From: Bacteroidota bacterium
GTDB taxonomy: Bacteria; Bacteroidota; Bacteroidia; B-17B0; Aurantibacillaceae
Direction of reading: 5' to 3'
Length of the DNA: 64,000 nucleotides
NCBI GenBank assembly: GCA_030692515.1
Contig: JAUXZS010000024.1
Coordinates: 310,001 to 374,000 of the forward strand
Shown: one piece after another, positions 1-64,000 of the stretch
Layout: the number at the start of each line of letters is the position of its first letter
Numbering within the stretch: the stretch's first letter is position 1
The notes under the pieces: model-generated
Told to the model about the DNA's origin: nothing
The model's database searches: none
What the model saw: the letters and a program-made list of their open reading frames with translations, nothing else
Translations under genes and position numbers: made by a program

Positions 1-137
1 TATTAAAAAGTGCCGATAGAATTCGTTAAAACATCTGTTTCTCTTATTTTTTTTGACTCTAAAATTTGCTTTTTAGCTCTAAAGCCTTATTTTAGTAGTC
101 TATTTTTAAATCTCTCTATATAATCGTTCTATTTAGT

Positions 138-1205
138 GTGTGTAAACCTATGTTTTCGCACAACGACCCTGTTTCCACAAAAAATGATTCTATCAAACAT
201 TACAAAGTAGTGAGTAAGATTGAATTGGCGCAACTAATTGATTCTGTTTTTGAACTAGAAACCGTTACATCAAAAGACTTAGATTTAATGAGTTATTATG
301 CCTCTCTTCTCAATAGCACAAAAAGTGATTCTGTAAAGATTTTAAAGTTCAGGTCAAATAATGTTATGACAAGAGCAAAACTCTCACGATTAATAGATTC
401 AGTTTTAGAATTAAAACATGTTACTACAAAAGAAGTTGATTTACTAAATTACTATACAAGTTTATTAAATAGCAATAATACCAATGTTGTAAAAATTTCC
501 TCTTTTAATTTAAACGAATTAAATTTTTATTCTGAAGAAGAAGAAAAAATATTATTTCCATTAACGCCAACAGATAGTTTACCGAAATCATTTAATCTAA
601 TACTTGAAAATGATTTATTAAGTTATTATGTAGCGCCATTTAAAGGAGTTGTCACTTCTAATTATGGCTGGCGCGATAAAAAAATGCATAATGGAATTGA
701 TATCGATTTAAATAAAGGCGATAAAGTCGCTGCCGCATTTGATGGTAAAGTGCGTGTGGCAAAAAAACAAGGAGGATTTGGAAACGTGGTGATATTGATG
801 CATCCAAACGGATTAGAAACAGTTTATGCGCATTTATCAAAATTAAAAGTAAAAACAGGGGATGTTGTTTTAAGTGGGCAAACTATTGGCTTAGGAGGAA
901 ATACTGGTCATAGCCATGGTTCACATTTACATTTAGAAATTCGTTATAAAGGTCATGCGATAAACCCGGCAACAATTATTTCATTTACAAATCACAAATT
1001 ATACCATCATACTATTACATTAAAATCAAATAAACAAAAATTGGCAGCCTACCCTACAAACAGAAATTTGCACAGGGTTTCAAGAGGCGAAAGTTGGAGC
1101 TATATCGCCTCTCAATATGGAATATCAACTCAAAAATTAATGGTGCTTAATGGTGTTAGTAAGCGTTATTATTTAAAAGCGGGGCAAAACTTAAGAGTGA
1201 ATTAA
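138..1205 (+). CDS. M23 peptidase with C-terminal LysM domain and duplicated N-terminal module
   Basis: Probable cell-envelope peptidoglycan endopeptidase. The M23 (LytM) domain spans about residues 165-285 with the zinc motif HNGID (H184, D188) and the catalytic HLH (H263, H265). A LysM peptidoglycan-binding domain fills residues 312-355. The N-terminal part is an internal duplication: residues 28-71 and 80-123 align at a 52-residue spacing (LIDSVFELETVT versus LIDSVLELKHVT). The start is doubtful. GTG at 138 and ATG at 150 both leave no signal peptide, but the frame is open back to 99. From an ATT at 102 it encodes IFKSLYIIVLFSVCKPMFS, which reads as a good export signal. The product is therefore probably exported and the true start may be the ATT. 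The gene is convergent with the M28 peptidase gene, with a 5-nt gap. Confidence 0.85.
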   Translation: MCKPMFSHNDPVSTKNDSIKHYKVVSKIELAQLIDSVFELETVTSKDLDLMSYYASLLNSTKSDSVKILKFRSNNVMTRAKLSRLIDSVLELKHVTTKEVDLLNYYTSLLNSNNTNVVKISSFNLNELNFYSEEEEKILFPLTPTDSLPKSFNLILENDLLSYYVAPFKGVVTSNYGWRDKKMHNGIDIDLNKGDKVAAAFDGKVRVAKKQGGFGNVVILMHPNGLETVYAHLSKLKVKTGDVVLSGQTIGLGGNTGHSHGSHLHLEIRYKGHAINPATIISFTNHKLYHHTITLKSNKQKLAAYPTNRNLHRVSRGESWSYIASQYGISTQKLMVLNGVSKRYYLKAGQNLRVN

Positions 1206-1210
1206 ATAAA

Positions 1211-2443
1211 CTAAAAAGTTAGATTAAATTTTTTTAATTCTTCGTTTCTCACTACTTCAATGTTAGTTGTATCGCCTTTTTTAAAATTGGATAATGCTTT
1301 CATATAATCTTGTACATTTTTAACCTCTGTATCTCCTAATTTTATTACCACATCGCCTTTAATTAATCCTGCCTTAGATGCAGGTTTTCCATCAGTAACG
1401 CCATCAATTCGCATACCTTCACCATCATAGGTGTAGTCTGGCATTACTCCCATGGTAACCTTAAATCCTTTTCTACCTGTATCTGGATTTCTAGTTTTAC
1501 TAAAAATTAATTTTGGATAGTTGTATGTTTTTTCGATAATTTGAATGATATAATTTAAAACATCAACCTCACCTTTAAAATTAATTTTTTCAATATCATC
1601 GCTTGGTTTATGATAGTCGCTATGTTGACCGGTAAAAAAATGTAACACCGGAATATCTTTTAAATAAAAAGAAGTTTGATCGCTTGGACCTATTCCACTA
1701 CTATCTGTTTTTAAACTAAAACCTGTTTTAATTGAATCTAACAAAGGAACCCAACTTGGAGACGTTCCAACACCATAAATTAAAAGCTTTTTTGTTGAAT
1801 CATTCAATCTGCCTATCATATCCATATTAATCATGTAATTGATTTTTGATAAATCGATATCAGGATTCTCGCACCACTTTTTTGAACCTAATAAGCCTAA
1901 TTCTTCACCACTAAAGCAAATAAATAAAAAATTAAAGGGTTCAACGAATTTATTTTTACTAAAATAATTTGCCAATGCAATTACTCCTGCAGTTCCACTA
2001 GCATTATCATCAGCGCCATTATGAATTTTATTTTCAGGATTTGCATCTAAGCTGTTTTTATCATGACCTAAACCCAAATGGTCGTAATGCGCTCCAATAA
2101 CAATTGTAATTGGAGAATTATTATCTAAAAATCCAACAACATTATTTGCCTTTTGCTCGGCGATATTAACCACCGAAGTATCATGCGGATTTAAATTCTT
2201 TTTATAACTAAAAGATTTTAAAAAAGAGTCGTTAAAGGATTTTAAGCCAGAAAGTTTAAATTTTTCGGCAATATAGTTTGCCGCTATCAACTCTTCGGGA
2301 GATGAAGTTCCACGCCCTTTTAATTTATCTGACGCTAAGAACTGAATATTTTCTTTAATGTTATTTACCTTAATATTCTGCGACACTAAACAAAATGATG
2401 GTAAAAACAAAAGAGCGAAACAACTGAATGTATTATTTTTCAT
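1211..2443 (-). CDS. M28 family zinc aminopeptidase with C-terminal PDZ domain
   Basis: Secreted metallopeptidase. Residues 1-22 form a signal peptide from the ATG at 2443, which I prefer to an upstream ATG at 2470 that would add nine residues before the signal. M28 zinc-binding residues are visible in the usual order: H119 and D121 in GAHYDH, D145 in NGADDN, the general base pair E180-E181 in SGEELG, D208 in NMDMIG, and H278 in SDYHKPSDD. A PDZ domain covers about residues 330-410 (ASKAGLIKGDVVIKLGDTEV) and probably binds peptide C-termini. M28-PDZ fusions are common in Bacteroidota and are predicted to act in the periplasm or at the surface on peptides or amino-acid conjugates. The exact substrate cannot be read from the sequence. 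No linked operon partner. Confidence 0.9.
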   Translation of the reverse strand: MKNNTFSCFALLFLPSFCLVSQNIKVNNIKENIQFLASDKLKGRGTSSPEELIAANYIAEKFKLSGLKSFNDSFLKSFSYKKNLNPHDTSVVNIAEQKANNVVGFLDNNSPITIVIGAHYDHLGLGHDKNSLDANPENKIHNGADDNASGTAGVIALANYFSKNKFVEPFNFLFICFSGEELGLLGSKKWCENPDIDLSKINYMINMDMIGRLNDSTKKLLIYGVGTSPSWVPLLDSIKTGFSLKTDSSGIGPSDQTSFYLKDIPVLHFFTGQHSDYHKPSDDIEKINFKGEVDVLNYIIQIIEKTYNYPKLIFSKTRNPDTGRKGFKVTMGVMPDYTYDGEGMRIDGVTDGKPASKAGLIKGDVVIKLGDTEVKNVQDYMKALSNFKKGDTTNIEVVRNEELKKFNLTF

Positions 2444-2611
2444 CCTCAAAAATAAACAATAAAGATTCAACGGTCATAAAATCTTTAAATAAACGCTTCT
2501 TAATCTCGAAAAACATAACCAAAGGGCAAAATAATTCATTAACGAAAATTTAAATTCCAAACTAATCCAGCCAATTCTTCATCCAAACTAATTTCAATTA
2601 TCTTTGGCTGA

Positions 2612-2619
2612 TAATTTTG
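2612..2619 (+). promoter_or_regulatory. candidate -7 promoter element (TAATTTTG)
   Basis: Exact match to the Bacteroidota -7 consensus TANNTTTG, 35 nt upstream of the porin ATG at 2655. No TTG lies at the expected 17-23 nt upstream, so only half the promoter is supported. Confidence 0.35.
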
Positions 2620-2654
2620 TACTTAAAATAAATATTTGATTAAGATAAATAGTG

Positions 2655-4076
2655 ATGAAAAAATTAACGTACTTGATTTTAGCAACTGTTTTAGTTGCAA
2701 CAAACATATTTTCACAGCAAACAGATTCAACTCTAAAAGTTGTTCCTGAAAAAAGCACTCTTAAATTTAATATCAATGCAGATGGCTCTCATTATTTTCA
2801 AGCAACCGTGTTAAACCAAACATGGCTTAGATTTAATGAAAGTAATGATGGAACAACTCTCTTTAATAAAAATGCACCAACTACTTTTGATGTTGGATTA
2901 CGCAGAACCCGGATTCAACTATTCGGACAAATTACAGATCGTGCATTTATTTATTTTCAATTTGGACAAAATAATTTTAATAATACTGCAGGATATAATT
3001 CAGCTGGAACAGGAAATAGAAAAATAGCAGCTTTTTTTCATGACGCATTGTGTGAATATAAAGTAAGTAATGGGAATCAATTAAAAATTGGCGCTGGTTT
3101 AACAGTTTTAAATGGATTGTCTAGATTTTCTCAACCATCCGTTGGAACAATTATGACTTTAGATGTTCCTGTTTTTTTACAATACTCTGTTGACCAAATT
3201 GATCAGTTTGACAGAAGGCTTTCTGTTTACGCTCGCGGGCAAGTAGGAAAATTAGATTACAGAATGTATTTGTCTAATCCTTTTCCAATTGGCTCTAATG
3301 GAATTACTCCACCTGCTATTGGTAAAAATGCAAGCTTCGTAAATGTTGGCGCTTTGCCAAACGGCTATGGACCTGGAATAAATAATCAATTTGGCACTTA
3401 TTTTGCATACAACTTTTTTGATAATGAAGGGCTCACAACACCCTATATGCAAGGAACATATTTGGGAACAAAAAAAGTTTGGAATGTTGCTGTTGGCAGT
3501 GTTTATCAAAAAGCAGCTACTTGGAATTTAACCGCTGATAATTCAGGTGCTTTTAAAGACACAACGTATAACAACATGTTGCACCTTAGTTTTGAAACCT
3601 TTTTAGATATACCATTAAACAAAGATAAAGGAACAATGCTAAGTGCATTTGCCGGATATTACAATACCAATTATGGTACTAATTATTTACGTTATAATGG
3701 CCTTATGAATCCAGCAACTGCTTCAACTGCCACTAATCTTGTTCAGGGTAGTGCTTATGGTAATGCATTACCTATGTTTGGTACAGGGCAAATTGTTTAT
3801 ACACAAGTTGGTTTATTATTACCAAAAAAATTATTAGGTGAAAAAAATGGTCAATTAATGCCATACTTAAGCGGGCAGTATGCCGATTATAGCGCTCTGC
3901 AACATAAAGAGATGATATTGTTTGATGCCGGAATTAACTGGTTTATGACTGGACATAAATCAAAAATATCCATAGACTACCAGAATAGGCCCACCTACAT
4001 ACATGATTCTAAAAATGATATTAAACTAGCGTCTAGAAAAAGTTCTGTAACCATCCAATATCAAATTACTTTTTAA
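2655..4076 (+). CDS. outer-membrane porin-like beta-barrel protein
   Basis: The signal peptide is about residues 1-20 (ends IFSQ). After it comes a barrel with many alternating aromatic/hydrophobic strands, an Arg-rich stretch (DVGLRRTRIQLFGQ) and a C-terminal strand ending in Phe (TIQYQITF), typical of outer-membrane insertion. The pattern resembles the phosphate-selective porin OprO/OprP family, but substrate selectivity cannot be inferred. ATG at 2655 is preferred to the adjacent GTG at 2652. The gene lies upstream of the small exported peptide, the SulP transporter and the carbonic anhydrase on the same strand, so a role in anion passage across the outer membrane is possible but is only inferred from neighbourhood. 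Confidence 0.7.
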   Translation: MKKLTYLILATVLVATNIFSQQTDSTLKVVPEKSTLKFNINADGSHYFQATVLNQTWLRFNESNDGTTLFNKNAPTTFDVGLRRTRIQLFGQITDRAFIYFQFGQNNFNNTAGYNSAGTGNRKIAAFFHDALCEYKVSNGNQLKIGAGLTVLNGLSRFSQPSVGTIMTLDVPVFLQYSVDQIDQFDRRLSVYARGQVGKLDYRMYLSNPFPIGSNGITPPAIGKNASFVNVGALPNGYGPGINNQFGTYFAYNFFDNEGLTTPYMQGTYLGTKKVWNVAVGSVYQKAATWNLTADNSGAFKDTTYNNMLHLSFETFLDIPLNKDKGTMLSAFAGYYNTNYGTNYLRYNGLMNPATASTATNLVQGSAYGNALPMFGTGQIVYTQVGLLLPKKLLGEKNGQLMPYLSGQYADYSALQHKEMILFDAGINWFMTGHKSKISIDYQNRPTYIHDSKNDIKLASRKSSVTIQYQITF

Positions 4077-4192
4077 TAATTTGCGTCAGCTTAATTCAAC
4101 TATGTTTGTTTAGATTTATTTGGTTGGTAAATTTGAAGCAAACTAAAAATTATTTAGGGGGCTTAATTTTAACTTTAGTTGATTAAATTAAT

Positions 4193-4200
4193 TATATTTG
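4193..4200 (+). promoter_or_regulatory. candidate -7 promoter element (TATATTTG)
   Basis: Exact TANNTTTG ending 9 nt before the TTG start at 4210. Transcription would begin within a few bases of the start codon, giving a leaderless or nearly leaderless mRNA. No TTG is well spaced at -33. Confidence 0.4.
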
Positions 4201-4209
4201 TAAGTATTC

Positions 4210-4521
4210 TTGAAAAAATTTAGATTCATATTTTTTTTAATATCCTTTTCAGGGATAACATTAACAATTTTTCAATACCTTCCTGGTTTTGAAGAAGAAA
4301 CTCAATCCATCGAATTATCAAAAAAAGGTTCTGAAGATAATAGCTCTAGTGATGATGAAAATGAAAAAGACAGTTCCGAAGGGCTAAGCCATCAGTTTAA
4401 TTACACCTTTACAAATCATTTTTCTATTTTAAATTCATTTTTTTCTAATACAAATGATTATTATTCTTTCTTTCAAAGAATAAACATTCCCCCTCCGAAA
4501 AATTTCTTTTTTTTGGCATAA
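4210..4521 (+). CDS. small exported acidic peptide, unknown function
   Basis: Not recognised. The 103-residue product has an N-terminal hydrophobic export signal (KKFRFIFFLISFSGITLTIF). A Ser/Asp/Glu/Lys-rich low-complexity stretch follows (residues about 33-57), then a Phe/Asn-rich segment, and the end is PPPKNFFFLA. The start is TTG; no ATG exists in frame before the signal sequence, which supports TTG. The overall plan (signal, charged linker, hydrophobic tail ending in a Pro-Pro motif) recalls the Cys-rich peptide at 37769-38146, although the sequences do not clearly align. It precedes the SulP gene by 118 nt on the same strand and may be its leader gene. Function unknown; a real gene is likely but not certain. 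Confidence 0.55.
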   Translation: MKKFRFIFFLISFSGITLTIFQYLPGFEEETQSIELSKKGSEDNSSSDDENEKDSSEGLSHQFNYTFTNHFSILNSFFSNTNDYYSFFQRINIPPPKNFFFLA

Positions 4522-4639
4522 TCTAATCTTAAACTTATTAGTATATTTTTACCCATAAAGGGGTGATTTCTATTTCTTTTAATTGGATTATTTGCGAAGT
4601 AATAGTAAAATAAAAATTAGAAATAATATTCAAAAACAC

Positions 4640-6031
4640 ATGAATCAAACTCAATCAACAAGTAAAATTGCACAACGCTTAAAATTGTTTTTCACCCTCT
4701 TTGATAGCAGGTGGGAAGACCTTGAAAAACACAATTGGAAAACAACAGTATACCGCGATTTTAGCGCGGGTTTAGTAGTTGCTATGACTGCCATACCTAT
4801 GGCCATGGGCTTTGCTATTGCGATGGGGCTTAGGCCTGAGCAAGGTATTATTGCAGGTGCTTTGGCCTGCATTGTAGGGAGAACTTTTGGAGGCTCGAAA
4901 TACCAAGTATACGGACCTACAGCAGCCTTTATACCTGTAATAGCTGCCCTAATGGTTAAGTATGGTGCCGAAAATGGCGGCACTGCAGAACAAGCGCACG
5001 GTTTTTTAATTTTAGTATCCATAATTGCTGGTATTCTCTTGATGATAATGGGTTTATTTGGATTAGGCAAATATGGTAAACTAGTTCCAAACTCTATTAT
5101 TGTTGGTTTTACTATAGGAATTGCCATTTCAATTGCACTTACAAACCTTGAAGATATTTTGGGAATTGAAAGTTTTAAAGATATGTTAGGGCAAGATGAA
5201 AATATACAGGGTGGATTTTTCCATAATATTTACATTGCATCTGGAAACTTAGACAAAATAAATTTATGGTCTCTGTTTATTGGAATTCTTACCTTCGCCT
5301 TAACAAAAGGCTTGCTAAGAATTTCTATTTTTATTCCGGCACCATTAATTGCTATCGCCACATCTACTCTACTTGCCGCAACACTTTTAAAAGATAAAGG
5401 ATTGATTTTAGTGAAAGATTTGTATGGTTCAATTCCAAACAATTTCTTTGTTTTTACTTCGCCGCATTTACCCCAGTTAACCAGTACTGTAATTATAGAT
5501 ATTGTTTATTTTGTGTTTGCTATCATTTTCGTGTCAGCTGTTGAAAGTGTGTTATGTTCAACCATGGCCGATAAAATGGCTGCAAACAAAAAAACACTTT
5601 TTAATCCGGATAAAGAATTGTGGGGTCAAGGACTTGTTCAAATAATCGTTCCATTGGTAAATGGATTTCCTTGCACAGGAGCACTGGCTCGCACTGCAAC
5701 GAGTATTAAAGCTGGCGCAAGAACGCCTTTAGCAGGTTATTTTAAAGGAGTTTTAAAATTAATAATGGCGTTTTATATTGCTCAATACTTAGAATTAATC
5801 CCTATGGCTTGTATTGGAGGAATTTTAGTATGGGTTGCAAGTAATATGATTAAACCTTCAGAAATAAAAGAAACAAAACATGATGGTAAATTTGAATTTT
5901 CGATGATGCTATATACTGCGGTTATGGTGCCACTTACTGATTTTTTAACAGGTGTATTATCAGCACTCATTATTTATTTTATTATCAAAAAAGTATATCC
6001 ATATGTTCGCGGGAAAAAAACTACAGTTTAA
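4640..6031 (+). CDS. SulP family anion transporter lacking a STAS domain
   Basis: Inner-membrane SLC26/SulP transporter. The sulfate-transporter core is complete: the N-terminal signature (DFSAGLVVAMTAIPMAMGFAI) comes before Gly/Pro-rich helices such as YGPTAAFIPVIAAL, and about 10-12 membrane spans are visible. The 463-residue product ends right after the last span (IIYFIIKKVYPYVRGKK), so the cytoplasmic STAS domain that most SulP proteins carry is absent. ATG at 4640 is chosen over an in-frame TTG at 4583 that would add 19 polar residues. The gene is followed after 22 nt by a beta-carbonic anhydrase in an apparent operon. This pairing is known for bicarbonate-transporting SulP proteins, so bicarbonate is the most likely substrate. 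Sulfate or another anion remains possible. Confidence 0.9.
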   Translation: MNQTQSTSKIAQRLKLFFTLFDSRWEDLEKHNWKTTVYRDFSAGLVVAMTAIPMAMGFAIAMGLRPEQGIIAGALACIVGRTFGGSKYQVYGPTAAFIPVIAALMVKYGAENGGTAEQAHGFLILVSIIAGILLMIMGLFGLGKYGKLVPNSIIVGFTIGIAISIALTNLEDILGIESFKDMLGQDENIQGGFFHNIYIASGNLDKINLWSLFIGILTFALTKGLLRISIFIPAPLIAIATSTLLAATLLKDKGLILVKDLYGSIPNNFFVFTSPHLPQLTSTVIIDIVYFVFAIIFVSAVESVLCSTMADKMAANKKTLFNPDKELWGQGLVQIIVPLVNGFPCTGALARTATSIKAGARTPLAGYFKGVLKLIMAFYIAQYLELIPMACIGGILVWVASNMIKPSEIKETKHDGKFEFSMMLYTAVMVPLTDFLTGVLSALIIYFIIKKVYPYVRGKKTTV

Positions 6032-6053
6032 TGAAATTTAAAATAAAACTATA

Positions 6054-6698
6054 ATGGAAAATTCATATAAAAAATTATTCGAAAACAATAAAAACTGGGT
6101 AAACGAGCAGTTATCAAAAGACCCAGATTATTTTACAGATCTTGCAAATGGTCAAACACCGCAATACCTTTGGATAGGATGTTCAGATAGCCGAGTACCC
6201 GCTAACGAAATCACTGGAACAAAACCAGGAGAAATGTTTGTTCATAGAAACATTGCAAATATGGTTATACATAGTGATATGAACCTATTGAGTGTTTTAT
6301 CTTATGCCGTTGAAGTTTTAAAAGTAAAGCATATTATCGTGTGTGGACACTATGGTTGTGGCGGAGTTCTTGCGGCAATGGGAAATCAGCAATTTGGTTT
6401 AATTGATAATTGGTTACGACACATTAAGGATGTATATAGATATCATCAAGAAGAATTAGATATGATAAAAGATCCAAAGGCTCGCGCAAACCGATTTGTA
6501 CAGTTAAATGTAATTGAGCAAGTAAATGACCTGGGGAAAACCTCTATTGTTCAAAATGCCTGGGCAAAAAATCAACCATTACAAATTCATGGCTGGGTTT
6601 ATGACATAAATGATGGCATTATAAATGATTTAAACGTAACTTTTACAAATACAAATAAACTGCACGAAGTCTATCGTTTTGATAAAAAACAAGAGTAA
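6054..6698 (+). CDS. beta-class carbonic anhydrase
   Basis: Catalyses CO2 + H2O to bicarbonate + H+. All key beta-class residues are present: zinc ligands C43, H99 and C102 (motifs GCSDSR and CGHYGCGG), and the Asp-Arg pair D45/R47. At 214 residues it has the usual length for the bacterial cytosolic enzyme, and no signal peptide is seen. It starts 22 nt after the SulP stop codon, so it is very likely co-transcribed. Together the two could take up bicarbonate and interconvert it with CO2, supplying carboxylases such as acetyl-CoA carboxylase (accA is elsewhere in this window) or contributing to pH homeostasis. Confidence 0.96.
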   Translation: MENSYKKLFENNKNWVNEQLSKDPDYFTDLANGQTPQYLWIGCSDSRVPANEITGTKPGEMFVHRNIANMVIHSDMNLLSVLSYAVEVLKVKHIIVCGHYGCGGVLAAMGNQQFGLIDNWLRHIKDVYRYHQEELDMIKDPKARANRFVQLNVIEQVNDLGKTSIVQNAWAKNQPLQIHGWVYDINDGIINDLNVTFTNTNKLHEVYRFDKKQE

Positions 6699-6784
6699 AA
6701 AAGTAGAATGAAATTCGTTTTTAACGAAAATCATATTTTAGAAGTATAAAAATCTTTATTAGATTTGATTATAAATAAAAAATT

Positions 6785-7558
6785 ATGCAAAAAACAATTT
6801 TAATAACAGGTAGCACAAGTGGTATTGGATTAGGCATTGCTCGTGAGTTTGCTAAAACCAAAAGCTACAACATTATTTTTAATGGCTTAGAAACCAACGG
6901 ACAAGAAATTGCAGATAACATTGCTAAAGAATTTGGTATAGCCGTTATGTATAGCAATGCTAACATGTTAAAGCCAGAGGAGCTACGTAAAATGGTTGGC
7001 GATGGCATTTCAAAATTTGGAAAAATAGATGTGTTAATTAATAACGCGGGTATTCAATTTGTTTCACCTATTGAAGATTTTCCAGATGATAAATGGAATG
7101 CAATTATTGCCATTAATTTAACCTCTGCCTTTTATTTATCTAAAGCAGTTTGGCCTGGAATGAAAGAGCGTAAGTTTGGTAGAATAATTAATATTGCCTC
7201 CGCACATGGTTTAGTAGCGTCTGAATTTAAAAGCGCATACGTTGCAAGTAAACATGGCATTGTTGGTTTAACAAAAACTTTAGGATTAGAAGGTGCTCCA
7301 TTTAATATTACATGCAATGCTATTTGCCCTGGGTACGTAAAAACACCTTTGGTAGAAAAACAAATTGCAGACCAAGCAAAAGCACACAATATGAGTCCGG
7401 ATGATGTTGTAAATAAAGTAATGCTTTACAAACAGGCCGTTAAAGAATTTGTTAGTCTTGAAACATTAGGGCAAATGGCTTTACTATTAGCCTCTGAACA
7501 ATCTAATACAATTACAGGAACTGCCATACCGATTGATGGTGGTTGGAATGCACAATAA
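6785..7558 (+). CDS. 3-hydroxybutyrate dehydrogenase-like short-chain dehydrogenase
   Basis: NAD(P)-dependent SDR. The cofactor motif TGSTSGIG is at residues 8-15, NNAG at 86-89, and the catalytic tetrad is N111, S139, Y152 and K156 (YVASK). Length 257 is typical for classical SDRs. The C-terminal half (NAICPGYVKTPLV, then a Gln/Ala-rich loop and ITGTAIPIDGGW) closely matches 3-hydroxybutyrate dehydrogenases, which interconvert 3-hydroxybutyrate and acetoacetate in ketone-body or polyhydroxybutyrate metabolism. Substrate assignment is by family resemblance. It stands alone: 86 nt separate it from the carbonic anhydrase gene and a strong terminator follows. Confidence 0.85.
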   Translation: MQKTILITGSTSGIGLGIAREFAKTKSYNIIFNGLETNGQEIADNIAKEFGIAVMYSNANMLKPEELRKMVGDGISKFGKIDVLINNAGIQFVSPIEDFPDDKWNAIIAINLTSAFYLSKAVWPGMKERKFGRIINIASAHGLVASEFKSAYVASKHGIVGLTKTLGLEGAPFNITCNAICPGYVKTPLVEKQIADQAKAHNMSPDDVVNKVMLYKQAVKEFVSLETLGQMALLLASEQSNTITGTAIPIDGGWNAQ

Positions 7559-7578
7559 CTTTTAAATTACTCCGTTTT

Positions 7579-7612
7579 AAAAGGTATAAAGAAAAACTTT
7601 ATACCTTTTTTA
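7579..7612 (+). terminator. intrinsic terminator after the SDR gene
   Basis: Perfect 13-bp stem AAAAGGTATAAAG / CTTTATACCTTTT with a 5-A loop (7592-7596), followed by a T run. It begins 21 nt after the SDR stop codon. Confidence 0.85.
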
Positions 7613-7663
7613 TTATTACCTTAATTGAATTATTCGACTTTAACTTTAAATAAAATTTAAAAA

Positions 7664-8413
7664 ATGAAAAATATAATTTTGTCATTTATATGCGTCATGG
7701 CATTAGGGTCATGCAAAAAAGAAAAAGTTGAAGGGCCACAAGGTGCTCAAGGCAATCCAGGAAATGGGATTAGTGGCAACATTAGTGGGAAGATAACTCA
7801 GGTAAATCAGTTCAACACAAATTATTCATCAGGATTAAATACAACCACGGTTAGTATAGATGGCACTTCACTTTCTACAATTACAGATGTAAGTGGCAAT
7901 TACACACTTTCTAGTGTACCTCCTGGGATATATGATATTTCATTAAATAAAAATGGTTGTGGCTTAACAAAACTACAACAGGTAAATTTCCCTGGTAATG
8001 GCACTTTGTATTTAAATGGTACAATCTCAGATAAAGCCACCCACACATTTACTAATGGGGCTGTTACAGTAAACGGACAACAAATAAATACACTTGTAAA
8101 TTATCCTAGTTCAGTAAACACAAAAGCAGGAATAGTGATATTAGGCAAAATGCCAAATGTTGATATTACAAATCCCACATCATATGATGCAGTTCAACAA
8201 TTTTATATTTTTCCAAGCACCACAACATATAGCACCAATTTTTCTTTTGCTATATTTGATTCAATTGCATATCCAAGTGGCACAACAATTTTCGCAAAAA
8301 TTTATCCAACAACCAATGCGAGTTCAGGTTACACTGATTACTCAATAGGAAAATTTATTTATACAGGTTTTGGAACTCCTTTACCAACAACCTTTACAAT
8401 AACAAGACCTTAA
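7664..8413 (+). CDS. lipoprotein with collagen-like segment and carboxypeptidase-regulatory-like domain
   Basis: Exported lipoprotein. The lipobox ALGSC places the lipidated Cys at residue 17, after a hydrophobic signal. Immediately after it comes a short collagen-like run (GPQGAQGNPGNG), then a carboxypeptidase-regulatory-like beta-sandwich at about residues 35-95 (SGKITQVNQF ... GNYTLSSVPPGIYDISL). The C-terminal part is Thr/Ser/Tyr-rich beta structure without a recognised domain. No sorting domain is present. Such short Gly-x-y segments right after the lipid anchor recur in Bacteroidota lipoproteins and probably act as a spacer. Specific function unknown. It lies between a terminator and the ABC exporter gene and appears monocistronic. 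Confidence 0.75.
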   Translation: MKNIILSFICVMALGSCKKEKVEGPQGAQGNPGNGISGNISGKITQVNQFNTNYSSGLNTTTVSIDGTSLSTITDVSGNYTLSSVPPGIYDISLNKNGCGLTKLQQVNFPGNGTLYLNGTISDKATHTFTNGAVTVNGQQINTLVNYPSSVNTKAGIVILGKMPNVDITNPTSYDAVQQFYIFPSTTTYSTNFSFAIFDSIAYPSGTTIFAKIYPTTNASSGYTDYSIGKFIYTGFGTPLPTTFTITRP

Positions 8414-8490
8414 ACATTTTATAAAGAAATACCTTGATTTAATTTAACATTAGTATTTTTATACAGGCAAATGTGTGAAGCAAAACTTCA

Positions 8491-8498
8491 TACCTTTG
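8491..8498 (+). promoter_or_regulatory. candidate -7 promoter element (TACCTTTG)
   Basis: Exact TANNTTTG ending 11 nt before the ABC exporter ATG at 8510, implying a very short 5' leader. It lies inside the coding sequence that an upstream ATG (8471) would use, which argues for the 8510 start. No TTG is found at the usual -33 distance. Confidence 0.35.
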
Positions 8499-8509
8499 CT
8501 AGCTTATTT

Positions 8510-10291
8510 ATGAAAATATTAATATCCTACTTAAAACAACACAAACAACTTTTAATAATAGCATTGGTTTTGGCCTCTATTAATCAATGCTTTTCTCTAT
8601 GCGATTCAATTATTACCGGAAAGCTAATCAATAAATTTAGCGCTCCGCACACCGAAGAAGGAGCAGATTATTATTGGCACATTGGCGCAACCTTTGGCGA
8701 ATACACCAAAGCCATTTTATTTTTCTTCAGTCTTTCTATTGGGGCAGCTTTAATGTCGCGTTTAGCAAAAAATTTTCAAGATTATTTCGCCAATATTATT
8801 ATTCAGCGCACAGGCGCTCAAATGTATACAGATGGTATTAAAAAAGCACTTTCTCTGCCCTACAAAGATTTTGAAGATCAACGAAGCGGCGAAACTTTGG
8901 GGCGATTACAAAAAGTAAAAACTGATACTGAACGTTTTGTGAATTTATTTATCAGCTTAATTTTTCAATCATTAATTGGAATTATTTTTGTTTTTATTTA
9001 CGCCATGAATATCCATCCTCTATTAGGGCCATTGTATTTAGCAACAGTTCCTATAATTGCAAGTATTAGTTCATTTTTAGGGAAGAAAATAAAAACCATC
9101 TCTAAACAAATTCTGGGCGAAACAACTGCTCTTGCTGGAGCCACAACAGAGTCTTTAAGAAATATTGAATTAATAAAAAGTTTAGGCTTGGTTGAACAAG
9201 AAGAACAGCGCTTAAATAAAAACACATTAAAAATATTAGGCTTAGAATTAAAAAAAGTACGCTTTATTCGTTCACTTAGTTTTATTCAAGGAACAACTGT
9301 GCATTTGGTTAGAACAGCTTTAATATTTACACTTTATTGTTTTGTGTTTAATGGCGTAATTAAAATAGGTGATTTAATTACCTTAATGTTTTTCTCATTT
9401 TTTATTTTCAATCCGCTTCAGGAATTAGGAAACGTAATTACAGTTTATAACGAAACAAAAGTAAGCATGGATAATTTTGCAAAGTTGATGAACTCTCCTT
9501 CCGAAGAGGTTCCTGCTAGCCCATCAACACTTGGAGAAATAAAAGAAGTGTATTTTAAAAATGTTTCGTTCGGTCATAACACAAGTAACGGTTACGCTGT
9601 AAGAAACATTAATCTTGATATTAAAAGCGGACAAACTATTGCATTTGTTGGGCCTAGCGGAAGCGGGAAAACAACACTTGTAAAATTATTATTAGGTTTA
9701 TATAAACCAAATGAAGGTCGGGTTTTATATAATAACATTGATTCTAATGACATTAAATTAAACGAATTAAGAATGCAATTAGGTTTGGTTTCGCAAGACT
9801 CACAATTATTTAGTGGCACCATAAAGGATAATTTATTGTTTGTAAAACCAGATGCAACCGATGAAGAATTATTTTCTGTTTTAAATAAAGCGGCATGTCA
9901 GAATTTATTAAAGCGAGCTACAGATGGCATTATGACAACTATTGGTGAAGGCGGAATAAAATTAAGTGGTGGCGAAAAACAACGTATATCAATTGCCAGA
10001 TCGCTTCTAAGGAATCCTAAACTACTAATCTTTGATGAAGCAACTTCTGCCTTAGACTCGTTAACTGAAGAAGAAATTTCTACTACAATACGAGACTTGA
10101 GCGCGACTAAAACACAAATTACAATTTTAATTGCGCATCGTTTATCTACAATCATGCATGCTGATACAATTTTTGTTTTAGAGCAAGGAGAAATAATTGA
10201 ACAAGGCAAGCACGAAACTTTAATAGATGAAAAGGGTTTATATTATGCCATGTGGCGACAACAAATTGGCGAAAGAAAAAAAGTGCTATAA
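8510..10291 (+). CDS. ABC exporter, fused transmembrane and ATPase domains
   Basis: Half-size type IV ABC exporter in the MsbA/MdlB/lipid-and-drug group. A six-helix transmembrane domain spans about residues 1-310, then a nucleotide-binding domain follows. Visible motifs are Walker A GPSGSGKTT (about 381-389), a Q-loop in GLVSQDSQ, signature LSGGEKQ (about 485), Walker B LLIFDEATSALD (about 504) and the H-loop IAHR. At 593 residues it has the normal half-transporter length and probably works as a homodimer. ATG at 8510 is chosen because the family begins with the MKxLxxYLKxHK helix; an upstream ATG at 8471 adds 13 untypical residues. The gene is alone on its strand and convergent with the MscS genes, so the substrate is unknown. 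Confidence 0.93.
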   Translation: MKILISYLKQHKQLLIIALVLASINQCFSLCDSIITGKLINKFSAPHTEEGADYYWHIGATFGEYTKAILFFFSLSIGAALMSRLAKNFQDYFANIIIQRTGAQMYTDGIKKALSLPYKDFEDQRSGETLGRLQKVKTDTERFVNLFISLIFQSLIGIIFVFIYAMNIHPLLGPLYLATVPIIASISSFLGKKIKTISKQILGETTALAGATTESLRNIELIKSLGLVEQEEQRLNKNTLKILGLELKKVRFIRSLSFIQGTTVHLVRTALIFTLYCFVFNGVIKIGDLITLMFFSFFIFNPLQELGNVITVYNETKVSMDNFAKLMNSPSEEVPASPSTLGEIKEVYFKNVSFGHNTSNGYAVRNINLDIKSGQTIAFVGPSGSGKTTLVKLLLGLYKPNEGRVLYNNIDSNDIKLNELRMQLGLVSQDSQLFSGTIKDNLLFVKPDATDEELFSVLNKAACQNLLKRATDGIMTTIGEGGIKLSGGEKQRISIARSLLRNPKLLIFDEATSALDSLTEEEISTTIRDLSATKTQITILIAHRLSTIMHADTIFVLEQGEIIEQGKHETLIDEKGLYYAMWRQQIGERKKVL

Positions 10292-10301
10292 ACTAACACT
10301 C

Positions 10302-11201
10302 TTATTTTTTAATATTCACATTAAATTCAGGAACCTCAACAATTTGGAATGTTGCAGAAGCAAATTTTATCTCTCCATTAGTTGCCTCAACAGCCTTTAA
10401 TATTTTTGTAAATAATTCGGTTTTAGTTACTCTTCTTTTTTTATAACTAACAACATAACGTAAGGTAAACTCCACCCAATTATCGTTGGCAATTAACGAA
10501 ACCATTGGTTCTGTTTGAGAATCTTCTAATCTGTATTCACGCTGAAGTGCTGTCCATTTTTGTTTAGATCTCTCGGTTAAATCACCAGCAACTTCTTTTC
10601 CAATTTGCTCAAACATTGCTTTTGCTTTATCGTAATTACTGCCATATTGAATTGGAATTTTAATTTCATCCCACAAAAAAGGAAAATCTCCAGAATAATT
10701 AAAAACAGGCTCTTTAAAAACAAAACTATTTGCAATTAAAACTATTCTCCCGTTATATAAATCACCGTCGACCCACTGCCCGGTTTCCATAATTGTAGTT
10801 CTTAAAACTCCAATATCCATTACATCACCCTTTATACCGCCCAACTGAACTCTATCGCCACTTTTATAAAATCCACCAAATACAATTGCAATCCATCCTG
10901 CAAAACTTGCAATTACCTCTTGTAGTGCAAATGCAATTCCTGCACCAGCAACACCCAATGCAACGGTTAAACCTCCTAATTTATCGCTAAATACAATAAT
11001 TAATAATAGAATAGATAATGTAACTCCAATAAAACTGCTAAATTTTTTTGCGCGATATCTGTTTTCATTATCTTTTAATTTTGAAAATAAATTTTTTTGC
11101 AGTGCTTTAATTATTATCCAAATTATGGCAATGCCTAAAAAAATTGTTGCTAGTCTTCCAACAATTGGGTTAAATAGGAATTTTTGAATTTGCTCGTCCA
11201 T
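10302..11201 (-). CDS. MscS family mechanosensitive channel (third of three)
   Basis: Small-conductance mechanosensitive channel homologue of 299 residues. Three N-terminal membrane spans are visible. The Gly/Ala-rich pore helix (ALGVAGAGIAFALQEVIASFAGW) leads into the beta domain (GDRVQLGGIKGDVMDIGVLRTTI), where MscS proteins have their conserved upper vestibule. An insert around residues 195-245 (KQKWTALQREYRLEDSQTEP) is longer than in E. coli MscS. The protein ends in EFNVNIKK, similar to the last residues of the 623-residue channel upstream (SFNVKIKK). It starts one base after the stop of the next MscS gene, so they are co-transcribed. Probable role: release of solutes during osmotic downshock. 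Ion specificity unknown. Confidence 0.92.
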   Translation of the reverse strand: MDEQIQKFLFNPIVGRLATIFLGIAIIWIIIKALQKNLFSKLKDNENRYRAKKFSSFIGVTLSILLLIIVFSDKLGGLTVALGVAGAGIAFALQEVIASFAGWIAIVFGGFYKSGDRVQLGGIKGDVMDIGVLRTTIMETGQWVDGDLYNGRIVLIANSFVFKEPVFNYSGDFPFLWDEIKIPIQYGSNYDKAKAMFEQIGKEVAGDLTERSKQKWTALQREYRLEDSQTEPMVSLIANDNWVEFTLRYVVSYKKRRVTKTELFTKILKAVEATNGEIKFASATFQIVEVPEFNVNIKK

Positions 11202-11202
11202 A

Positions 11203-12015
11203 TTATGATTGTTTAGTATGAATAACTCTTTGAGGAAAAGGAATATTTATATTATTTTCTTTTAGCTTTTTAAATAAATTAATTCTTAACTCACTCTTTA
11301 TATTTTCAACTCTAAAAACTTCTTCAGACCAGAAAAAAACAGAAAACAATAATGCTGAATCACCGTAATCTATAAACCGCGCAAACGGCTTAGATTCTTT
11401 AAGAATGCCCTCTTGTTCAATTGCTGCTTCAGTTAATATTTCCATTACTCTTAAAACATCAGAAGAATAATCAACTCCTACAGACACTTCAAACCTTGAT
11501 GCCACCGCATTATGAGTCCAGTTAATAAGTTGATGACGAGTTAAGTCAGAATTTGGTAAAATAATATATTTATCGTCGCGTGTTAAAACTGTGGTTGTGC
11601 GTAAATTAATTTCTAAAACTTTACCAACCAAATTGTTAACTTCAATTACATCGTTAACTTTAACCGAAGAATCAACCAAAATAATTATACCAGAAATATA
11701 ATCATTAAATAAGTTTTGAATGCCCATTCCAAGACCAACCAAAAGCGCTGCTGATCCCGCAACTAAAACAGACGCATCAAAACCAATAATTGGTAAAGAA
11801 ATAATCGAAACTACTACTAAAAGAAAATATTTTATTAGACGATAAACAGAATATTTTTTTGATGAATCAAAACTATCAATACTATAGATACTCTTTTTAA
11901 TAATTTTTAAACCAACAAATAATGCTAAAATAATACCCAACAACCAAACAATAGATGTTACATTTATGTTATGCCCCCCGGTTGAGAATAAAGTATAACT
12001 CAAAAACTCATTCAT
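11203..12015 (-). CDS. MscS family mechanosensitive channel (second of three)
   Basis: Compact 270-residue MscS-type channel. Helices at about residues 18-36 and 55-75 precede the pore-lining helix (ASVLVAGSAALLVGLGMGIQNLFNDYISG). The MscS beta domain has the typical signatures VNDVIEVNNLVGKVLEINLRTT and YIILPNSDLTRHQLINWT, which match the E. coli-like soluble domain better than its two neighbours do. No signal peptide and no extra domains. It is followed immediately by the 299-residue channel and lies 81 nt downstream of the 623-residue channel. The three therefore appear to form one transcription unit of divergent paralogues. Confidence 0.93.
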   Translation of the reverse strand: MNEFLSYTLFSTGGHNINVTSIVWLLGIILALFVGLKIIKKSIYSIDSFDSSKKYSVYRLIKYFLLVVVSIISLPIIGFDASVLVAGSAALLVGLGMGIQNLFNDYISGIIILVDSSVKVNDVIEVNNLVGKVLEINLRTTTVLTRDDKYIILPNSDLTRHQLINWTHNAVASRFEVSVGVDYSSDVLRVMEILTEAAIEQEGILKESKPFARFIDYGDSALLFSVFFWSEEVFRVENIKSELRINLFKKLKENNINIPFPQRVIHTKQS

Positions 12016-12096
12016 AGTTAAAATATAGATTCAAAACAATTCTTACTAAATGTAAATAAAATTATTTCTAATTAAATCGATTACGATAAAAATTTG

Positions 12097-13968
12097 TTAG
12101 TCTTCTTTTTTTATCTTCACATTAAAGCTTGGTGCTTTATAATCTTTGCTTAAATAATCAGAAGGAATTGTAGTTGTATTTCCATCTCTTGCGGCACGAT
12201 AATGTGGCGATAATATTTCTATGCCCATTTCATTGCAGCAATCTTGAATATTTGAATGTAACTGTGAATAAATAGTTGCTTGCTTATTTGCTTCTTTAGT
12301 ATAAAGATTTATTTGATAAGAAACATAAAAATCATCCAAACTAGTTTGTAAGACAAATGGTTTAGGATCCTTTAAAATTAAATCAGTTCTATCGGCTGCA
12401 TTTAATAACGCTTGGTGCATGGTCTTCCAAGGCACATCGTAACCAATTGTAACTGTAGTGTGCATAATTAAACCGCTATCCAAAGTATCACTGCTATAAT
12501 TAATTGTGTGGCTACTCATCACTGTAGAATTAGGAATAGAAATGATTTCATTTTTAATAGTTCTTATTCTTGTAACGAGCAAAGATTTTTCAATTACATC
12601 ACCTACTACTTCTCCTATTTTTACACGGTCGCCTATTTTAAATAAACGCATATAGGTTAACACTAAACCTGCAATAACATTGGATAAAGAGCCAGAAGAA
12701 CCAAAAGTAAATAGCACGCCAAGAAAAACAGAAACACCTTGGAACACCGGAGAATCACTACCGGGTAAATATGGAAATATTACTATGCCCATAAATGCAT
12801 AAATAACAACTTTTATAATTTGATAAGTTGGGTTTGCCCAATCTGGATAAAAACCGTTTATGTGTAAATTGCCTTTTTCGATTTCGGATTTTAAAAAATA
12901 AATACCTTTTAAAGCATATCTGAAAATAAACACTATTACAATTATGGTGATTAAATTTGGCAGATAATTCCAAACTCCTAAAGCTATACTTTTTGCAGGA
13001 TTTAAAATATATCCAAACAAAGTATCTGCAAAGTTTTTTGTCCATGGAAAAATTCCAAATAGAATTGGTAATGCAATATAAATTATCAATATTATTAATA
13101 ACCACTTTAAAATAGTGTTTATAGATAAGATAACATTTACTTGACTTTTCGCATCAAATAAAGTATAATTTTTTATTTTTAATCCTTTTATACGTTTTCC
13201 TTCTTGATCAGAAATTTTTTGCGCCGTCCATTTAAATAGTTTAATTAAATAATATAATAAAACTACCATTGCCGCTAACACTAATATTGCAAGACCAATT
13301 TCCTTTAATAAAGTAATATAACTAGTTTCGGCTTTGTATTTTAAAATTGATTCTCCGATAATAGATTTATATTTTTTAGATAAATCTAATTTTGCAGTAT
13401 TATTCCAAATAGCATCATTTTCTGAAACACTCATGATTATTGATTCGCCAACCATTAAATCTACAGTTGTTTCAGTCTCTATAATTTTTATAGAATCAAT
13501 TTTAAAATTGAGCAGGTCCTTTAATTTTTTAACTCTAGATTCAATTGCATTAGCTCTATCGCTTGCAGAAAAACTACCTAACTTACTATAAATAGAAAAT
13601 AGAGTGTCATTAAAAAAACCAAGCACAGGAAACGATTTTGCAGTTATACGTAATGAATCAATTCTTGCTTTTTTTTCCGACAATCTTTTTGAGTCACGGT
13701 TATTTAATTCTTCAAGTTGTTTTTGTAATTCTTCTTTTTTTAAGTTATCAGTTGTTTTTAAAGACTGAAGTTGAGATTCCAATTCAGCTTTTTTAGTTGA
13801 ATCTTCTTTTCGAAGCCTTTCGCTTTCTGCTGTTTTTTTATTAAAGTTGGCAAGGATAGAATTGTTAATTGAATCATTCACTTTTTTAATCGTATCTTTT
13901 TGGGCAAAATGTTTTTGAACATTAAACATCAACAAAAAGCAAAATAATAGTTTAGAAATAGTTTTCAT
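12097..13968 (-). CDS. large MscS family channel with periplasmic coiled-coil region (first of three)
   Basis: This 623-residue channel has a signal peptide (residues 1-22, ending FAQ) and a charged coiled coil at about residues 45-110 (repeats of ELESQLQSL and ELQKQLEEL). A periplasmic domain comes next, then at least four membrane spans and the MscS pore and beta domain (GSSGSLSNVIAGLVLTYM; IGDRVKIGEVVGDVIEKSLLVTRI; ISIPNSTVMSSHTINYS). Large MscS proteins with periplasmic extensions resemble MscK/YbdG-type channels, which may respond to ions or envelope contacts as well as tension. The coiled coil could reach peptidoglycan or the outer-membrane protein encoded 2 nt upstream. The C-terminus is SFNVKIKKED. 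Confidence 0.93.
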   Translation of the reverse strand: MKTISKLLFCFLLMFNVQKHFAQKDTIKKVNDSINNSILANFNKKTAESERLRKEDSTKKAELESQLQSLKTTDNLKKEELQKQLEELNNRDSKRLSEKKARIDSLRITAKSFPVLGFFNDTLFSIYSKLGSFSASDRANAIESRVKKLKDLLNFKIDSIKIIETETTVDLMVGESIIMSVSENDAIWNNTAKLDLSKKYKSIIGESILKYKAETSYITLLKEIGLAILVLAAMVVLLYYLIKLFKWTAQKISDQEGKRIKGLKIKNYTLFDAKSQVNVILSINTILKWLLIILIIYIALPILFGIFPWTKNFADTLFGYILNPAKSIALGVWNYLPNLITIIVIVFIFRYALKGIYFLKSEIEKGNLHINGFYPDWANPTYQIIKVVIYAFMGIVIFPYLPGSDSPVFQGVSVFLGVLFTFGSSGSLSNVIAGLVLTYMRLFKIGDRVKIGEVVGDVIEKSLLVTRIRTIKNEIISIPNSTVMSSHTINYSSDTLDSGLIMHTTVTIGYDVPWKTMHQALLNAADRTDLILKDPKPFVLQTSLDDFYVSYQINLYTKEANKQATIYSQLHSNIQDCCNEMGIEILSPHYRAARDGNTTTIPSDYLSKDYKAPSFNVKIKKED

Positions 13969-13970
13969 AT

Positions 13971-14771
13971 TTATGATTTAATATTTTTTTTATTGAAATT
14001 TAACCTCCAAGATATTCCGCCACTAACAAAATAATCTTTAGTTGCATAATTATCTCCATACCCAGCAGATAAATCAAATTGAATGTTATTATTAGCAAGA
14101 TAAGCAAAACCACCATCAAATCTAGTTTCAAACCTGTCTTTATTTAATTGTCCATAGTTCTCGACGAAGCCACTCAATTTTCCAAATATTGGGAATCCAA
14201 AATTTACAACATATTTTCCTGTTGGTATTTGATTATTGCCATTGTAAGATAATATCCAATTTGTACCTAATGACAGATTTTTTGGTAAACTCCAGTTGGC
14301 GACAAAAATCATAACTGGAGCAACATATTCATTACCATATTCTTTTGAAATACTTGGCATTTTTAAACGCATTTGAAAACCTGTTGTGGGCAAAACACCC
14401 TTTTGATTTGTTAAATGAACTCTAAAACCTAAATGCAAATTACTCAAGCCGCTATATGACCGAACTGTATCGCTTATAGTAAAACTGTTTTTTTGATAAT
14501 CAAGCAATGCACTTATTTCTATAGTTTCCTTTATTCCAAATCTGATTACATTATTTGTGATAATACTCTTAGGATTAATTCCGCTATTAATTTCGCTATT
14601 ATATTCTACTCCTTGTTGAAATTGAAGTAAATTTTTTCCAACTGTAAAAGCACCAATCGATTGCCCAGGACGTCCAGTGCGTATCGTTTCACTATACTGA
14701 GCGAAAAAGTTAAAGGATAAGAATAAATAAAAAAACAATATAATTACCCTCTTTTTCGATGTTTTATGCAT
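13971..14771 (-). CDS. outer-membrane beta-barrel protein (phenol MetA-pathway-like transporter family)
   Basis: The signal peptide is about residues 1-24, ending FFAQ. It is followed by RTGRPGQSIGAFTVGK, a start typical of the small Bacteroidota barrel proteins related to the putative MetA-pathway transporter family. The rest alternates hydrophobic and polar residues in about 12 predicted strands and ends with a strand (GGISWRLNF). No substrate can be assigned. The stop codon lies 2 nt before the start of the large MscS gene. This barrel is therefore the first gene of the MscS operon, and it may share a role in envelope stress or osmotic release. Confidence 0.75.
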   Translation of the reverse strand: MHKTSKKRVIILFFYLFLSFNFFAQYSETIRTGRPGQSIGAFTVGKNLLQFQQGVEYNSEINSGINPKSIITNNVIRFGIKETIEISALLDYQKNSFTISDTVRSYSGLSNLHLGFRVHLTNQKGVLPTTGFQMRLKMPSISKEYGNEYVAPVMIFVANWSLPKNLSLGTNWILSYNGNNQIPTGKYVVNFGFPIFGKLSGFVENYGQLNKDRFETRFDGGFAYLANNNIQFDLSAGYGDNYATKDYFVSGGISWRLNFNKKNIKS

Positions 14772-14960
14772 ATTAATTATGGAAAAGTTGTTGCTATTTT
14801 TATGTCAAAAAATTGTATTTTTTTGATACTAACCTATATTAGTAAAATTAAACAAATTCTAAAGCGAAAAAGTTTTCGATTCAAGATAAGTTATAAACAT
14901 AATTAATTCAATGACATAAATCAATTTATGCCACAAAGGAACAAGAAAACTTGAATTTAA

Positions 14961-15926
14961 TTACTCTTTATAAGTAGAAGGCACTTTAGGATCAGTCATG
15001 ATAATATAATCACCTTGCTCTTTAAACTGGCTCCATTCTATAGTTGGAAATGTATCTTCTCTGCCTGTTGAAATTATTAAAGTTTTTGCTTTTGGACTAT
15101 ATTTTTTTAGTTGCGTTACAACAGCAAATCCTTCGTCGCTATGAAATCTTCCATTTACTTGCATCACCTTTTTACCTGTATTCTTTTTTAAATATTCTGA
15201 AATTGAATAAGCCATAGTTGCATCCCATAGCGATTGACCCATAATTAAATTATAACCTCCCATTGGCGGCATTTTTGCAGGAGCTTTTTTAGAAGTATCA
15301 TTTTTTGGTGAAGGGTCGTGCGAAGAAAGACCCATTAATTTTTCGCAATATTTACCAGATGCTGTATCGTAAGGCAATGGTGCAAAATATTTTTTTGAAT
15401 CTTCAGGTAATGCCATTAAAGCTTTTTGTCCTTTTCTGCCGGCTAAATTTGTGTATCTAGATGCGGCGTTAGCACATACAACATCTAATTTATTTTTTTT
15501 TGCGTATTCTACCATCGGTTTATAATCTCTATAGTTACTCCAAACACGCGCATCTTTATTAAAATTTTTCTCTCTAATATCTCCTTTAAGATACTCGTTC
15601 ATTACAACTTGTACATCTCTATCAAACATTTCCATCGAAAGTGCTACCTTATCGGCATATTTTGTATGAAGTAATTCAAACATTTTATTTTCAAGAAAAT
15701 GTGTAACCGAATCATTATGCTCTTCTCCGAAGAATAGAACATCGTAATTTTTCATATCCTCAACAATATCATTTAGTGCAACTTCTTTTCCTGTTTTTAC
15801 AGAATAAATTTTATAATTTTTTTCAGTGATTTGTCCAAAAGATTGAAAGCCAAGCGCCATAAGGGAACTAATTGCAAAAGCCTTGAAATAGTTTAGAGTT
15901 TTAATTTTAGATAGAGTGACTTTCAT
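14961..15926 (-). CDS. ChaN-like haem-binding/EreA-ChaN superfamily protein
   Basis: Exported protein with a signal peptide (residues 1-32, ends FGQ). The ChaN fold is recognised by VLFFGEEHNDSVTHFLE (Glu-Glu-His active-site-like motif), ALSMEMFDRDVQ, YKPMVEYAKKNKLDVVCANA and VNGRFHSDEGFAVVTQL. In this superfamily those residues bind haem or metal, and ChaN of Campylobacter is an iron-regulated lipoprotein. There is no lipobox Cys here. Residues about 208-225 form a Lys/Pro-rich insert (KNDTSKKAPAKMPP). The gene is alone, with 189 nt to the downstream barrel-MscS operon. Haem or iron handling is inferred from the family only. Confidence 0.8.
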   Translation of the reverse strand: MKVTLSKIKTLNYFKAFAISSLMALGFQSFGQITEKNYKIYSVKTGKEVALNDIVEDMKNYDVLFFGEEHNDSVTHFLENKMFELLHTKYADKVALSMEMFDRDVQVVMNEYLKGDIREKNFNKDARVWSNYRDYKPMVEYAKKNKLDVVCANAASRYTNLAGRKGQKALMALPEDSKKYFAPLPYDTASGKYCEKLMGLSSHDPSPKNDTSKKAPAKMPPMGGYNLIMGQSLWDATMAYSISEYLKKNTGKKVMQVNGRFHSDEGFAVVTQLKKYSPKAKTLIISTGREDTFPTIEWSQFKEQGDYIIMTDPKVPSTYKE

Positions 15927-16094
15927 ATTTATTTATTTTTTGCGATTTGAGTTATTGTTTTTTTTATTCTTTTTCTGAAGTAAAAAACATAGAGCCTTAG
16001 TGAAAATAAGCAAACTCTTATTACAAGTTAAAAAAAAGTGGTTGTTCGGAAAGTATTAAGGACAAAGGGTATGAATATTATTGCTGAAAAATTC

Positions 16095-16124
16095 AAAAAA
16101 AAGCCAACTCTGTGAGATGGCTTT
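16095..16124 (-). terminator. intrinsic terminator after the His/Cys-rich peptide gene
   Basis: Read on the minus strand: AAAGCCA, a mismatch, CTC, loop ACA, GAG, then TGGCTTT and a run of T. It starts 22 nt beyond the stop codon at 16146. Confidence 0.75.
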
Positions 16125-16145
16125 ATATTTATAAAAGTAAAAAAC

Positions 16146-16493
16146 TTAGTGATGCTCTCCGTGAGCGGCATGTGTCTCGTCTACTGCTGGTGCTACTGTC
16201 TCAACTGACATTGTATCTTTTGACTCTGCATGAACTTCTTTTGCTTCCATAGCATGATGATCATCATGTCCCGCGGTTGATGGATGTAAACTATGATCTC
16301 CTTTTTCGCAGGCTTCCTTACATTCTGTAGAACAATCTTCTTTACACTCACATTCGCCATGTTTCTTTGGGTCGCAAAGACTCAAGAACATAAATATTAT
16401 TACTAAAGTAACTGAAGCTAAAATAAACGGAACTGTGAAGGATACAGGTTTTACTTCGTTTGAATGATTATCGTGGTTATCGTGACTTGACAT
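16146..16493 (-). CDS. His/Cys-rich membrane-anchored protein, probable metal binder
   Basis: Not a family I can name. This 115-residue protein begins with a His/Asp/Asn run (SHDNHDNH) and has one hydrophobic membrane span at residues about 19-40. Six Cys follow (C40, C48, C50, C54, C58, C62) in a CxC-x3-C-x3-C-x3-C arrangement. The tail is rich in His, Glu and Ala (HDDHH, HAAHGEHH). This density of thiol and imidazole ligands suggests binding of copper, zinc or another soft metal, which is inference. Topology is unclear; the sequence before the span has few basic residues. A clean terminator follows, and a T9SS cargo gene lies just upstream on the same strand (58-nt gap). Confidence 0.7.
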   Translation of the reverse strand: MSSHDNHDNHSNEVKPVSFTVPFILASVTLVIIFMFLSLCDPKKHGECECKEDCSTECKEACEKGDHSLHPSTAGHDDHHAMEAKEVHAESKDTMSVETVAPAVDETHAAHGEHH

Positions 16494-16551
16494 AGTTTAG
16501 AGTTTTAACATTGCGAAAATAATAGAATTATTTATAATAAAAAAAATAAAC

Positions 16552-17625
16552 TTATTCTTTAATGAATTTATAAAAATAACTTTTTTGTTTTTCAGTAACC
16601 TTAATAATATATAGAGATGGGCTCAAATCATTGATATCAATAGATTGCTCCATATTTTCAGCATCAAAATTTCCTGATTTAATAGTTTTCCCACTTAAAT
16701 CTAAAATCTCAACCAAAAATTTCCCTTTACGCGTAAAGTTTAACCATAATTTATCTTTTCCGGGATTAGGATATAATTCCATTGCGCTAACATCACTATT
16801 TTCATGTAAGCCTGATGGATTTTGATAGATATCACGGTATTTAACAGAATTAGGTGTGAAGGTATTTCCTACTAAATTTCCACTTATTTCTAAAAAAGGA
16901 ATTTTACTGGATGCTGTTAACCATTGATAACTGCGTACATAATTTGGGAAACCAATTGGAAAAGGAACTGCAGTACTTTTTATAGTATCTCTAGAATATT
17001 GTGTAGTCACAAATCTTAAACAATTTGCGGTTCCATAAGGGGTAGTAACACTTCCCCAACCATCCACTTTACTTACACGGTAACCTGTTTTTGAATAAAC
17101 AATGGGAATTAGAGAATTTGAAATGGTAGAAAATTTAAATGTTGTACTATCGTATTTAGGATAGGTTAATGGAAAAACATAGAGTTCATCTTTATCTGTA
17201 AAATAATTTGGAACCGGAACACTGCTAAATGTCATTCCACTACCATCAGCAATAAAGGCATTAAGAGGAGTCGTTTGTTTTTTATAAAAGTTATAATAAT
17301 CATTAATAACTAATGGTCCGGCACCTAAAGCATCTGCTATCTTTTCAGCAAAGCCTGTAAAAGATAAGAAAAAGAAAAAATAAGGAGTTTGAGATGATGG
17401 TACAAAATCCCTACGTGCTTGACTACTATATATTAAACTACTAAAATTCCAATTAAAATTAGCGCCTGTTTGAGTATAATTACCAATAGAAGCTAAAGTT
17501 GCATCAGAATACCTAAGTGTATCGCCACTTGAAGGAAAGTTGGCACTTGTTAAAGTAATTGGCGCCTGCGAAAACAAAGTTAAGCCAATAAATAAGTTAA
17601 AAAACAGAAAATAAATTTTACGCAT
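16552..17625 (-). CDS. T9SS-secreted protein of unknown function with type A sorting domain
   Basis: Signal peptide residues 1-19 (ends LFSQ). The body (about 20-275) is Ser/Thr/Tyr/Phe-rich beta structure with no recognised domain. The last 80 residues are a type A T9SS C-terminal domain: AMELYPNPGKDKLWLNF, then VEILDLSGKTIKSG, ending with LSPSLYIIKVTEKQKSYFYKFIKE-type strands. The protein should cross the outer membrane through the T9SS and be released or surface-anchored. The phrases RYSDATLASIGNYTQTGANF and FNWNFSSL recur in many Bacteroidota secreted proteins of unknown role. Transcribed away from the divergent Omp85-like gene. Confidence 0.85.
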   Translation of the reverse strand: MRKIYFLFFNLFIGLTLFSQAPITLTSANFPSSGDTLRYSDATLASIGNYTQTGANFNWNFSSLIYSSQARRDFVPSSQTPYFFFFLSFTGFAEKIADALGAGPLVINDYYNFYKKQTTPLNAFIADGSGMTFSSVPVPNYFTDKDELYVFPLTYPKYDSTTFKFSTISNSLIPIVYSKTGYRVSKVDGWGSVTTPYGTANCLRFVTTQYSRDTIKSTAVPFPIGFPNYVRSYQWLTASSKIPFLEISGNLVGNTFTPNSVKYRDIYQNPSGLHENSDVSAMELYPNPGKDKLWLNFTRKGKFLVEILDLSGKTIKSGNFDAENMEQSIDINDLSPSLYIIKVTEKQKSYFYKFIKE

Positions 17626-17695
17626 GATTATGTTAATTTTGTAGTAATTGTAGATAACGAATATACTAATTATCTTAATCTACGTTATACTTGAA

Positions 17696-19435
17696 TTGAA
17701 GATAATAATCAAATATTTATTAATTTTTATAAGTTTAGTTACGCCTTTGGTAAAAGCACAATTAGTAGCGCTTAAAGTCATTACTTCAGCCGAAAAAAGT
17801 GTTGTGTCCAAGCTTAATTATCAAAAAAAATTTAACACCAAGACTCAAGCAAAAAAGGAGTTAGATAATATTATCTTAACACTTCAAAACAAAGGTTATT
17901 TATTAGCCACAATTGATAGCGTTGCAACCGACAGTTTTTTAGTAAAGGCCTATGTTTCCGAAAATGAAATTTATAATTTAGCTTTTTTAAAACTGGGCAA
18001 TCTCAACCCTAGCTTAGCCTCAAAACTTGGTGTAAGTGAAAAATTATATTTTAATAAATCTTTTAGGTACAAGGAAGTAATCAGTTTGTTTGATAAAATA
18101 ATTAAGTATTACGAAAATAATGGATATCCTTTTGTGGCCGTAACTTTAGATAGCATTAAAACAGAAAAAAATCAACTGAGTGCTGTTTTAAAAGTAGACA
18201 AAAACAAATTATTTAAGATTGATTCTGTTACCGTAATGGGTACCGCTAAAGTAAACAAGGCTTTTTTATACCGCTATTTATCAGTTAAAGAAAACATGCC
18301 TTATAATGAAGAACTTCTTAAAGGTCTTCCACGAAAAATAAAACAACTACCTTTTGTATTTGAGAAACAGTCTCAGATTGTTCGGCTTACCGATAAAACA
18401 AACAAACTAATTTTATTTTTAGATAAAAAAAATGCGTCTCAATTTGATGGTATAATTGGTTTTTTACCAGACGCTAACACTAAAAAAACAGTTATTACGG
18501 GTGATGTAAAATTAAAAGTAGTTAACGGCATTTTTAGAAACGGAGAAACATTTGATTTAGAATGGAGAAGACTGCAATCACAAACGCAAGATTTTAAAGG
18601 AAGAATAATTTACCCTTATTTATTTGGAACTCCGGTTGGAACTGATTATTCTTTAAAGATTTATAGAAGAGACACTTCCTTTATCGACATTACAAATAAC
18701 ATTGGTTTACAATATTATTTTAAAGGTTTAAATAATTTTAAAATTTTTTATAAGCAGCGTAACACCAATTTAATCTCTACAAGTGGCTTAAAATTTGTTA
18801 CTGCCTTACCCGATTATGCCGATATTACTACACAATCTTATGGTGCTGGTTTTACTTTCGAGAAATTAGATTACAGATTTAATCCCCACAAAGGCGTTGC
18901 TTTTAATTTAACCGGGCAAACAGGAAACCGTGTAATTAAAAAGAATGCTAAAGTAAATGAAGTTGCTTATCAAAATTTATTACTACGTTCTACACAATAT
19001 CAATTTGAAGGCGACGTAAATTTTTTTATTCAACTTCATAGAAATAATGTATTAAAATTAGGACTACAAGGTGCTGCTATTTATGGAAACTCAACCATTT
19101 TTAAAAATGAATTATTTAGAATTGGTGGCTTAAGAACACTGAGGGGCTTTGATGAAGAAAGTATTTTTGCCTCATCTTATGTTATTCCAACAATAGAATA
19201 CAGATTTTTATTTGCGCAAAATTCTAATTTATTATTATTTGCAGAAGGAGCCTGGTATGAAAATAACAGTAATACTACTTATATAAAAGACATGCCTATG
19301 AGTGTTGGAGCCGGAATAAATTTTGAAACAAAAGCAGGTATATTAACGTTGAATTATGCTTTGGGTAATCAATTCAATAATGGCTTTGATTTAAGAAATG
19401 GTAAAATCCACTTTGGATTAACTGCCTTATTTTAG
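17696..19435 (+). CDS. Omp85/BamA-TamA-like outer-membrane protein
   Basis: The signal peptide is residues 1-21 (ends VKAQ). POTRA-like repeats occupy about residues 30-240 (for example YENNGYPFVAVTLDSI and VDKNKLFKIDSVTVMGTAKVNKAFLYRYL), then a 16-strand-type barrel of about 330 residues. GGLRTLRGFDEES near residue 480 matches the conserved loop-6 RGF motif of Omp85 proteins, and the C-terminus is LTALF with a terminal Phe. At 579 residues with few POTRA units it is closer to TamA-like or surface-lipoprotein-assembly variants than to the essential BamA. The start is TTG at 17696; no better codon precedes the signal peptide. Probable role: insertion or translocation of outer-membrane or secreted proteins. 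Clients unknown. Confidence 0.82.
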   Translation: MKIIIKYLLIFISLVTPLVKAQLVALKVITSAEKSVVSKLNYQKKFNTKTQAKKELDNIILTLQNKGYLLATIDSVATDSFLVKAYVSENEIYNLAFLKLGNLNPSLASKLGVSEKLYFNKSFRYKEVISLFDKIIKYYENNGYPFVAVTLDSIKTEKNQLSAVLKVDKNKLFKIDSVTVMGTAKVNKAFLYRYLSVKENMPYNEELLKGLPRKIKQLPFVFEKQSQIVRLTDKTNKLILFLDKKNASQFDGIIGFLPDANTKKTVITGDVKLKVVNGIFRNGETFDLEWRRLQSQTQDFKGRIIYPYLFGTPVGTDYSLKIYRRDTSFIDITNNIGLQYYFKGLNNFKIFYKQRNTNLISTSGLKFVTALPDYADITTQSYGAGFTFEKLDYRFNPHKGVAFNLTGQTGNRVIKKNAKVNEVAYQNLLLRSTQYQFEGDVNFFIQLHRNNVLKLGLQGAAIYGNSTIFKNELFRIGGLRTLRGFDEESIFASSYVIPTIEYRFLFAQNSNLLLFAEGAWYENNSNTTYIKDMPMSVGAGINFETKAGILTLNYALGNQFNNGFDLRNGKIHFGLTALF

Positions 19436-19491
19436 TTTTTTTTAGATTTATTTTATGTTACAAACGGTAGAATATATTAGACAAAAGCCAT

Positions 19492-19521
19492 TGCTTTAAT
19501 CTCTTTTAAAGATTATATTTG
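19492..19521 (+). promoter_or_regulatory. Bacteroidota-type promoter (TTG-N19-TATATTTG)
   Basis: TTG at 19492-19494, a 19-nt spacer, and an exact TANNTTTG at 19514-19521. This is the best-spaced promoter in the window. It ends 18 nt before the ATG of the first choice-of-anchor B gene and probably drives the four-gene run to 25430. Confidence 0.75.
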
Positions 19522-19539
19522 TTATATATCTCTTAAACC

Positions 19540-20949
19540 ATGAAAAGAATTTTATTCTGCCTTGTTATTTTATCTTCTCTGTTTTCTTCTGCTCAAGTTA
19601 CCTATCCAAGTCAAAATATTAGTTTAATAAGTATGCTTCACCCAAACAACGGAACGGTTGGTATTGGCGTTGATGGTCGTCGTTATTCAGGCTCCTGGGG
19701 TTGGCATCAAACAAGTTTAAATAAAGAATACGCAATAGTTGGCGCAAGTAATGGCACTTATTTTATTGATGTTACTGTTCCTGCAACACCAACAATTTGT
19801 GCTTTTGTTCCCGGAAAAGGAGGATGCACTTGGCGAGAAATGAAAACCTATCAAAATTATTGTTATATAGTTAGTGATGATGCTGCTCCAAATACTTTTC
19901 AAATTATTGACATGAGTACTTTACCATCAACAGTAACAGTAGTTCATAATGGCACAACTTATTTTGAGCGCGGCCACACAATCTGGATTGATCAAAACAA
20001 AATGTACATTGGCTCTACAACGTATACAACCGGCTATGAATCAATGAATGTATATAGTTTAGCTACACCAACCGCACCCGTATTGTTAAGATCTCTTTCG
20101 CAGGATATTCCTGTTATAACAACTGTGCATGATATGTATGTTAGAAACGATACTGTTTATGCCTCTTGTGGTTTTCAAGGCTTATATGTCTTTAAGTTTA
20201 ATTCAAATAATACATTTACTCAACTAGGCACTTATACCGGCTATAATGGTTCAACTTACAATCACGCAAGTATGTTAACACAAAACGGAAAGTATTTAAT
20301 GTTTTGTGATGAAGTGCCTACTGCGCTCCCGATTCAAGTCGTTAATGTTCAAAATCTAAGTAACATACAACCTACGCAAACTGTAATACCACATCCAAAT
20401 ACAACGCCACACAATCCGTATTTAATTGGCAATAATATCGCATTGGTTTCTTGCTACCAAGATGGTTTATTTATTTACAATATTGCAACCCCGGGAAACG
20501 CAACAATAGCTGGTTTTTTCGACACACATCCGCAAGGTGGATTTAATGTAAGTAATTATTTCGGAAATGATTACCGAGGCAATTGGGGTGCTTACCCTTA
20601 TTTACCAAGCGGAATTATTATTGCACAAGATATGCAAAATGGAATTTTTATTTTAGATGCCTCTGCTGCGTATAGCTTAACAACAGATATTAAAACCAGC
20701 TCAAACACAAAAAGTAATTTTTTGTTTTATCCGAATCCTGCTTCGGATGTAATTTCGATAAATTATAAAACTCAAAATAATTCAAAATTAGAGTTAAGAA
20801 ATTCTATTGGTCAATTAATTTTCGAAAAACATTTTAATGGCTCCGTAAGTGATTACTTAGATGTAAGCAAATTTTCTAACGGAAGTTATATACTATCAAT
20901 TACAGAAAAAGGAGAAACAATCAATAAAAAATTAATCATTAACCATTAA
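19540..20949 (+). CDS. choice-of-anchor B family protein with T9SS type A sorting domain (copy 1)
   Basis: Secreted beta-propeller-like protein of the choice-of-anchor B family. It has a signal peptide (1-19, ends SSAQ) and then six or so LVIvD-like repeats, in which GTYFIDVTVPATPTICAFVPG is followed by REMKTYQNYCYIV, VHDMYVRNDTVYASCGFQGLYVFKF and TPHNPYLIGNN. The final 80 residues (from about 390) are a T9SS sorting domain: FLFYPNPASDVISI ... LISITEKGETINKKL-type strands. The sequence resembles regulator-of-length/LVIVD propellers, but ligand and function are unknown. It is the first of three tandem paralogues, separated by 11 nt from the next, and has the promoter at 19492-19521. Confidence 0.88.
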   Translation: MKRILFCLVILSSLFSSAQVTYPSQNISLISMLHPNNGTVGIGVDGRRYSGSWGWHQTSLNKEYAIVGASNGTYFIDVTVPATPTICAFVPGKGGCTWREMKTYQNYCYIVSDDAAPNTFQIIDMSTLPSTVTVVHNGTTYFERGHTIWIDQNKMYIGSTTYTTGYESMNVYSLATPTAPVLLRSLSQDIPVITTVHDMYVRNDTVYASCGFQGLYVFKFNSNNTFTQLGTYTGYNGSTYNHASMLTQNGKYLMFCDEVPTALPIQVVNVQNLSNIQPTQTVIPHPNTTPHNPYLIGNNIALVSCYQDGLFIYNIATPGNATIAGFFDTHPQGGFNVSNYFGNDYRGNWGAYPYLPSGIIIAQDMQNGIFILDASAAYSLTTDIKTSSNTKSNFLFYPNPASDVISINYKTQNNSKLELRNSIGQLIFEKHFNGSVSDYLDVSKFSNGSYILSITEKGETINKKLIINH

Positions 20950-20960
20950 TTTTAATTAAA

Positions 20961-22820
20961 ATGAGATTTTATCATTTATTACTGATTGCTTTTTTGTCAT
21001 CAACTTTTTATAGTAAAGCGCAAACTTATGCAGCGTCTAACTTTACAATGATTAGTGTTGTAAGTCCTGAAACATACACAAATTCTTATGGTGCAAAATA
21101 TTCGGGGTGTTGGGGCTGGTATCAGGCAAATAAAAATAAAGAGTATGCAATTGCGGGTTCTGCCTCTGGAACTTATTGGGTAGATGTAACAAACCCTGCA
21201 ACTCCAACAGTATCGGCTTACCGAGCTGGCAAAAAATTAAATACTGTTTGGCGCGAAATAAAAACTTATCAAAACTATTGTTATGTTGTAACAGATGATG
21301 GCGGACCAGCAACTTTTCAAATATTTGACATGCAATATTTACCCGATAGCGTGCATAAAGTTCATGATAGCCAAGTCTTATTTAAAAGAGGGCATGCACT
21401 TTGGGTAGATGGAAACAAATTATATGTTTCGGGTGTTACCTATAGCAACAATACTACAAGTAGCATGAATGTTTATAGTTTAGCAACTCCAAGTGTCCCT
21501 GTATTATTAAGACAATTAAAACAAGACATTCCTTTTATTAGCTATGTACATGATATGATGCCGGTAAACGACACTGTATTTGCATCCTGTGGAAACCAAG
21601 GCTTGTATGTTTTTAAATTTAATACCAATAACACATTTACACAACTCGGTTCTTTAACAACCTATTCTGGCTCGGGTTTTAATCATAGCAGTGCGTTAAC
21701 GCCTAATCGTCAAACACTTGTTTTTACAGATGAAGTGCCAGTGGGTAAACCTATAAAAGTTGCCAACGTTAGTAATGTGGCCAATATTCAAGTGCTTGCA
21801 ATTACTAATCAATTTCCTCAAACAACTCCTCACAATCCATTTATGGTTAGTAACACATTATGTTTTATGAGCAGTTACCAAGATGGATTACAGCTTTATG
21901 ATATTTCGTCTCCTGCTACCCCTACTCTTGTTGGTTATTTTGATACTTACTATCAAGGTGGTGGAAACAATAATAATTGGACTGGTGATGATTATGATGG
22001 TCAATGGGGTGCATACCCATATTTCCCAAGTAAAAACATCTTTGCATTAGATCAAATGAATGGTTTGTTTATGTTGAAGTCTCATTTATATCAAAATCCT
22101 GCACCAAACTTTAACACACCAGCCTCGATTTGTAGTGGAGGAAATTTAACAATTGTAAATACCAGTACGTCTTCATCAACTTATACTTGGACATTCTCTG
22201 GCGGAAGCCCAGCAACTTCGAACGCTACAAACCCAATTGTTAGCTTCGCTTCAGCAGGAATTAAAACAATTACGTTAATGGCAGCCAATTCAACAACAAC
22301 AACAGTATTAACTACTAAAACAGTTAATATCACAAATAATATAATTGCAGTAACAAGTTCTACTGCTTCATCTTGTGGAACTTGCAGTACAGGAATTGCC
22401 TCTGTAAATCCAAGCGGTGGCTTTTCTCCTTATACGTTTACATGGTCTCCTATTGGTGGAAATTCTTCTACCGCAATTAATTTACCACCGGCCTGTTATA
22501 CTGTAATAGTTAAAAGTGCAAACGGTTGTTCAACTTCTTCATCAACCTGTGTTGGCTTTGTTACCGGCTTGCAAAATTCACTCATTACTAATTCAGATTT
22601 ATTAGTATATCCAAACCCAGCAAAAACAAATGTAACTATAGAATTTAATGGCGCTGTTTTTAATTATGCTCTATATAATAATTTAGGAATGTTAGTCGCA
22701 AACAATAAAAACATCAATAACAAAACTCAAATTAATTTAAATGAATTTTCGAAAGGAATTTATATTATTGAAATAGAAATTGGAAAAAATAAAACAAGAA
22801 AAAAATTAATTATTGATTAA
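20961..22820 (+). CDS. choice-of-anchor B family protein with PKD and SprB-like repeats plus T9SS domain (copy 2)
   Basis: Longest paralogue, 619 residues. It has a signal peptide (ends SKAQ) and the same propeller region (residues about 25-375; shared motifs KTYQNYCYVV, VHDM, SSYQDGLQLYDIS). Two inserts not seen in its neighbours follow. One is a PKD-like domain at about 388-458 (YTWTFSGGSPATS). The other is a Cys-containing SprB-like repeat at about 468-525 (GFSPYTFTWSP ... CYTVIVKSANGCS). The T9SS type A domain starts near residue 544 (LLVYPNPAKTNVTIEF) and ends KKLIID. PKD and SprB repeats are typical of adhesins and surface proteins, so this copy probably extends farther from the surface. 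It is 12 nt upstream of copy 3. Confidence 0.88.
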   Translation: MRFYHLLLIAFLSSTFYSKAQTYAASNFTMISVVSPETYTNSYGAKYSGCWGWYQANKNKEYAIAGSASGTYWVDVTNPATPTVSAYRAGKKLNTVWREIKTYQNYCYVVTDDGGPATFQIFDMQYLPDSVHKVHDSQVLFKRGHALWVDGNKLYVSGVTYSNNTTSSMNVYSLATPSVPVLLRQLKQDIPFISYVHDMMPVNDTVFASCGNQGLYVFKFNTNNTFTQLGSLTTYSGSGFNHSSALTPNRQTLVFTDEVPVGKPIKVANVSNVANIQVLAITNQFPQTTPHNPFMVSNTLCFMSSYQDGLQLYDISSPATPTLVGYFDTYYQGGGNNNNWTGDDYDGQWGAYPYFPSKNIFALDQMNGLFMLKSHLYQNPAPNFNTPASICSGGNLTIVNTSTSSSTYTWTFSGGSPATSNATNPIVSFASAGIKTITLMAANSTTTTVLTTKTVNITNNIIAVTSSTASSCGTCSTGIASVNPSGGFSPYTFTWSPIGGNSSTAINLPPACYTVIVKSANGCSTSSSTCVGFVTGLQNSLITNSDLLVYPNPAKTNVTIEFNGAVFNYALYNNLGMLVANNKNINNKTQINLNEFSKGIYIIEIEIGKNKTRKKLIID

Positions 22821-22832
22821 CAAATAAAAAAA

Positions 22833-24257
22833 ATGAAAAAAAAATATATTCTATCCTTCATTATACTTTTAAGTATCTACACATTTAAAGCGCAATTTGC
22901 TGCCTCTAATTTTACTTTACTAAGTAATATTAGTCCACAAACTGGTACCGGATCAAAATATTCGGGCTGTTGGGGTTGGACACAACCAGTTACAAATAAA
23001 GAATATGCAATTGCTTGCTCTAAAAACGGCACTTATTTTATTGATGTTACAAATCCTTTAACACCAACAGTTAGTGCTTATGTTCCAGGAACTTCTACTA
23101 ACGGTACATGGCGCGAAACTAAGACTTATCAAAACTATTGTTACGTTGTTTGTGATGATGGAGGTTCTACAGGTTTTCAGGTAATCGATATGAGTACTTT
23201 ACCAGCCACTGTAACTGTAGTGAGTTCAAACCAAAATCTTTTTAAACGTGGCCATGCTTGTTGGGTTGATGGCGATAAATTATATGTTTCGGGAGTAACT
23301 TATAGTAATACAACAACTAGTAGCATGAATGTTTATAGTCTTGCGAACCCCGCAACTCCAGTATTGCTAAGAGAATTAAAACAAGATTATAGTTTTATTA
23401 CTTACGTTCATGATGAATTTGTAAGAAACGATACTGTTTTTGCTTCTTGTGGATATCAAGGATTATACATATTTAAGTATAATTCAAATAACACTTTTAC
23501 TCAATTAGGATCATTAACAACTTATTCTGGTTCCGGCTATAATCATTCAACTGCTTTAACACCAAACGGACAAACACTTGTAATGTTAGATGAAGTACCC
23601 GCGAGTTTACCAATTAAAGTTCTTAATGTTAATAATCTTGCAAATGTTCAGGTATTAGCAATCACCAATCAGTTTCCACAAACCACACCGCACAACCCTT
23701 TTATGGTGAGTAATCAATATTGTTTTATTAGCAGTTACCAAGATGGAACACAGCTTTATGATATTTCGAACCCTTCGGTTCCTTTTTTAGCTGGTTATTT
23801 TGATACTCACTTCCAAGGAGGTGGCAATAATAACAATTGGGCGGCCAGCGATTATAACGGTCAATGGGGCTGCTACCCTTTCTTTCCAAGTAAAAATATT
23901 TTTGCATTAGACAGACAGAACGGGGTATTTATGTTAGGCACACATTTATTTCAGAATGTTATTACTGGAGTAAAATCAAATTCATTAGAAAATATTGATC
24001 TTGTAATATACCCTAACCCAGCTCAAAACGAATTAGCTTTTAATTTACCTGCAGAATTACTAAACAAAACTGCTGATATTAAAATTTATGATACGCAAGG
24101 TAAATTGGTGTTATCAAAATCACTTAACGAATTAGAATCGACTAGTATTTATCAACGCACAATAAAATTAAACAACTTATCTAATGGTTTATATATTTTA
24201 AAATTGAGTTCTAACTCTAATATTTATTCATCTAAAAAATTTACTGTTTCTAATTAA
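22833..24257 (+). CDS. choice-of-anchor B family protein with T9SS type A sorting domain (copy 3)
   Basis: The third tandem paralogue, 474 residues, has the plain copy-1 architecture. The signal peptide ends FKAQ and the propeller spans residues about 22-370 with the shared motifs RETKTYQNYCYVV, VHDEFVRNDTVFASCGYQGLYIFKY and QTTPHNPFMVSNQ. A T9SS type A domain starts near residue 383 (DLVIYPNPAQNELAFNL) and ends KKFTVSN. Long stretches are nearly identical at protein level to copy 2 (FKRGHA.WVDG.KLYVSGVTYSN), so copies 2 and 3 are the more recent duplication. It is followed after only 3 nt by a 3-hydroxyacyl-CoA dehydrogenase gene. Confidence 0.88.
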   Translation: MKKKYILSFIILLSIYTFKAQFAASNFTLLSNISPQTGTGSKYSGCWGWTQPVTNKEYAIACSKNGTYFIDVTNPLTPTVSAYVPGTSTNGTWRETKTYQNYCYVVCDDGGSTGFQVIDMSTLPATVTVVSSNQNLFKRGHACWVDGDKLYVSGVTYSNTTTSSMNVYSLANPATPVLLRELKQDYSFITYVHDEFVRNDTVFASCGYQGLYIFKYNSNNTFTQLGSLTTYSGSGYNHSTALTPNGQTLVMLDEVPASLPIKVLNVNNLANVQVLAITNQFPQTTPHNPFMVSNQYCFISSYQDGTQLYDISNPSVPFLAGYFDTHFQGGGNNNNWAASDYNGQWGCYPFFPSKNIFALDRQNGVFMLGTHLFQNVITGVKSNSLENIDLVIYPNPAQNELAFNLPAELLNKTADIKIYDTQGKLVLSKSLNELESTSIYQRTIKLNNLSNGLYILKLSSNSNIYSSKKFTVSN

Positions 24258-24260
24258 TTT

Positions 24261-25430
24261 ATGTTTACAAAAAATTCTATAGTTGGCGTTATTGGCAGTG
24301 GCGCCATGGGAAGCGGTATTGCTCAAGTTGCAGCAACAGCATCACACAAAGTAATTGTTTATGATAATAACAAAGACTCCTTAATAAAAGCAGAAGGAAA
24401 TTTAAAAACTTCGCTACAAAAATTAGTTGCTAAAGAAAAAATAACAGCAGAACAACAAGCAACTGTTATTTCTAATATCTCATTTGTAAATACGTTAAAT
24501 GATTTGGCTAAATGCGATTTAGTAATTGAAGCAATTGTAGAAAATTTACAAATCAAAAAAACAGTTTTTAGCGAACTCGAAAAATTAGTGAGCGAATCTT
24601 GTGTTTTAGCTTCTAACACTTCTTCTCTTTCTATTACTTCTATCGCAGCGGCTTGTTCAAAACCAAATCGTGTAATTGGCATTCACTTTTTTAATCCTGC
24701 AACTATAATGCCCTTGGTAGAAATTATTCCGGGCATTGCAACCGAAGAAAATATAACCACTTCTTGCCAAGCATTAATTTCTTCTTGGGGAAAAGTAACT
24801 GTAATTGCAAAAGATACTCCCGGCTTTATTGTGAACCGTGTTGCTCGTCCGTTTTACAGCGAAGCCTTACGCATATACGAAGAAGGCATTGCAGATATGG
24901 CAACTATAGATTGGGCCATGAAAGAAATTGCTGGTTTTAAAATGGGACCATTTGAATTAATGGATATGATTGGCCACGATGTAAATTATGTTGTTACCGA
25001 AACTGTATGGACACAAATGTATTTTGACCCAAAATTTAAACCGGCACTCACTCAAAAAAGATTATTAGAAGCAGGCTTTTTAGGGAAAAAATCAGGAAAA
25101 GGTTTTTATAATTATGCACCCGATGCAAAATTACCAGAACCTAAAAAAGATGTAGAGATTGGAAAATCAATTGTAAAACGTATTTTATTTATGCTGATTA
25201 ATGAAGCGGCAGATACATTGTATTTAAAAGTAGCTACTCGCGAAGACATTGATTTGGCAATGACTAAAGGAGTAAATTATCCTAAAGGTTTATTAAAATG
25301 GGCCGATGAATTAGGCGTTAACTTAATTGTACAAGAATTAACTGCTTTAAAAGGTTTTTATGAAGAGGATAGATACAGAATTAGTCCGCTTTTAAAACAG
25401 AATTTTATCATGAAAAAAACGTTTTATTAA
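24261..25430 (+). CDS. 3-hydroxyacyl-CoA (3-hydroxybutyryl-CoA) dehydrogenase
   Basis: Oxidises 3-hydroxyacyl-CoA to 3-oxoacyl-CoA with NAD+. The N-terminal Rossmann motif is GVIGSGAMGSGIAQ (residues about 9-22). The catalytic-site sequence NTSSLSI and HFFNPATIMPLVEII carries the family His. The 3HCDH C-terminal domain occurs twice (TPGFIVNRVARPFYSEALR from about 185, and a second copy from about 305 with LFMLINEAADTLY). This explains the 389-residue length against about 290 for single-domain enzymes; the layout matches PaaH/PaaC-like proteins. Cytosolic, with no signal peptide. It sits 3 nt behind three secreted-protein genes, an unrelated operon partner. Confidence 0.92.
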   Translation: MFTKNSIVGVIGSGAMGSGIAQVAATASHKVIVYDNNKDSLIKAEGNLKTSLQKLVAKEKITAEQQATVISNISFVNTLNDLAKCDLVIEAIVENLQIKKTVFSELEKLVSESCVLASNTSSLSITSIAAACSKPNRVIGIHFFNPATIMPLVEIIPGIATEENITTSCQALISSWGKVTVIAKDTPGFIVNRVARPFYSEALRIYEEGIADMATIDWAMKEIAGFKMGPFELMDMIGHDVNYVVTETVWTQMYFDPKFKPALTQKRLLEAGFLGKKSGKGFYNYAPDAKLPEPKKDVEIGKSIVKRILFMLINEAADTLYLKVATREDIDLAMTKGVNYPKGLLKWADELGVNLIVQELTALKGFYEEDRYRISPLLKQNFIMKKTFY

Positions 25431-25480
25431 ACGTTTCTAAAAAAACATTTTTTCTAAATTTATTTATGCTCACAAATTAT

Positions 25481-25509
25481 CCCTCTCTTTGAGAGGGTGC
25501 CTGAAAGGC
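25481..25509. repeat. double-hairpin intergenic repeat
   Basis: CCCTCTC-TTT-GAGAGGG (25481-25497), a perfect 7-bp stem, is followed at once by GCC-TGAAA-GGC (25499-25509). The wording resembles a dispersed intergenic repeat common in Bacteroidota. That identification is from memory. Confidence 0.6.
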
Positions 25510-25658
25510 GGGAGAGGAAATATAAACCCTTTTCTCCCTCAAGTAGGAGACACTTTTTTTCTATAACACTGTGATCAAAGATTTTCAAGAACACCGCTCG
25601 TTAAGCTTGCGAAGCGCTATCTAAATATATAAATAAACGCCCGCAAGCTTTCCGTCTC

Positions 25659-25831
25659 ACTTTTTTCTTAATAAAAAAGTAAGCAAAAAATCAAGGCTTC
25701 TTAAAATTTCTCTAAAAATCTTTATTTTTCAAGCCGATGATTTAAGCGCTTCGCGAACAGCCAAAATCATCCTCGCACAAGCTACCGCATTTGAAATATA
25801 AAGATTTTCTTACGAAAAATTTTAAAAGGCC
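25659..25831. repeat. large nested palindromic intergenic element
   Basis: It opens with the hairpin ACTTTTTT-cttaat-AAAAAAGT (25659-25680) followed by AAGCAAAAAATC. A long imperfect inverted repeat follows: the left arm at 25695-25729 (GGCTTCTTAAAATTT...) pairs with the right arm at 25794-25831 (...AAATTTTAAAAGGCC). Inside it GATGATTT (25736-25743) pairs with AAATCATC (25764-25771). A transcript could fold into a stacked hairpin of over 100 nt. Confidence 0.65.
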
Positions 25832-25935
25832 ATTAAACTATGTTTGCTAAAGGCTCACAAAAAAAAGAAGTTAAAGTGATTTTTCAATTATAGTCTTTAA
25901 ACAATACCAAAGTGCCTTAAAAAACACTCCCAAGC

Positions 25936-25999
25936 ATTGTCATGCTGATAAAGGAAGCGTCCGTTCTAGAGCAGACTCTTCCTTCGTTGGAATGACAAT
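25936..25999. repeat. REP-like hairpin repeat, copy 1
   Basis: Imperfect palindrome bounded by ATTGTCAT and ATGACAAT, with inner arms AAAGGAAG and CTTCCTT. A related element lies at 39832-39889 (ATTGTCAT ... CTTCCTTCGTCAGCATGACA). Confidence 0.65.
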
Positions 26000-26100
26000 T
26001 GAATTAAATATTAATTCATTCTGATATACGTCTCGTTCCCTTTCCAAAAAACCCCTTTATTAACCCAAACAGGGCATTCACTCATTTTAGGCTAAAAAAT

Positions 26101-26131
26101 TTGCCAAATCAATGTATTTTCTTTATTTTTG
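26101..26131 (+). promoter_or_regulatory. Bacteroidota-type promoter (TTG-N20-TATTTTTG)
   Basis: TTG at 26101-26103, a 20-nt spacer, and an exact TANNTTTG at 26124-26131, 18 nt before the lipoprotein ATG at 26150. Confidence 0.7.
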
Positions 26132-26149
26132 AATATAATACCTACTCAA

Positions 26150-26698
26150 ATGAAAAAACAATTTTTAATTATCTCGGGTCTTGCAATTATTTCAGCAAGT
26201 ATAATTTTTTCTTGTAAGAAAAAAGGTGATGATAACAGAATTACTCCTACATATAAAGAAGATGCAACTGGTACTGGTGGAAACCCAAATGTGGGTAACC
26301 AAACTGTAACCGGTACTGCAACTATCACTAACCCCGCTACACAAAACTCTAGTTTATTAGTTGGTGGTGCAGGCTGGAGTAACCCAACTTGTATTTCTAC
26401 AAACAGTATTACTTTAAAAGGTTTAAATGGTAGTATAGAAGTTACTTTAAGCTTCTTATTCCCTCCTACTTCTGGTACTTATGCAATTGCTGCCAGCCCT
26501 AATGCACAAGCTTGCTCTATGACAGTTTTAAATGCTCCTAATCAGCCAGCTGGTTTAGTTTGGTACGGCAAAACAGGACAAGTAGTGGTAAACACAACAA
26601 CAACTGCTATTAACGCTTCATTTACAGGTGTTCAATGCACACAACAAAACTTTAACTTTCCTGCGGTTGGCGTAAGCGGTAACTTAGGTTGTAATTAA
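26150..26698 (+). CDS. small lipoprotein, unknown function
   Basis: From ATG 26150 (an upstream in-frame TTG at 26129 overlaps the promoter and is rejected), the protein has a signal peptide ending in the lipobox IIFSC with Lys-Lys-Lys following the Cys at about residue 22. The rest is Thr/Asn/Gly-rich beta-structure with four Cys pairs placed as if for disulfides (for example SNPTCISTN, QACSM, GVQCTQ, GNLGCN at the C-terminus). No domain recognised. It has its own promoter and terminator, so it is monocistronic and may be well expressed. Confidence 0.7.
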   Translation: MKKQFLIISGLAIISASIIFSCKKKGDDNRITPTYKEDATGTGGNPNVGNQTVTGTATITNPATQNSSLLVGGAGWSNPTCISTNSITLKGLNGSIEVTLSFLFPPTSGTYAIAASPNAQACSMTVLNAPNQPAGLVWYGKTGQVVVNTTTTAINASFTGVQCTQQNFNFPAVGVSGNLGCN

Positions 26699-26719
26699 TA
26701 TTAAAACAATTTTATTTTG

Positions 26720-26753
26720 AAAAGAGCAGGCTTTAGTCTGCTCTTTTTATTTT
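26720..26753 (+). terminator. intrinsic terminator after the small lipoprotein gene
   Basis: Perfect 10-bp stem AAAAGAGCAG / CTGCTCTTTT with loop GCTTTAGT, then a T-rich run. It begins 22 nt after the stop codon. A TAGCTTTG just behind it (26753-26760) may be a -7 element for the next gene. Confidence 0.85.
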
Positions 26754-26796
26754 AGCTTTGGTTATCTGATTTTGGAATCATTTATTAAAGAATAAA

Positions 26797-27354
26797 ATGA
26801 TAAAAAAAGTAATAATTTTCAATATAATATTATTTAATTATATAGCATTATGCCAAACAAAAACTAATTACCTATTAGGGTTTGATATTGGGCGAAATAC
26901 TTACCCAAATCCTGTGCAGATGAATAATGAAATAAATATTAATTTTCTTTATAATAATAATTATTTCATATCAAATGCACATGTGGGATATACTCCAGAA
27001 AATAATTTCAAAAATATATACAAATTTGGTGTTTCGGCAGGCTTAACTACAAAAATGGAAAAACGCTTATCTTGGAATTTACTTCTAGGCTTTGCTATAA
27101 TTCCTGAAAGAGAGTATTCTGGTGATCGATTTCGAGGTGGATATGTTTCACTTACATCTGGCATAATTACAAATTTATTTAAGAAAAAAAATGCTTATAT
27201 TGGATTAAATGGTTTTTTTACTCCATACAACATTGAATATTCATCTAGAAACGGATTGCCTAGAAATGGAATATTAAGTTCTATTAATCTTTCATTTTTT
27301 TATAAATTCAAAAAGAAAGATAAGAATCAGCAGTCGAATAGCTCTTCTACATAA
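26797..27354 (+). CDS. small outer-membrane beta-barrel protein, unknown function
   Basis: 185 residues: signal peptide to about residue 20 (ends ALCQ), then alternating strands (NYLLGFDIGRNTY, FGVSAGLTTKMEKRLSWNLLLGFAIIP, GGYVSLTSGIITNLF, AYIGLNGFFT). A final strand ends at FFYKFKKK before a Lys/Ser/Asn tail. The size suggests an 8-stranded barrel of the OmpX/OmpA-N type. No family can be named. The stop codon TAA is immediately followed by the TTG start of the HTTM gene, so they are probably translated from one mRNA. Confidence 0.65.
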   Translation: MIKKVIIFNIILFNYIALCQTKTNYLLGFDIGRNTYPNPVQMNNEININFLYNNNYFISNAHVGYTPENNFKNIYKFGVSAGLTTKMEKRLSWNLLLGFAIIPEREYSGDRFRGGYVSLTSGIITNLFKKKNAYIGLNGFFTPYNIEYSSRNGLPRNGILSSINLSFFYKFKKKDKNQQSNSSST

Positions 27355-28797
27355 TTGTTTCATTTGCCCAACCTAAAAAAAATACTCCTCTATCTTAGTA
27401 AAAGCTATACGCTTGATTTAAGAGCTTTATCTTTAATGAGAGTTGGTATTGCGTTAATTATAATTGCAGACCTTCTAATTAGAGGCAACGACCTTACCGC
27501 ACATTACACCGATGAAGGATTATGGCCAACTAACTTAATACATAATTTTGGCTGGAAAGCAGGCAATTGGAGTCTGCACGAAATAAGTGGAACTTATTCT
27601 TGGGCATTAAGTTTATTTATCATCCATTTTGTATTTGCTCTGTTTTTATTATTTGGCTACAAAACAAAATTAGCTACATTGTTAGTTTGGTTACTTACCA
27701 TCTCTTTACATAATCGTAATTTATTTGTACAACAGTCTGGCGACGATTTATTGCGCTTAGTTTTATTCTGGGGATTATTTATGCCATGGAACGCTTATTA
27801 CTCCTTAGATTCAAAAAAAGAAAGATTTCGAATCAAACAAACTACTTTGGCTAGCTTAGGTTATCTAATTTTAATTGCATCGGTTTATTTTTTTACAGTT
27901 AGTTTAAAAACCAGCGCAGAGTGGCGAGCAGAAGGCAGTGCCATTTATTACGCTTTAAGTTTAGAACAAATACGTTTACCTATTGGTGATTGGTTATATC
28001 AATTTCCAATGCTAATGAAACTATTAACCTGGTTTGTTTTTTATATTGAATTAGCAATACCCATTTTAATTTTATGGCCAAGCAAAAAAGGTAACTTACG
28101 TTTAATGGCTTTTATTTTAATACTGTTATTGCACATTGGTATTGGCTATACCATGTACGTTGGTTTATTTTTTATTATCAACATTGTTACAGGTATTGGT
28201 TTATTACCAAAAAATGTAATGGATAAATTCGAAACCAAATTAAAATTGCAATCGGACAAGGTAATCCGTCACGTTAAAAATACATCAATAGTAAAATATA
28301 GTATCAACACAATTTGTTTACTTGTGATTGGAATAAGCTTTATCATTAATTTGAGCGCCGTAAATTGGTTTAATTACGAATTAAGAAAAGAAGTTTGGTA
28401 TCCGGTTAATGTATTGCGTTTAGACCAATATTGGGGAATGTTTTCGCCAAGTATTTTAAAAAAAGATGGTTGGTTTGTTTATCATGGCATGGATTCTATT
28501 GGACGCCAATGGGATTTATACAGAGATAACGAATATGTTGATTATAAAAAACCCGAACATATTGTAAGCATGTACAAGAGCGACCGCTGGCGCAAGTTGG
28601 CTGAGAATATGCAGAATGATAGCTATACATTTTTACGTCCGCAATATTGCAGATACATTATTAGAGAATGGAATAAAAAACATCCAAACAAAAAAATGAA
28701 CATGCTAAACCTTTATTATATGGAGAAGCAAAATTTAGCTGACTATAAAACTACAGAAGTAAAAAAGACTTTATTTTGTGTTTGCAATGACAATTAA
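27355..28797 (+). CDS. HTTM domain membrane protein (vitamin K-dependent carboxylase-like)
   Basis: 480-residue integral membrane protein with the HTTM domain, the membrane module shared with vitamin K-dependent gamma-carboxylase. Early signature residues are SLMRVGIALIIIADLLIRG, HYTDEGLWPT and LHNRNLFVQQSGDDLLRL. About eight membrane spans fill residues 27-345, and a soluble C-terminal domain follows (LRLDQYWGMFSPSILKKDGWFVYHG, characteristic of bacterial HTTM proteins). Bacterial members mostly have unknown function. The start is TTG, placed directly after the stop of the barrel gene; there is no ATG before the first span. Its 3' end overlaps the methyltransferase gene by 11 nt. Confidence 0.85.
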   Translation: MFHLPNLKKILLYLSKSYTLDLRALSLMRVGIALIIIADLLIRGNDLTAHYTDEGLWPTNLIHNFGWKAGNWSLHEISGTYSWALSLFIIHFVFALFLLFGYKTKLATLLVWLLTISLHNRNLFVQQSGDDLLRLVLFWGLFMPWNAYYSLDSKKERFRIKQTTLASLGYLILIASVYFFTVSLKTSAEWRAEGSAIYYALSLEQIRLPIGDWLYQFPMLMKLLTWFVFYIELAIPILILWPSKKGNLRLMAFILILLLHIGIGYTMYVGLFFIINIVTGIGLLPKNVMDKFETKLKLQSDKVIRHVKNTSIVKYSINTICLLVIGISFIINLSAVNWFNYELRKEVWYPVNVLRLDQYWGMFSPSILKKDGWFVYHGMDSIGRQWDLYRDNEYVDYKKPEHIVSMYKSDRWRKLAENMQNDSYTFLRPQYCRYIIREWNKKHPNKKMNMLNLYYMEKQNLADYKTTEVKKTLFCVCNDN

Positions 28798-29581
28798 TTT
28801 TCATCAAATAAAAAAGTTCATAAACCATTACTTCACTGCAAAGCGAAACGGCCACGGTGTGCACTCGCCCCTAGCCTACCAATTATGCGAAGAAGTTTTT
28901 TATAACAAGAATCATTTTTATGATTTTGATGAATTAAAAAAAATCAGAACTGAACTTTTAAATAACCAAAACGAAATCACGATTCAAGATTTTGGAGCAG
29001 GCTCAAAAACATTTACATCCAACCAACGAAAAATAAATATCCTTGCAAAAAAAGGAATAAGTAGCAGTCAACAATCAGAAACACTTTACAAACTAATTAA
29101 TTTTTTAAACAGCAAAACACTTATTGAATTGGGCACTTCACTTGGTTTAAACAGCTTATACCTTGCTAAAGCAAATAAAATTGGACATTTAATTACTGTT
29201 GAAGGCAGTGAAAATTTAACTGAATTTGCGTGTAACCTTGCCACAAAAAACAATATCTCCAACATAGAATTTATTGATTCTACTTTTGAAAAAGCATTAC
29301 CTATAGCATTAAGTAAAGTTGAGACGCTTGATTTTATTTATATAGATGGTAATCATCGTTACGAGTCCACTATGAATTATTTTATACAAGCTTTATCTAA
29401 AAAAAATAATAATTCGGTTTTTGTATTTGATGATATTTATTGGAGCGAAGGAATGACAAAGGCTTGGGAAGAAATAAAAAAACATCCATCTGTAACGCTT
29501 AGTATTGATGCCTTTTATTTTGGCATGGTGATGTTTAGAGAAGAAATAAAAGAAAAAGTAGATTTAAAGTTTTATTTGTAA
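28787..29581 (+). CDS. class I SAM-dependent methyltransferase
   Basis: 264 residues from the ATG at 28787 (GTG at 28778 adds only three residues). The N-terminal segment (FTAKRNGHGVHSPLAYQLCEEVFY) comes before the Rossmann-like methyltransferase fold. Motif I is read as TLIELGTSLGLNSLYLAKA, an acidic residue after strand 2 as LITVEGSE, and the DFIYIDGNHRYESTMNYF region resembles the O-methyltransferase/FkbM-like group. The overlap with the HTTM gene (ATG inside its last codons) implies translational coupling. The substrate is unknown. A lipid, sugar or small-molecule modification at the membrane is possible given the partner. Confidence 0.85.
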   Translation: MTINFHQIKKFINHYFTAKRNGHGVHSPLAYQLCEEVFYNKNHFYDFDELKKIRTELLNNQNEITIQDFGAGSKTFTSNQRKINILAKKGISSSQQSETLYKLINFLNSKTLIELGTSLGLNSLYLAKANKIGHLITVEGSENLTEFACNLATKNNISNIEFIDSTFEKALPIALSKVETLDFIYIDGNHRYESTMNYFIQALSKKNNNSVFVFDDIYWSEGMTKAWEEIKKHPSVTLSIDAFYFGMVMFREEIKEKVDLKFYL

Positions 29582-29958
29582 GATAATTAGTCAAACAACA
29601 AATTCGGTGTAACGTCTAACTATCTTCGTCACTTTTGGCGCTCAAAAGTAACCAAAACGCTTTCGATTTTTTGAAGGAGATTTTTATTTTGGCGATGTAG
29701 AGGCAGCCAAAATAAAACCGTTGCCTGTCTTAACTCTTGTCTGCATGCCGATTCAACTAACCGCAGAGTTTAGACAGCAATTATCTCTGCAAAAAATCAA
29801 AATAACAATACGTTGAAAAGCTTTGCGTATTCAAAATCGATTTTATTATTTTTCTTTTTGATGCCCAAGTAATTCACCTCTGTTTTAAAATATTCTTAAT
29901 TCTATTTGAAACAATCAAAATAAAAATCTATTTTTATATTAATAACAAAAACAACATC
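29582..29958. other. intergenic region with repeat element, no gene
   Basis: 377 nt with no credible reading frame. Besides the repeat at 29631-29717 it contains AT-rich sequence and a short CGTATTG/CAATACG-like pair, with no promoter match to TANNTTTG before the 29959 gene. Confidence 0.6.
29631..29717. repeat. intergenic hairpin element related to the 25659 repeat
   Basis: Starts with ACTTTTG-gcgct-CAAAAGT (29631-29649) followed by AACCAAAA, the same plan as ACTTTTTT...AAAAAAGT-AAGCAAAA at 25659. Then comes a perfect 12-bp stem TTTTATTTTGGC (29682-29693) / GCCAAAATAAAA (29706-29717) with a 12-nt loop. Confidence 0.6.
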
Positions 29959-30423
29959 ATGAAAAAAATTATATTATTTGCTTCTCTTTTAACAGGCACA
30001 TTTATTAATGCACAAAACTTTTCTCTTGGTGCAAAATCAGGTGATTCAGAATTAGACATGTCATTGTCGGAGATTAATGTTAAAGCAAAAACGGATATTA
30101 AATTATTTAAAAAGGATCTTAGTATTGAATTTAATATCGGAGAGAAAAAAATTGATAATATGCTTGAAATTCAAATGTCGCCAGCAGATGTTTTTATGAC
30201 CTTACAAGTTGCTGACCTAGTAAAAAAAGATCCAGAAATTATTGTTGACTCATTCAAAAAAAATAAAGACAAGGGTTGGGGCGTTATCGCAAAAGAAAAC
30301 GGCATTAAACCGGGCTCACCAGAATTTCATCAATTAAAAGGAAAAGCCAAAAACAAAAAAAATAAGGATAAAAAAGATAAGGGCGAAAAAGGAAATGGTA
30401 AAGGCAAAGGAAAAAACAAGTAA
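29959..30423 (+). CDS. exported protein with Lys/Gly-rich C-terminal tail, unknown function
   Basis: 154 residues. The signal peptide ends at about residue 18 (FINAQ). A compact region follows (residues 20-120) with a conserved-looking end, GWGVIAKENGIKPGSPEFHQLKG. I recall this phrase from small secreted proteins in several phyla, but I know no named domain. The last 30 residues are almost only Lys, Asn, Gly, Asp and Glu (KGKGKNK at the end), a polybasic tail that could bind anionic surfaces or nucleic acid. Convergent with ligA, 24 nt apart. Function unknown. Confidence 0.6.
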   Translation: MKKIILFASLLTGTFINAQNFSLGAKSGDSELDMSLSEINVKAKTDIKLFKKDLSIEFNIGEKKIDNMLEIQMSPADVFMTLQVADLVKKDPEIIVDSFKKNKDKGWGVIAKENGIKPGSPEFHQLKGKAKNKKNKDKKDKGEKGNGKGKGKNK

Positions 30424-30447
30424 ATGATTCTAAAATAAAATTGCAAA

Positions 30448-32484
<2,037 letters not shown>

Positions 32485-32487
32485 TTA

Positions 32488-32964
32488 CTAAAACTTTAGC
32501 AAATTAATTATTTCGCTAAGATATAATTCATCCGTTTTATCAAAAGATTTAAGTACATCGCTATCCACATCAAAAACTCCTACGATATTATTTTGTGAAT
32601 CAAACAAAGGCAAAACAATTTCGCTTTTGCTTAAAGAACTACAGGCAATATGTCCGGGAAAAGTATCTACATCATCAACAATTATGGTTTCTTTTTTTTG
32701 CCAAGAAGTACCACAAACACCTTTTCCGATATTAATTCGTGTGCAAGCTACGGGTCCTTGAAATGGACCTAATACCAATTGATTCTCTTTAATTAAATAA
32801 AATCCTACCCAAAAAAAATTCATTCCAAATTTAAGCGCTGCGCAAATATTTGCCATGTTTGCAATGCTATCTTTTTCGCCATCAACTAAAGATTTTATTT
32901 GAGGAATAAGCTCAATGTATTTTCCCTCTTTTGTAGTGGCGGTTAATTTTAAATCGTCGGACAT
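32488..32964 (-). CDS. GAF-domain free methionine-(R)-sulfoxide reductase
   Basis: Reduces free methionine-R-sulfoxide to methionine. The 158-residue single GAF domain carries the three functional Cys of the fRMsr family at C74 (VACTRI), C84 (GVCGTSW) and C108 (HIACSSLSKSEIV), spaced 10 and 24 residues apart as in the characterised enzymes. FFWVGFYL is another family hallmark. Cytosolic. It is upstream of ligA by 6 nt and has its own -7 element 4 nt before the ATG. A different methionine sulfoxide reductase, an exported MsrA, is at 49868-50554. Confidence 0.92.
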   Translation of the reverse strand: MSDDLKLTATTKEGKYIELIPQIKSLVDGEKDSIANMANICAALKFGMNFFWVGFYLIKENQLVLGPFQGPVACTRINIGKGVCGTSWQKKETIIVDDVDTFPGHIACSSLSKSEIVLPLFDSQNNIVGVFDVDSDVLKSFDKTDELYLSEIINLLKF

Positions 32965-32968
32965 ATTA

Positions 32969-32976
32969 CAAATTTA
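32969..32976 (-). promoter_or_regulatory. candidate -7 promoter element (TAAATTTG)
   Basis: Exact TANNTTTG on the minus strand, ending 4 nt before the ATG of the GAF-domain reductase gene, so the transcript would be leaderless or nearly so. No -33 TTG at the usual distance. Confidence 0.4.
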
Positions 32977-33003
32977 TGTATCTTTCTGTCTAAATTTATA
33001 AAA

Positions 33004-33408
33004 ATGAAAAAAATATTAGCAATTGCGTTATTAAGTTTAGCTTTTGGAACTAAAGCTCAAACAATCGAATCAGGAAGTCATTCAACTACTGGTTATGTAA
33101 AATCTGATGGAACTATTGAAAACAGTAGTCACTCTACAAAAGGTTACATTAAAAGTAATGGTACAATTGAGAACTCTTCACACTCAACAATTGGTTACAT
33201 TAAAAGTAACGGAACAATTGAAAATAGTAGTCATAGCACAGTTGGTTATGTGAAAGATAATGGGACTGTTGAAAACTCTTCGCATTCAACAATTGGGTAC
33301 ATAAAAGATAACGGAACAGTTGAGAATTCGTCGCATTCAACAATTGGACATGCAAGCGGTGTAAAAAAAGAATGGGCTGCGGTAGTTTTCTTTTTCTTTA
33401 AATTCTAA
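33004..33408 (+). CDS. exported 17-residue-repeat protein (5-fold beta-flower-like)
   Basis: 134 residues: signal peptide 1-19 (ends KAQ), a partial repeat at 21-35, then five 17-residue repeats of GTIENSSHSTxGYIKSN (residues 36-52, 53-69, 70-86, 87-103, 104-118). It ends with GVKKEWAAVVFFFFKF. The regular repeat with a Gly-Tyr turn should fold into a small closed beta structure. I associate the repeat and the WAAVxFFFFKF tail with Bacteroidota proteins called 5-fold beta-flower proteins, from memory and not checked. The Phe-rich end looks like an outer-membrane or lipid contact. Divergent from the GAF reductase gene. Confidence 0.75.
   Translation: MKKILAIALLSLAFGTKAQTIESGSHSTTGYVKSDGTIENSSHSTKGYIKSNGTIENSSHSTIGYIKSNGTIENSSHSTVGYVKDNGTVENSSHSTIGYIKDNGTVENSSHSTIGHASGVKKEWAAVVFFFFKF
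33109..33357 (+). repeat. 51-bp tandem coding repeat, five units
   Basis: Five in-frame units of 51 nt encoding the 17-residue repeat of the preceding gene. Codons vary at third positions between units while the amino acids stay the same, which indicates selection on the protein rather than recent slippage. Confidence 0.85.
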
Positions 33409-33433
33409 TTTTTAAAATAGCCACGAAAATAAA

Positions 33434-33508
33434 AAGCCACGAATTTCACTAATTAACACTAATCTAGGATTAAACAAGCTTGGTAAAAATTCGTGGAATT
33501 CGTGGCTT
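33434..33508. repeat. inverted repeat between convergent genes
   Basis: AAGCCACGAATTTCACTAATT (from 33434) pairs imperfectly with the right arm AATTCGTGG...GAATTCGTGGCTT ending at 33508. The right arm reaches into the stop codon of the minus-strand hydrolase gene (33507-33509). It may act as a bidirectional terminator. The GCCACGAATT wording is a dispersed repeat I recall from other Bacteroidota. Confidence 0.6.
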
Positions 33509-34274
33509 AAATTATTAATTGCAATCCATCCACGGCTAATTCGATATTGCTTGGTAATTCTTTTGAAACGTTCTCATGTAAACCTAATTGATGAGAGATG
33601 TGGGTAAAATAAGCTTTCCTTGGCTTTAATTCCTTTACTAGTTCAATTGCTTCTTCAAATGTAAAGTGAGAAACGTGAGGTTCTCTTCTTAATGAATTCA
33701 ACACTAAAACATTTAAATCTTTCAATTTATTTTTTTCATTTTCCGCAATAAAATTAGCATCGGTGATGTAAGCAAAATCGTTAACTCTAAAACCCTTTAC
33801 CTGCATTTTATAATGCAAAACATTAATGGGCTGTAATAAAATATCACCAACGTAAAAAGGTTCTTCGTCAAAATTTGTAATATCAATTTCTGGAATACCG
33901 GGATATTTTTCTTCAGAAAAAATATAAGCAAACTCTCTATGCAAAGCTTTTTCAACATTTTTGGTTGCATAAACCGGCATGCGCATTTTATTGATGAAAT
34001 TAAAGGCCTTTACTTCATCTAAACCCGCAATATGATCTTTATGCTCGTGAGTATAAACAACAGCATCTAACCGTTTAATTTTTTCGCGTAAAAGTTGGTA
34101 CCTAAAGTCAGGTCCTGTATCAATAATTAAACGCGTTTTTTCGGTTTCAATTAAAATTGAAGAGCGTAAACGTTTATCTCTAGAATCATCACTGCTGCAT
34201 ACCTCGCATTCGCATGCAACAAGTGGCACTCCTTGAGAAGTTCCGGTACCTAAAAATGTAACTTTAATTGACAA
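33507..34274 (-). CDS. metallo-beta-lactamase-fold hydrolase (PhnP-like)
   Basis: 255-residue MBL-fold phosphodiesterase-type enzyme. The N-terminus VTFLGTGTSQGVP and the Cys cluster C21/C23/C26 (CECEVC) are typical of PhnP and related proteins, where three Cys bind a structural zinc. The active-site motif is THEHKDH (H76, H78, D80, H81), with further ligands in YITDANF and FTHISHQLG. PhnP hydrolyses cyclic phosphoribosyl phosphates, but this subgroup is widespread without phosphonate genes, so the substrate is open. The start is TTG at 34274 (two residues before the usual VTFLGTG core); no ATG fits. Same strand as the copper-type cassette but separated by 50 nt. Confidence 0.88.
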   Translation of the reverse strand: MSIKVTFLGTGTSQGVPLVACECEVCSSDDSRDKRLRSSILIETEKTRLIIDTGPDFRYQLLREKIKRLDAVVYTHEHKDHIAGLDEVKAFNFINKMRMPVYATKNVEKALHREFAYIFSEEKYPGIPEIDITNFDEEPFYVGDILLQPINVLHYKMQVKGFRVNDFAYITDANFIAENEKNKLKDLNVLVLNSLRREPHVSHFTFEEAIELVKELKPRKAYFTHISHQLGLHENVSKELPSNIELAVDGLQLII

Positions 34275-34324
34275 ATTAATTTTATTTAAAGCTTTAAGGT
34301 AAGTAAATATTAAAACATATTAAA

Positions 34325-35326
34325 TTATTTTTTATTTCTTATTAAAAATTTATCTTGAACAAAATTATATGTTAATCCAATTACAAATCTACCTGCATTA
34401 GCCAAACTTTGGCTAGAAACTCTTTCATAAACATTAAATTGATAGGAAGTGTTTAAAACAAAATTCTTGTAATTAACATCTAAACTTGGCCCTAATAAAA
34501 GCACATTAATATTTGTTCCATTAATTATTTTTTTATCAATAAATAATCCTTCGCTATATTCATAATTTGCAAAAACTGCTGGAAAAATTTTTACTTTATT
34601 AATTTCTAACTTGGCAAAAATAGTTATTATTTGATTGTAAGAATTAGCATAACGTTCGTTAAATTTATTTGTTCCATTAACCTTAAATAAACAATTAGTG
34701 TTTATACCAAACCAATTTTTACTTAACAAGTAATTTAAATAATAAAAATGATCAAAACTGCCAGTACCATTCTGATTTAACAAATTCATCCTTTGATAAT
34801 TGGTGTTTTGTTTGTCAAAAATTCCAACTGGTAATTTTATTCCTACGCCTGCAATTAATCTTTGTTTTAGCGAGAAACCGTTTAATCTTTTTATGAGATG
34901 ATATCCCGAATAGAAAGTGGGATCGGCTAAACCAGAATTTGTATTTTTTGATTCATCATATTTGGTTTTAATTTGCTGAACCGGTAAAATAAAATTTATT
35001 TCTAATCGCGGATGCAAAAAATATTTACCTCTTAATTCTATAATTTTATACGACTCGTAATCTTTACTAGAGTGATTATTAATCACTGTTCCAGAATCGC
35101 CTAGTGTTGAGGATGGATCGTGCATGGTTTTGTATGCGCCAGGAATTAAAAAACGAGAAGTTTCTTGATAATTACGATATCCATTAAAAACTCTGTAGCG
35201 ATGTAAAAGCATTAATTGACTTTGATTATCGTATGGAGTTATTCCCATAAAACCACCACACAAATCGCAAGCAATTGTTTTACAAGTAAAAAATAATAAT
35301 AATATGGTTATTCTTAAAAATTTCAT
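34325..35326 (-). CDS. outer-membrane barrel protein with N-terminal CxxC, MbnP/MbnH-associated
   Basis: 333 residues from the ATG at 35326 (a further ATG at 35350 adds eight residues before the signal). The signal peptide ends in TIA, and the mature protein begins with CDLCGGFMGITPYDNQSQ, a CxxC motif at the new N-terminus that could bind metal. The rest is a beta barrel (YRVFNGYR, YFLHPRLEINFILPVQ, IAGVGIKLPVGIFD and many more strands) ending in FVIGLTYNFVQDKF. Similar proteins with this CxxCG start sit beside MbnP/MbnH genes in other Bacteroidota, as far as I recall. Last gene of the cassette. It may be the channel or receptor for the metal. Confidence 0.7.
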   Translation of the reverse strand: MKFLRITILLLFFTCKTIACDLCGGFMGITPYDNQSQLMLLHRYRVFNGYRNYQETSRFLIPGAYKTMHDPSSTLGDSGTVINNHSSKDYESYKIIELRGKYFLHPRLEINFILPVQQIKTKYDESKNTNSGLADPTFYSGYHLIKRLNGFSLKQRLIAGVGIKLPVGIFDKQNTNYQRMNLLNQNGTGSFDHFYYLNYLLSKNWFGINTNCLFKVNGTNKFNERYANSYNQIITIFAKLEINKVKIFPAVFANYEYSEGLFIDKKIINGTNINVLLLGPSLDVNYKNFVLNTSYQFNVYERVSSQSLANAGRFVIGLTYNFVQDKFLIRNKK

Positions 35327-35381
35327 AATGATTGAGTTAAAATCAATCATTATACTTTAGTAACAAATTTAGTTTAATCTC

Positions 35382-35750
35382 TTATTCGGTAACTGCAATA
35401 TCTATTTCTACAGTTTCTTTATTCCGAATATTTACTGGAACACCACCTTTTACAGTATGAGGAGCAGGAACATCCTCATCATAACCTACAGCAAATAAAT
35501 AATAATCGCCTTTATAACATTTAATGCTATAATTTCCATTGGCATCTGCTCTTACTTTACTATCATATAAAGTGGTATCGTTGCCAGGAAATTCTTTTGC
35601 ATTAAATTTTATAAAAACGGTTGCGTTGCCAATTATTTTAGCATGGTGTTTAACAACGCCTCTAATTAAAGCATTTCCATTTAATTCGTTTTTTTTACAT
35701 GAAAAAAAAGCAAGGCTTAAAAAGAGAAAACTATAAAATAAATTTTTCAT
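35382..35750 (-). CDS. small lipoprotein with transthyretin/CarboxypepD_reg-like fold
   Basis: 122 residues. The lipobox AFFSC puts the lipidated Cys at residue 18, followed by two Lys. The mature part is one beta-sandwich (RGVVKHHAKIIGNATVFIKFNAKEFPGND, then DANGNYSIKCYKGDYYLFAVGYDE), which matches carboxypeptidase-regulatory-like domains. It starts 3 nt after the stop of the MbnH-like peroxidase gene, so it belongs to the same operon. The sequence gives no catalytic motif, so a structural or binding role near the outer membrane is the most that can be said. Confidence 0.7.
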   Translation of the reverse strand: MKNLFYSFLFLSLAFFSCKKNELNGNALIRGVVKHHAKIIGNATVFIKFNAKEFPGNDTTLYDSKVRADANGNYSIKCYKGDYYLFAVGYDEDVPAPHTVKGGVPVNIRNKETVEIDIAVTE

Positions 35751-35753
35751 GGT

Positions 35754-36803
35754 TTAATAATTAGGGTCGGCAAATCGTTTATCTGCTAAAAATTTATAAT
35801 CTGTAAGTGTATTTAAAAAAGCAATTATATCTTGCTTATCTTGTGAAGAAAGTGGCAAACCATTATTTAGTAGTAATGGATCGAGATTAATTAAATTAGG
35901 TTTTACATTAGCATAATGATCTAAACATTGTTGTAAAGTATTAAATCGCCCATCGTGCATATAGGGCGCTGTTTTTGCAATATTTCTTAAACTTGGTGTT
36001 TTAAATTTGTATTTATCTTGTGGCGAATTAGTAATATGTTCTCTGCCAATATCATTAACTAAAGGGTTTACGGCTAAGCCATTACTTCTAAAATCAAAAT
36101 CCGAAAATAAAGGCTCTTTATGGCAAGTATTACAATTGGTTAAAAATAAATTATACCCTCTTAACTCTGCATCCGACAATTCAACATTATTTTCGCGGCG
36201 TTTATATAAATCAAATTTACTATTGTAAGAATACATTAGCCCCATAAACTGAGTCATGGCTCTAAACATATTTTGACTACTCACAACCTCAGTACCAAAA
36301 GCCTTTAAGAACATATTTCTGTATTTGCTAGAGGCTTGTAATTTTACAATAACTGGATTAATATTTGCGCCCATCTCAAGAGTATTACTTATAGGAGCAA
36401 GAGGTTGAACTTCAATATGGTTAACACCCCCATCATGCATAAAAAGTGGATGCCAAGTTAAATTAAATAAACCAGGAGAATTTCTTGTACCTACTCTATC
36501 ATAAATACCATGACTAACATTATGGTCGGCATGAGCAAATGCCACAAATTGTTGATGACAGCTACCGCAAGAGATAGTACTATCTTCACTTAAAATAGGG
36601 TCATAAAATAAAGCTCTACCCAAAACAAATTTATCTTCGCTTATAGTATTTACACTAAACGAATAAATTGGCTGAGGCCAACCCAGGGGGACGACCTCAA
36701 CCAAATTATCGGATGGTAAGGGCTCTATAATTTTTGGATCAACCTTACAGGAAGCAAAAATTAAAAAACCAAACAAAAAAATTATAATTGCAAACTTATT
36801 CAT
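35754..36803 (-). CDS. dihaem cytochrome c peroxidase/MauG family protein (MbnH-like)
   Basis: 349-residue lipoprotein (lipobox IFASC, Cys19). Two covalent haem sites are visible: CGSCH at 79-83 and CNTCH at 224-228. Typical MauG/CcpA surroundings include FVLGRALFYDPILSED, NSPGLFNLTW, FMHDGG and FKTPSLRNIAKTAPYMHDGRF. Length and order fit bacterial dihaem peroxidases. The stop codon of the MbnP-like gene overlaps its start (TAATG), a context that points to MbnH, the MauG homologue that oxidises a Trp of MbnP to kynurenine in copper-uptake systems. Electron source and true substrate unproven. An ordinary cytochrome c peroxidase role is the alternative. Confidence 0.85.
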   Translation of the reverse strand: MNKFAIIIFLFGFLIFASCKVDPKIIEPLPSDNLVEVVPLGWPQPIYSFSVNTISEDKFVLGRALFYDPILSEDSTISCGSCHQQFVAFAHADHNVSHGIYDRVGTRNSPGLFNLTWHPLFMHDGGVNHIEVQPLAPISNTLEMGANINPVIVKLQASSKYRNMFLKAFGTEVVSSQNMFRAMTQFMGLMYSYNSKFDLYKRRENNVELSDAELRGYNLFLTNCNTCHKEPLFSDFDFRSNGLAVNPLVNDIGREHITNSPQDKYKFKTPSLRNIAKTAPYMHDGRFNTLQQCLDHYANVKPNLINLDPLLLNNGLPLSSQDKQDIIAFLNTLTDYKFLADKRFADPNY

Positions 36804-37588
36804 TAATTATGTACGTGCTCAAAGCTAATCATATCTGCATAATTATCTGCATAGGTTTTTGCATTAACGCCTGTAGACATTTGAAAAAATTGTGTTGCAA
36901 CATTGATAGTTGTAGGATTCTTGAAGAATTCATTTAAATCAACAGACAAATGAATCATTGGTGAATTACTGCCAGTAATATTTGAAGTTGTGCTTGCGAA
37001 ATTAAAATTAAAATTACGCTGTGTTTTATTTACACCACCAAAACCACCAATATGATAAGTTAATCCTTTTCCAGTAGAACCTGATTGTGGCGATGAGCCT
37101 TCTAATTTAAACATAATGTATCCGCTAGTCCAAGTCCAGAACATACCCTTTGCAGGATCAAGATCTCCTGTTTGAGCGCCTGAATTATTACGGGCACTAT
37201 CAACCCCTAAGGTAAATGACAAAGATTTATAAGAACCTACCGGCACATTTGCAATATTTAAAATAGTAGAAACCGGGCTAGCAACATCTACCAAATGATA
37301 ACTGTTTGCCTCAACAAAAGTTGAATTATCAGTTTTAGTTAGTACCACGTTGCTTATATAATATTTTAAAGTTGATATTTTAAAAGTATCCAGATTTGCA
37401 TTTACATAACTTTGAACAAAATCTAAAGGTAAAGTATCAACCATATGTTCAAACTCAAGTTTTAAAGTACCGGTTGTTGGCGCTGGAGTTACAGGAGTTG
37501 GTTCTGGCTCAGGATCTTTAGCGTCCTTTTTACATGCAACAAAGCTTATTAATAAAGCAATAGCGAAAAATTTTATTATAATTTTCAT
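36803..37588 (-). CDS. MbnP-family lipoprotein, copper-related
   Basis: 261 residues from ATG 37588, chosen because it starts the signal peptide; a further ATG at 37630 adds 14 residues. The lipobox FVAC gives Cys19, followed by a Pro/Thr/Glu linker. The domain matches MbnP: GTLKLEFEHMVD (H48), FKISTLKYYISNV, YHLVD, and the signature GMFWTWTSGYIMFKLEG with W151 and W153, one of which is the candidate for oxidation to kynurenine by MbnH. The protein ends in FEHVHN, giving more His near the putative copper site. Co-transcribed with the MbnH-like gene (TAATG overlap). Confidence 0.85.
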   Translation of the reverse strand: MKIIIKFFAIALLISFVACKKDAKDPEPEPTPVTPAPTTGTLKLEFEHMVDTLPLDFVQSYVNANLDTFKISTLKYYISNVVLTKTDNSTFVEANSYHLVDVASPVSTILNIANVPVGSYKSLSFTLGVDSARNNSGAQTGDLDPAKGMFWTWTSGYIMFKLEGSSPQSGSTGKGLTYHIGGFGGVNKTQRNFNFNFASTTSNITGSNSPMIHLSVDLNEFFKNPTTINVATQFFQMSTGVNAKTYADNYADMISFEHVHN

Positions 37589-37690
37589 AAATATATTTTT
37601 TATTTTTTTGATGAATTTTGCTTTATGCAATATTACACCTGATTTATAAAGTTAATTAAAATTGTATTAAATAATACATAATTTACTTCA

Positions 37691-37742
37691 TTTAACACCT
37701 TATATAAACTAAGAATAGTTAATGTTGTGTTAAACAAAAATA
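37691..37742 (-). promoter_or_regulatory. candidate promoter and operator upstream of the MbnP-like gene
   Basis: On the minus strand an exact -7 TATTTTTG (37735-37742) is followed at once by an inverted repeat TTTAACAC (37691-37698) / GTGTTAAA (37727-37734), with 28 nt between the arms, overlapping the expected transcription start. It lies 100-150 nt before the MbnP start. It could give the operon its own promoter. Confidence 0.35.
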
Positions 37743-37768
37743 AATCGTAAAAAAATCTGATTATGAAA

Positions 37769-38146
37769 TTAAACAGTTGGTGGCTTAAATAAAATTGATG
37801 ACACACCTTTTTTTAGTTTTGCCTCAAAATTTAAGTTTATTATTGTACAAAATTTACTCAGAGGATAAAATGTAATTAAGTTCATAACTGCATCTTCAAC
37901 TTTGGTAATTTTAATCTCTGAGCCAGGGTTTTTAGAAGATTGAGGCTCTTCTTTTTCGGATAATTTTACCAGTTCCTTTTCCATGGCACATTTTCCCTTA
38001 CAACAAGAATCTTCTTCTTCGTCCTTATTTTCGCACAAAACTTCGGCATAATATTCTTGATTAATAATATAACCTATACAAACCTGCAATTTGGCAAATA
38101 ATGAAAACAGAAGTGAAAATAAAAGTATGTACGAAACAATCTTCAC
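37769..38146 (-). CDS. small Cys-rich exported peptide preceding the MbnP-like gene
   Basis: 125 residues with an N-terminal membrane/export segment (KIVSYILLFSLLFSLFAKLQ). A Cys-rich acidic region follows: C23, C38, C48, C49, C53 in LCENKDEEEDSCCKGKCAMEKEL. A Lys/Glu/Ser linker comes next, and a hydrophobic tail ends SSILFKPPTV. I recall similar CENK-x-CxGKC peptides beside MbnP-type genes in flavobacteria, which supports a metal-related role, possibly a sensor or scavenger. The start is GTG at 38146; no ATG lies before the signal sequence. An exact -7 element lies only 5 nt upstream, so the mRNA is probably leaderless. Confidence 0.65.
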   Translation of the reverse strand: MKIVSYILLFSLLFSLFAKLQVCIGYIINQEYYAEVLCENKDEEEDSCCKGKCAMEKELVKLSEKEEPQSSKNPGSEIKITKVEDAVMNLITFYPLSKFCTIINLNFEAKLKKGVSSILFKPPTV

Positions 38147-38151
38147 AGGCT

Positions 38152-38159
38152 CAAATTTA
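38152..38159 (-). promoter_or_regulatory. candidate -7 promoter element (TAAATTTG)
   Basis: Exact TANNTTTG on the minus strand, ending 5 nt before the GTG start of the Cys-rich peptide gene. No clear -33 TTG. Confidence 0.4.
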
Positions 38160-38260
38160 AGTAAATTGCATGAAAAACAGATTTTATTAACGTTTTGTTA
38201 ATATAAATGGTGGTTTTTTAAAAAATCTTATCTTTACGCCCTAACTAACGCAAAAAAAAT

Positions 38261-39235
38261 ATGGTTTATTTGGATTTTGAAAAACCTATTCAAGATTTAG
38301 AGGAAGAGATTACCAAGCTAAAAGAAGTTGCTTCGAAAAGCAAAGTAGATCTTACCGAAAAAATTAAAGAATTAGAAAGTCATATTACAGCTAAAATCGG
38401 CGAACTCTATTCTGATCTCAGTCCTTGGCAAAGAGTGCAAGTGAGTCGTCACCCTGAAAGACCTTATACTTTAGCTTATATTGAATCTATTTCAAATAAT
38501 TCATTTATTGAATTACATGGCGATAGAACTGTAGGAGATGATAAGGCCATGGTTGGAGGTTTTGGTGAGATTGATGGGCAAACAGTTATGTTTATTGGTC
38601 AGCAAAAAGGTGTTAATACTAAAATGCGTCAAATTCGTAGGTTTGGAATGGCTAATCCTGAAGGGTATCGCAAAGCGCTACGCTTAATGAAATTGGCCGA
38701 GAAATTTAATAAGCCTATTGTTACTTTTATTGATACGCCAGGTGCTTATCCAGGATTAGAGGCAGAAGAGCGCGGACAAGGAGAGGCAATTGCTCGTAAT
38801 TTATTAGAAATGGCGCAATTAAAAGTGCCTGTTATATGTATTATTATTGGCGAAGGAGCTAGTGGTGGCGCATTAGGAATAGGTATAGGTGATAAAGTAT
38901 TGATGTTAGAAAACACATGGTATTCTGTAATATCGCCAGAATCATGTTCGTCTATTTTATGGCGCAGTTGGAGTTTTAAAGAACAAGCGGCAAAGGCTTT
39001 AAAATTAACTTCTCATGACATGAGTGAAAATGGTTTAATTGATGGAATAATTAATGAACCCTTAGGTGGTGCGCACCGTAATCCTGAAGAAATTTTCGCG
39101 ACGGTTAAAGAAGAAATCTTAAAACACTTAACAACATTAAAAAAACTAAATCCAGAAGATAGAATTGAACAAAGAATTAATAAATTTTCCGCAATGGGAG
39201 TAGTTCATGATTTAGAAGTTGAAGCAGAAGCTTAA
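38261..39235 (+). CDS. accA: acetyl-CoA carboxylase carboxyltransferase subunit alpha
   Basis: With AccD forms the carboxyltransferase that transfers the carboxyl group from carboxybiotin to acetyl-CoA, the first step of fatty-acid synthesis. At 324 residues it has the usual AccA length, and the family sequence is plain: [13 protein letters not shown] helix at the N-terminus, [108 protein letters not shown]. Cytosolic. It stands 28 nt before the EF-P gene on the same strand, a pairing seen in other bacteria where efp and accA/accB are linked. Confidence 0.97.
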
Positions 39236-39263
39236 AATAAAAAATAATTTTAAAAAATAAAAA

Positions 39264-39827
39264 ATGGCAGACACAGGAGATATAAACGTTGGTTCGATTA
39301 TTAGATTTAATGGTGACATAGTTCAGATTACAGATTGGCAACACCGAACGCCAGGAAATTTACGTGCATTTTATCAAGCAAAAATGCGCAACTTAAAAAA
39401 TGGTAAACAAACCGAGAACCGTTTTAGAAGTGGCGAAGGTGTTGAGTTGGTAAGAGTAGAATATAAAATGATGCAATACATTTACCTTGAAGGAGATTTT
39501 GCAGTTTTAATGGACACTTCAACTTACGAACAAATACATGTGCCAATAGTAATGTTTGGTGCTGGCGGACGTTTTTTAAAAGAAGGTATGGAAGTTAAAG
39601 TAAGTTTTGAGGGCGAAGAACCAATTATTGCAGAACCACCAACTTTTGTTGAAGCAGAAATTACATATACTGAGCCGGGATTAAAAGGTGATACCGCCAC
39701 TAACACATTAAAATTTGCAACGCTAGATACCGGAACTGAGATAAAAGTGCCATTATTTTTTAACCAAGGAGATTGGGTGAAAATTGATACTCGTACCGGT
39801 GAATATGTTGAGAGAATTAAAAAGTAA
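39264..39827 (+). CDS. efp: translation elongation factor P with non-canonical tip
   Basis: Prevents ribosome stalling at polyproline stretches. 187 residues in the three-domain EF-P layout: N-terminal KOW-like domain with the tip loop HRTPGNLRAFYQ, central OB domain (YIYLEGDFAVLMDTSTYEQI), and a C-terminal OB domain (GLKGDTATNTLKFATLDTGTEIKVPLFFNQGD). The tip residue that is Lys34 in E. coli or Arg32 in Pseudomonas is Asn32 here (PGN), with Leu and Arg following, so neither EpmA lysylation nor EarP rhamnosylation could act in the known way. I recall this tip type from some other Bacteroidota. A hairpin repeat and a terminator follow. Confidence 0.95.
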   Translation: MADTGDINVGSIIRFNGDIVQITDWQHRTPGNLRAFYQAKMRNLKNGKQTENRFRSGEGVELVRVEYKMMQYIYLEGDFAVLMDTSTYEQIHVPIVMFGAGGRFLKEGMEVKVSFEGEEPIIAEPPTFVEAEITYTEPGLKGDTATNTLKFATLDTGTEIKVPLFFNQGDWVKIDTRTGEYVERIKK

Positions 39828-39831
39828 TCTA

Positions 39832-39889
39832 TTGTCATCCCGAGGAACGAGGGATCTCTTAAGGAGATGCTTCCTTCGTCAGCATGACA
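39832..39889. repeat. REP-like hairpin repeat, copy 2
   Basis: Imperfect palindrome starting ATTGTCATCCCGAGG and ending CTTCCTTCGTCAGCATGACA, with inner GATCTC / GAGATG. It shares the GTCAT ends and the CTTCCTTCGT arm with the element at 25936-25999. Confidence 0.65.
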
Positions 39890-39895
39890 GAAATA

Positions 39896-39932
39896 AAAAA
39901 ATCCGCAGGAAAAATTTCTGCGGATTTTTTTT
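39896..39932. terminator. bidirectional intrinsic terminator between efp and the signalling cluster
   Basis: 13-bp stem AAAAAATCCGCAG (39896-39908) / CTGCGGATTTTTT (39918-39930) with a 9-nt loop. T-runs on both strands allow it to end efp transcription and the convergent minus-strand receiver gene (stop at 39966). Confidence 0.85.
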
Positions 39933-39965
39933 ATCTCTTAATTTTTTTAATATTAACACAATTTT

Positions 39966-40328
39966 TTAAGCAAGCATGGAGTTTATTTTTTCTTTAGTTA
40001 ATGGTTTAGAAATAAAGCCAGTAACGCTTGGATTATTTGCAGCAAGCTCTCGATCTAAAGGGTTAAGGGAAGACGTTAAAATAAAAACTCGACAGGCTAT
40101 GTTTTTTTCATTAAATTTTTCCAAAAATTGCCATCCATCCATTTGTGGCATATTCAAATCAAGCAAAATTACATCATTAGGCTCAATATTAGAGTCGGTA
40201 AAACCCGAAAGCGCCTTTATGGGATTGGTAAAGCCTGTTAGTTTAACATCGGGTAATACCGATTTTATTAAAAGCTCTGCGATGTAATTATTAGTTTCAT
40301 CGTCGTCTATTATATATATAATCTTCAT
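39966..40328 (-). CDS. single-domain response regulator
   Basis: 120-residue stand-alone receiver. The acidic pocket is D8-D10, the phospho-acceptor D57 (VILLDLNMP), T85 and K108 (FISKP). No output domain, so it probably acts by protein contact like CheY. It is the last gene of the minus-strand signalling cluster, 13 nt downstream of the 956-residue kinase, which is its likely partner. The N-terminal IIYIIDDDETNNYIAELLI is typical of Bacteroidota receivers that pair with PAS/HisKA kinases. Confidence 0.93.
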   Translation of the reverse strand: MKIIYIIDDDETNNYIAELLIKSVLPDVKLTGFTNPIKALSGFTDSNIEPNDVILLDLNMPQMDGWQFLEKFNEKNIACRVFILTSSLNPLDRELAANNPSVTGFISKPLTKEKINSMLA

Positions 40329-40341
40329 GGCTTTATTTTAT

Positions 40342-43212
40342 TTATTTAGGAAATATAATTTTAAATGTTGTTCCTTTTTCCGGCTCGCTTTCAATTGATA
40401 TTGAACCACCTAATCCTTCTACTTGCGCTTTTGTCATATGTAAACCTAAGCCTTTTCCTTCAACCTCCAAATTAAAGCGCTTATATAAACCAAAAACATA
40501 TGTTCCATGCATAGTTAAATCAATTCCCATGCCATTATCAGATACTTTAATAATAAAGTTATCATCTTGTTTTTTAATTACAATAAATAATTTCGGCTTT
40601 CTCAGACTTGATTTATATTTGATGGCATTGCTTATTAAGTTATAAAAAATACTTTCTATATAACTTTTAACAGTATAAATTTCTTTCGCATCACTTTGTA
40701 TTTCTGTTAAAATATTAATGCCAGAATATTGAATTTGTTCTGAGAGTGTATTTGAGATACCTTCTAGCAACTCAGAAAAAATGACTGTTTCCTTTTTTGT
40801 ATTTAAAGCAGAGCGTGTTGCAAGCACCATACTTAGATCCTTTACCTGCTCGTCCATTTTTAAAGTTGCAGTTTGTATATATTCAATTATTTTTGGTTTA
40901 TCTTCCTCTTCAATATCTGGAGTATTCAATAAATTGGCAAGACCAATTACGTTTGCAATAGGAGCTCTTAAATTATGAGATACAATGTAGTTAAATTGCA
41001 TTAGTTCGTTATTTCTATTAATTAACTCTTGAACTGTTTTTTGCAATTCATTTTGCTGCTTTTTTCTTTCTGTTATATCTGTAACTATTGACATTACACC
41101 ATCAAAATCACCATCTCTACTAAATGTTGGCGAAGCACTTATTTGGGTAAGTATTTTGTTTCCTGATTTTGTTTTAAATTCTAATTCATATTGTTCCGAT
41201 TTTCCAGACTTTCTCTGCGCAATTTTTTTATGTGTATCCATTCTAATCGAATCATCACAAAAAATTTCATACCCATTTTTACCAATTAGTTCATGGTCTG
41301 CATAACCAACCATATGGCAAAAAAATGGATTCACGGCCCTAATAAGTCCATCTTCTCCTGAAAAAAGCAAGCCTTCGTTCATTTTATTAAACAAACCCCT
41401 GTATTGCGCCTCGCTTTGTTTGATTTTCTCTTCTGCTTTTTTTCTTTCAGAAATATCAACATGCCTAATAACAGCTTTTTGGTTATCTCCATCAAAACCA
41501 GAAACACTTAAAATAAACCAGCCATCTTTTTCGGGACTGTGACAAGGGTATTCCATCTCAAAGCGATCTATTTCTTTACTTAAAACTTTTTTAATGCCTT
41601 GCAAAGCCTTGTCTGAATAAATATCTCCAGCTATAATTGCTTTTTCACATACTTCAAAATAATTGCCTCCTATACCCGTTCTAGTTAAATTAGTTTCACC
41701 ATTTTCAAGAGAGAAATTTCTCCATGCTTCGTTAACAGAAATAATATTACCATTGTAATCAATAACAGCAATTTGAGAAGTAAGAGAAGAAAGAATACCT
41801 CTATTAAAGTTTTCACTCTCTGCCAATGCTAATTCACTACTTTTTTTATCAAATGATGTGGCAACTTGCTTTGAAAGGCGAATTATTGCATTTTTCTCAT
41901 CCTCGTTTAACACATTTGTGGATGAAAAAGTAATTAAACCTAACAAACTATTTCTTGAAAATAATGGCAAAACGCCAAAAGTATTCACGTCAAAATATTC
42001 TCTCGTCCATTTTGCAATTTCAATAGAAATTGCAGATTCATTCTGATCAGAAAATAAATTAATTATTTCTTTTTTATCTGAAGTAATTAATGGGGAATTA
42101 GAATTTATTAAATTTGCTAAAATAGAATTATCATTAAGCTTTGGCAAAATTATTAAATTTTCAGTGCTAAATTTCTTTTCTAATAAGTTTGTGAATTCCG
42201 GAACTAAATTTTCAATAAGCGTTTTCAAAGAATGCTCAGTAACATTATAAGAATATACTCTACTCATTTTTGTTTTGGTAATTTCATTTAAACCATTTAA
42301 AAAAACTCGAGATAACTCTTCTAAACTTCCATTTTCAATTAAGGAATTATTAATTAATCCTAAATATTTGATTTCTTTAAAATTTAATTCTTGTTTTTTT
42401 TCAGATTTTTTTCTTTCGGTAATATCAAATAAAGATAATTGGAGGTGAAATTTACCACTAATCATGGCAATAGTAATTAAAGCTTCACCATAATGAATTT
42501 CACCATCATTTTTTACCGCATTAAATTCAATCCGCTGACTTGCTTGACCATTTTTAAAGAATACACTAAAAAAATTTTTATTTAAATTATTTTCGCCAAA
42601 AATCTTACTCAAAAAAATAGATTTTGAAAAATGCTTATTTAGTAATTCGTCAGCAATAAGACCACATGTAAGTTTTCCTGCTCTATTAATCGAAACAACT
42701 ATACCCTCTTTGTCTAAAACAAAAACTTCCTCACTTAATGAAAAATATAAATCTTGATAAGAAATCTGGGCTTGAATGGCTTTTTTCTCAAGGGATTTGT
42801 TAATTTCTTTTAATTCAATTTTCGACTTATTTAAGTCAAGAATATTCTTAACTTTTAAAACCAATAAATCTTCATTTATTGGTTTAGTCATATAATCAAG
42901 AGCCCCAACTTCATGCCCCTTAATAACAAACTCCTTATGATTTGCGTTTGCAGTTAAAAAAATAATTGGGATATCTTTTGTTTTACTATTTCCTTTTATC
43001 AGCTCCGCAAGTTCAATCCCATTCATTTCAGGCATTTGAACATCTAATAGAAGCAAGCCATAATTATTTTTAAGTAATAATGTTAAGGCTTCTTTTCCCG
43101 AAAGAACCGAGTCTGCCTGATAACCTGCTTTTTTTAAAACAGCGGCAAGTGCGATAAGATTTTCGTTTTTATCATCAACAAGTAGTATTTTATTATTTGA
43201 TAATTTTTTCAT
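40342..43212 (-). CDS. receiver-PAS-GAF-PAS-PAS hybrid sensor histidine kinase
   Basis: 956-residue cytosolic kinase with no membrane span. The order is a receiver at 1-125 (phospho-Asp in LLLLDVQMPEMNG), a linker helix, PAS at about 145-270, a GAF-like domain at about 285-460, PAS at about 470-590, PAS at about 600-720 (DITERKKQQNEL link), HisKA with the phospho-His near 746 in IVSHNLRAP, and HATPase at about 845-956 (SNAIKYK, DNGMGIDL, GLGLHM). The His-Asn variant replaces His-Glu after the phospho-site, as in many phytochrome-like kinases. The receiver at the N-terminus places it downstream of another kinase in a phosphorelay. 5 nt from the PP2C-receiver gene. Confidence 0.95.
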   Translation of the reverse strand: MKKLSNNKILLVDDKNENLIALAAVLKKAGYQADSVLSGKEALTLLLKNNYGLLLLDVQMPEMNGIELAELIKGNSKTKDIPIIFLTANANHKEFVIKGHEVGALDYMTKPINEDLLVLKVKNILDLNKSKIELKEINKSLEKKAIQAQISYQDLYFSLSEEVFVLDKEGIVVSINRAGKLTCGLIADELLNKHFSKSIFLSKIFGENNLNKNFFSVFFKNGQASQRIEFNAVKNDGEIHYGEALITIAMISGKFHLQLSLFDITERKKSEKKQELNFKEIKYLGLINNSLIENGSLEELSRVFLNGLNEITKTKMSRVYSYNVTEHSLKTLIENLVPEFTNLLEKKFSTENLIILPKLNDNSILANLINSNSPLITSDKKEIINLFSDQNESAISIEIAKWTREYFDVNTFGVLPLFSRNSLLGLITFSSTNVLNEDEKNAIIRLSKQVATSFDKKSSELALAESENFNRGILSSLTSQIAVIDYNGNIISVNEAWRNFSLENGETNLTRTGIGGNYFEVCEKAIIAGDIYSDKALQGIKKVLSKEIDRFEMEYPCHSPEKDGWFILSVSGFDGDNQKAVIRHVDISERKKAEEKIKQSEAQYRGLFNKMNEGLLFSGEDGLIRAVNPFFCHMVGYADHELIGKNGYEIFCDDSIRMDTHKKIAQRKSGKSEQYELEFKTKSGNKILTQISASPTFSRDGDFDGVMSIVTDITERKKQQNELQKTVQELINRNNELMQFNYIVSHNLRAPIANVIGLANLLNTPDIEEEDKPKIIEYIQTATLKMDEQVKDLSMVLATRSALNTKKETVIFSELLEGISNTLSEQIQYSGINILTEIQSDAKEIYTVKSYIESIFYNLISNAIKYKSSLRKPKLFIVIKKQDDNFIIKVSDNGMGIDLTMHGTYVFGLYKRFNLEVEGKGLGLHMTKAQVEGLGGSISIESEPEKGTTFKIIFPK

Positions 43213-43217
43213 TTAGC

Positions 43218-44438
43218 CTAAAATTTTATTCCGATTACCAATACATCATCTACTTGTGCATGATTACCTTTCCAATCATGAAACACTTTAGCCAACATTG
43301 TTTTCTGATTTTGCATTTCTTCATGCATCATATATGTAAAAGTATTTTGCAGATTTTTTTTCATAAAACGTTTATCACTAATTCCACCAAATTGATCGGC
43401 ATATCCATCACTAAACATATAAATACAATCACCTTTTTCCATCTGAAATTGATGATTGGTGAATTTTGTATTTATTGGAGTATCGTGAGTAAGCCCAAAG
43501 GCGTCAGGTTTTATTAAACTTGGTACACCACTTTTAGTTATCAATAGTGGGGTACGAGCCCCAGCATATTCATGAATATTTGTTTTAAAATCAATACAAC
43601 AAATTCCCATTTCCATCCCATCTGTTATATTTCCACTCAAATTATTGCTTTTAAACGTATTTTTTAATTCAACGTTTATGTCCGCAAGAATTTCTGCAGG
43701 AGACAAAAGTTGCTTAACTTCCACTGCTTGCTTTAAAAGATTAAGACCTACCACTGTCATCAAGGCGCCAGGCACTCCATGGCCAGTACAGTCTGCACAA
43801 ACTACAATAATTTTACCTCTTAAAACAGAAATCCAATAAAAGTCGCCACTTACTATATCTTTAGGTATGAAGTATACAAACGAATCTGGGAAAATTGATC
43901 TGAAGCTTTCTTCTTTAGGTAGAATAGCATTTTGAATATTTTTTGCATAACGTATGCTGGCATTCATATCAATAGAAAACTCTTCAAGAACTGCATTTAC
44001 TCTTTTAGTTTCTGAATGCGAAAACAAAATTTCTTTTTTTTGTTTATGTAATTGAGAGAAAGTTTCAACTTTTATTTTTAAAATATCCGGGTCTAAGGGT
44101 TTATTTAAATATTCTACAGCCCCTGTTTTATATCCCTTCAACATATTCTGCTTATCAATACCTATTGCAGTAACAAAAATAATGGGAATGCTTTTAGTAG
44201 TTTCATTACTCGATAATATTTCGGCCACTTCAAACCCATCCATATCAGGCATTTGAACATCCAATAAAATGCAATCAAAATCAAACTTTAAAACTTTTTC
44301 AATAGCTTCTTTACCCGAAAAGGCTTTTTCTATAATATAATTTTCTTTTCTGAGCACAGCCTCCAGTGCAATCAGGTTTTCCGGTCTGTCGTCGACGACT
44401 AAGATAGTGGTTGTTTGATTATTTAAAATAAATTCCAT
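43218..44438 (-). CDS. receiver-PP2C (SpoIIE/RsbU-type) phosphatase
   Basis: 406 residues: a receiver at 1-125 (LVVDDRPENLIALEAVL; phospho-Asp in CILLDVQMPDMDG; GAVEYLNKP), a helical linker with ETKRVNAVLEEF, and a PP2C phosphatase domain at about 170-406. Metal-binding Asp residues occur in DIVSGDFYWIS, VCADCTGHGVPGALM and MFSDGYADQFGG, and the end is VDDVLVIGIKF. Such RsbU-like proteins dephosphorylate serine-phosphorylated anti-sigma antagonists in partner-switching systems, but no STAS/anti-sigma partner gene is adjacent here. Phosphorylation of its receiver should gate phosphatase activity. Confidence 0.95.
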   Translation of the reverse strand: MEFILNNQTTTILVVDDRPENLIALEAVLRKENYIIEKAFSGKEAIEKVLKFDFDCILLDVQMPDMDGFEVAEILSSNETTKSIPIIFVTAIGIDKQNMLKGYKTGAVEYLNKPLDPDILKIKVETFSQLHKQKKEILFSHSETKRVNAVLEEFSIDMNASIRYAKNIQNAILPKEESFRSIFPDSFVYFIPKDIVSGDFYWISVLRGKIIVVCADCTGHGVPGALMTVVGLNLLKQAVEVKQLLSPAEILADINVELKNTFKSNNLSGNITDGMEMGICCIDFKTNIHEYAGARTPLLITKSGVPSLIKPDAFGLTHDTPINTKFTNHQFQMEKGDCIYMFSDGYADQFGGISDKRFMKKNLQNTFTYMMHEEMQNQKTMLAKVFHDWKGNHAQVDDVLVIGIKF

Positions 44439-44444
44439 TTTCTT

Positions 44445-45032
44445 TTAGGCGCAACAATCACACTTTTTTTTTGTTATATTAATTAAAAAATCTGAAATCT
44501 CTAATGGGTTTAATATTTGATCAGGTTTCATTATACTTTCAGCTGCCTCAGGCATCATTGGCATCATGGATGTTTCGGGTGACTGAATGATGGTATATCC
44601 TCCCGAATCCTTAATTAGCTTTAAGCCTCGTGCACCGTCAGTATTGGCACCGGTAAGCAATATGCCTATTACTTTATCATTGTAAATATCTACTACACTT
44701 TCAAAAGTTACATCTATACTGGGTCTTGAATGATTAACTTTTTCAGAAAAATCTAGTGAAAAAGAATGGTTTTTTTCAACTAATAAATGATAGCCACCAG
44801 GTGCCAGATAAACAGTGTTTTTCATGATTGGCATTTTATCCTCAACTTCAAGTACTGGAATTTTACATCTGTTCTGAAAAATAATTTCGGACAAGTTTCC
44901 TATACTTGGTCTGCGGTGTAATACTAAAATAATAGGTACAGGAAACTCTTCTGGCAAATTAGGGAGAATCTGCATCATTACATCAATACTACCGGCAGAA
45001 CCACCAATAATGATTACTTCTTTTTCCTCCAT
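44445..45032 (-). CDS. cheB: CheB-type protein-glutamate methylesterase without receiver
   Basis: 195 residues comprising only the CheB methylesterase domain. The catalytic triad is S12 (IIGGSAGS), H39 (LVLHRR) and D132 (GANTDGA), and SPETSMMPMMPEAA matches the family. There is no N-terminal receiver, so regulation differs from E. coli CheB. The C-terminus carries a Cys cluster (KKKCDCCA), which is unusual. It overlaps the 3' end of cheR by 19 nt. Substrate: methyl esters of glutamates, but no chemoreceptor gene is present in this window. Confidence 0.93.
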   Translation of the reverse strand: MEEKEVIIIGGSAGSIDVMMQILPNLPEEFPVPIILVLHRRPSIGNLSEIIFQNRCKIPVLEVEDKMPIMKNTVYLAPGGYHLLVEKNHSFSLDFSEKVNHSRPSIDVTFESVVDIYNDKVIGILLTGANTDGARGLKLIKDSGGYTIIQSPETSMMPMMPEAAESIMKPDQILNPLEISDFLINITKKKCDCCA

Positions 45033-45847
45033 ATACGTTCCTGTTTATTAATAGTTTCAAAATTGTCTGCTACACTAGAAAAGCTAATACTTTCCTTGTT
45101 GCCAAGTGCTAAATATCCTAATACAGGTAGGCTATCAGAAAAAAGTTTAATAACCTTGTTTTGTAAATCGCGATTAAAATAAATCAAAACATTTCTACAA
45201 AGTATTAGATTAAATTCATTAAAACTTTGATCGAGAACAAGGTTGTGAGGGGAGAAAACCATTCTGTTTCTAAATTCCTCAAGAAATACAGCCTTACCGT
45301 ATTGTGCCACATAATAATCAGAGAAATCAAATAAACCACCACAATTAATATAGTTTTCGGTATACTCTTTCATGTTATCTAAGGGAAAACTCATTGAGGC
45401 TGCTTTTTCAAGTACTTGTTGATTAATATCTGTAGCGTAGAGCAAAGTTCTTTCGAGCAGACCCGCTTCTTTTAATAATATGGCCATTGAATAAACCTCT
45501 TCGCCCGTTGAACAACCGGCATGCCAAATGCGAATTAGAGGATATGTGGAAAGTTGAGGGATAACTTCTTTACGAAGCACTTTATAAAACGCAGGATCAC
45601 GAAACATTTCAGTAACATTTACTGTAACTTCTTCAATAAAAACATTAAAAAACTGTTCGTTTTCGATGACTTTATGATCTAATTCGGCAAAACTTGGTAT
45701 TTTGAAATTTTGCATAACTCTGTTTATTCGTCTCTTAAATGAAGCTTGAGAATAATCAGAAAAATCGTAGCCATATCGTTTAAATATATGATCAGTTAAT
45801 AATTCAACTTCATTGTCATTTATAATATTGATTGCTTCATTATTCAT
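45014..45847 (-). CDS. cheR: CheR-type protein-glutamate methyltransferase
   Basis: 277 residues from the ATG at 45847, which overlaps the stop of the upstream receiver gene in an ATGA arrangement; longer upstream starts (45907) are not needed. The N-terminal helical CheR domain (FSDYSQASFKRRINRVMQNFKIPSF) precedes the SAM-binding domain: TEMFRDPAFYKVLR, IRIWHAGCSTGEEVYSMAILL, LYATDINQQVLEKA, and FNLILCRNVLIYF. All CheR hallmarks are present. It methylates glutamates of chemoreceptors in classical systems; here the partner is unknown. Confidence 0.95.
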   Translation of the reverse strand: MNNEAINIINDNEVELLTDHIFKRYGYDFSDYSQASFKRRINRVMQNFKIPSFAELDHKVIENEQFFNVFIEEVTVNVTEMFRDPAFYKVLRKEVIPQLSTYPLIRIWHAGCSTGEEVYSMAILLKEAGLLERTLLYATDINQQVLEKAASMSFPLDNMKEYTENYINCGGLFDFSDYYVAQYGKAVFLEEFRNRMVFSPHNLVLDQSFNEFNLILCRNVLIYFNRDLQNKVIKLFSDSLPVLGYLALGNKESISFSSVADNFETINKQERIWRKKK

Positions 45848-46221
45848 AGATTTAAAAGACAAGAAATTTTTTCCATTAAAATATTTATATCTACGGGCTT
45901 TGAACAATATTCACTAGCCCCGGCGTCTATACATTTTTGCCTATCTCCTTTCATAGCTTGAGCAGTTAAGGATATCACGGGAATATGCATTAATTTTTCG
46001 TCATTACGCATTTCCTTCAAGGTTAAATAGCCATCCATCACCGGCATCATCATATCCAATAACACCAAATCAATATTATCATGACTTCTTAATTTATCTA
46101 GACATTCTATACCATCCTTGGCAATAATTATATTTGGACCTTTTGATTTTAGGACGGCCGACAAGGCAAAAATATTTCTATCATCGTCATCAACCAATAA
46201 AATTGTTTTTTCTCTTAACAT
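45844..46221 (-). CDS. single-domain response regulator between hybrid kinase and cheR
   Basis: 125-residue stand-alone receiver: acidic DDDD near residue 12, phospho-Asp in LVLLDMMMPVMDG, GDRQKCIDAGASEYCSKPVD at the end. It resembles the third receiver of the 1115-residue kinase encoded 6 nt upstream (MDMMMPNMDGYE; GDREKCISAGANDYITKPVD), so one probably arose from the other. Translationally coupled to cheR through the ATGA overlap. Confidence 0.94.
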   Translation of the reverse strand: MLREKTILLVDDDDRNIFALSAVLKSKGPNIIIAKDGIECLDKLRSHDNIDLVLLDMMMPVMDGYLTLKEMRNDEKLMHIPVISLTAQAMKGDRQKCIDAGASEYCSKPVDINILMEKISCLLNL

Positions 46222-46227
46222 GGTTAT

Positions 46228-49200
46228 TTATTTATAAAGCCAAACTCTTAACAATGCAATTAATTGATCTCCATCTACCGGTTTTGTAATATAATCGTTT
46301 GCTCCTGCACTAATGCACTTTTCTCTATCACCCAACATTGCTTTAGCAGTAACAGCAATTACCGGCATTTTTTTAAGTAAGGGGTTAGTTCTTATCTTAG
46401 CCGTAGCCTCATAACCATCCATGTTTGGCATCATCATATCCATTAGCACCAAATCAATGCCTAACGTGGAATTAAGGATTGAAAGTGCTTCATTACCATC
46501 ACAAGCAGAGCTTACTTTCATTTTATGCGATTCTAGTAATTTAGTTAATGAAAAAATATTACGCACATCATCATCTACTAATAAAATATGTTTATCGACT
46601 AACACATTGTCTTTCAAATAAAGCTTTTTAAGACCCTTTTCCTCTTTGTCGTCTTCAACTAAATGAAGAAATAAAGAAATCTCACTCGCTAATCGCTTAA
46701 AACTATCAGCGGTTTTAATGATTATTGCACTTGTGTATTGTTTCAATCTTCGTTCTTCTTGTAAGGACATTGATTTGCCTGTATATATAATTACGGGAAG
46801 AAGCTCCAGCTTTTTATCTTTTTTTATGGTCTCTAATACTTGATAACCATTTTCATTCGGTAAACCCATATCCAAGACAACACAATCCACACTTTCCTTT
46901 TTTAGTATCTTATATGCCTCATCGGCACTTTCTGCAACAAGACAAACTTTAGAAGCATCGCTAATGTATTGACTAATTGCTTTTGTATGGCCCTTGTTAT
47001 CATCTACCAACAAAATATTTTTTGGTGTTTTCCCTACCGCCTTTTCTATTTTTTCTAATACCCTTCCTATTTCTTTTTCAGCATCAGATTTATTCAAAAA
47101 GTCTATTGCTCCTATCGCTATTGTATCCTTTGCCTTAATTTCCATAGAAGACATCATGTGTACAGGAATAAATTTAGTTGCTAAATTGCCCTTCAATTCC
47201 TTCATAATTGTCCATCCGCTAACTATGGGTAACTGTATATCCAAAAGAATTCCAATAGGTTTGTATTTTAACGCAAATGCTACTGCATCAGCACCGCTAA
47301 CGGCAATAACAGCCTTATAACCTCGTTCATGAAAGTATTTTAAAAGCGCGTGAGCAAAAGCTGTGTCATCTTCAACAATCAGAATCGTTTTATCATTTGG
47401 TCCAATTTCATTTCTATCATCAGGTATTTCATCTGGGATAAACTGCAGAACATTTTCATCACTAGCTGAACTGGCCGCTTCCGGTTCTATTTCAACATCT
47501 ACTTTTTTACTTTCATCATTAGAATAAATAAAATTTTCATTAGAATTAATTTGCCGTTTGTAAGGAATGATTATTGTAAATGAACTACCTAGGCCAACAT
47601 CACTTTTAAGCATTATTTCTCCCCCAAGCATTCGAGCAATTTCGCGACTGATCGAAAGCCCTAAGCCGGTTCCTCCATATTTTCTTCTTGTAGAACCATC
47701 CGCTTGTTGAAAAGCTTCAAATACCATGTCATGTTTTTCCTCCGGTATTCCTATGCCCGAATCTTTTACTTCCATAGAAACAAATTCCTCCTTATTAATT
47801 TTCATTTTTTTAACCTCGGTTTCTGAAGGTTGTCTTATGGTGAGTTCAACCTTACCCTTTTCGGTAAATTTAAATGCATTTGACAAAAAGTTTTTCAAGA
47901 CCTGTTCAATTCTAATTCTATCAGTTTTCAATATATCATTTACCTCTTCGTTTTTTGTAATACCAAATGAAATTCCTTTTTGTTTTGCAAACGGTTTAAA
48001 AATATCATTCATATTTTTACAAACCGCTAACAAAGAAACATCTTCTATTTCAAGATCCATTTTACCCGATTCAATTTTAGAAAGGTCGAGTATTTCATTT
48101 ATGAGTTCCAATAAACCATTGCCAGAATTATGTATTACTCCTGCAAATTCAACTTGTTCGCTACTAAGATTTTTTTCGGCATTATCGGCCAAAAGTCTGC
48201 TGAGTAATAAAATAGAATTAAGAGGTGTTCTAAGTTCATGGCTCATATTTGCCAAGAATTCCGATTTATACTTACTACTTTGCTCGAGTGCATGCGCTTT
48301 TTCCTGAAGCTCATTTGAAGCAGACTCTAACTCTTCATTTTTTTCGCTTACGATTTGATTTTTTTCCTCAAGTAGTTGGCTTTTCTCTTCAAGTTCTTGA
48401 TTGGATTGCATAAGCTCTTCTTGTTGCAATCTTAATTCTTCGTCTGAAGCCTCTAATCTTTGTGTTTGGGTTTCAAGCTCAGCATTCGATTCCTCTAACT
48501 CTTCTTGCTGTACTCTTAATTCCTCGGCTTGAGTTTGCAAAAGTATTTGTTGCTTCTTTTGCTCCGTAATGTCAAATCGAATTGCCATATATTGAAAAGG
48601 TTTCCCTTGTTCATTTAGAAAAGGGACAAGTGTTGTATCTACCCAATACTCATTACCATCCTTTGCAATATTTTTTATTTCACCCTTCCATAATTTTCCC
48701 TTGGCTAATGTTGTCCATAAGTCACGTATAAATTCTTTACTATGATAACCAGAATTGATGATTCTGTGATCCTGACCAATTAATTCCTCGCGTTTATATT
48801 TTGTTATTTCACAAAATTTATCATTCGCATAATTAATTATTCCTTTCTGATCAGTAATAGCAACTATAGCGGATACATCCAACGCGTATTTATAATTAGA
48901 AATTTCGTTCAGGCTATTTTTTAGGTTTTCCTCGCTTTTATTTCTTAGACTAGTGTTGTGTTTAATCACAAAAAAAACTACGATTAAAGCAATCAAAATT
49001 GCGCTTAATAATAAAATTAAATTATTTATAAATGCGTTATTTTCTTCGATATTAGCTATTTGACGTTGCTGTAATAAGCGATTTTGCTCATATTCAATTG
49101 ATATTACAAGATTCCGAATCTCTTGCATCCAATATTTTCCTTCGCCAGATAATACAATTTTCTGGGCGACTTCAAATCCTCCATTTACTCTAGCTTCATT

Positions 49201-49575
49201 TGTTTTAATTGAAATATCTTGAATTTGATCAATAAAATATTTGAGCGAATCTATTTTTTTTAACTGTAAATTATTTTCAATTACAAGTTTCTCAAGTTTA
49301 TAAATCTTTGCTTTAATAGTATCATTGGCTTTAAAAAAAGGAGCGAGAAATATTGAATCGCCGGTAATTAGAAAGCCCCTACTTCCAATTTGAATGTCTT
49401 GAGCGCTGGTGAGAATACTTCCAAGTGCATTTAAAACTTGGTGGGTTTGTTCTACTAATTTGTTTGTTTTGAGAAGAGATTGAGTTGTTTTGAGAGTTCC
49501 AATTCCAGCGGAAATTACAATTAATGTAATGGCTAAAAAAAGAAAAACTATTTTTTTTTGAAATGAAAATTTCAT
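46228..49575 (-). CDS. CHASE3-PAS hybrid histidine kinase with three receivers
   Basis: 1115 residues from ATG 49575 (an upstream ATG adds 14). Membrane span, periplasmic CHASE3 domain (LTSAQDIQIGSRGFLITGD), second span at about 185-205, and PAS at about 225-340. A long Gln/Glu-rich signalling coiled coil at about 345-440 contains repeated LRxQQEELxxSNxELE. HisKA has its phospho-His near 446 (MSHELRTPLNS), HATPase is complete (FKFTEKGKVEL, DSGIGIPEEKHD, GTGLGLSIS), and receivers lie at about 730-850, 855-975 and 990-1110. Probably senses an extracellular or membrane signal and heads the relay. First gene of the cluster. Confidence 0.95.
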   Translation of the reverse strand: MKFSFQKKIVFLFLAITLIVISAGIGTLKTTQSLLKTNKLVEQTHQVLNALGSILTSAQDIQIGSRGFLITGDSIFLAPFFKANDTIKAKIYKLEKLVIENNLQLKKIDSLKYFIDQIQDISIKTNEARVNGGFEVAQKIVLSGEGKYWMQEIRNLVISIEYEQNRLLQQRQIANIEENNAFINNLILLLSAILIALIVVFFVIKHNTSLRNKSEENLKNSLNEISNYKYALDVSAIVAITDQKGIINYANDKFCEITKYKREELIGQDHRIINSGYHSKEFIRDLWTTLAKGKLWKGEIKNIAKDGNEYWVDTTLVPFLNEQGKPFQYMAIRFDITEQKKQQILLQTQAEELRVQQEELEESNAELETQTQRLEASDEELRLQQEELMQSNQELEEKSQLLEEKNQIVSEKNEELESASNELQEKAHALEQSSKYKSEFLANMSHELRTPLNSILLLSRLLADNAEKNLSSEQVEFAGVIHNSGNGLLELINEILDLSKIESGKMDLEIEDVSLLAVCKNMNDIFKPFAKQKGISFGITKNEEVNDILKTDRIRIEQVLKNFLSNAFKFTEKGKVELTIRQPSETEVKKMKINKEEFVSMEVKDSGIGIPEEKHDMVFEAFQQADGSTRRKYGGTGLGLSISREIARMLGGEIMLKSDVGLGSSFTIIIPYKRQINSNENFIYSNDESKKVDVEIEPEAASSASDENVLQFIPDEIPDDRNEIGPNDKTILIVEDDTAFAHALLKYFHERGYKAVIAVSGADAVAFALKYKPIGILLDIQLPIVSGWTIMKELKGNLATKFIPVHMMSSMEIKAKDTIAIGAIDFLNKSDAEKEIGRVLEKIEKAVGKTPKNILLVDDNKGHTKAISQYISDASKVCLVAESADEAYKILKKESVDCVVLDMGLPNENGYQVLETIKKDKKLELLPVIIYTGKSMSLQEERRLKQYTSAIIIKTADSFKRLASEISLFLHLVEDDKEEKGLKKLYLKDNVLVDKHILLVDDDVRNIFSLTKLLESHKMKVSSACDGNEALSILNSTLGIDLVLMDMMMPNMDGYEATAKIRTNPLLKKMPVIAVTAKAMLGDREKCISAGANDYITKPVDGDQLIALLRVWLYK

Positions 49576-49712
49576 AAAATTCTTTCCATAAATTAAGATT
49601 AAACGCTGAAATATCAACTATTTACTAATAGGTTAAACAATTAGCGTTTATTTGAACAATTTACAAATTAGAAATTGAAATCGACTTTTTTAAAAAATTA
49701 GATTAAATAAAA

Positions 49713-49728
49713 TCTTACATATGTAAGA
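49713..49728. promoter_or_regulatory. perfect 16-bp palindrome upstream of the hybrid kinase gene
   Basis: TCTTACATATGTAAGA, an exact palindrome, lies 138 nt upstream of the kinase ATG and 139 nt from the stop of the convergently oriented msrA gene, in a 292-nt gap. It has the size and symmetry of a dimeric regulator's operator. No protein can be named. Confidence 0.4.
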
Positions 49729-49841
49729 AAATTAAACATTTTGTATGAGGAGGTTTTAAAATCAAAAAATATTAGCTGCTATGTTTAATTGTATAGCCAA
49801 AAAATAAATTATCTTGAATTGGATAAATCAAATCGTCAATT

Positions 49842-49869
49842 AAAAGGGAGCAAAAAATATCGCTCTTTT
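49842..49869 (-). terminator. possible terminator overlapping the msrA stop codon
   Basis: On the minus strand AAAAGAGC and GCTC-CC-TTTT pair with two bulged bases and a 10-nt loop, followed by TAATT. Weak because of the bulges. Confidence 0.35.
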
Positions 49870-50554
49870 ATTTCTTCATTTTATCCTTAAAGATTTTTTC
49901 GAACTTTTCAACTTTGGGTTGTATTACAAATTTGCAATAACTCTCAGAACCGTTTTGGTTATAATAATTTTGGTGGTACTCTTCGGCTTCGTAATAATTT
50001 ATGTAAGGAGAAATTTCAGTAATAATAGGGTTTGGATAAGCATGCTCCTCGTTTATTAATTTTTTATATTTCTCGGCTAATTGTTTTTGTTCGTCGTTAT
50101 GATAAAAAACCACCGACCGGTATTGGGTTCCAAAATCGTTTCCTTGTCGGTTTAAAGTTGTTGGGTCGTGTGTTTTCCAAAAAACTTGAAGTAAGTCATC
50201 AAACGAAATTTTTGATTTATCGTAAACAATCTGACAAACTTCGGCATGACCAGTTGTTCCATTACAAACTTCCTTATAAGATGGATTTTTTACTGTACCT
50301 CCACTATATCCACTTTTTATGCTAATAACTCCTTCTAAACGCTGAAAAACAGCTTCTACACACCAAAAACAGCCTGCTCCAAAAGTTGCTGTATCAATAG
50401 TTTGATTGGATGATTTAATATTCACTGGACTTGTATTTGTTTCTACATTCATGATAACTTTATTTGGTGATGATGGTTGCGCACAAGCGAACATAAAAAA
50501 AATAGCCGCAACTACTGTTACAGCTATTTTAAAATTTATTTTTTTCTTATTCAT
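49868..50554 (-). CDS. msrA: exported peptide-methionine (S)-S-oxide reductase MsrA
   Basis: Repairs oxidised methionine in envelope proteins. Lipoprotein signal MNKKKINFKIAV...FMFAC with Cys24 as the predicted lipid anchor. MsrA domain: FGAGCFWCVEAVF with catalytic C62, GYSGG, YKEVCNGTTGHAEV, FWKTHDPTTLNRQGNDFGTQYRS and YHQNYY. A Cys near the end (SYCKFVI) probably serves as resolving residue. At 228 residues including signal it is of normal size, but most bacterial MsrA enzymes are cytosolic, so surface or periplasmic location is the notable point. 14 nt from the next gene upstream, which encodes an exported Lys-rich protein. Confidence 0.95.
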   Translation of the reverse strand: MNKKKINFKIAVTVVAAIFFMFACAQPSSPNKVIMNVETNTSPVNIKSSNQTIDTATFGAGCFWCVEAVFQRLEGVISIKSGYSGGTVKNPSYKEVCNGTTGHAEVCQIVYDKSKISFDDLLQVFWKTHDPTTLNRQGNDFGTQYRSVVFYHNDEQKQLAEKYKKLINEEHAYPNPIITEISPYINYYEAEEYHQNYYNQNGSESYCKFVIQPKVEKFEKIFKDKMKK

Positions 50555-50568
50555 TTAATACTAACAAT

Positions 50569-51081
50569 TTATTCTTGTTTTTGTTCACCTTCAATTGGCT
50601 CTCCCTTTTTTGGTTTTTTAGGTTTTTTCGGCTTCCCTCCTTTTTCAAAACCAGAAAAATCATAGAATTTTTTTGGTTTATCGCTTTTTGTCATTTTAAT
50701 TGTACCCTCAATATCCCATTCAACAACAGCAAAATTAATTGCTAGGGTTAAATCTTTATCGTCAGTTGTTGTTGCTTCAACTTCTAGCAAACGAACTTCC
50801 GTATCGGTAGAATCTGTATAAATCGAATCTTTATTAATTCGGTATTTTAACCATTTGTACTGAAATTTATCAAACAAAAACTCACTAAACAATTTACCAT
50901 CCTTAAATTCAATTTTATCCATTACAGATTTTTTTGCTACAATCCCGTCTTTTACTTCTGTAATATTGATGTTAAAAATACGTTTATGTAATGGGTCTTT
51001 TTCACCTTTAAAAGCAAAGCACATAAAAAAAATAGCACAAAGTGTTAAATTAGAGAGTGAAAATATTTTTTTCTTAATCAT
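50569..51081 (-). CDS. exported protein with Lys/Pro-rich tail, unknown function
   Basis: 170 residues with a hydrophobic N-terminal segment (KIFSLSNLTLCAIFFMCFAF), then a beta-rich body (VKDGIVAKKSVMDKIEFKDGKLFSEFLFDKFQYKWL), with TEVRLLEVEATTTDDKDLTL in the middle. A C-terminal Lys/Pro/Gly tail ends the protein (GGKPKKPKKPKKGEPIEGEQKQE, compositionally extreme). No domain recognised. It lies 14 nt upstream of msrA and is likely its operon partner. Similar polybasic tails end the protein at 29959-30423. The low-complexity tail may mediate surface attachment or be disordered. Confidence 0.6.
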   Translation of the reverse strand: MIKKKIFSLSNLTLCAIFFMCFAFKGEKDPLHKRIFNINITEVKDGIVAKKSVMDKIEFKDGKLFSEFLFDKFQYKWLKYRINKDSIYTDSTDTEVRLLEVEATTTDDKDLTLAINFAVVEWDIEGTIKMTKSDKPKKFYDFSGFEKGGKPKKPKKPKKGEPIEGEQKQE

Positions 51082-51219
51082 AATTTTTCATTTATTTATC
51101 GTTGATTGATTTTTAATGTTTCAATCATTAATATTGAATAACAATTTAAATCTTAATAAATTTCTTAATGTAAAAATAGGAAATTATTATTTACTTAACC
51201 GTTAAAATAATTAACAAAA

Positions 51220-52491
51220 ATGCAGCCACTTGCCGAAAGAATGCGCCCAAAAAACTTAATTGAATACATTGGGCAAAGCCATATAATTGGCACGGGCAGT
51301 GCATTACGTAATGCTATTAAACAAAATCTCTTACCCTCAATATTACTTTGGGGACCACCGGGTGTTGGTAAAACTTCTTTAGCGTTAATAATTGCTAACG
51401 AACTAAAAAGACCATTTTATCATTTAAGCGCCATTAATAGTGGTGTAAAAGAAGTAAGAGAGGTCATAGAAAAAGCATCAGATAATAATATTTTTAACCA
51501 AAATAAACCTGTTTTATTTATTGATGAAATTCATCGTTTTAGTAAGTCACAACAAGATTCGTTATTAGGCGCTGTAGAAAAAGGTGTAGTTACATTAATT
51601 GGCGCAACAACTGAAAACCCTTCATTTGAAGTTATTCCCGCTTTACTTTCGCGCTGCCAGATTTATATTTTAAAAAATTTAGAAGAAGAAGAATTATTAA
51701 AACTTATTACAAACGCATTAAGCCAGGATGAGTTTTTAAAAACAAAAAAAATTATTTTAAAAGAACATGAGGCTTTAATAAGAGTTAGCGGAGGTGATGC
51801 CCGAAAATTATTAAACGCTTTGGAGATAGTAGTCAACAGTTCGATAAGTGATGAAATAGAAATTACAAACGAACTTGTACTAACAGTTATTCAACAAAAT
51901 TTAGCTCTTTATGATAAGAGTGGTGAACAGCATTACGATATAATTTCCGCTTTCATAAAATCAATTAGGGGAAGCGATCCAAATGCTGCGGTCTATTATT
52001 TAGCCCGCATGCTTAAAGGCGGCGAAGACCCGCTTTTTATTGCGCGCCGACTTTTGATATTATCGAGTGAAGATATTGGAAATGCAAACCCAAACGCTTT
52101 GTTGCTTGCCAATAATTGCTTCAATGCTGTTAATGTAATAGGAATGCCGGAGTCGCGTATTATTTTAAGTCAGTGTGTAACTTACCTAGCATGCAGTGCA
52201 AAAAGTAATGCAAGCTATATGGCTATTTCTGATGCTTCTGAACTAGTTGATAAAACCGGAGATTTACCGGTGCCTTTACAATTACGAAATGCACCTACCA
52301 AATTAATGAAGAATTTAAATTATGGTAAAGATTATAAATACGCTCACTCATTTGAGAATAATTTTGCTGAGCAAGAATTTTTACCCGAGCAAATTGCTGA
52401 AACAAAATTATATGAACCCGGCAATAATGCCAGAGAACAAGAACAAAGAAACTATTTAAAAAATTTATGGAAAGAAAAATATGGATATTAA
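51220..52491 (+). CDS. rarA: replication-associated recombination protein A (RarA/MgsA)
   Basis: AAA+ ATPase acting at stalled replication forks and on SSB-coated DNA, related to clamp-loader subunits. 423 residues. Walker A GPPGVGKT is at 45-52, Walker B FIDEIHRF at 100-107 (D102, E103), sensor 1 [11 protein letters not shown], the Arg finger region ALLSRCQIY, and the C-terminal helical domain ([52 protein letters not shown]) with the tetramerisation part. No neighbours on the strand; its 3' end overlaps the PhnA-like gene on the opposite strand by 4 nt. Confidence 0.97.
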
Positions 52492-52697
52492 CCTTTTTTC
52501 AAAAATTCTGTTCTGAGCACAATATTACTTCCGTCAACGCGGCAATCAACTTCGTCTTCATTGTCGGTTAACTTAATATTCTTAATTACTTTTCCTCTTT
52601 TTAAAACCAAAGAAGAACCTTTAACCTTTAAATCTTTTATTAGGTGAACAGAATCTCCATTACTTAATAAAGTTCCATTACTATCTTTTACATCCAT
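52488..52697 (-). CDS. PhnA-domain small protein (YjdM/PhnA-like)
   Basis: 69 residues, consisting only of the C-terminal PhnA domain: VKDSNGTLLSNGDSVHLIKDLKVKGSS, RGKVIKNIKLTDNEDEVDCRVDGSNIVLRTEFLKK. This is the short form without the N-terminal zinc ribbon found in E. coli YjdM. The name PhnA is historical and the domain's function is unclear; it is not phosphonoacetate hydrolase. Cytosolic. Convergent with rarA, with 4 nt of overlap between the stop codons. Confidence 0.88.
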   Translation of the reverse strand: MDVKDSNGTLLSNGDSVHLIKDLKVKGSSLVLKRGKVIKNIKLTDNEDEVDCRVDGSNIVLRTEFLKKG

Positions 52698-52760
52698 GTT
52701 ATTTATTTTCTTCCTATAAAGGAAAATTTTCTGTGATTAATTATTTTTTAAACTATTCTT

Positions 52761-53159
52761 TTAGAGAAAAGCTTTTAACCAAAGTTCAGCCGAAAGAATA
52801 TCTCCAAAAACTTTATAAGGTATTGATGGCTTATTAACTTTTAAGTAAAAATTGGCTATTAATTTATAGGCTACATTATCAGCAATAATTGCAGATGCTG
52901 AACCTGGAAAAACATCTTCTAAATTCTTAGAATGTTCTCTACCTTCTTTTGTAATTGATACATCACCAATACCCGAAAATAAAAAAGGCCTTTTTTTGCC
53001 CAAACAAATGTCAGTATAAATTTTTAGCATTTTATCCTGCAACGCCACATCAATTTCGATTCCATCTTTAAAAGTAACGTGAACTATCCCATCAGTTCGA
53101 GAATGAACAATTGCTTCATCCGTTTCAATAGTTTTATCTTCAAAAAAATCAAGGGCCAT
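52761..53159 (-). CDS. STAS/SpoIIAA-like small protein, unknown function
   Basis: 132 residues, cytosolic, no motif of known catalytic type. The pattern (IVHVTFKDGIEIDVALQDKMLKIYTDICLGKKRPFLFSGIGDVSITKEGREHSK) alternates strands and helices as in SpoIIAA/STAS-like folds, including a central strand-turn that ends in GIGDV. I recall related Bacteroidota proteins of unknown function with this layout, but the assignment is tentative. It lies 63 nt upstream of the PhnA-like gene on the same strand and 105 nt downstream of the recG stop. Confidence 0.6.
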   Translation of the reverse strand: MALDFFEDKTIETDEAIVHSRTDGIVHVTFKDGIEIDVALQDKMLKIYTDICLGKKRPFLFSGIGDVSITKEGREHSKNLEDVFPGSASAIIADNVAYKLIANFYLKVNKPSIPYKVFGDILSAELWLKAFL

Positions 53160-53264
53160 ATTTAAGTACAGTTAACATAGTGCAATTATTAAAAACTTAA
53201 ATCTAAATTATTTAGTAACGAAAAGCAACAATTTAACGATTTATTTACTCAACCAATAAAATAA

Positions 53265-55361
53265 TCAGCCTATTTTGCTCCAATTAGGCCGATTTTTTTG
53301 CTGTAAGAGCAGTTGTTTGTTGTAAATTTTATTTTTTTCTGATTCAAAATTTACATCTTCATCTAAAATAGTTTGAGCCGCTTGTCTGGCTAATTGCAAT
53401 ATTTGCCCATCCTGCGCTAAGTTTGCCAATTTTAAATCCATTACACCACTTTGCTGAGTTCCTTCAATATCTCCAGGGCCACGTAATTTTAAATCAACTT
53501 CGCTAATTTCAAAACCATCATTTGTGCGTACCATTGTTTCCATTCTTAATCTGCTGTCTGCTCCTAATTTATATCCAGTTAAAAGTAAACAATAACTTTG
53601 TTCAGCTCCTCTCCCCACTCTGCCACGTAATTGATGTAATTGTGATAAACCAAAACGCTCAGCGCTTTCAATAACCATTACACTTGCATTTGGTATATTA
53701 ACTCCTACTTCGATAACAGTTGTTGCCACCATAATTTGAGTTTCGCCTTTTATAAAACGCTGCATTTCAAAATCCTTTTGCTCATTGCTAAGTTTACCGT
53801 GTACAATACTTATTTGATAATTTGGTGGGGCAAATTCTTTTATAATATTATCATAACCTTGTTGTAAATTTTGATAATCTAATTTTTCGCTTTCTTTAAT
53901 TAATGGAAAAACAACATAAACTTGTCTACCTAACTCTATTTGTTCACGCATAAAACCATAAACACGCAAACGGTGATTTTCCATGAAATGAAGAGTTTTT
54001 ATGGGTTTCCTGCCAGGTGGTAACTCATCAATTAAACTTGTGTCCAAATCGCCATACAATGTCATTGCCAAAGTTCTAGGAATGGGAGTTGCCGTCATAA
54101 TTAGCATATGCGGTGGCAACACATTTTTTGCTCTTAATTTTGCACGTTGCGCCACGCCAAAACGGTGTTGCTCATCTATTACTACTAAACCTAAATTATT
54201 AAATTTTACAATATCCTCAATTAGGGCATGCGTACCTATTAAAATTTTTATTTCACCGTTCAATAATTTAGTATGAATTATTTTTCTTTCCTTCGCTTTA
54301 GTTGAGCCGGTAAGAATTGCAACTTCAACACCCAAAGGGTTTAGCGCTTCTTTAAACGTTACTGCATGTTGTTGCGCCAGAATTTCTGTAGGTGCCATAA
54401 TACAAGTTTGAAACCCGTTATCAATTGCCAGAAGCATACTCATTAAAGCCACCATTGTTTTACCACTTCCTACATCACCTTGTAATAATCTGTTCATTTG
54501 CCTTCCGCTACCAACATCAAATCTTACTTCTTTTAAAACTCTTTTTTGTGCATTTGTTAATTCAAAAGGCAAATAATTATTAAAAAAATCATTAAATAAT
54601 GGGCCAACTTTAATAAACACAAAGCCGCGAACCGTTACTGCCCGAACTTTATTTAATTTTAATAATCTAAGTTGAATGTAAAATAATTCATCAAATTTTA
54701 AACGAAGCTCGGCCTGCTTTAGTTGCTCAGCGTTTTCGGGACAATGAATTTGTATAAAAGCATTATATCTATCAATTAATTTATAATCTTGTTTTACCTC
54801 TTCACTTAAAGTTTCTTCAATATGCTGGGGTTGCAACTGATTAATTAAAACTCGCATCATTCTTCGAATTCCTTCACTATCTAAACCTTTAATTTTTAAT
54901 TTTTCGGTAGAATTATAAACTGCCTGAAAAGCTGATTGCTGGCTTAAAAAATCATTGTTTACCAAATCAATATCAGGATGGGCTAAATTATATTTTCCTT
55001 TAAAGGAAGATGGTTTTCCAAAAACAACATACTCCTGGCCAACTTTTAACTTTTGAGCCATCCAATTGTATCCCTTAAAAAATACCAATTCAATTACGCC
55101 TGTATTGTCTCTAAACCAAACCACTAAGCGCTTGGCTTGTTTGAGGCCAACAACTTCTAAACTATCGACAACTCCTTTAATTTGCACATATTGAGACTCA
55201 TCGTGAATATCTTTTATTGTGGTAAATACGGTTCTATCAACATACCTGAAAGGATAATTAGTTAAAAAATCGCGGTACGTAAAAATGTTAAGTTCTTTTT
55301 TAAGAACCTCGGCCCTTTGCGGGCCAATACCTTTTAAATATTCTATAGGGGTATCTAACAT
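53265..55361 (-). CDS. recG: ATP-dependent DNA helicase RecG
   Basis: Branch-migrating helicase that reverses stalled replication forks. 698 residues, full length: N-terminal wedge/OB domain (LKGIGPQRAEVLKKEL; VVWFRDNTGVIELVFF), helicase motif I GDVGSGKT near 292, Walker B as DEQHRFG near 397, motif III TATPIPRT, VATTVIEVGVNIPNASVMVIESAERFG with the conserved LHQLRGRVGRG, and the TRG region GSGVMDLKLA. No oddities except a slight shortening at the N-terminus compared with long homologues. Single gene divergent from the barrel-protein gene at 55451. Confidence 0.97.
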   Translation of the reverse strand: MLDTPIEYLKGIGPQRAEVLKKELNIFTYRDFLTNYPFRYVDRTVFTTIKDIHDESQYVQIKGVVDSLEVVGLKQAKRLVVWFRDNTGVIELVFFKGYNWMAQKLKVGQEYVVFGKPSSFKGKYNLAHPDIDLVNNDFLSQQSAFQAVYNSTEKLKIKGLDSEGIRRMMRVLINQLQPQHIEETLSEEVKQDYKLIDRYNAFIQIHCPENAEQLKQAELRLKFDELFYIQLRLLKLNKVRAVTVRGFVFIKVGPLFNDFFNNYLPFELTNAQKRVLKEVRFDVGSGRQMNRLLQGDVGSGKTMVALMSMLLAIDNGFQTCIMAPTEILAQQHAVTFKEALNPLGVEVAILTGSTKAKERKIIHTKLLNGEIKILIGTHALIEDIVKFNNLGLVVIDEQHRFGVAQRAKLRAKNVLPPHMLIMTATPIPRTLAMTLYGDLDTSLIDELPPGRKPIKTLHFMENHRLRVYGFMREQIELGRQVYVVFPLIKESEKLDYQNLQQGYDNIIKEFAPPNYQISIVHGKLSNEQKDFEMQRFIKGETQIMVATTVIEVGVNIPNASVMVIESAERFGLSQLHQLRGRVGRGAEQSYCLLLTGYKLGADSRLRMETMVRTNDGFEISEVDLKLRGPGDIEGTQQSGVMDLKLANLAQDGQILQLARQAAQTILDEDVNFESEKNKIYNKQLLLQQKNRPNWSKIG

Positions 55362-55435
55362 TTAGGTTTAAATTTACTACAACTAGGTTGTTGAAACAAT
55401 TGATAAAACCAAAGGATTAAAAAGAGTTATAAACG

Positions 55436-55443
55436 TAATTTTG
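55436..55443 (+). promoter_or_regulatory. candidate -7 promoter element (TAATTTTG)
   Basis: Exact TANNTTTG ending 7 nt before the ATG of the barrel gene at 55451, again implying an extremely short leader. No -33 TTG at 17-23 nt. Confidence 0.4.
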
Positions 55444-55450
55444 TTAGATA

Positions 55451-56125
55451 ATGAAAAAAGTGCTTCTAATAATTTTACTATTTACTACATGCTTTAAAGT
55501 AAAAGCACAGTTTTTAGATACATTACATGAGGTTTTTAAAAACAAATCTAGTATTGATGCAAGATTAGAATCGAGGAACAGTTTTATTAATAATCAAATA
55601 ATTAGCATTAGTGGGTTACGATTAGGAGTAACTTTCCAGCGTAAATTGAGAGTTGGCGGAGGCGTTAGTTGGATGAAATCTTCTTTTTCAGAAAATTTTT
55701 ATTTACAAAATGAAAACGGTAAAATAGATACTGTTCTCAAATATCTAAAACTGGCTTACTTATCCTATTATATTGACTTTGTGTTTTATAAAACCAAACG
55801 TTGGCAGTTAAGTGTGCCAATACAAGCTGGAACAGGCTTTTCGTGGTGGCAACAAAACAAAACGTATTCGTTAAACAATCCTGAAAAAAAATATTTTTTG
55901 TTTTTATATGAACCTGGTGTTACCGCACAATTTAAGGTATTTAGATGGTTTGGATTAGGAACAGATGTAGCCTATAGATTTACCTTAAAAAACAACAAAA
56001 AAATAGGCGAACGTTTAAATTCGCCTACTTACAGTTTTAAAATATTAGTTTGGTTTGACCAGTTATATTATGAATTATTGCCTAAATCTAAAATAACCAA
56101 AAAATATGGTCCGCCAGTTTGGTAA
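55451..56125 (+). CDS. outer-membrane beta-barrel protein, unknown function
   Basis: 224 residues: signal peptide 1-20 (ends VKAQ), then a barrel of about eight to ten strands, for example GLRLGVTFQRKLRVGGGVSW, YLKLAYLSYYIDFVFYK, WQLSVPIQAGTGFSWW, FGLGTDVAYRFTLK and SFKILVWFDQLYYELL. Near-terminal YGPPVW. No recognised family beyond a generic Bacteroidota barrel. The -7 element 7 nt upstream suggests it is transcribed alone. Convergent with, and directly abutting, the 115-residue gene on the minus strand. Confidence 0.65.
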   Translation: MKKVLLIILLFTTCFKVKAQFLDTLHEVFKNKSSIDARLESRNSFINNQIISISGLRLGVTFQRKLRVGGGVSWMKSSFSENFYLQNENGKIDTVLKYLKLAYLSYYIDFVFYKTKRWQLSVPIQAGTGFSWWQQNKTYSLNNPEKKYFLFLYEPGVTAQFKVFRWFGLGTDVAYRFTLKNNKKIGERLNSPTYSFKILVWFDQLYYELLPKSKITKKYGPPVW

Positions 56126-56470
56126 TTAAGAAACCTTAACTGCCTCGTAGCACTTAAACTCTCCTGCTTCCCCTAAATATTCAGCATCTACATCTACCAA
56201 ACCAACTTTTTTTATTTGTTCTTTTGTTAGTGGTTTCCCTAATGTCCAACGATCATCAACTAATTTTAAATCAACATCTTTATTTGTTAGGACTTGATTT
56301 AATTGTTTTTGAGTTAAAAACAAAACACCATCAGCTTCATCTTCGCTTTCTGCATCTAATAAAGTGCCCACCAATTTTAATTTTGGAACTTCTGGTTTGT
56401 ACTTAAATTCTAACCCTTCTTGAGAGTTAATTTCTATATAATTTATTCCGGTAATATGAATTTCAGCCAT
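56126..56470 (-). CDS. small cytosolic protein, unknown function
   Basis: 114 residues from the ATG at 56470 (MAEIHITGINY); an ATG at 56488 adds six residues. Acidic, with segments LEFKYKPEVPKLKLVGTLLDAESEDEADGVLFLTQKQLNQVL and DDRWTLGKPLTKEQIKKVGLVDVDAEYLGEAGEFKCYEAVKV. No signal peptide, membrane span or known motif. A conserved Bacteroidota hypothetical is likely given its well-formed codon usage, but I do not recognise a family. Located between convergent genes, 112 nt from the histidine kinase gene on the same strand. Confidence 0.55.
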   Translation of the reverse strand: MAEIHITGINYIEINSQEGLEFKYKPEVPKLKLVGTLLDAESEDEADGVLFLTQKQLNQVLTNKDVDLKLVDDRWTLGKPLTKEQIKKVGLVDVDAEYLGEAGEFKCYEAVKVS

Positions 56471-56581
56471 CGTATAATGTTTTTGCAATTTTAGTAATAA
56501 TAGACAAGTTTAGCAATAAATCGGCTTAGATTTTTAACAATTTGTTACTATTTTTTACTAATAACATAGCTAATTATACAA

Positions 56582-57637
56582 TTATTGTCCGGCCGGTAAT
56601 GAAAAAGTAAATAAAGTACCTTTTCCAACTTCACTTTCTACTTTTATTGATTTTTGATGCGCTTCAATAATATGTTTAACAATAGCTAAACCTAAACCAG
56701 TACCTCCTTGCTCTCTACTTCTTCCTTTATCAATCCGGTAAAAACGCTCAAAGAGGCGTGGTAAATGGCTAGCCTCTATTCCCATGCCATTATCTTTAAT
56801 TTCAATTATTAAGTCGTTATTTAAATAATTTAATGAGATTTCGGTAGTGCCGTTTTCTTTGCCATACTTAATACTATTTGTAATTAAGTTTACCAAAACC
56901 TGACGGATTCTAAATTTATCGGCTTTTACATAAATAGGCTTATCATACTTTTTAGCCAATTCTAATTTAATATTTCGTTTAGCTGCGTTTAATTCAAGCG
57001 CCGCGTATATATCCTTTATTAAGTGAGCAATATCAAAATTATCAGTATCCAATTGCAATTCACCACTTTCAAGTTGGGTAAGCGTTTCTAAATCATCTAT
57101 AATATTTATTAAGCGATCAATACTTTTTTCGGCGCGTTTTAAATAATCTAAATTAATGGTATCATCTTCTAAACCTCCATTTATAAGCGTATCAACATAG
57201 CCTTGAATATTAAATACGGGCGTTTTTAACTCATGCGAAACATTTCCTAAATATTCTTTTCGGTAGCTATCTAGGTTTTCGAAATGCTTTAATTCTAACT
57301 CACGCGATTCAATTAGAAAATCTACTTTCTCTTCCAATTGTGCAAGCCCGTCTACTTCCTCTAGTTGATCAAGTTTTTGTGGTATTTCTTTATTGAGAAA
57401 TTTTTTTCTAATTTTTTCAGATAAGACATTTATTTTTTTTGTGACAAAAACATAATAAAAATAATAAAGGGTTAAAAATCCGGTAATAAAACAGATAAAT
57501 GTAGAAAGTAATAGAAAAGGAATGTCGATTTTAAAATCTCCAAAATAAAACAACAACAAGAAACCAGTTAAACAAACTAAAGCATTTAATATACCTAATT
57601 TAAAAATGCTTACAGATATGTTTTTTTTTTGTTCCAA
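56582..57637 (-). CDS. orphan two-transmembrane sensor histidine kinase
   Basis: 351 residues. Two N-terminal spans (about 13-31 and 38-63) with almost no periplasmic loop, then a linker coiled coil (LDQLEEVDGLAQLEEKVDFLIESRELE). HisKA has phospho-His H135 in NVSHELKTPVFNIQGY, and HATPase motifs are NSIKYGKENG, DNGMGIEASHLPRLFERFYR and GTGLGLAIVKHIIEAH. This is the PhoR/WalK-like layout but without HAMP or PAS. No response regulator lies next to it, so its partner is elsewhere. It may sense membrane state because of the tiny loop. Downstream of atpD-atpC but separated by a terminator. Confidence 0.93.
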   Translation of the reverse strand: MEQKKNISVSIFKLGILNALVCLTGFLLLFYFGDFKIDIPFLLLSTFICFITGFLTLYYFYYVFVTKKINVLSEKIRKKFLNKEIPQKLDQLEEVDGLAQLEEKVDFLIESRELELKHFENLDSYRKEYLGNVSHELKTPVFNIQGYVDTLINGGLEDDTINLDYLKRAEKSIDRLINIIDDLETLTQLESGELQLDTDNFDIAHLIKDIYAALELNAAKRNIKLELAKKYDKPIYVKADKFRIRQVLVNLITNSIKYGKENGTTEISLNYLNNDLIIEIKDNGMGIEASHLPRLFERFYRIDKGRSREQGGTGLGLAIVKHIIEAHQKSIKVESEVGKGTLFTFSLPAGQ

Positions 57638-57682
57638 TACTAATTGTTACTGTAAAATTAAGAAACGAATTTCATTAAAGTC

Positions 57683-57716
57683 AAAAAAAAAGCGAAGGGT
57701 TTATTTCCTTCGCTTT
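57683..57716 (-). terminator. intrinsic terminator after atpC
   Basis: On the minus strand: 10-bp stem AAAGCGAAGG / CCTTCGCTTT with an 8-nt loop and a following T run (A run at 57683-57690 on the plus strand). It lies 22 nt beyond the atpC stop codon and separates it from the kinase gene. Confidence 0.85.
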
Positions 57717-57737
57717 ATTAAGTTATTTTAAAAATTA

Positions 57738-57974
57738 TTAGCCTGCTAAAACAATTACTTTGTTTTTTAAAACTTCAACAACTCCACCTAAAATTTCGAA
57801 ATCAATTTTGGTATTGTTCTCATCAATCAACTCTACTTTTCCAGCTTTTAAAGTGCCAATTAAAGGAGCGTGATCATTTAAAATCCCAAAACTTCCTTCA
57901 GAACCTGGGAAAATTGCCGACTTAATTGAACCTTCGTACAATTTTTTATCAGGGGTTATAATTTCTATTTTCAT
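57738..57974 (-). CDS. atpC: F1F0 ATP synthase subunit epsilon (short form)
   Basis: 78-residue epsilon subunit consisting only of the N-terminal beta-sandwich (MKIEIITPDKKLYEG, FPGSEGSFGILNDHAPLIGTLKAG, and ending VEVLKNKVIVLAG). The C-terminal helical hairpin that inhibits ATP hydrolysis in about 130-residue homologues is missing. Short epsilons are usual in Bacteroidota, so this is a lineage feature rather than truncation. It follows atpD by 75 nt and a terminator comes next. The other ATP synthase genes are not nearby. Confidence 0.95.
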   Translation of the reverse strand: MKIEIITPDKKLYEGSIKSAIFPGSEGSFGILNDHAPLIGTLKAGKVELIDENNTKIDFEILGGVVEVLKNKVIVLAG

Positions 57975-57984
57975 TTTTCTATTT

Positions 57985-58040
57985 AAGATTTAAGAATTTA
58001 GATATAAGATTACCAGATTAAATCTGACTTCTTAAATCTA
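57985..58040. repeat. inverted repeat in the atpD-atpC spacer
   Basis: AGATTTAAGAA (within 57985-57996) pairs perfectly with TTCTTAAATCT (58030-58040), with an AT-rich loop. It might pause or process the message between the two genes. Confidence 0.45.
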
Positions 58041-58049
58041 AAATCACAC

Positions 58050-59570
<1,521 letters not shown>

Positions 59571-59584
59571 TTAAAATTTGAGCG

Positions 59585-59592
59585 CAAAGATA
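59585..59592 (-). promoter_or_regulatory. candidate -7 promoter element (TATCTTTG) of atpD-atpC
   Basis: Exact TANNTTTG on the minus strand, 26 nt before the atpD ATG. No TTG at the usual -33 distance. Confidence 0.45.
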
Positions 59593-59780
59593 CTATTAAA
59601 ATCATAATAATAATATAAAAAAGCGTGATTTATTAAGGCGTTTTTAACAACCGTCCTTCAGCAACAAAACAAATAAATTAGTCGTTTTTAAACAGTAATT
59701 TATCTAATTAAAAGTTGATTAGTCAGATAAAAAAATAAAAAGTAAAATAGTTTAATCATTAATTAAACTAATTTTACACT

Positions 59781-60719
59781 GTGCTAATTATACAAAACAC
59801 CGAAAATTTTAGAATAGAAACACCAACAATAGTTACTATTGGCACTTTTGATGGGGTGCATTTGGGGCATCAAAAAATATTATCGCGTTTAAAGGAATTA
59901 AAAGAAAAATTGGGCTTAAAAACAGTTGTATTAACTTTTGAACCCCATCCAAGAAAGGTTTTGTTTCCAGAGCAAAAGGACCTTAAATTAATTACTTTAA
60001 TTGACGAGAAGCTTGATTTACTTGAAAAATATGGTGTTGATATTGCTGTTGTTTACCCTTTTAATAAAACATTTTCTCAATTAGATGTAAAAGATTATTT
60101 GGAAGAAATTTTAATTCGCCAATTAAACGTAAGGCACTTAGTAATTGGTTACGACCACAAATTTGGGAAAAACCGTGAAGGTGATATTAATGCTTTAATA
60201 AAACATGCTGGCGCTTATAACTTTACAATTGAAGAAATCAGAAAAAAAGACATTGATAATATTGCTGTGAGCAGCACAAACATTAGAAAAGCTATTGATG
60301 ATGGTAAAATTAAACTTGCAACAAGTTTATTAGGACATTCTTTCTTTTTAAAAGCAAAAGTTATTAAAGGCAAACAATTAGGCAGGAAACTGGGCTTTCC
60401 AACTGCAAATTTGTTAACTGAAGGTACCGATAAATTAATTCCAAAAATAGGCGTTTACTTTGTAGAAGTTATTATTGATAATGAAAAATATTTTGGAATG
60501 CTCAACATTGGCATTAACCCAACTACTGACAAAGATGATAAGGTAAAAATAGAAGTGAATATTTTTGATTTTGACCAAGACGTATACAATAAAACAATAA
60601 CGTTAAATTTTATAAAAAGACTTAGAGATGAAAAAAAATTCGATAATTTAAATGAATTAATTTCACAACTAAATATAGATAAAGAAACTTGTTTGGATTT
60701 AATCAAAACCGAAAAATGA
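59781..60719 (+). CDS. ribF: bifunctional riboflavin kinase/FAD synthetase RibF
   Basis: Makes FMN and FAD from riboflavin. 312 residues. The N-terminal nucleotidyltransferase part has GTFDGVHLGH (residues 21-30) and TFEPHPRKVLFP, with the ISSTNIR-like signature present as VSSTNIRKAI. The C-terminal riboflavin-kinase domain starts near 185 (KGKQLGRKLGFPTANL, YFGMLNIGINPT, VEVNIFDFDQDVYNKTITLNFIKRLRDEKKF). The start is GTG at 59781, ten residues before the family core begins; no ATG fits. Its stop codon overlaps the start of the leucine-rich repeat gene (ATGA). Confidence 0.97.
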   Translation: MLIIQNTENFRIETPTIVTIGTFDGVHLGHQKILSRLKELKEKLGLKTVVLTFEPHPRKVLFPEQKDLKLITLIDEKLDLLEKYGVDIAVVYPFNKTFSQLDVKDYLEEILIRQLNVRHLVIGYDHKFGKNREGDINALIKHAGAYNFTIEEIRKKDIDNIAVSSTNIRKAIDDGKIKLATSLLGHSFFLKAKVIKGKQLGRKLGFPTANLLTEGTDKLIPKIGVYFVEVIIDNEKYFGMLNIGINPTTDKDDKVKIEVNIFDFDQDVYNKTITLNFIKRLRDEKKFDNLNELISQLNIDKETCLDLIKTEK

Positions 60720-61318
60720 AGAAACTAATTTTTATATTCTTAATTTTTTTAATAAAAATATCTGGCTATTCGCAAGAAACGCTTCTTGATTCAGTTGCCT
60801 TATCAATTCATGATGAATATACAAATCTCGACAGTGCAAGAAAACATCCTGATGATGTTATTAAGCTTGTGTTAAGAAAAAAGAAATATAAAAGTTTCCC
60901 TTCTCAAATTTTAAAATTTAAAAATCTGCAATATCTCGATTTAAGTAAAAATTTAATTAAAGAAATCCCAGATTCTATAATTATTTTAAAAAACTTACAG
61001 GTATTAATTGTTAGTAAAACTGGTCTCGAAAGCTTACCAAATACAATTGGTGGTCTAAAAAACCTAAAATATTTAAATGTTAATCAAAATGAAATTGGAC
61101 GTTTACCCTATTCATTTGGTGAATTGGAAAATTTAGAGATTGCTGATTTATGGAGCAATAATTTAGACTATTTTCCTGAAACTCTAAAAAAATTAAATAA
61201 GCTTAAATCGATGGATCTTAGAAACATCCTCATTCCTCAGATTCATCAAGATAACATCCAATCCATGCTTCCAAACACTATAATTTACTTCAGCCCTGCT
61301 TGTAAATGTAGCTGGTAA
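60716..61318 (+). CDS. exported leucine-rich repeat protein
   Basis: 201 residues from ATG 60716, which overlaps the ribF stop codon (ATGA). The signal peptide ends near residue 19 (SGYSQ). Five 23-residue LRRs follow (residues about 60-175) of the type LxxLDLSxNxIxEIPDSIxxLKN, for example NLQYLDLSKNLIKEIP, GLKNLKYLNVNQNEIGRLP and ENLEIADLWSNNLDYFP. The C-terminus has ACKCSW. Exported LRR proteins in Bacteroidota are thought to mediate surface binding. There is no T9SS domain. Translational coupling to ribF has no evident functional meaning. Confidence 0.78.
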   Translation: MKKLIFIFLIFLIKISGYSQETLLDSVALSIHDEYTNLDSARKHPDDVIKLVLRKKKYKSFPSQILKFKNLQYLDLSKNLIKEIPDSIIILKNLQVLIVSKTGLESLPNTIGGLKNLKYLNVNQNEIGRLPYSFGELENLEIADLWSNNLDYFPETLKKLNKLKSMDLRNILIPQIHQDNIQSMLPNTIIYFSPACKCSW

Positions 61319-61436
61319 TAGGTATTCCGGCACTTTTAGACTTATGAATAACCCGTTCTTAATAAGTTTATAACCAACCATCCATTTTCTAGCGCTTTTA
61401 TTCCAAATTTTATAGGAATTATTTATACCATTTAAT

Positions 61437-63605
61437 ATGCTTAAAGCCAGTTATTTAAAACTTGTTATTTTATTTCTTTTACTCAGCGTTATACCTATGG
61501 CTGCGCAAACAAAAAAAGAAATGGAAGAAGATGCTTACAATGCCCTAAATGATGAAGATTATGCTACAGCTTATACTTTGTTTGATCAATTAAATGCCAA
61601 GTATCCAAAAGAATTTGATTATCAATTAAAGTTAGGGATTTCTTGTTTGAGAAATCCCGAAAGAAAAGAAAGGGCAATTGATATTTTTTCTGACATGAAA
61701 AAAGTATACAAAACTGTTGAATCTGATTATTATTTAGGAAAAGCTTATCATCTAAATTATAAATTTGATGAAGCAATACCCTTACTAGAAACATATATTA
61801 GCGAACGGTCTAAATCCTTTAAAAAAGAAGATAAGGAGCTGGTAGAAAATGCAAAATTATATCTTCAAAACTGCGAAAATGGAAAACTTTTAGTTGACAA
61901 AAAAGTAATTGCTGATATTAAAAATATTGAGCCGCCAATTAATACTGAAGAAGAACAATATGTTCCGGTAATAACAACCGATGAATCAATTATGTTTTTT
62001 ACTTATAGTGGTAGATTTAGTGTGGGTGGTAAATTAAATGCTAATCTTGAACCAGATCCGGTTGAAGGAAAATATAACGAAGACGTTTATATTGCATACA
62101 GAAGACCTGATGGTAAATTTTCAGAGCCAATTGGTATTGATGCAATAAATACTAAAGGTAATGACGCAGCAATTGCTATTTCACCCAATGGACAAACGTT
62201 ATTTACTTTTTATAGCGATGCAAAAAACTCAGGCGATATTGCATATAGCAAATTAGTGGGTGACGAGTTTACAAAACCAATACTCTTAAATAAAAATATT
62301 AATTCTGAATTTTGGGAGGGTTCGTGCTCTATCTCAGCCGACGGAAGATTTTTATATTTCGCAAGCGAACGCCCAGGCGGACTTGGAGGAAGAGATATTT
62401 GGGTGAGCGAAAAAATAGATGGTGATTGGGGTCCTGCAAAAAACATGGGGCCAAACATAAACACAGTTTATGATGATGATGCTCCTTTTATTCATCCTGA
62501 TGGTATAACCTTGTTCTTAAGCTCTAAAGGGCATTCAAGTATAGGAGGCTATGATATTATGTTTTCGATTAAAAAAGACGGTGAGTGGGCAATCCCAAAA
62601 AGTATGGGTTTACCGTTAAATACAACAGAAGATGACCGCTTTTATGTTATTAATTCAAAAGGAGACAGAGGTTATTTTAGTAGTAACCGTGCATCTTCCG
62701 GTGGCAAAGGGAAAAACGATATTTATTATGTTGAACCGGGAATTTTGGGCGAAAAACCAGTAATTGCTTTATTAAAAGGAACTGTTTATGGTAACGACCA
62801 ACCTCTTGAAGCAAAAATTGAAATTATTAGAAACATTAAAAAAGACCAATTTACGCCAGAGGAACTAGAAATATTATCTGGAAACGAAATATCAAGCGAT
62901 GGTAAACTCATTGTTGGCACTTATTTTTCTAACTCAAAAACCGGTAAATATCTAACAACACTTAACCCAGGTGCAAGATATAGAATAAAAGTTTCTGCCG
63001 ATGATTACGAATCGGTGGAAGAAGATGTTGATATCGAAAACTTAAAGGAGTACATGGAAACAACTAAAGACTTTTATTTAGTTAGTACCCATACTGTTGC
63101 TGGCACACCAACTGTTGCTGTAGTTATGCCAACTACAGAAGTTATAACGCCAACTGTAGCTGTTATTACTCCAACTTCAGAAATTACCCCAACGGTTGCT
63201 GTAACAACTTCTCCATGTTCGGGAAATACTTTACCAGATTTTGGCCCACTTAAAGGAAAATCTTTAAATGACATACAATATTACAAGCAACTATTAAATA
63301 TGGCCGGTGATTATTGTGCAGGAGATTTAATTTTCAAAGTTCAGATTGGCGCCTACCGAAAACCTGAAAATTTTAAGTATCCTAAATTACAAGTTTTTGG
63401 TAAAGCTGAAGTTGTTAATTATCCAGATGGCATTACACGCTTTACTCAAAAAGAATTTAAAACCATTAAAGAAGCAGAAGTGCAAAGACAAAAAGCTATG
63501 GCCAAAGGGCAAACAGATGCTTGGATAGTTGCCTTTGTTGATGGAAAACGTTACACCCTTGAAGATTTAATTATGCTTGATTTTTTAGGCAAAGCAATAA
63601 ATTAA
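61437..63605 (+). CDS. PorE-like TPR/PD40 protein with SPOR-like C-terminal domain
   Basis: 722 residues, signal peptide 1-23 (ends MAAQ). N-terminal TPR-like helices (EEDAYNALNDEDYATAYTLFDQL), then PD40/WD40-like blades at about 170-440 (AISPNGQTLFTFYSDAK, SISADGRFLYFASERPGGLGGRDIW, FIHPDGITLFLSSKGHSSIGGYDI). A carboxypeptidase-regulatory-like domain at about 450-545 comes next, a Thr/Pro/Val-rich linker of repeated TPTVAV units (550-590), and a C-terminal SPOR-like region (FKVQIGAYRKPENFKYP). The order TPR, PD40 and regulatory domain matches PorE of the type IX secretion system, but PorE ends in an OmpA peptidoglycan domain; here a SPOR-like domain takes that place. Followed by a strong terminator. 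Confidence 0.75.
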   Translation: MLKASYLKLVILFLLLSVIPMAAQTKKEMEEDAYNALNDEDYATAYTLFDQLNAKYPKEFDYQLKLGISCLRNPERKERAIDIFSDMKKVYKTVESDYYLGKAYHLNYKFDEAIPLLETYISERSKSFKKEDKELVENAKLYLQNCENGKLLVDKKVIADIKNIEPPINTEEEQYVPVITTDESIMFFTYSGRFSVGGKLNANLEPDPVEGKYNEDVYIAYRRPDGKFSEPIGIDAINTKGNDAAIAISPNGQTLFTFYSDAKNSGDIAYSKLVGDEFTKPILLNKNINSEFWEGSCSISADGRFLYFASERPGGLGGRDIWVSEKIDGDWGPAKNMGPNINTVYDDDAPFIHPDGITLFLSSKGHSSIGGYDIMFSIKKDGEWAIPKSMGLPLNTTEDDRFYVINSKGDRGYFSSNRASSGGKGKNDIYYVEPGILGEKPVIALLKGTVYGNDQPLEAKIEIIRNIKKDQFTPEELEILSGNEISSDGKLIVGTYFSNSKTGKYLTTLNPGARYRIKVSADDYESVEEDVDIENLKEYMETTKDFYLVSTHTVAGTPTVAVVMPTTEVITPTVAVITPTSEITPTVAVTTSPCSGNTLPDFGPLKGKSLNDIQYYKQLLNMAGDYCAGDLIFKVQIGAYRKPENFKYPKLQVFGKAEVVNYPDGITRFTQKEFKTIKEAEVQRQKAMAKGQTDAWIVAFVDGKRYTLEDLIMLDFLGKAIN

Positions 63606-63623
63606 ATTACTAATCTTTCAGAT

Positions 63624-63658
63624 AAAAAATCCTTTTACTTAAAGTAAAAGGATTTTTT
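63624..63658 (+). terminator. intrinsic terminator after the PorE-like gene
   Basis: 15-bp perfect stem AAAAAATCCTTTTAC (63624-63638) / GTAAAAGGATTTTTT (63644-63658) with loop TTAAA, 18 nt after the stop codon. The symmetry lets it also serve the minus strand. Confidence 0.85.
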
Positions 63659-63843
63659 ATTTAGATAGGTTTCTATTTTATTAAGAAAATTTAAATACAC
63701 TAATTGCAACGCCAAATTAATAAAGGCATAACTAGGCAAACAAACTTTTTTTATTCAATAAACCTCTTCTTGAAAATTTAAAAAAATGATTTGTAATATC
63801 GCCGTGCCTATAAAACTAACTTGTCTTTCAAAAAAGCAAAAAA

Positions 63844-64000
63844 TTATAGTTTTAAAAGCTTAAATACCTTTTCCGATTTTTCGGAACTGGTGGCTTTTAA
63901 AATATAAATACCATTAGAATAATTTGACAAATTAATTTTCGTCTTGTTACTATTAATATTATCAAGATTTAGAATTAAATTCCCTGCAATATCAAATACT
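63844..64000 (-). CDS. 3' end of a T9SS-secreted protein gene (partial)
   Basis: Only the last 52 codons are in the window; the gene runs off the right edge. Reading from 63999 on the minus strand gives VFDIAGNLILNLDNI, then NKTKINLSNYSNGIYILKA and the end KVFKLLKL before TAA at 63844-63846. This is the C-terminal part of a type A T9SS sorting domain, with the typical GIYILK strand and basic end. The rest of the protein cannot be seen. The 238 nt between it and the PorE-like gene hold only the terminator and AT-rich sequence. Confidence 0.8.
   Translation of the reverse strand, partial: VFDIAGNLILNLDNINSNKTKINLSNYSNGIYILKATSSEKSEKVFKLLKL

Follow-up and report, generated by a model that had tools for sequence, protein, structure and literature searches.

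What does a Bacteroidota bacterium do with an MbnP/MbnH gene pair that stands between a small cysteine-containing peptide and an outer-membrane barrel? The genes in question lie in a 64,000-nucleotide stretch of DNA (the window), where five open reading frames (ORFs), encoding the Cys peptide, MbnP, MbnH, a small lipoprotein and the barrel, all occupy the minus strand. To our knowledge, copper uptake in Bacteroidota has been little described. On balance, we favour the view that the cassette serves copper acquisition and that its first gene is a copper-sensing leader ORF acting in cis; the cassette probably makes a surface protein that binds copper, together with its membrane channel. MbnP/MbnH pairs far outside the methanobactin producers have already been published, as the accessible part of one report describes (PMC3621798); the new part of this locus is the family of the Cys peptide, which is marked by three invariant Cys and by F-[HRKQ]-P-P close to the C-terminus.

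Layout of the locus

The features run as follows, from the 5' end of the unit to its 3' end.

38152..38159, minus strand: candidate promoter site, TAAATTTG, which fits the Bacteroidota -7 element TAnnTTTG and lies 13 nt 5' of the Cys-peptide start codon
37769..38146, minus strand: Cys peptide, 125 aa, GTG start; proposed copper-sensing leader ORF
37589..37768, minus strand: gap between Cys peptide and MbnP, 180 nt up to the MbnP ATG
36803..37588, minus strand: MbnP-family lipoprotein, 261 aa from ATG, with a lipobox Cys (by eye) and GMFWTWTSGY
35754..36803, minus strand: MbnH/MauG-like dihaem enzyme, motifs CGSCH and CNTCH, N-terminus like that of a lipoprotein (ASC, by eye)
35382..35750, minus strand: small lipoprotein with a conserved HH, a local member of the unit
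34325..35317, minus strand: outer-membrane barrel, 330 aa from an internal ATG, mature N-terminus CDLCGG

The MbnP ORF opens at a TTG (37630), ahead of the ATG used here, and the barrel ORF at 35350, ahead of its internal ATG. TAnnTTTG is what we take to be the consensus of the Bacteroidota -7 promoter element. A sequence-only reading of the window had already described these five ORFs, and they are real and correctly read as to strand and order, including the 1-nt TAATG overlap between MbnP and MbnH and the CDLCGG directly behind the apparent signal peptide of the barrel. It had also reported methanobactin genes to be absent, and we noticed none by eye in the list of ORFs that surround the cassette.

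A family of Cys peptides with a terminal di-proline

The Cys peptide of the window combines a hydrophobic N-terminus with a C38-x10-C49-x3-C53 block and the ending F-K-P122-P123-T-V-stop. C38, C49 and C53 are kept in 111 of the 111 aligned family members, and a PP falls within the last 10 residues in 109/112 Cys peptides versus 15/1559 other genes, counts that exclude duplicates (identical over the final 60 residues) and genes truncated at a contig end. When members were gathered by a profile of the N-terminal part only, the figure was still 108/112. The stretch that separates the Cys block from the terminal motif is weakly conserved, yet the distance from Cys to PP is about 67 residues (range 62-74, SD 2.42, n = 110) and that from PP to the stop is 2-4 residues in 98/110. 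The earlier description, a Cys-rich exported peptide, had missed the two most conserved features, which are the block of three Cys and the PP that stands two residues ahead of the stop.

Against Pfam and NCBIfam the Cys peptide gave no match; hits of single members in Pfam, at E 0.014 or worse, we took as chance. We found no published description of the family. HYC_CC_PP (NCBIfam NF047658), a name for which a search for papers found none, is likewise a short Cys-containing protein of Bacteroidota with PP late in its sequence, and HMA-like genes adjoin some examples (L266, L269, by eye). It was tested as the same family and rejected; its Cys pattern differs, its PP lies well ahead of the end in the examples read, and the Cys peptides have no NCBIfam match. 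EF-P, encoded two genes away, was considered as a functional partner of the di-proline and dropped; relatives that have the Cys gene and relatives that lack it are alike flanked by ORFs of equal length (187, 324).

The closest counterparts in layout are CruR of Bordetella (DUF2946; PMC9426467) and CutF of Rhodobacter (PMC9973294). As far as the available text of these reports goes, each is likewise an exported-looking small ORF before copper genes, with a Cys metal motif and a C-terminal proline motif of the stalling type at conserved spacing, followed by a long gap, and occurs near genes for TonB-dependent transporters, PepSY_TM, SCO, PCuAC and MbnPH-like proteins. By analogy, the same combination of Cys and a C-terminal proline motif at conserved spacing is found in the Cys peptides in other letters: the Cys motif is C-x10-C-x3-C where CruR/CutF have CxxC/CxxxC, the proline motif is F-[HRKQ]-PP where they have RAPP or a proline-rich C-terminus, the spacing is about 67 against 45, and the hosts are Bacteroidota. 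The DUF2946 profile (PF11162) found no match up to E 10 in 24 Cys peptides, a search in which the HMMER filters drop most weak matches, and it exceeded its cut-off in 5/395 Bacteroidota genomes (11/395 at E<=0.001). Operons headed by DUF2946 and containing MbnPH-like genes are already described in the accessible part of the CruR paper (PMC9426467).

We lean slightly towards the view that Bacteroidota possess an arrest-peptide family of their own, which senses copper, shares no sequence relationship with CruR/CutF, bears the signature C-x10-C-x3-C plus F-[HRKQ]-PP-x(2-4)-stop, and heads copper-uptake operons containing a TonB receptor/PepSY_TM, SCO1/PCuAC or MbnP-MbnH-CxxC barrel. A survey of RAPP/RGPP leaders reported, in the part available, that leaders of copper genes are missing in Bacteroidota (PMC12992588); the arrest-peptide family, if true, would fill that gap. 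Because the same survey reports RAPP/RGPP leaders of TonB-related genes throughout Gram-negative bacteria (PMC12992588), the gap filled by the Cys peptides would be that of the copper-gene class only. If the assignment is right, one short signature marks copper-regulated operons in Bacteroidota, and the sensing of copper by a nascent chain with a di-proline near its end would seem to have arisen more than once. Two points speak against a stalling leader: F-H-P-P differs from RAPP, and in part of the family the Cys gene does not clearly come first. In vitro, most of 23 RAPP-like sequences taken from E. coli and B. subtilis are reported not to have stalled efficiently (PMC10987492).

Promoter, gaps and the position of the Cys gene

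Between -120 and +20, the promoter motif occurs at 52/112 Cys genes, where shuffled sequences give an expectation of 11.1, and 46 of the 52 sites sit at -36..-5. The corresponding observed and expected numbers are 17/149 and 12.1 for MbnP, 3/71 and 5.0 for the barrel, and 2/45 and 3.0 for the small lipoprotein; MbnH starts show the motif somewhat in excess (17/127, 7.1 expected). Measured from the longest start codon, as were the distances to upstream genes, the gap from Cys peptide to MbnP has a median of 134 nt (n = 51) and that from MbnP to MbnH a median of -1 (n = 121), and long gaps occur elsewhere too, e.g., between the small lipoprotein and an unlabelled gene (median 86). The Cys gene overlaps a same-strand gene or trails it by <30 nt in 24/112 cases; such a gene lies 30-99 nt ahead in 30/112 and >=100 nt ahead in 26/112, while the upstream gene is divergent in 31/112 and absent in 1/112. 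The RNA of the window's gap between Cys peptide and MbnP has a more favourable fold than shuffled versions of it (z -3.34). Since no conserved fold was found among six gap sequences, in which no pair had changed on both sides, neither a riboswitch nor a masked ribosome site is proposed.

These observations bear on the best surviving alternative, in which the Cys peptide acts as a stable exported protein, a chaperone or buffer for copper, that resides in the periplasm or membrane and delivers the metal to MbnP or the barrel, F-H-P-P being a structural or binding tail. A hydrophobic N-terminus, three invariant Cys, and operon partners such as MbnP, TonB receptors, SCO1 and PCuAC would all suit a chaperone, as would the 24 Cys genes that closely follow another gene. 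However, a near-fixed spacing and a PP held so close to the stop across a poorly conserved middle are not what a chaperone would lead one to expect, and the promoter motif and long gap suit a leader. Moreover, Rhodobacter CutF had once been conjectured to be a chaperone, but is reported to have gone undetected in cells and to function as a leader (PMC9973294). We therefore consider a chaperone unlikely, and the sensor-like, exported peptide of the sequence-only reading gives way to a CruR/CutF-like leader ORF that would sense copper during its own synthesis, which fits better.

For a leader of this type, transcription would start directly 5' of the Cys peptide, and the ribosome would make an N-terminus resembling a secretion signal, followed by the C-x10-C-x3-C metal block, before pausing at the terminal F-[H/K/R]-P-P. 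The presence or absence of copper, the presumed metal, on the nascent Cys block would then decide if the pause persists, and with it if the downstream genes are read; in CruR, low copper leads to a stall and the operon is on. As the spacing of about 67 residues would put the Cys block outside the membrane during the wait at PP, copper could be sensed in the periplasm. Downstream, MbnP would serve as a lipid-anchored copper binder in which MbnH oxidises the first Trp of WxW to kynurenine, and we propose that MbnP is thereby able to hold Cu(I). The outer-membrane channel with its N-terminal CxxC would pass copper or a copper complex, presumably inward. If right, this gives a name to a copper cassette of four genes whose copper site, unusually, derives from Trp.

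Other gene contexts of the Cys peptide

Away from MbnP, the Cys peptide precedes TonB receptors, some of them as the second gene behind it; the Plug domain was found in 29/35 candidates, an alignment that includes one wrong protein of 153 aa (L250) and thus holds at most 34 real candidates. Elsewhere it also precedes PepSY_TM (four scanned cases), SCO1, PCuAC, COX1 and YtkA. The analysis covered 40 additional Cys loci outside the known barrel loci, hand-picked for family spread among the matches listed and hence non-random. Such genes are partners of CruR, or similar to its partners, as far as the accessible parts of two papers show (PMC9426467, PMC12914433).

A somewhat less probable alternative than the chaperone holds that the cassette serves copper tolerance or export, being induced by copper and binding and expelling surplus metal at the surface. 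MbnP could indeed sequester Cu, and at one locus (L210) a related Cys-peptide/barrel operon adjoins P-type ATPase, NRAMP and HMA genes; copper-bound CutF is also reported, in the available text, to boost translation of its target (PMC9973294). On the other hand, the commonest other partners of the leader are TonB receptors, together with PepSY_TM, which are copper-import parts in Bordetella, and CorA is copper-repressible according to the part of the source seen (PMC3912023). We therefore regard tolerance as improbable and retain acquisition as the preferred function.

The MbnP/MbnH pair

The identification of MbnP was borne out by a Pfam PF20243 score of 188 bits (gathering score 27, E 2.1e-55) and by the predicted fold, which matches PDB 7l6g (Foldseek 4.3e-10; Z 18.2, rmsd 2.7, 207 residues aligned) as its sole clear counterpart, the next entry having Z 5.3. 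W151 and W153, numbered as in the earlier reading, are invariant in 30 MbnP sequences, Met149 is kept at 90% or more, and WxW is present in 112/113 distinct homologues (117/118 with duplicates), also in copies without an adjacent MbnH. MbnH is likewise a dihaem enzyme of the MauG/MbnH type: it matches CCP_MauG in Pfam (2.1e-46), its closest PDB match is 6e1c, and C79/C82/H83, C224/C227/H228 and Y297 are invariant in 18 sequences. Tyr297 aligns with a Tyr of 6e1c, at a position which we take to be that of the distal haem ligand in MauG/MbnH (Tyr in place of Met).

The known MbnP/MbnH pair (PF20243; TIGR04052/TIGR04039; 7l6g, 6e1c) and that of the window share gene pairing, Tyr position, fold and WxW. 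They differ in that both window proteins look lipid-anchored (by eye), that their NCBIfam equivalog scores are below cut-off, and that the window pair is joined by a Cys leader as well as a CxxC channel. MbnP reaches 48.2 against TIGR04052 (cut-off 140) and MbnH 209.6 bits against TIGR04039 (cut-off 362.85), which is still its best NCBIfam match. Searched by sequence against the PDB, singly and as a profile, MbnP gave no match (E<=10 with the profile). These missed cut-offs and the lack of a sequence match to solved structures would suit a pair in which MbnP carries no kynurenine and which has some other redox or metal role, e.g., with iron or through a different oxidation of MbnP. However, the 7l6g fold, the invariant WxW, the retained Met149, the invariant Tyr297 and both CxxCH motifs, and the close pairing of MbnP and MbnH across genomes make this alternative quite improbable.

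Among 87 genomes, MbnP is present in 80 and the MbnH profile (E<=1e-70) in 79, with both in 78, neither in 6, MbnP only in 2 and MbnH only in 1; the limit of 1e-70 lets in weaker dihaem matches, and the best ones of G073, G078 and G086 are no better than 1e-88. The Cys peptide-MbnP-barrel form without MbnH in cis was found at 11 loci; in 11/11 genomes of the order with this form, and also in those of loci L041 and L042, an MbnH match lies elsewhere. The MbnH-less loci are therefore uninformative on the need for MbnH, which may possibly work in trans for them.

We know of no channel or leader beside CorA/CorB or MopE/SACCP of methanotrophs. These systems (PMC3912023, PMC3423442, PMC3621798) likewise join a surface or secreted copper protein to a dihaem peroxidase partner, MopE being a copper protein with a kynurenine site, whereas MbnP is without marked sequence similarity to them, as stated in the available part of the source (PMC3621798).

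Co-occurrence across Bacteroidota

Barrel neighbourhoods outside the order of the window's bacterium contained MbnP and MbnH in 25/25 cases and the Cys peptide in 24/25; the 25 were opened with long flanks out of 41 barrel genomes found and are mostly the best-scoring. With 1.5-kb flanks (loci L150-L178), MbnH lay on the same strand in 29/29, and the two flank surveys together cover 33/41 genomes. Because Cys peptide, MbnP, MbnH and barrel stand together in ten other Bacteroidota families, the cassette exceeds chance. The sequence-only reading had suggested looking for such co-occurrence and had named rare co-occurrence as the contrary outcome, which did not appear; four of the genes recur together. 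Its single unit of five genes finds no support in that form: the common core has four members, the small lipoprotein is local, and MbnP-MbnH often occurs with neither Cys peptide nor barrel.

Within the order, 69 MbnP loci carry both Cys peptide and barrel in 21 cases, neither in 46, the barrel only in 2 and the Cys peptide only in 0 (Fisher p 9e-16, kinship ignored), with 16 loci omitted whose contig end was too near and with distant barrels and one remnant counted as barrels. Among the 21, the barrel of L108 is only a remnant of 51 aa and that of L080 is a distant one; the two barrel-only loci are L145, again with a distant barrel, and an additional MbnP copy that lies within the L073 cluster. 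That the Cys peptide and barrel adjoin MbnP/MbnH by chance or shared descent, with no functional link, is very improbable given this association and the ten other families, even though much of the within-order co-occurrence is inherited and modules come and go.

The barrel and the small lipoprotein

The predicted barrel fold agrees with the outer-membrane channel that had been suggested from sequence, the best structures being the COG4313 channel 4rl8 (Z 24.6) and FapF 5o65 (Z 22.6), in a model of pLDDT 77 with residues 7-29 and 59-84 under 50. By sequence, the barrel had no match in the PDB. It differs from 4rl8 and 5o65, at 12-14% identity, in its N-terminal CDxCG and its copper-gene context, and C17 and C20 of the CxxC are invariant in 21 sequences. 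If our reading is right, a new outer-membrane copper channel is indicated. In two genomes (G051, G027) the barrel remains alone.

The small lipoprotein gave weak DUF4198/CarboxypepD_reg-like matches under the cut-off. It was found in 0/25 of the outside barrel loci and in two outside MbnP loci (L041, L042), and is a local addition that belongs to the unit mainly within this order.

Organization of the cassette

The copper cassette described by the sequence-only reading is real, and better than first described: its claimed five-gene minus-strand run was recovered, with all five ORFs in that order. The features of the locus, with flanking genes named by eye from their translations, are as follows.

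38146 down to 34325, minus strand: Cys peptide, MbnP-like lipoprotein, MbnH-like dihaem enzyme, small lipoprotein and outer-membrane barrel, in that order (ORF listing)
37583-37790, minus strand: AT-rich block TTnAnTAACTTTAT
38261-39235, plus strand: accA, divergent from the cassette
39264-39827, plus strand: EF-P gene, divergent from the cassette
33507-34274: metallo-beta-lactamase-like gene on the other flank
33004-33408, plus strand: small exported-looking protein built of near-identical repeats (SSHSTKGYIKSNGTIEN-like)

In the window, the MbnP and MbnH reading frames share one base (TAATG), 3 nt separate MbnH from the small lipoprotein gene, and 180 nt lie between the end of the Cys peptide and the MbnP ATG. 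The AT-rich block, conserved upstream of the MbnP start in six sequences, is perhaps a second start site. EF-P relieves di-proline stalls; its location beside a putative di-proline leader is probably a coincidence, as ORFs with the lengths of accA and EF-P also flank relatives without the Cys gene.

A new form around a known pair

The MbnP/MbnH pair itself is of an already known kind. The MbnP-like protein scored 188 bits against Pfam PF20243 and 48.2 against the NCBIfam equivalog TIGR04052, below the cut-off of 140. Its structure, predicted from 30 sequences (pLDDT 89), had the solved MbnP 7l6g as its only clear structural match (Foldseek E 4.3e-10), with Z 18.2 across 207 residues and the runner-up entry at Z 5.3. 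In the 30 sequences W151 and W153 are invariant and Met149 is retained at a minimum of 90%, and WxW occurs in 112 of 113 distinct MbnP homologues. In Methylosinus MbnP, the first Trp of WxW is reportedly converted to kynurenine, with copper bound near a His and a Met; kynurenine may also form in the MbnP of the window.

The MbnH-like protein matched CCP_MauG in Pfam and, under the cut-off, TIGR04039 as its best NCBIfam model. Its best PDB match was 6e1c (tabulated as 'Di-heme enzyme'), which we take to be MbnH. All 18 sequences aligned keep both CxxCH motifs and Tyr297, whose counterpart in 6e1c is also a Tyr. Of the order's 87 genomes, 80 contain MbnP and 79 MbnH (E<=1e-70), the latter tally including weak or partial matches in G073, G078 and G086. 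Both genes occur in 78 genomes, neither in six, MbnP only in two (G044 and G066) and MbnH only in one (G072); in G044, MbnH reaches the contig end at locus L072. Genome G000 has four MbnP copies, the lowest-scoring of which (L071, G000:C25:53053-54133) is preceded by a divergent HYC_CC_PP (NF047658) gene and followed by a tandem pair of MbnH-like genes; HYC_CC_PP matches occur in 69 of the 87 genomes.

A Pfam scan of the window's barrel gave nothing above cut-off, and PF13557 matched two of seven relatives scanned. The barrel model (pLDDT 77; residues 7-29 and 59-84 below 50) resembles both 4rl8, a COG4313 channel (Z 24.6), and FapF (Z 22.6), and the protein may act as a channel. C17 and C20 of its CDLCGG are invariant in 21 sequences.

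The Cys peptide-MbnP-MbnH-barrel cassette of Bacteroidota is a new form around this pair. The barrel profile matches 42 of 395 Bacteroidota genomes at 1e-15. We opened 25 of the 41 other barrel genomes, from ten families, all besides the window's own, and co-occurrence of these four genes held: MbnP and MbnH lie on the same strand beside the barrel in all 25, and the Cys peptide is present in 24. The order Cys peptide-MbnP-MbnH-barrel, read by eye, was found in 22, counting L202 despite an opposite-strand ORF in between. Locus L189 reads Cys peptide-barrel-MbnP-MbnH, L197 has two genes inserted within the cassette, and L194, on a 6.9 kb contig, has no Cys gene. The shorter loci L150-L178 have a same-strand MbnH in 29 of 29 cases; long and short loci combined cover 33 of the 41 genomes.

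A strong barrel (>300 bits) occurs in 27 of the order's 87 genomes. It adjoins MbnP in 24 of them, is located at the end of a contig in G071, and is found by itself in G051 (L205) and G027 (L206). The flanking ORF lengths of these lone barrels resemble those in G052 and G025, where the other genes are present. At sites like L205 and L206, relatives carry the Cys peptide, MbnP (and MbnH) ahead of the barrel. With 16 MbnP loci left out for contig ends, 69 had enough flank to be scored: 21 have both Cys peptide and barrel (including a 51-aa barrel remnant at L108 and a distant barrel at L080), 46 have neither, two have the barrel only (a distant one at L145, and the second MbnP copy in the L073 cluster), and none has the Cys peptide only. 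A barrel without MbnH directly behind the same MbnP was seen at 10 of the 69, one being the L073 second copy, and Cys peptide-MbnP-barrel without MbnH at 11 loci in the order, two of them outside the 69-locus count. Genome G005 has a Cys gene with three stops beside MbnP (G005:C5:21379-21638) and no barrel match, and G034 a short barrel remnant behind the small lipoprotein (G034:C92:74512-74583); these two parts seem to be decaying in those genomes.

The Cys peptide as a probable leader

The Cys gene probably represents a new family of leaders that sense copper. An alignment of 48 Cys peptides has only six invariant columns: M1, C38, C49, C53, P122 and P123. PP falls within the last ten residues in 109 of 112 distinct peptides, compared with 0/154 for MbnP, 5/135 for MbnH, 0/71 for the barrel, 0/45 for the small lipoprotein and 15/1559 for other genes at the same loci. 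As an N-terminal-only profile also gave 112 Cys peptides, 108 with PP in the last ten, the terminal PP is not an artefact of the search profile. Of the 110 peptides whose PP falls in the final 14 residues, 98 have two to four residues after it, 99 have H, R, K or Q directly before it, and 89 have F one position earlier. The third Cys lies 62-74 residues from the first Pro (median 67, SD 2.42, n=110); the stretch between them is itself of low conservation.

Of 112 Cys genes, 52 have a promoter-like site, TAnnTTTG, presumably the Bacteroidota -7 element, near their start (11.1 expected), and in 46 of these 52 a site lies between -36 and -5. Counts near other starts were 17/149 for MbnP (12.1 expected), 17/127 for MbnH (7.1), 3/71 for the barrel (5.0) and 2/45 for the small lipoprotein (3.0). 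The gene upstream of the Cys gene is divergent in 31 of 112 cases, same-strand at 30-99 nt in 30 and at 100 nt or more in 26, and absent in one; a strict first position is weakened by the remaining 24, which overlap or trail a same-strand gene by less than 30 nt. Median gaps downstream of the Cys peptide are 134 nt to MbnP (n=51), 134 to unlabelled genes (n=11) and 79.5 to the barrel (n=8). Those downstream of MbnP are -1 nt to MbnH (n=121) and 49 to the barrel (n=12), and those downstream of MbnH 7 nt to the barrel (n=32) and 3 to the small lipoprotein (n=33). The small lipoprotein lies 45 nt from the barrel (n=14) and 86 from unlabelled genes (n=23), so that gaps leaving the unit can be long too.

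The Cys peptide profile matches 159 of 395 Bacteroidota genomes and 71 of 171 genera. In 40 further, hand-picked loci, the gene one or two after the Cys peptide is mostly a TonB-dependent receptor: Plug was found in 29 and a receptor barrel in 28 of 35 candidates scanned, and TIGR01778 (TonB-copper) matched 20 of 35 at 1e-5, although receptor models cross-match. PepSY_TM follows in the four loci scanned (L227, L236, L238 and L257), and other followers include SCO1 (L233, L254), PCuAC (L254), COX1 (L239) and YtkA (L225). Locus L221 reads Cys peptide-91aa-SCO1-SOD-Cys peptide-MbnP-MbnH-barrel.

Comparison with CruR and CutF

PMC9426467 describes CruR of Bordetella, a DUF2946 protein, as exported-looking, with CXXC, RAPP three residues from its end and a spacing of 45 conserved to within one or two residues. 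It is the first gene, with a 162-nt gap, ahead of TBDT and PepSY_TM genes, and operons containing ScoC, PCuAC and MbnPH-like genes begin with homologues of it. In Rhodobacter, according to PMC9973294, the sensor CutF is exported co-translationally and has a proline-rich end. PMC12992588 gives the later in-vitro proof of the CruR stall, and a RAPP/RGPP survey placing copper-gene leaders in various lineages except some, e.g., Bacillota and Bacteroidota, and TonB-related leaders all over Gram-negative bacteria.

We infer that the Cys peptide works like CruR and CutF, but it is not a DUF2946 member, as 24 peptides of the Cys family gave no DUF2946 match up to E 10. DUF2946 itself scores above its threshold in 5 of 395 Bacteroidota genomes. 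Copper would be the signal sensed by the Cys peptide, the ribosome would stall at its PP, and low copper would switch the cassette on. If the ribosome tunnel holds some 30 residues and 17 span the membrane, the values used in PMC9973294, the roughly 67 residues from Cys to PP would leave the Cys block beyond the membrane during a pause of the ribosome at PP, a position that would fit periplasmic copper sensing. Stalling is the weakest step of this proposal, and the link of Cys block and terminal di-proline to copper-related genes is its strongest. We found no prior report of the family in the open-licence literature; a description may exist elsewhere.

Other Cys-peptide operons

A second operon type, with no MbnP nearby, comprises the Cys peptide, a distant barrel and a small lipoprotein (L210, L211, L214 and L216). 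The distant barrels of L210 and L214 have a CACC N-terminus, and the L210 operon adjoins P-type ATPase, NRAMP and HMA genes. At L173, L175 and L219, a Cys-peptide gene lies directly behind the barrel and is followed by another gene; leaders may there separate consecutive copper units.
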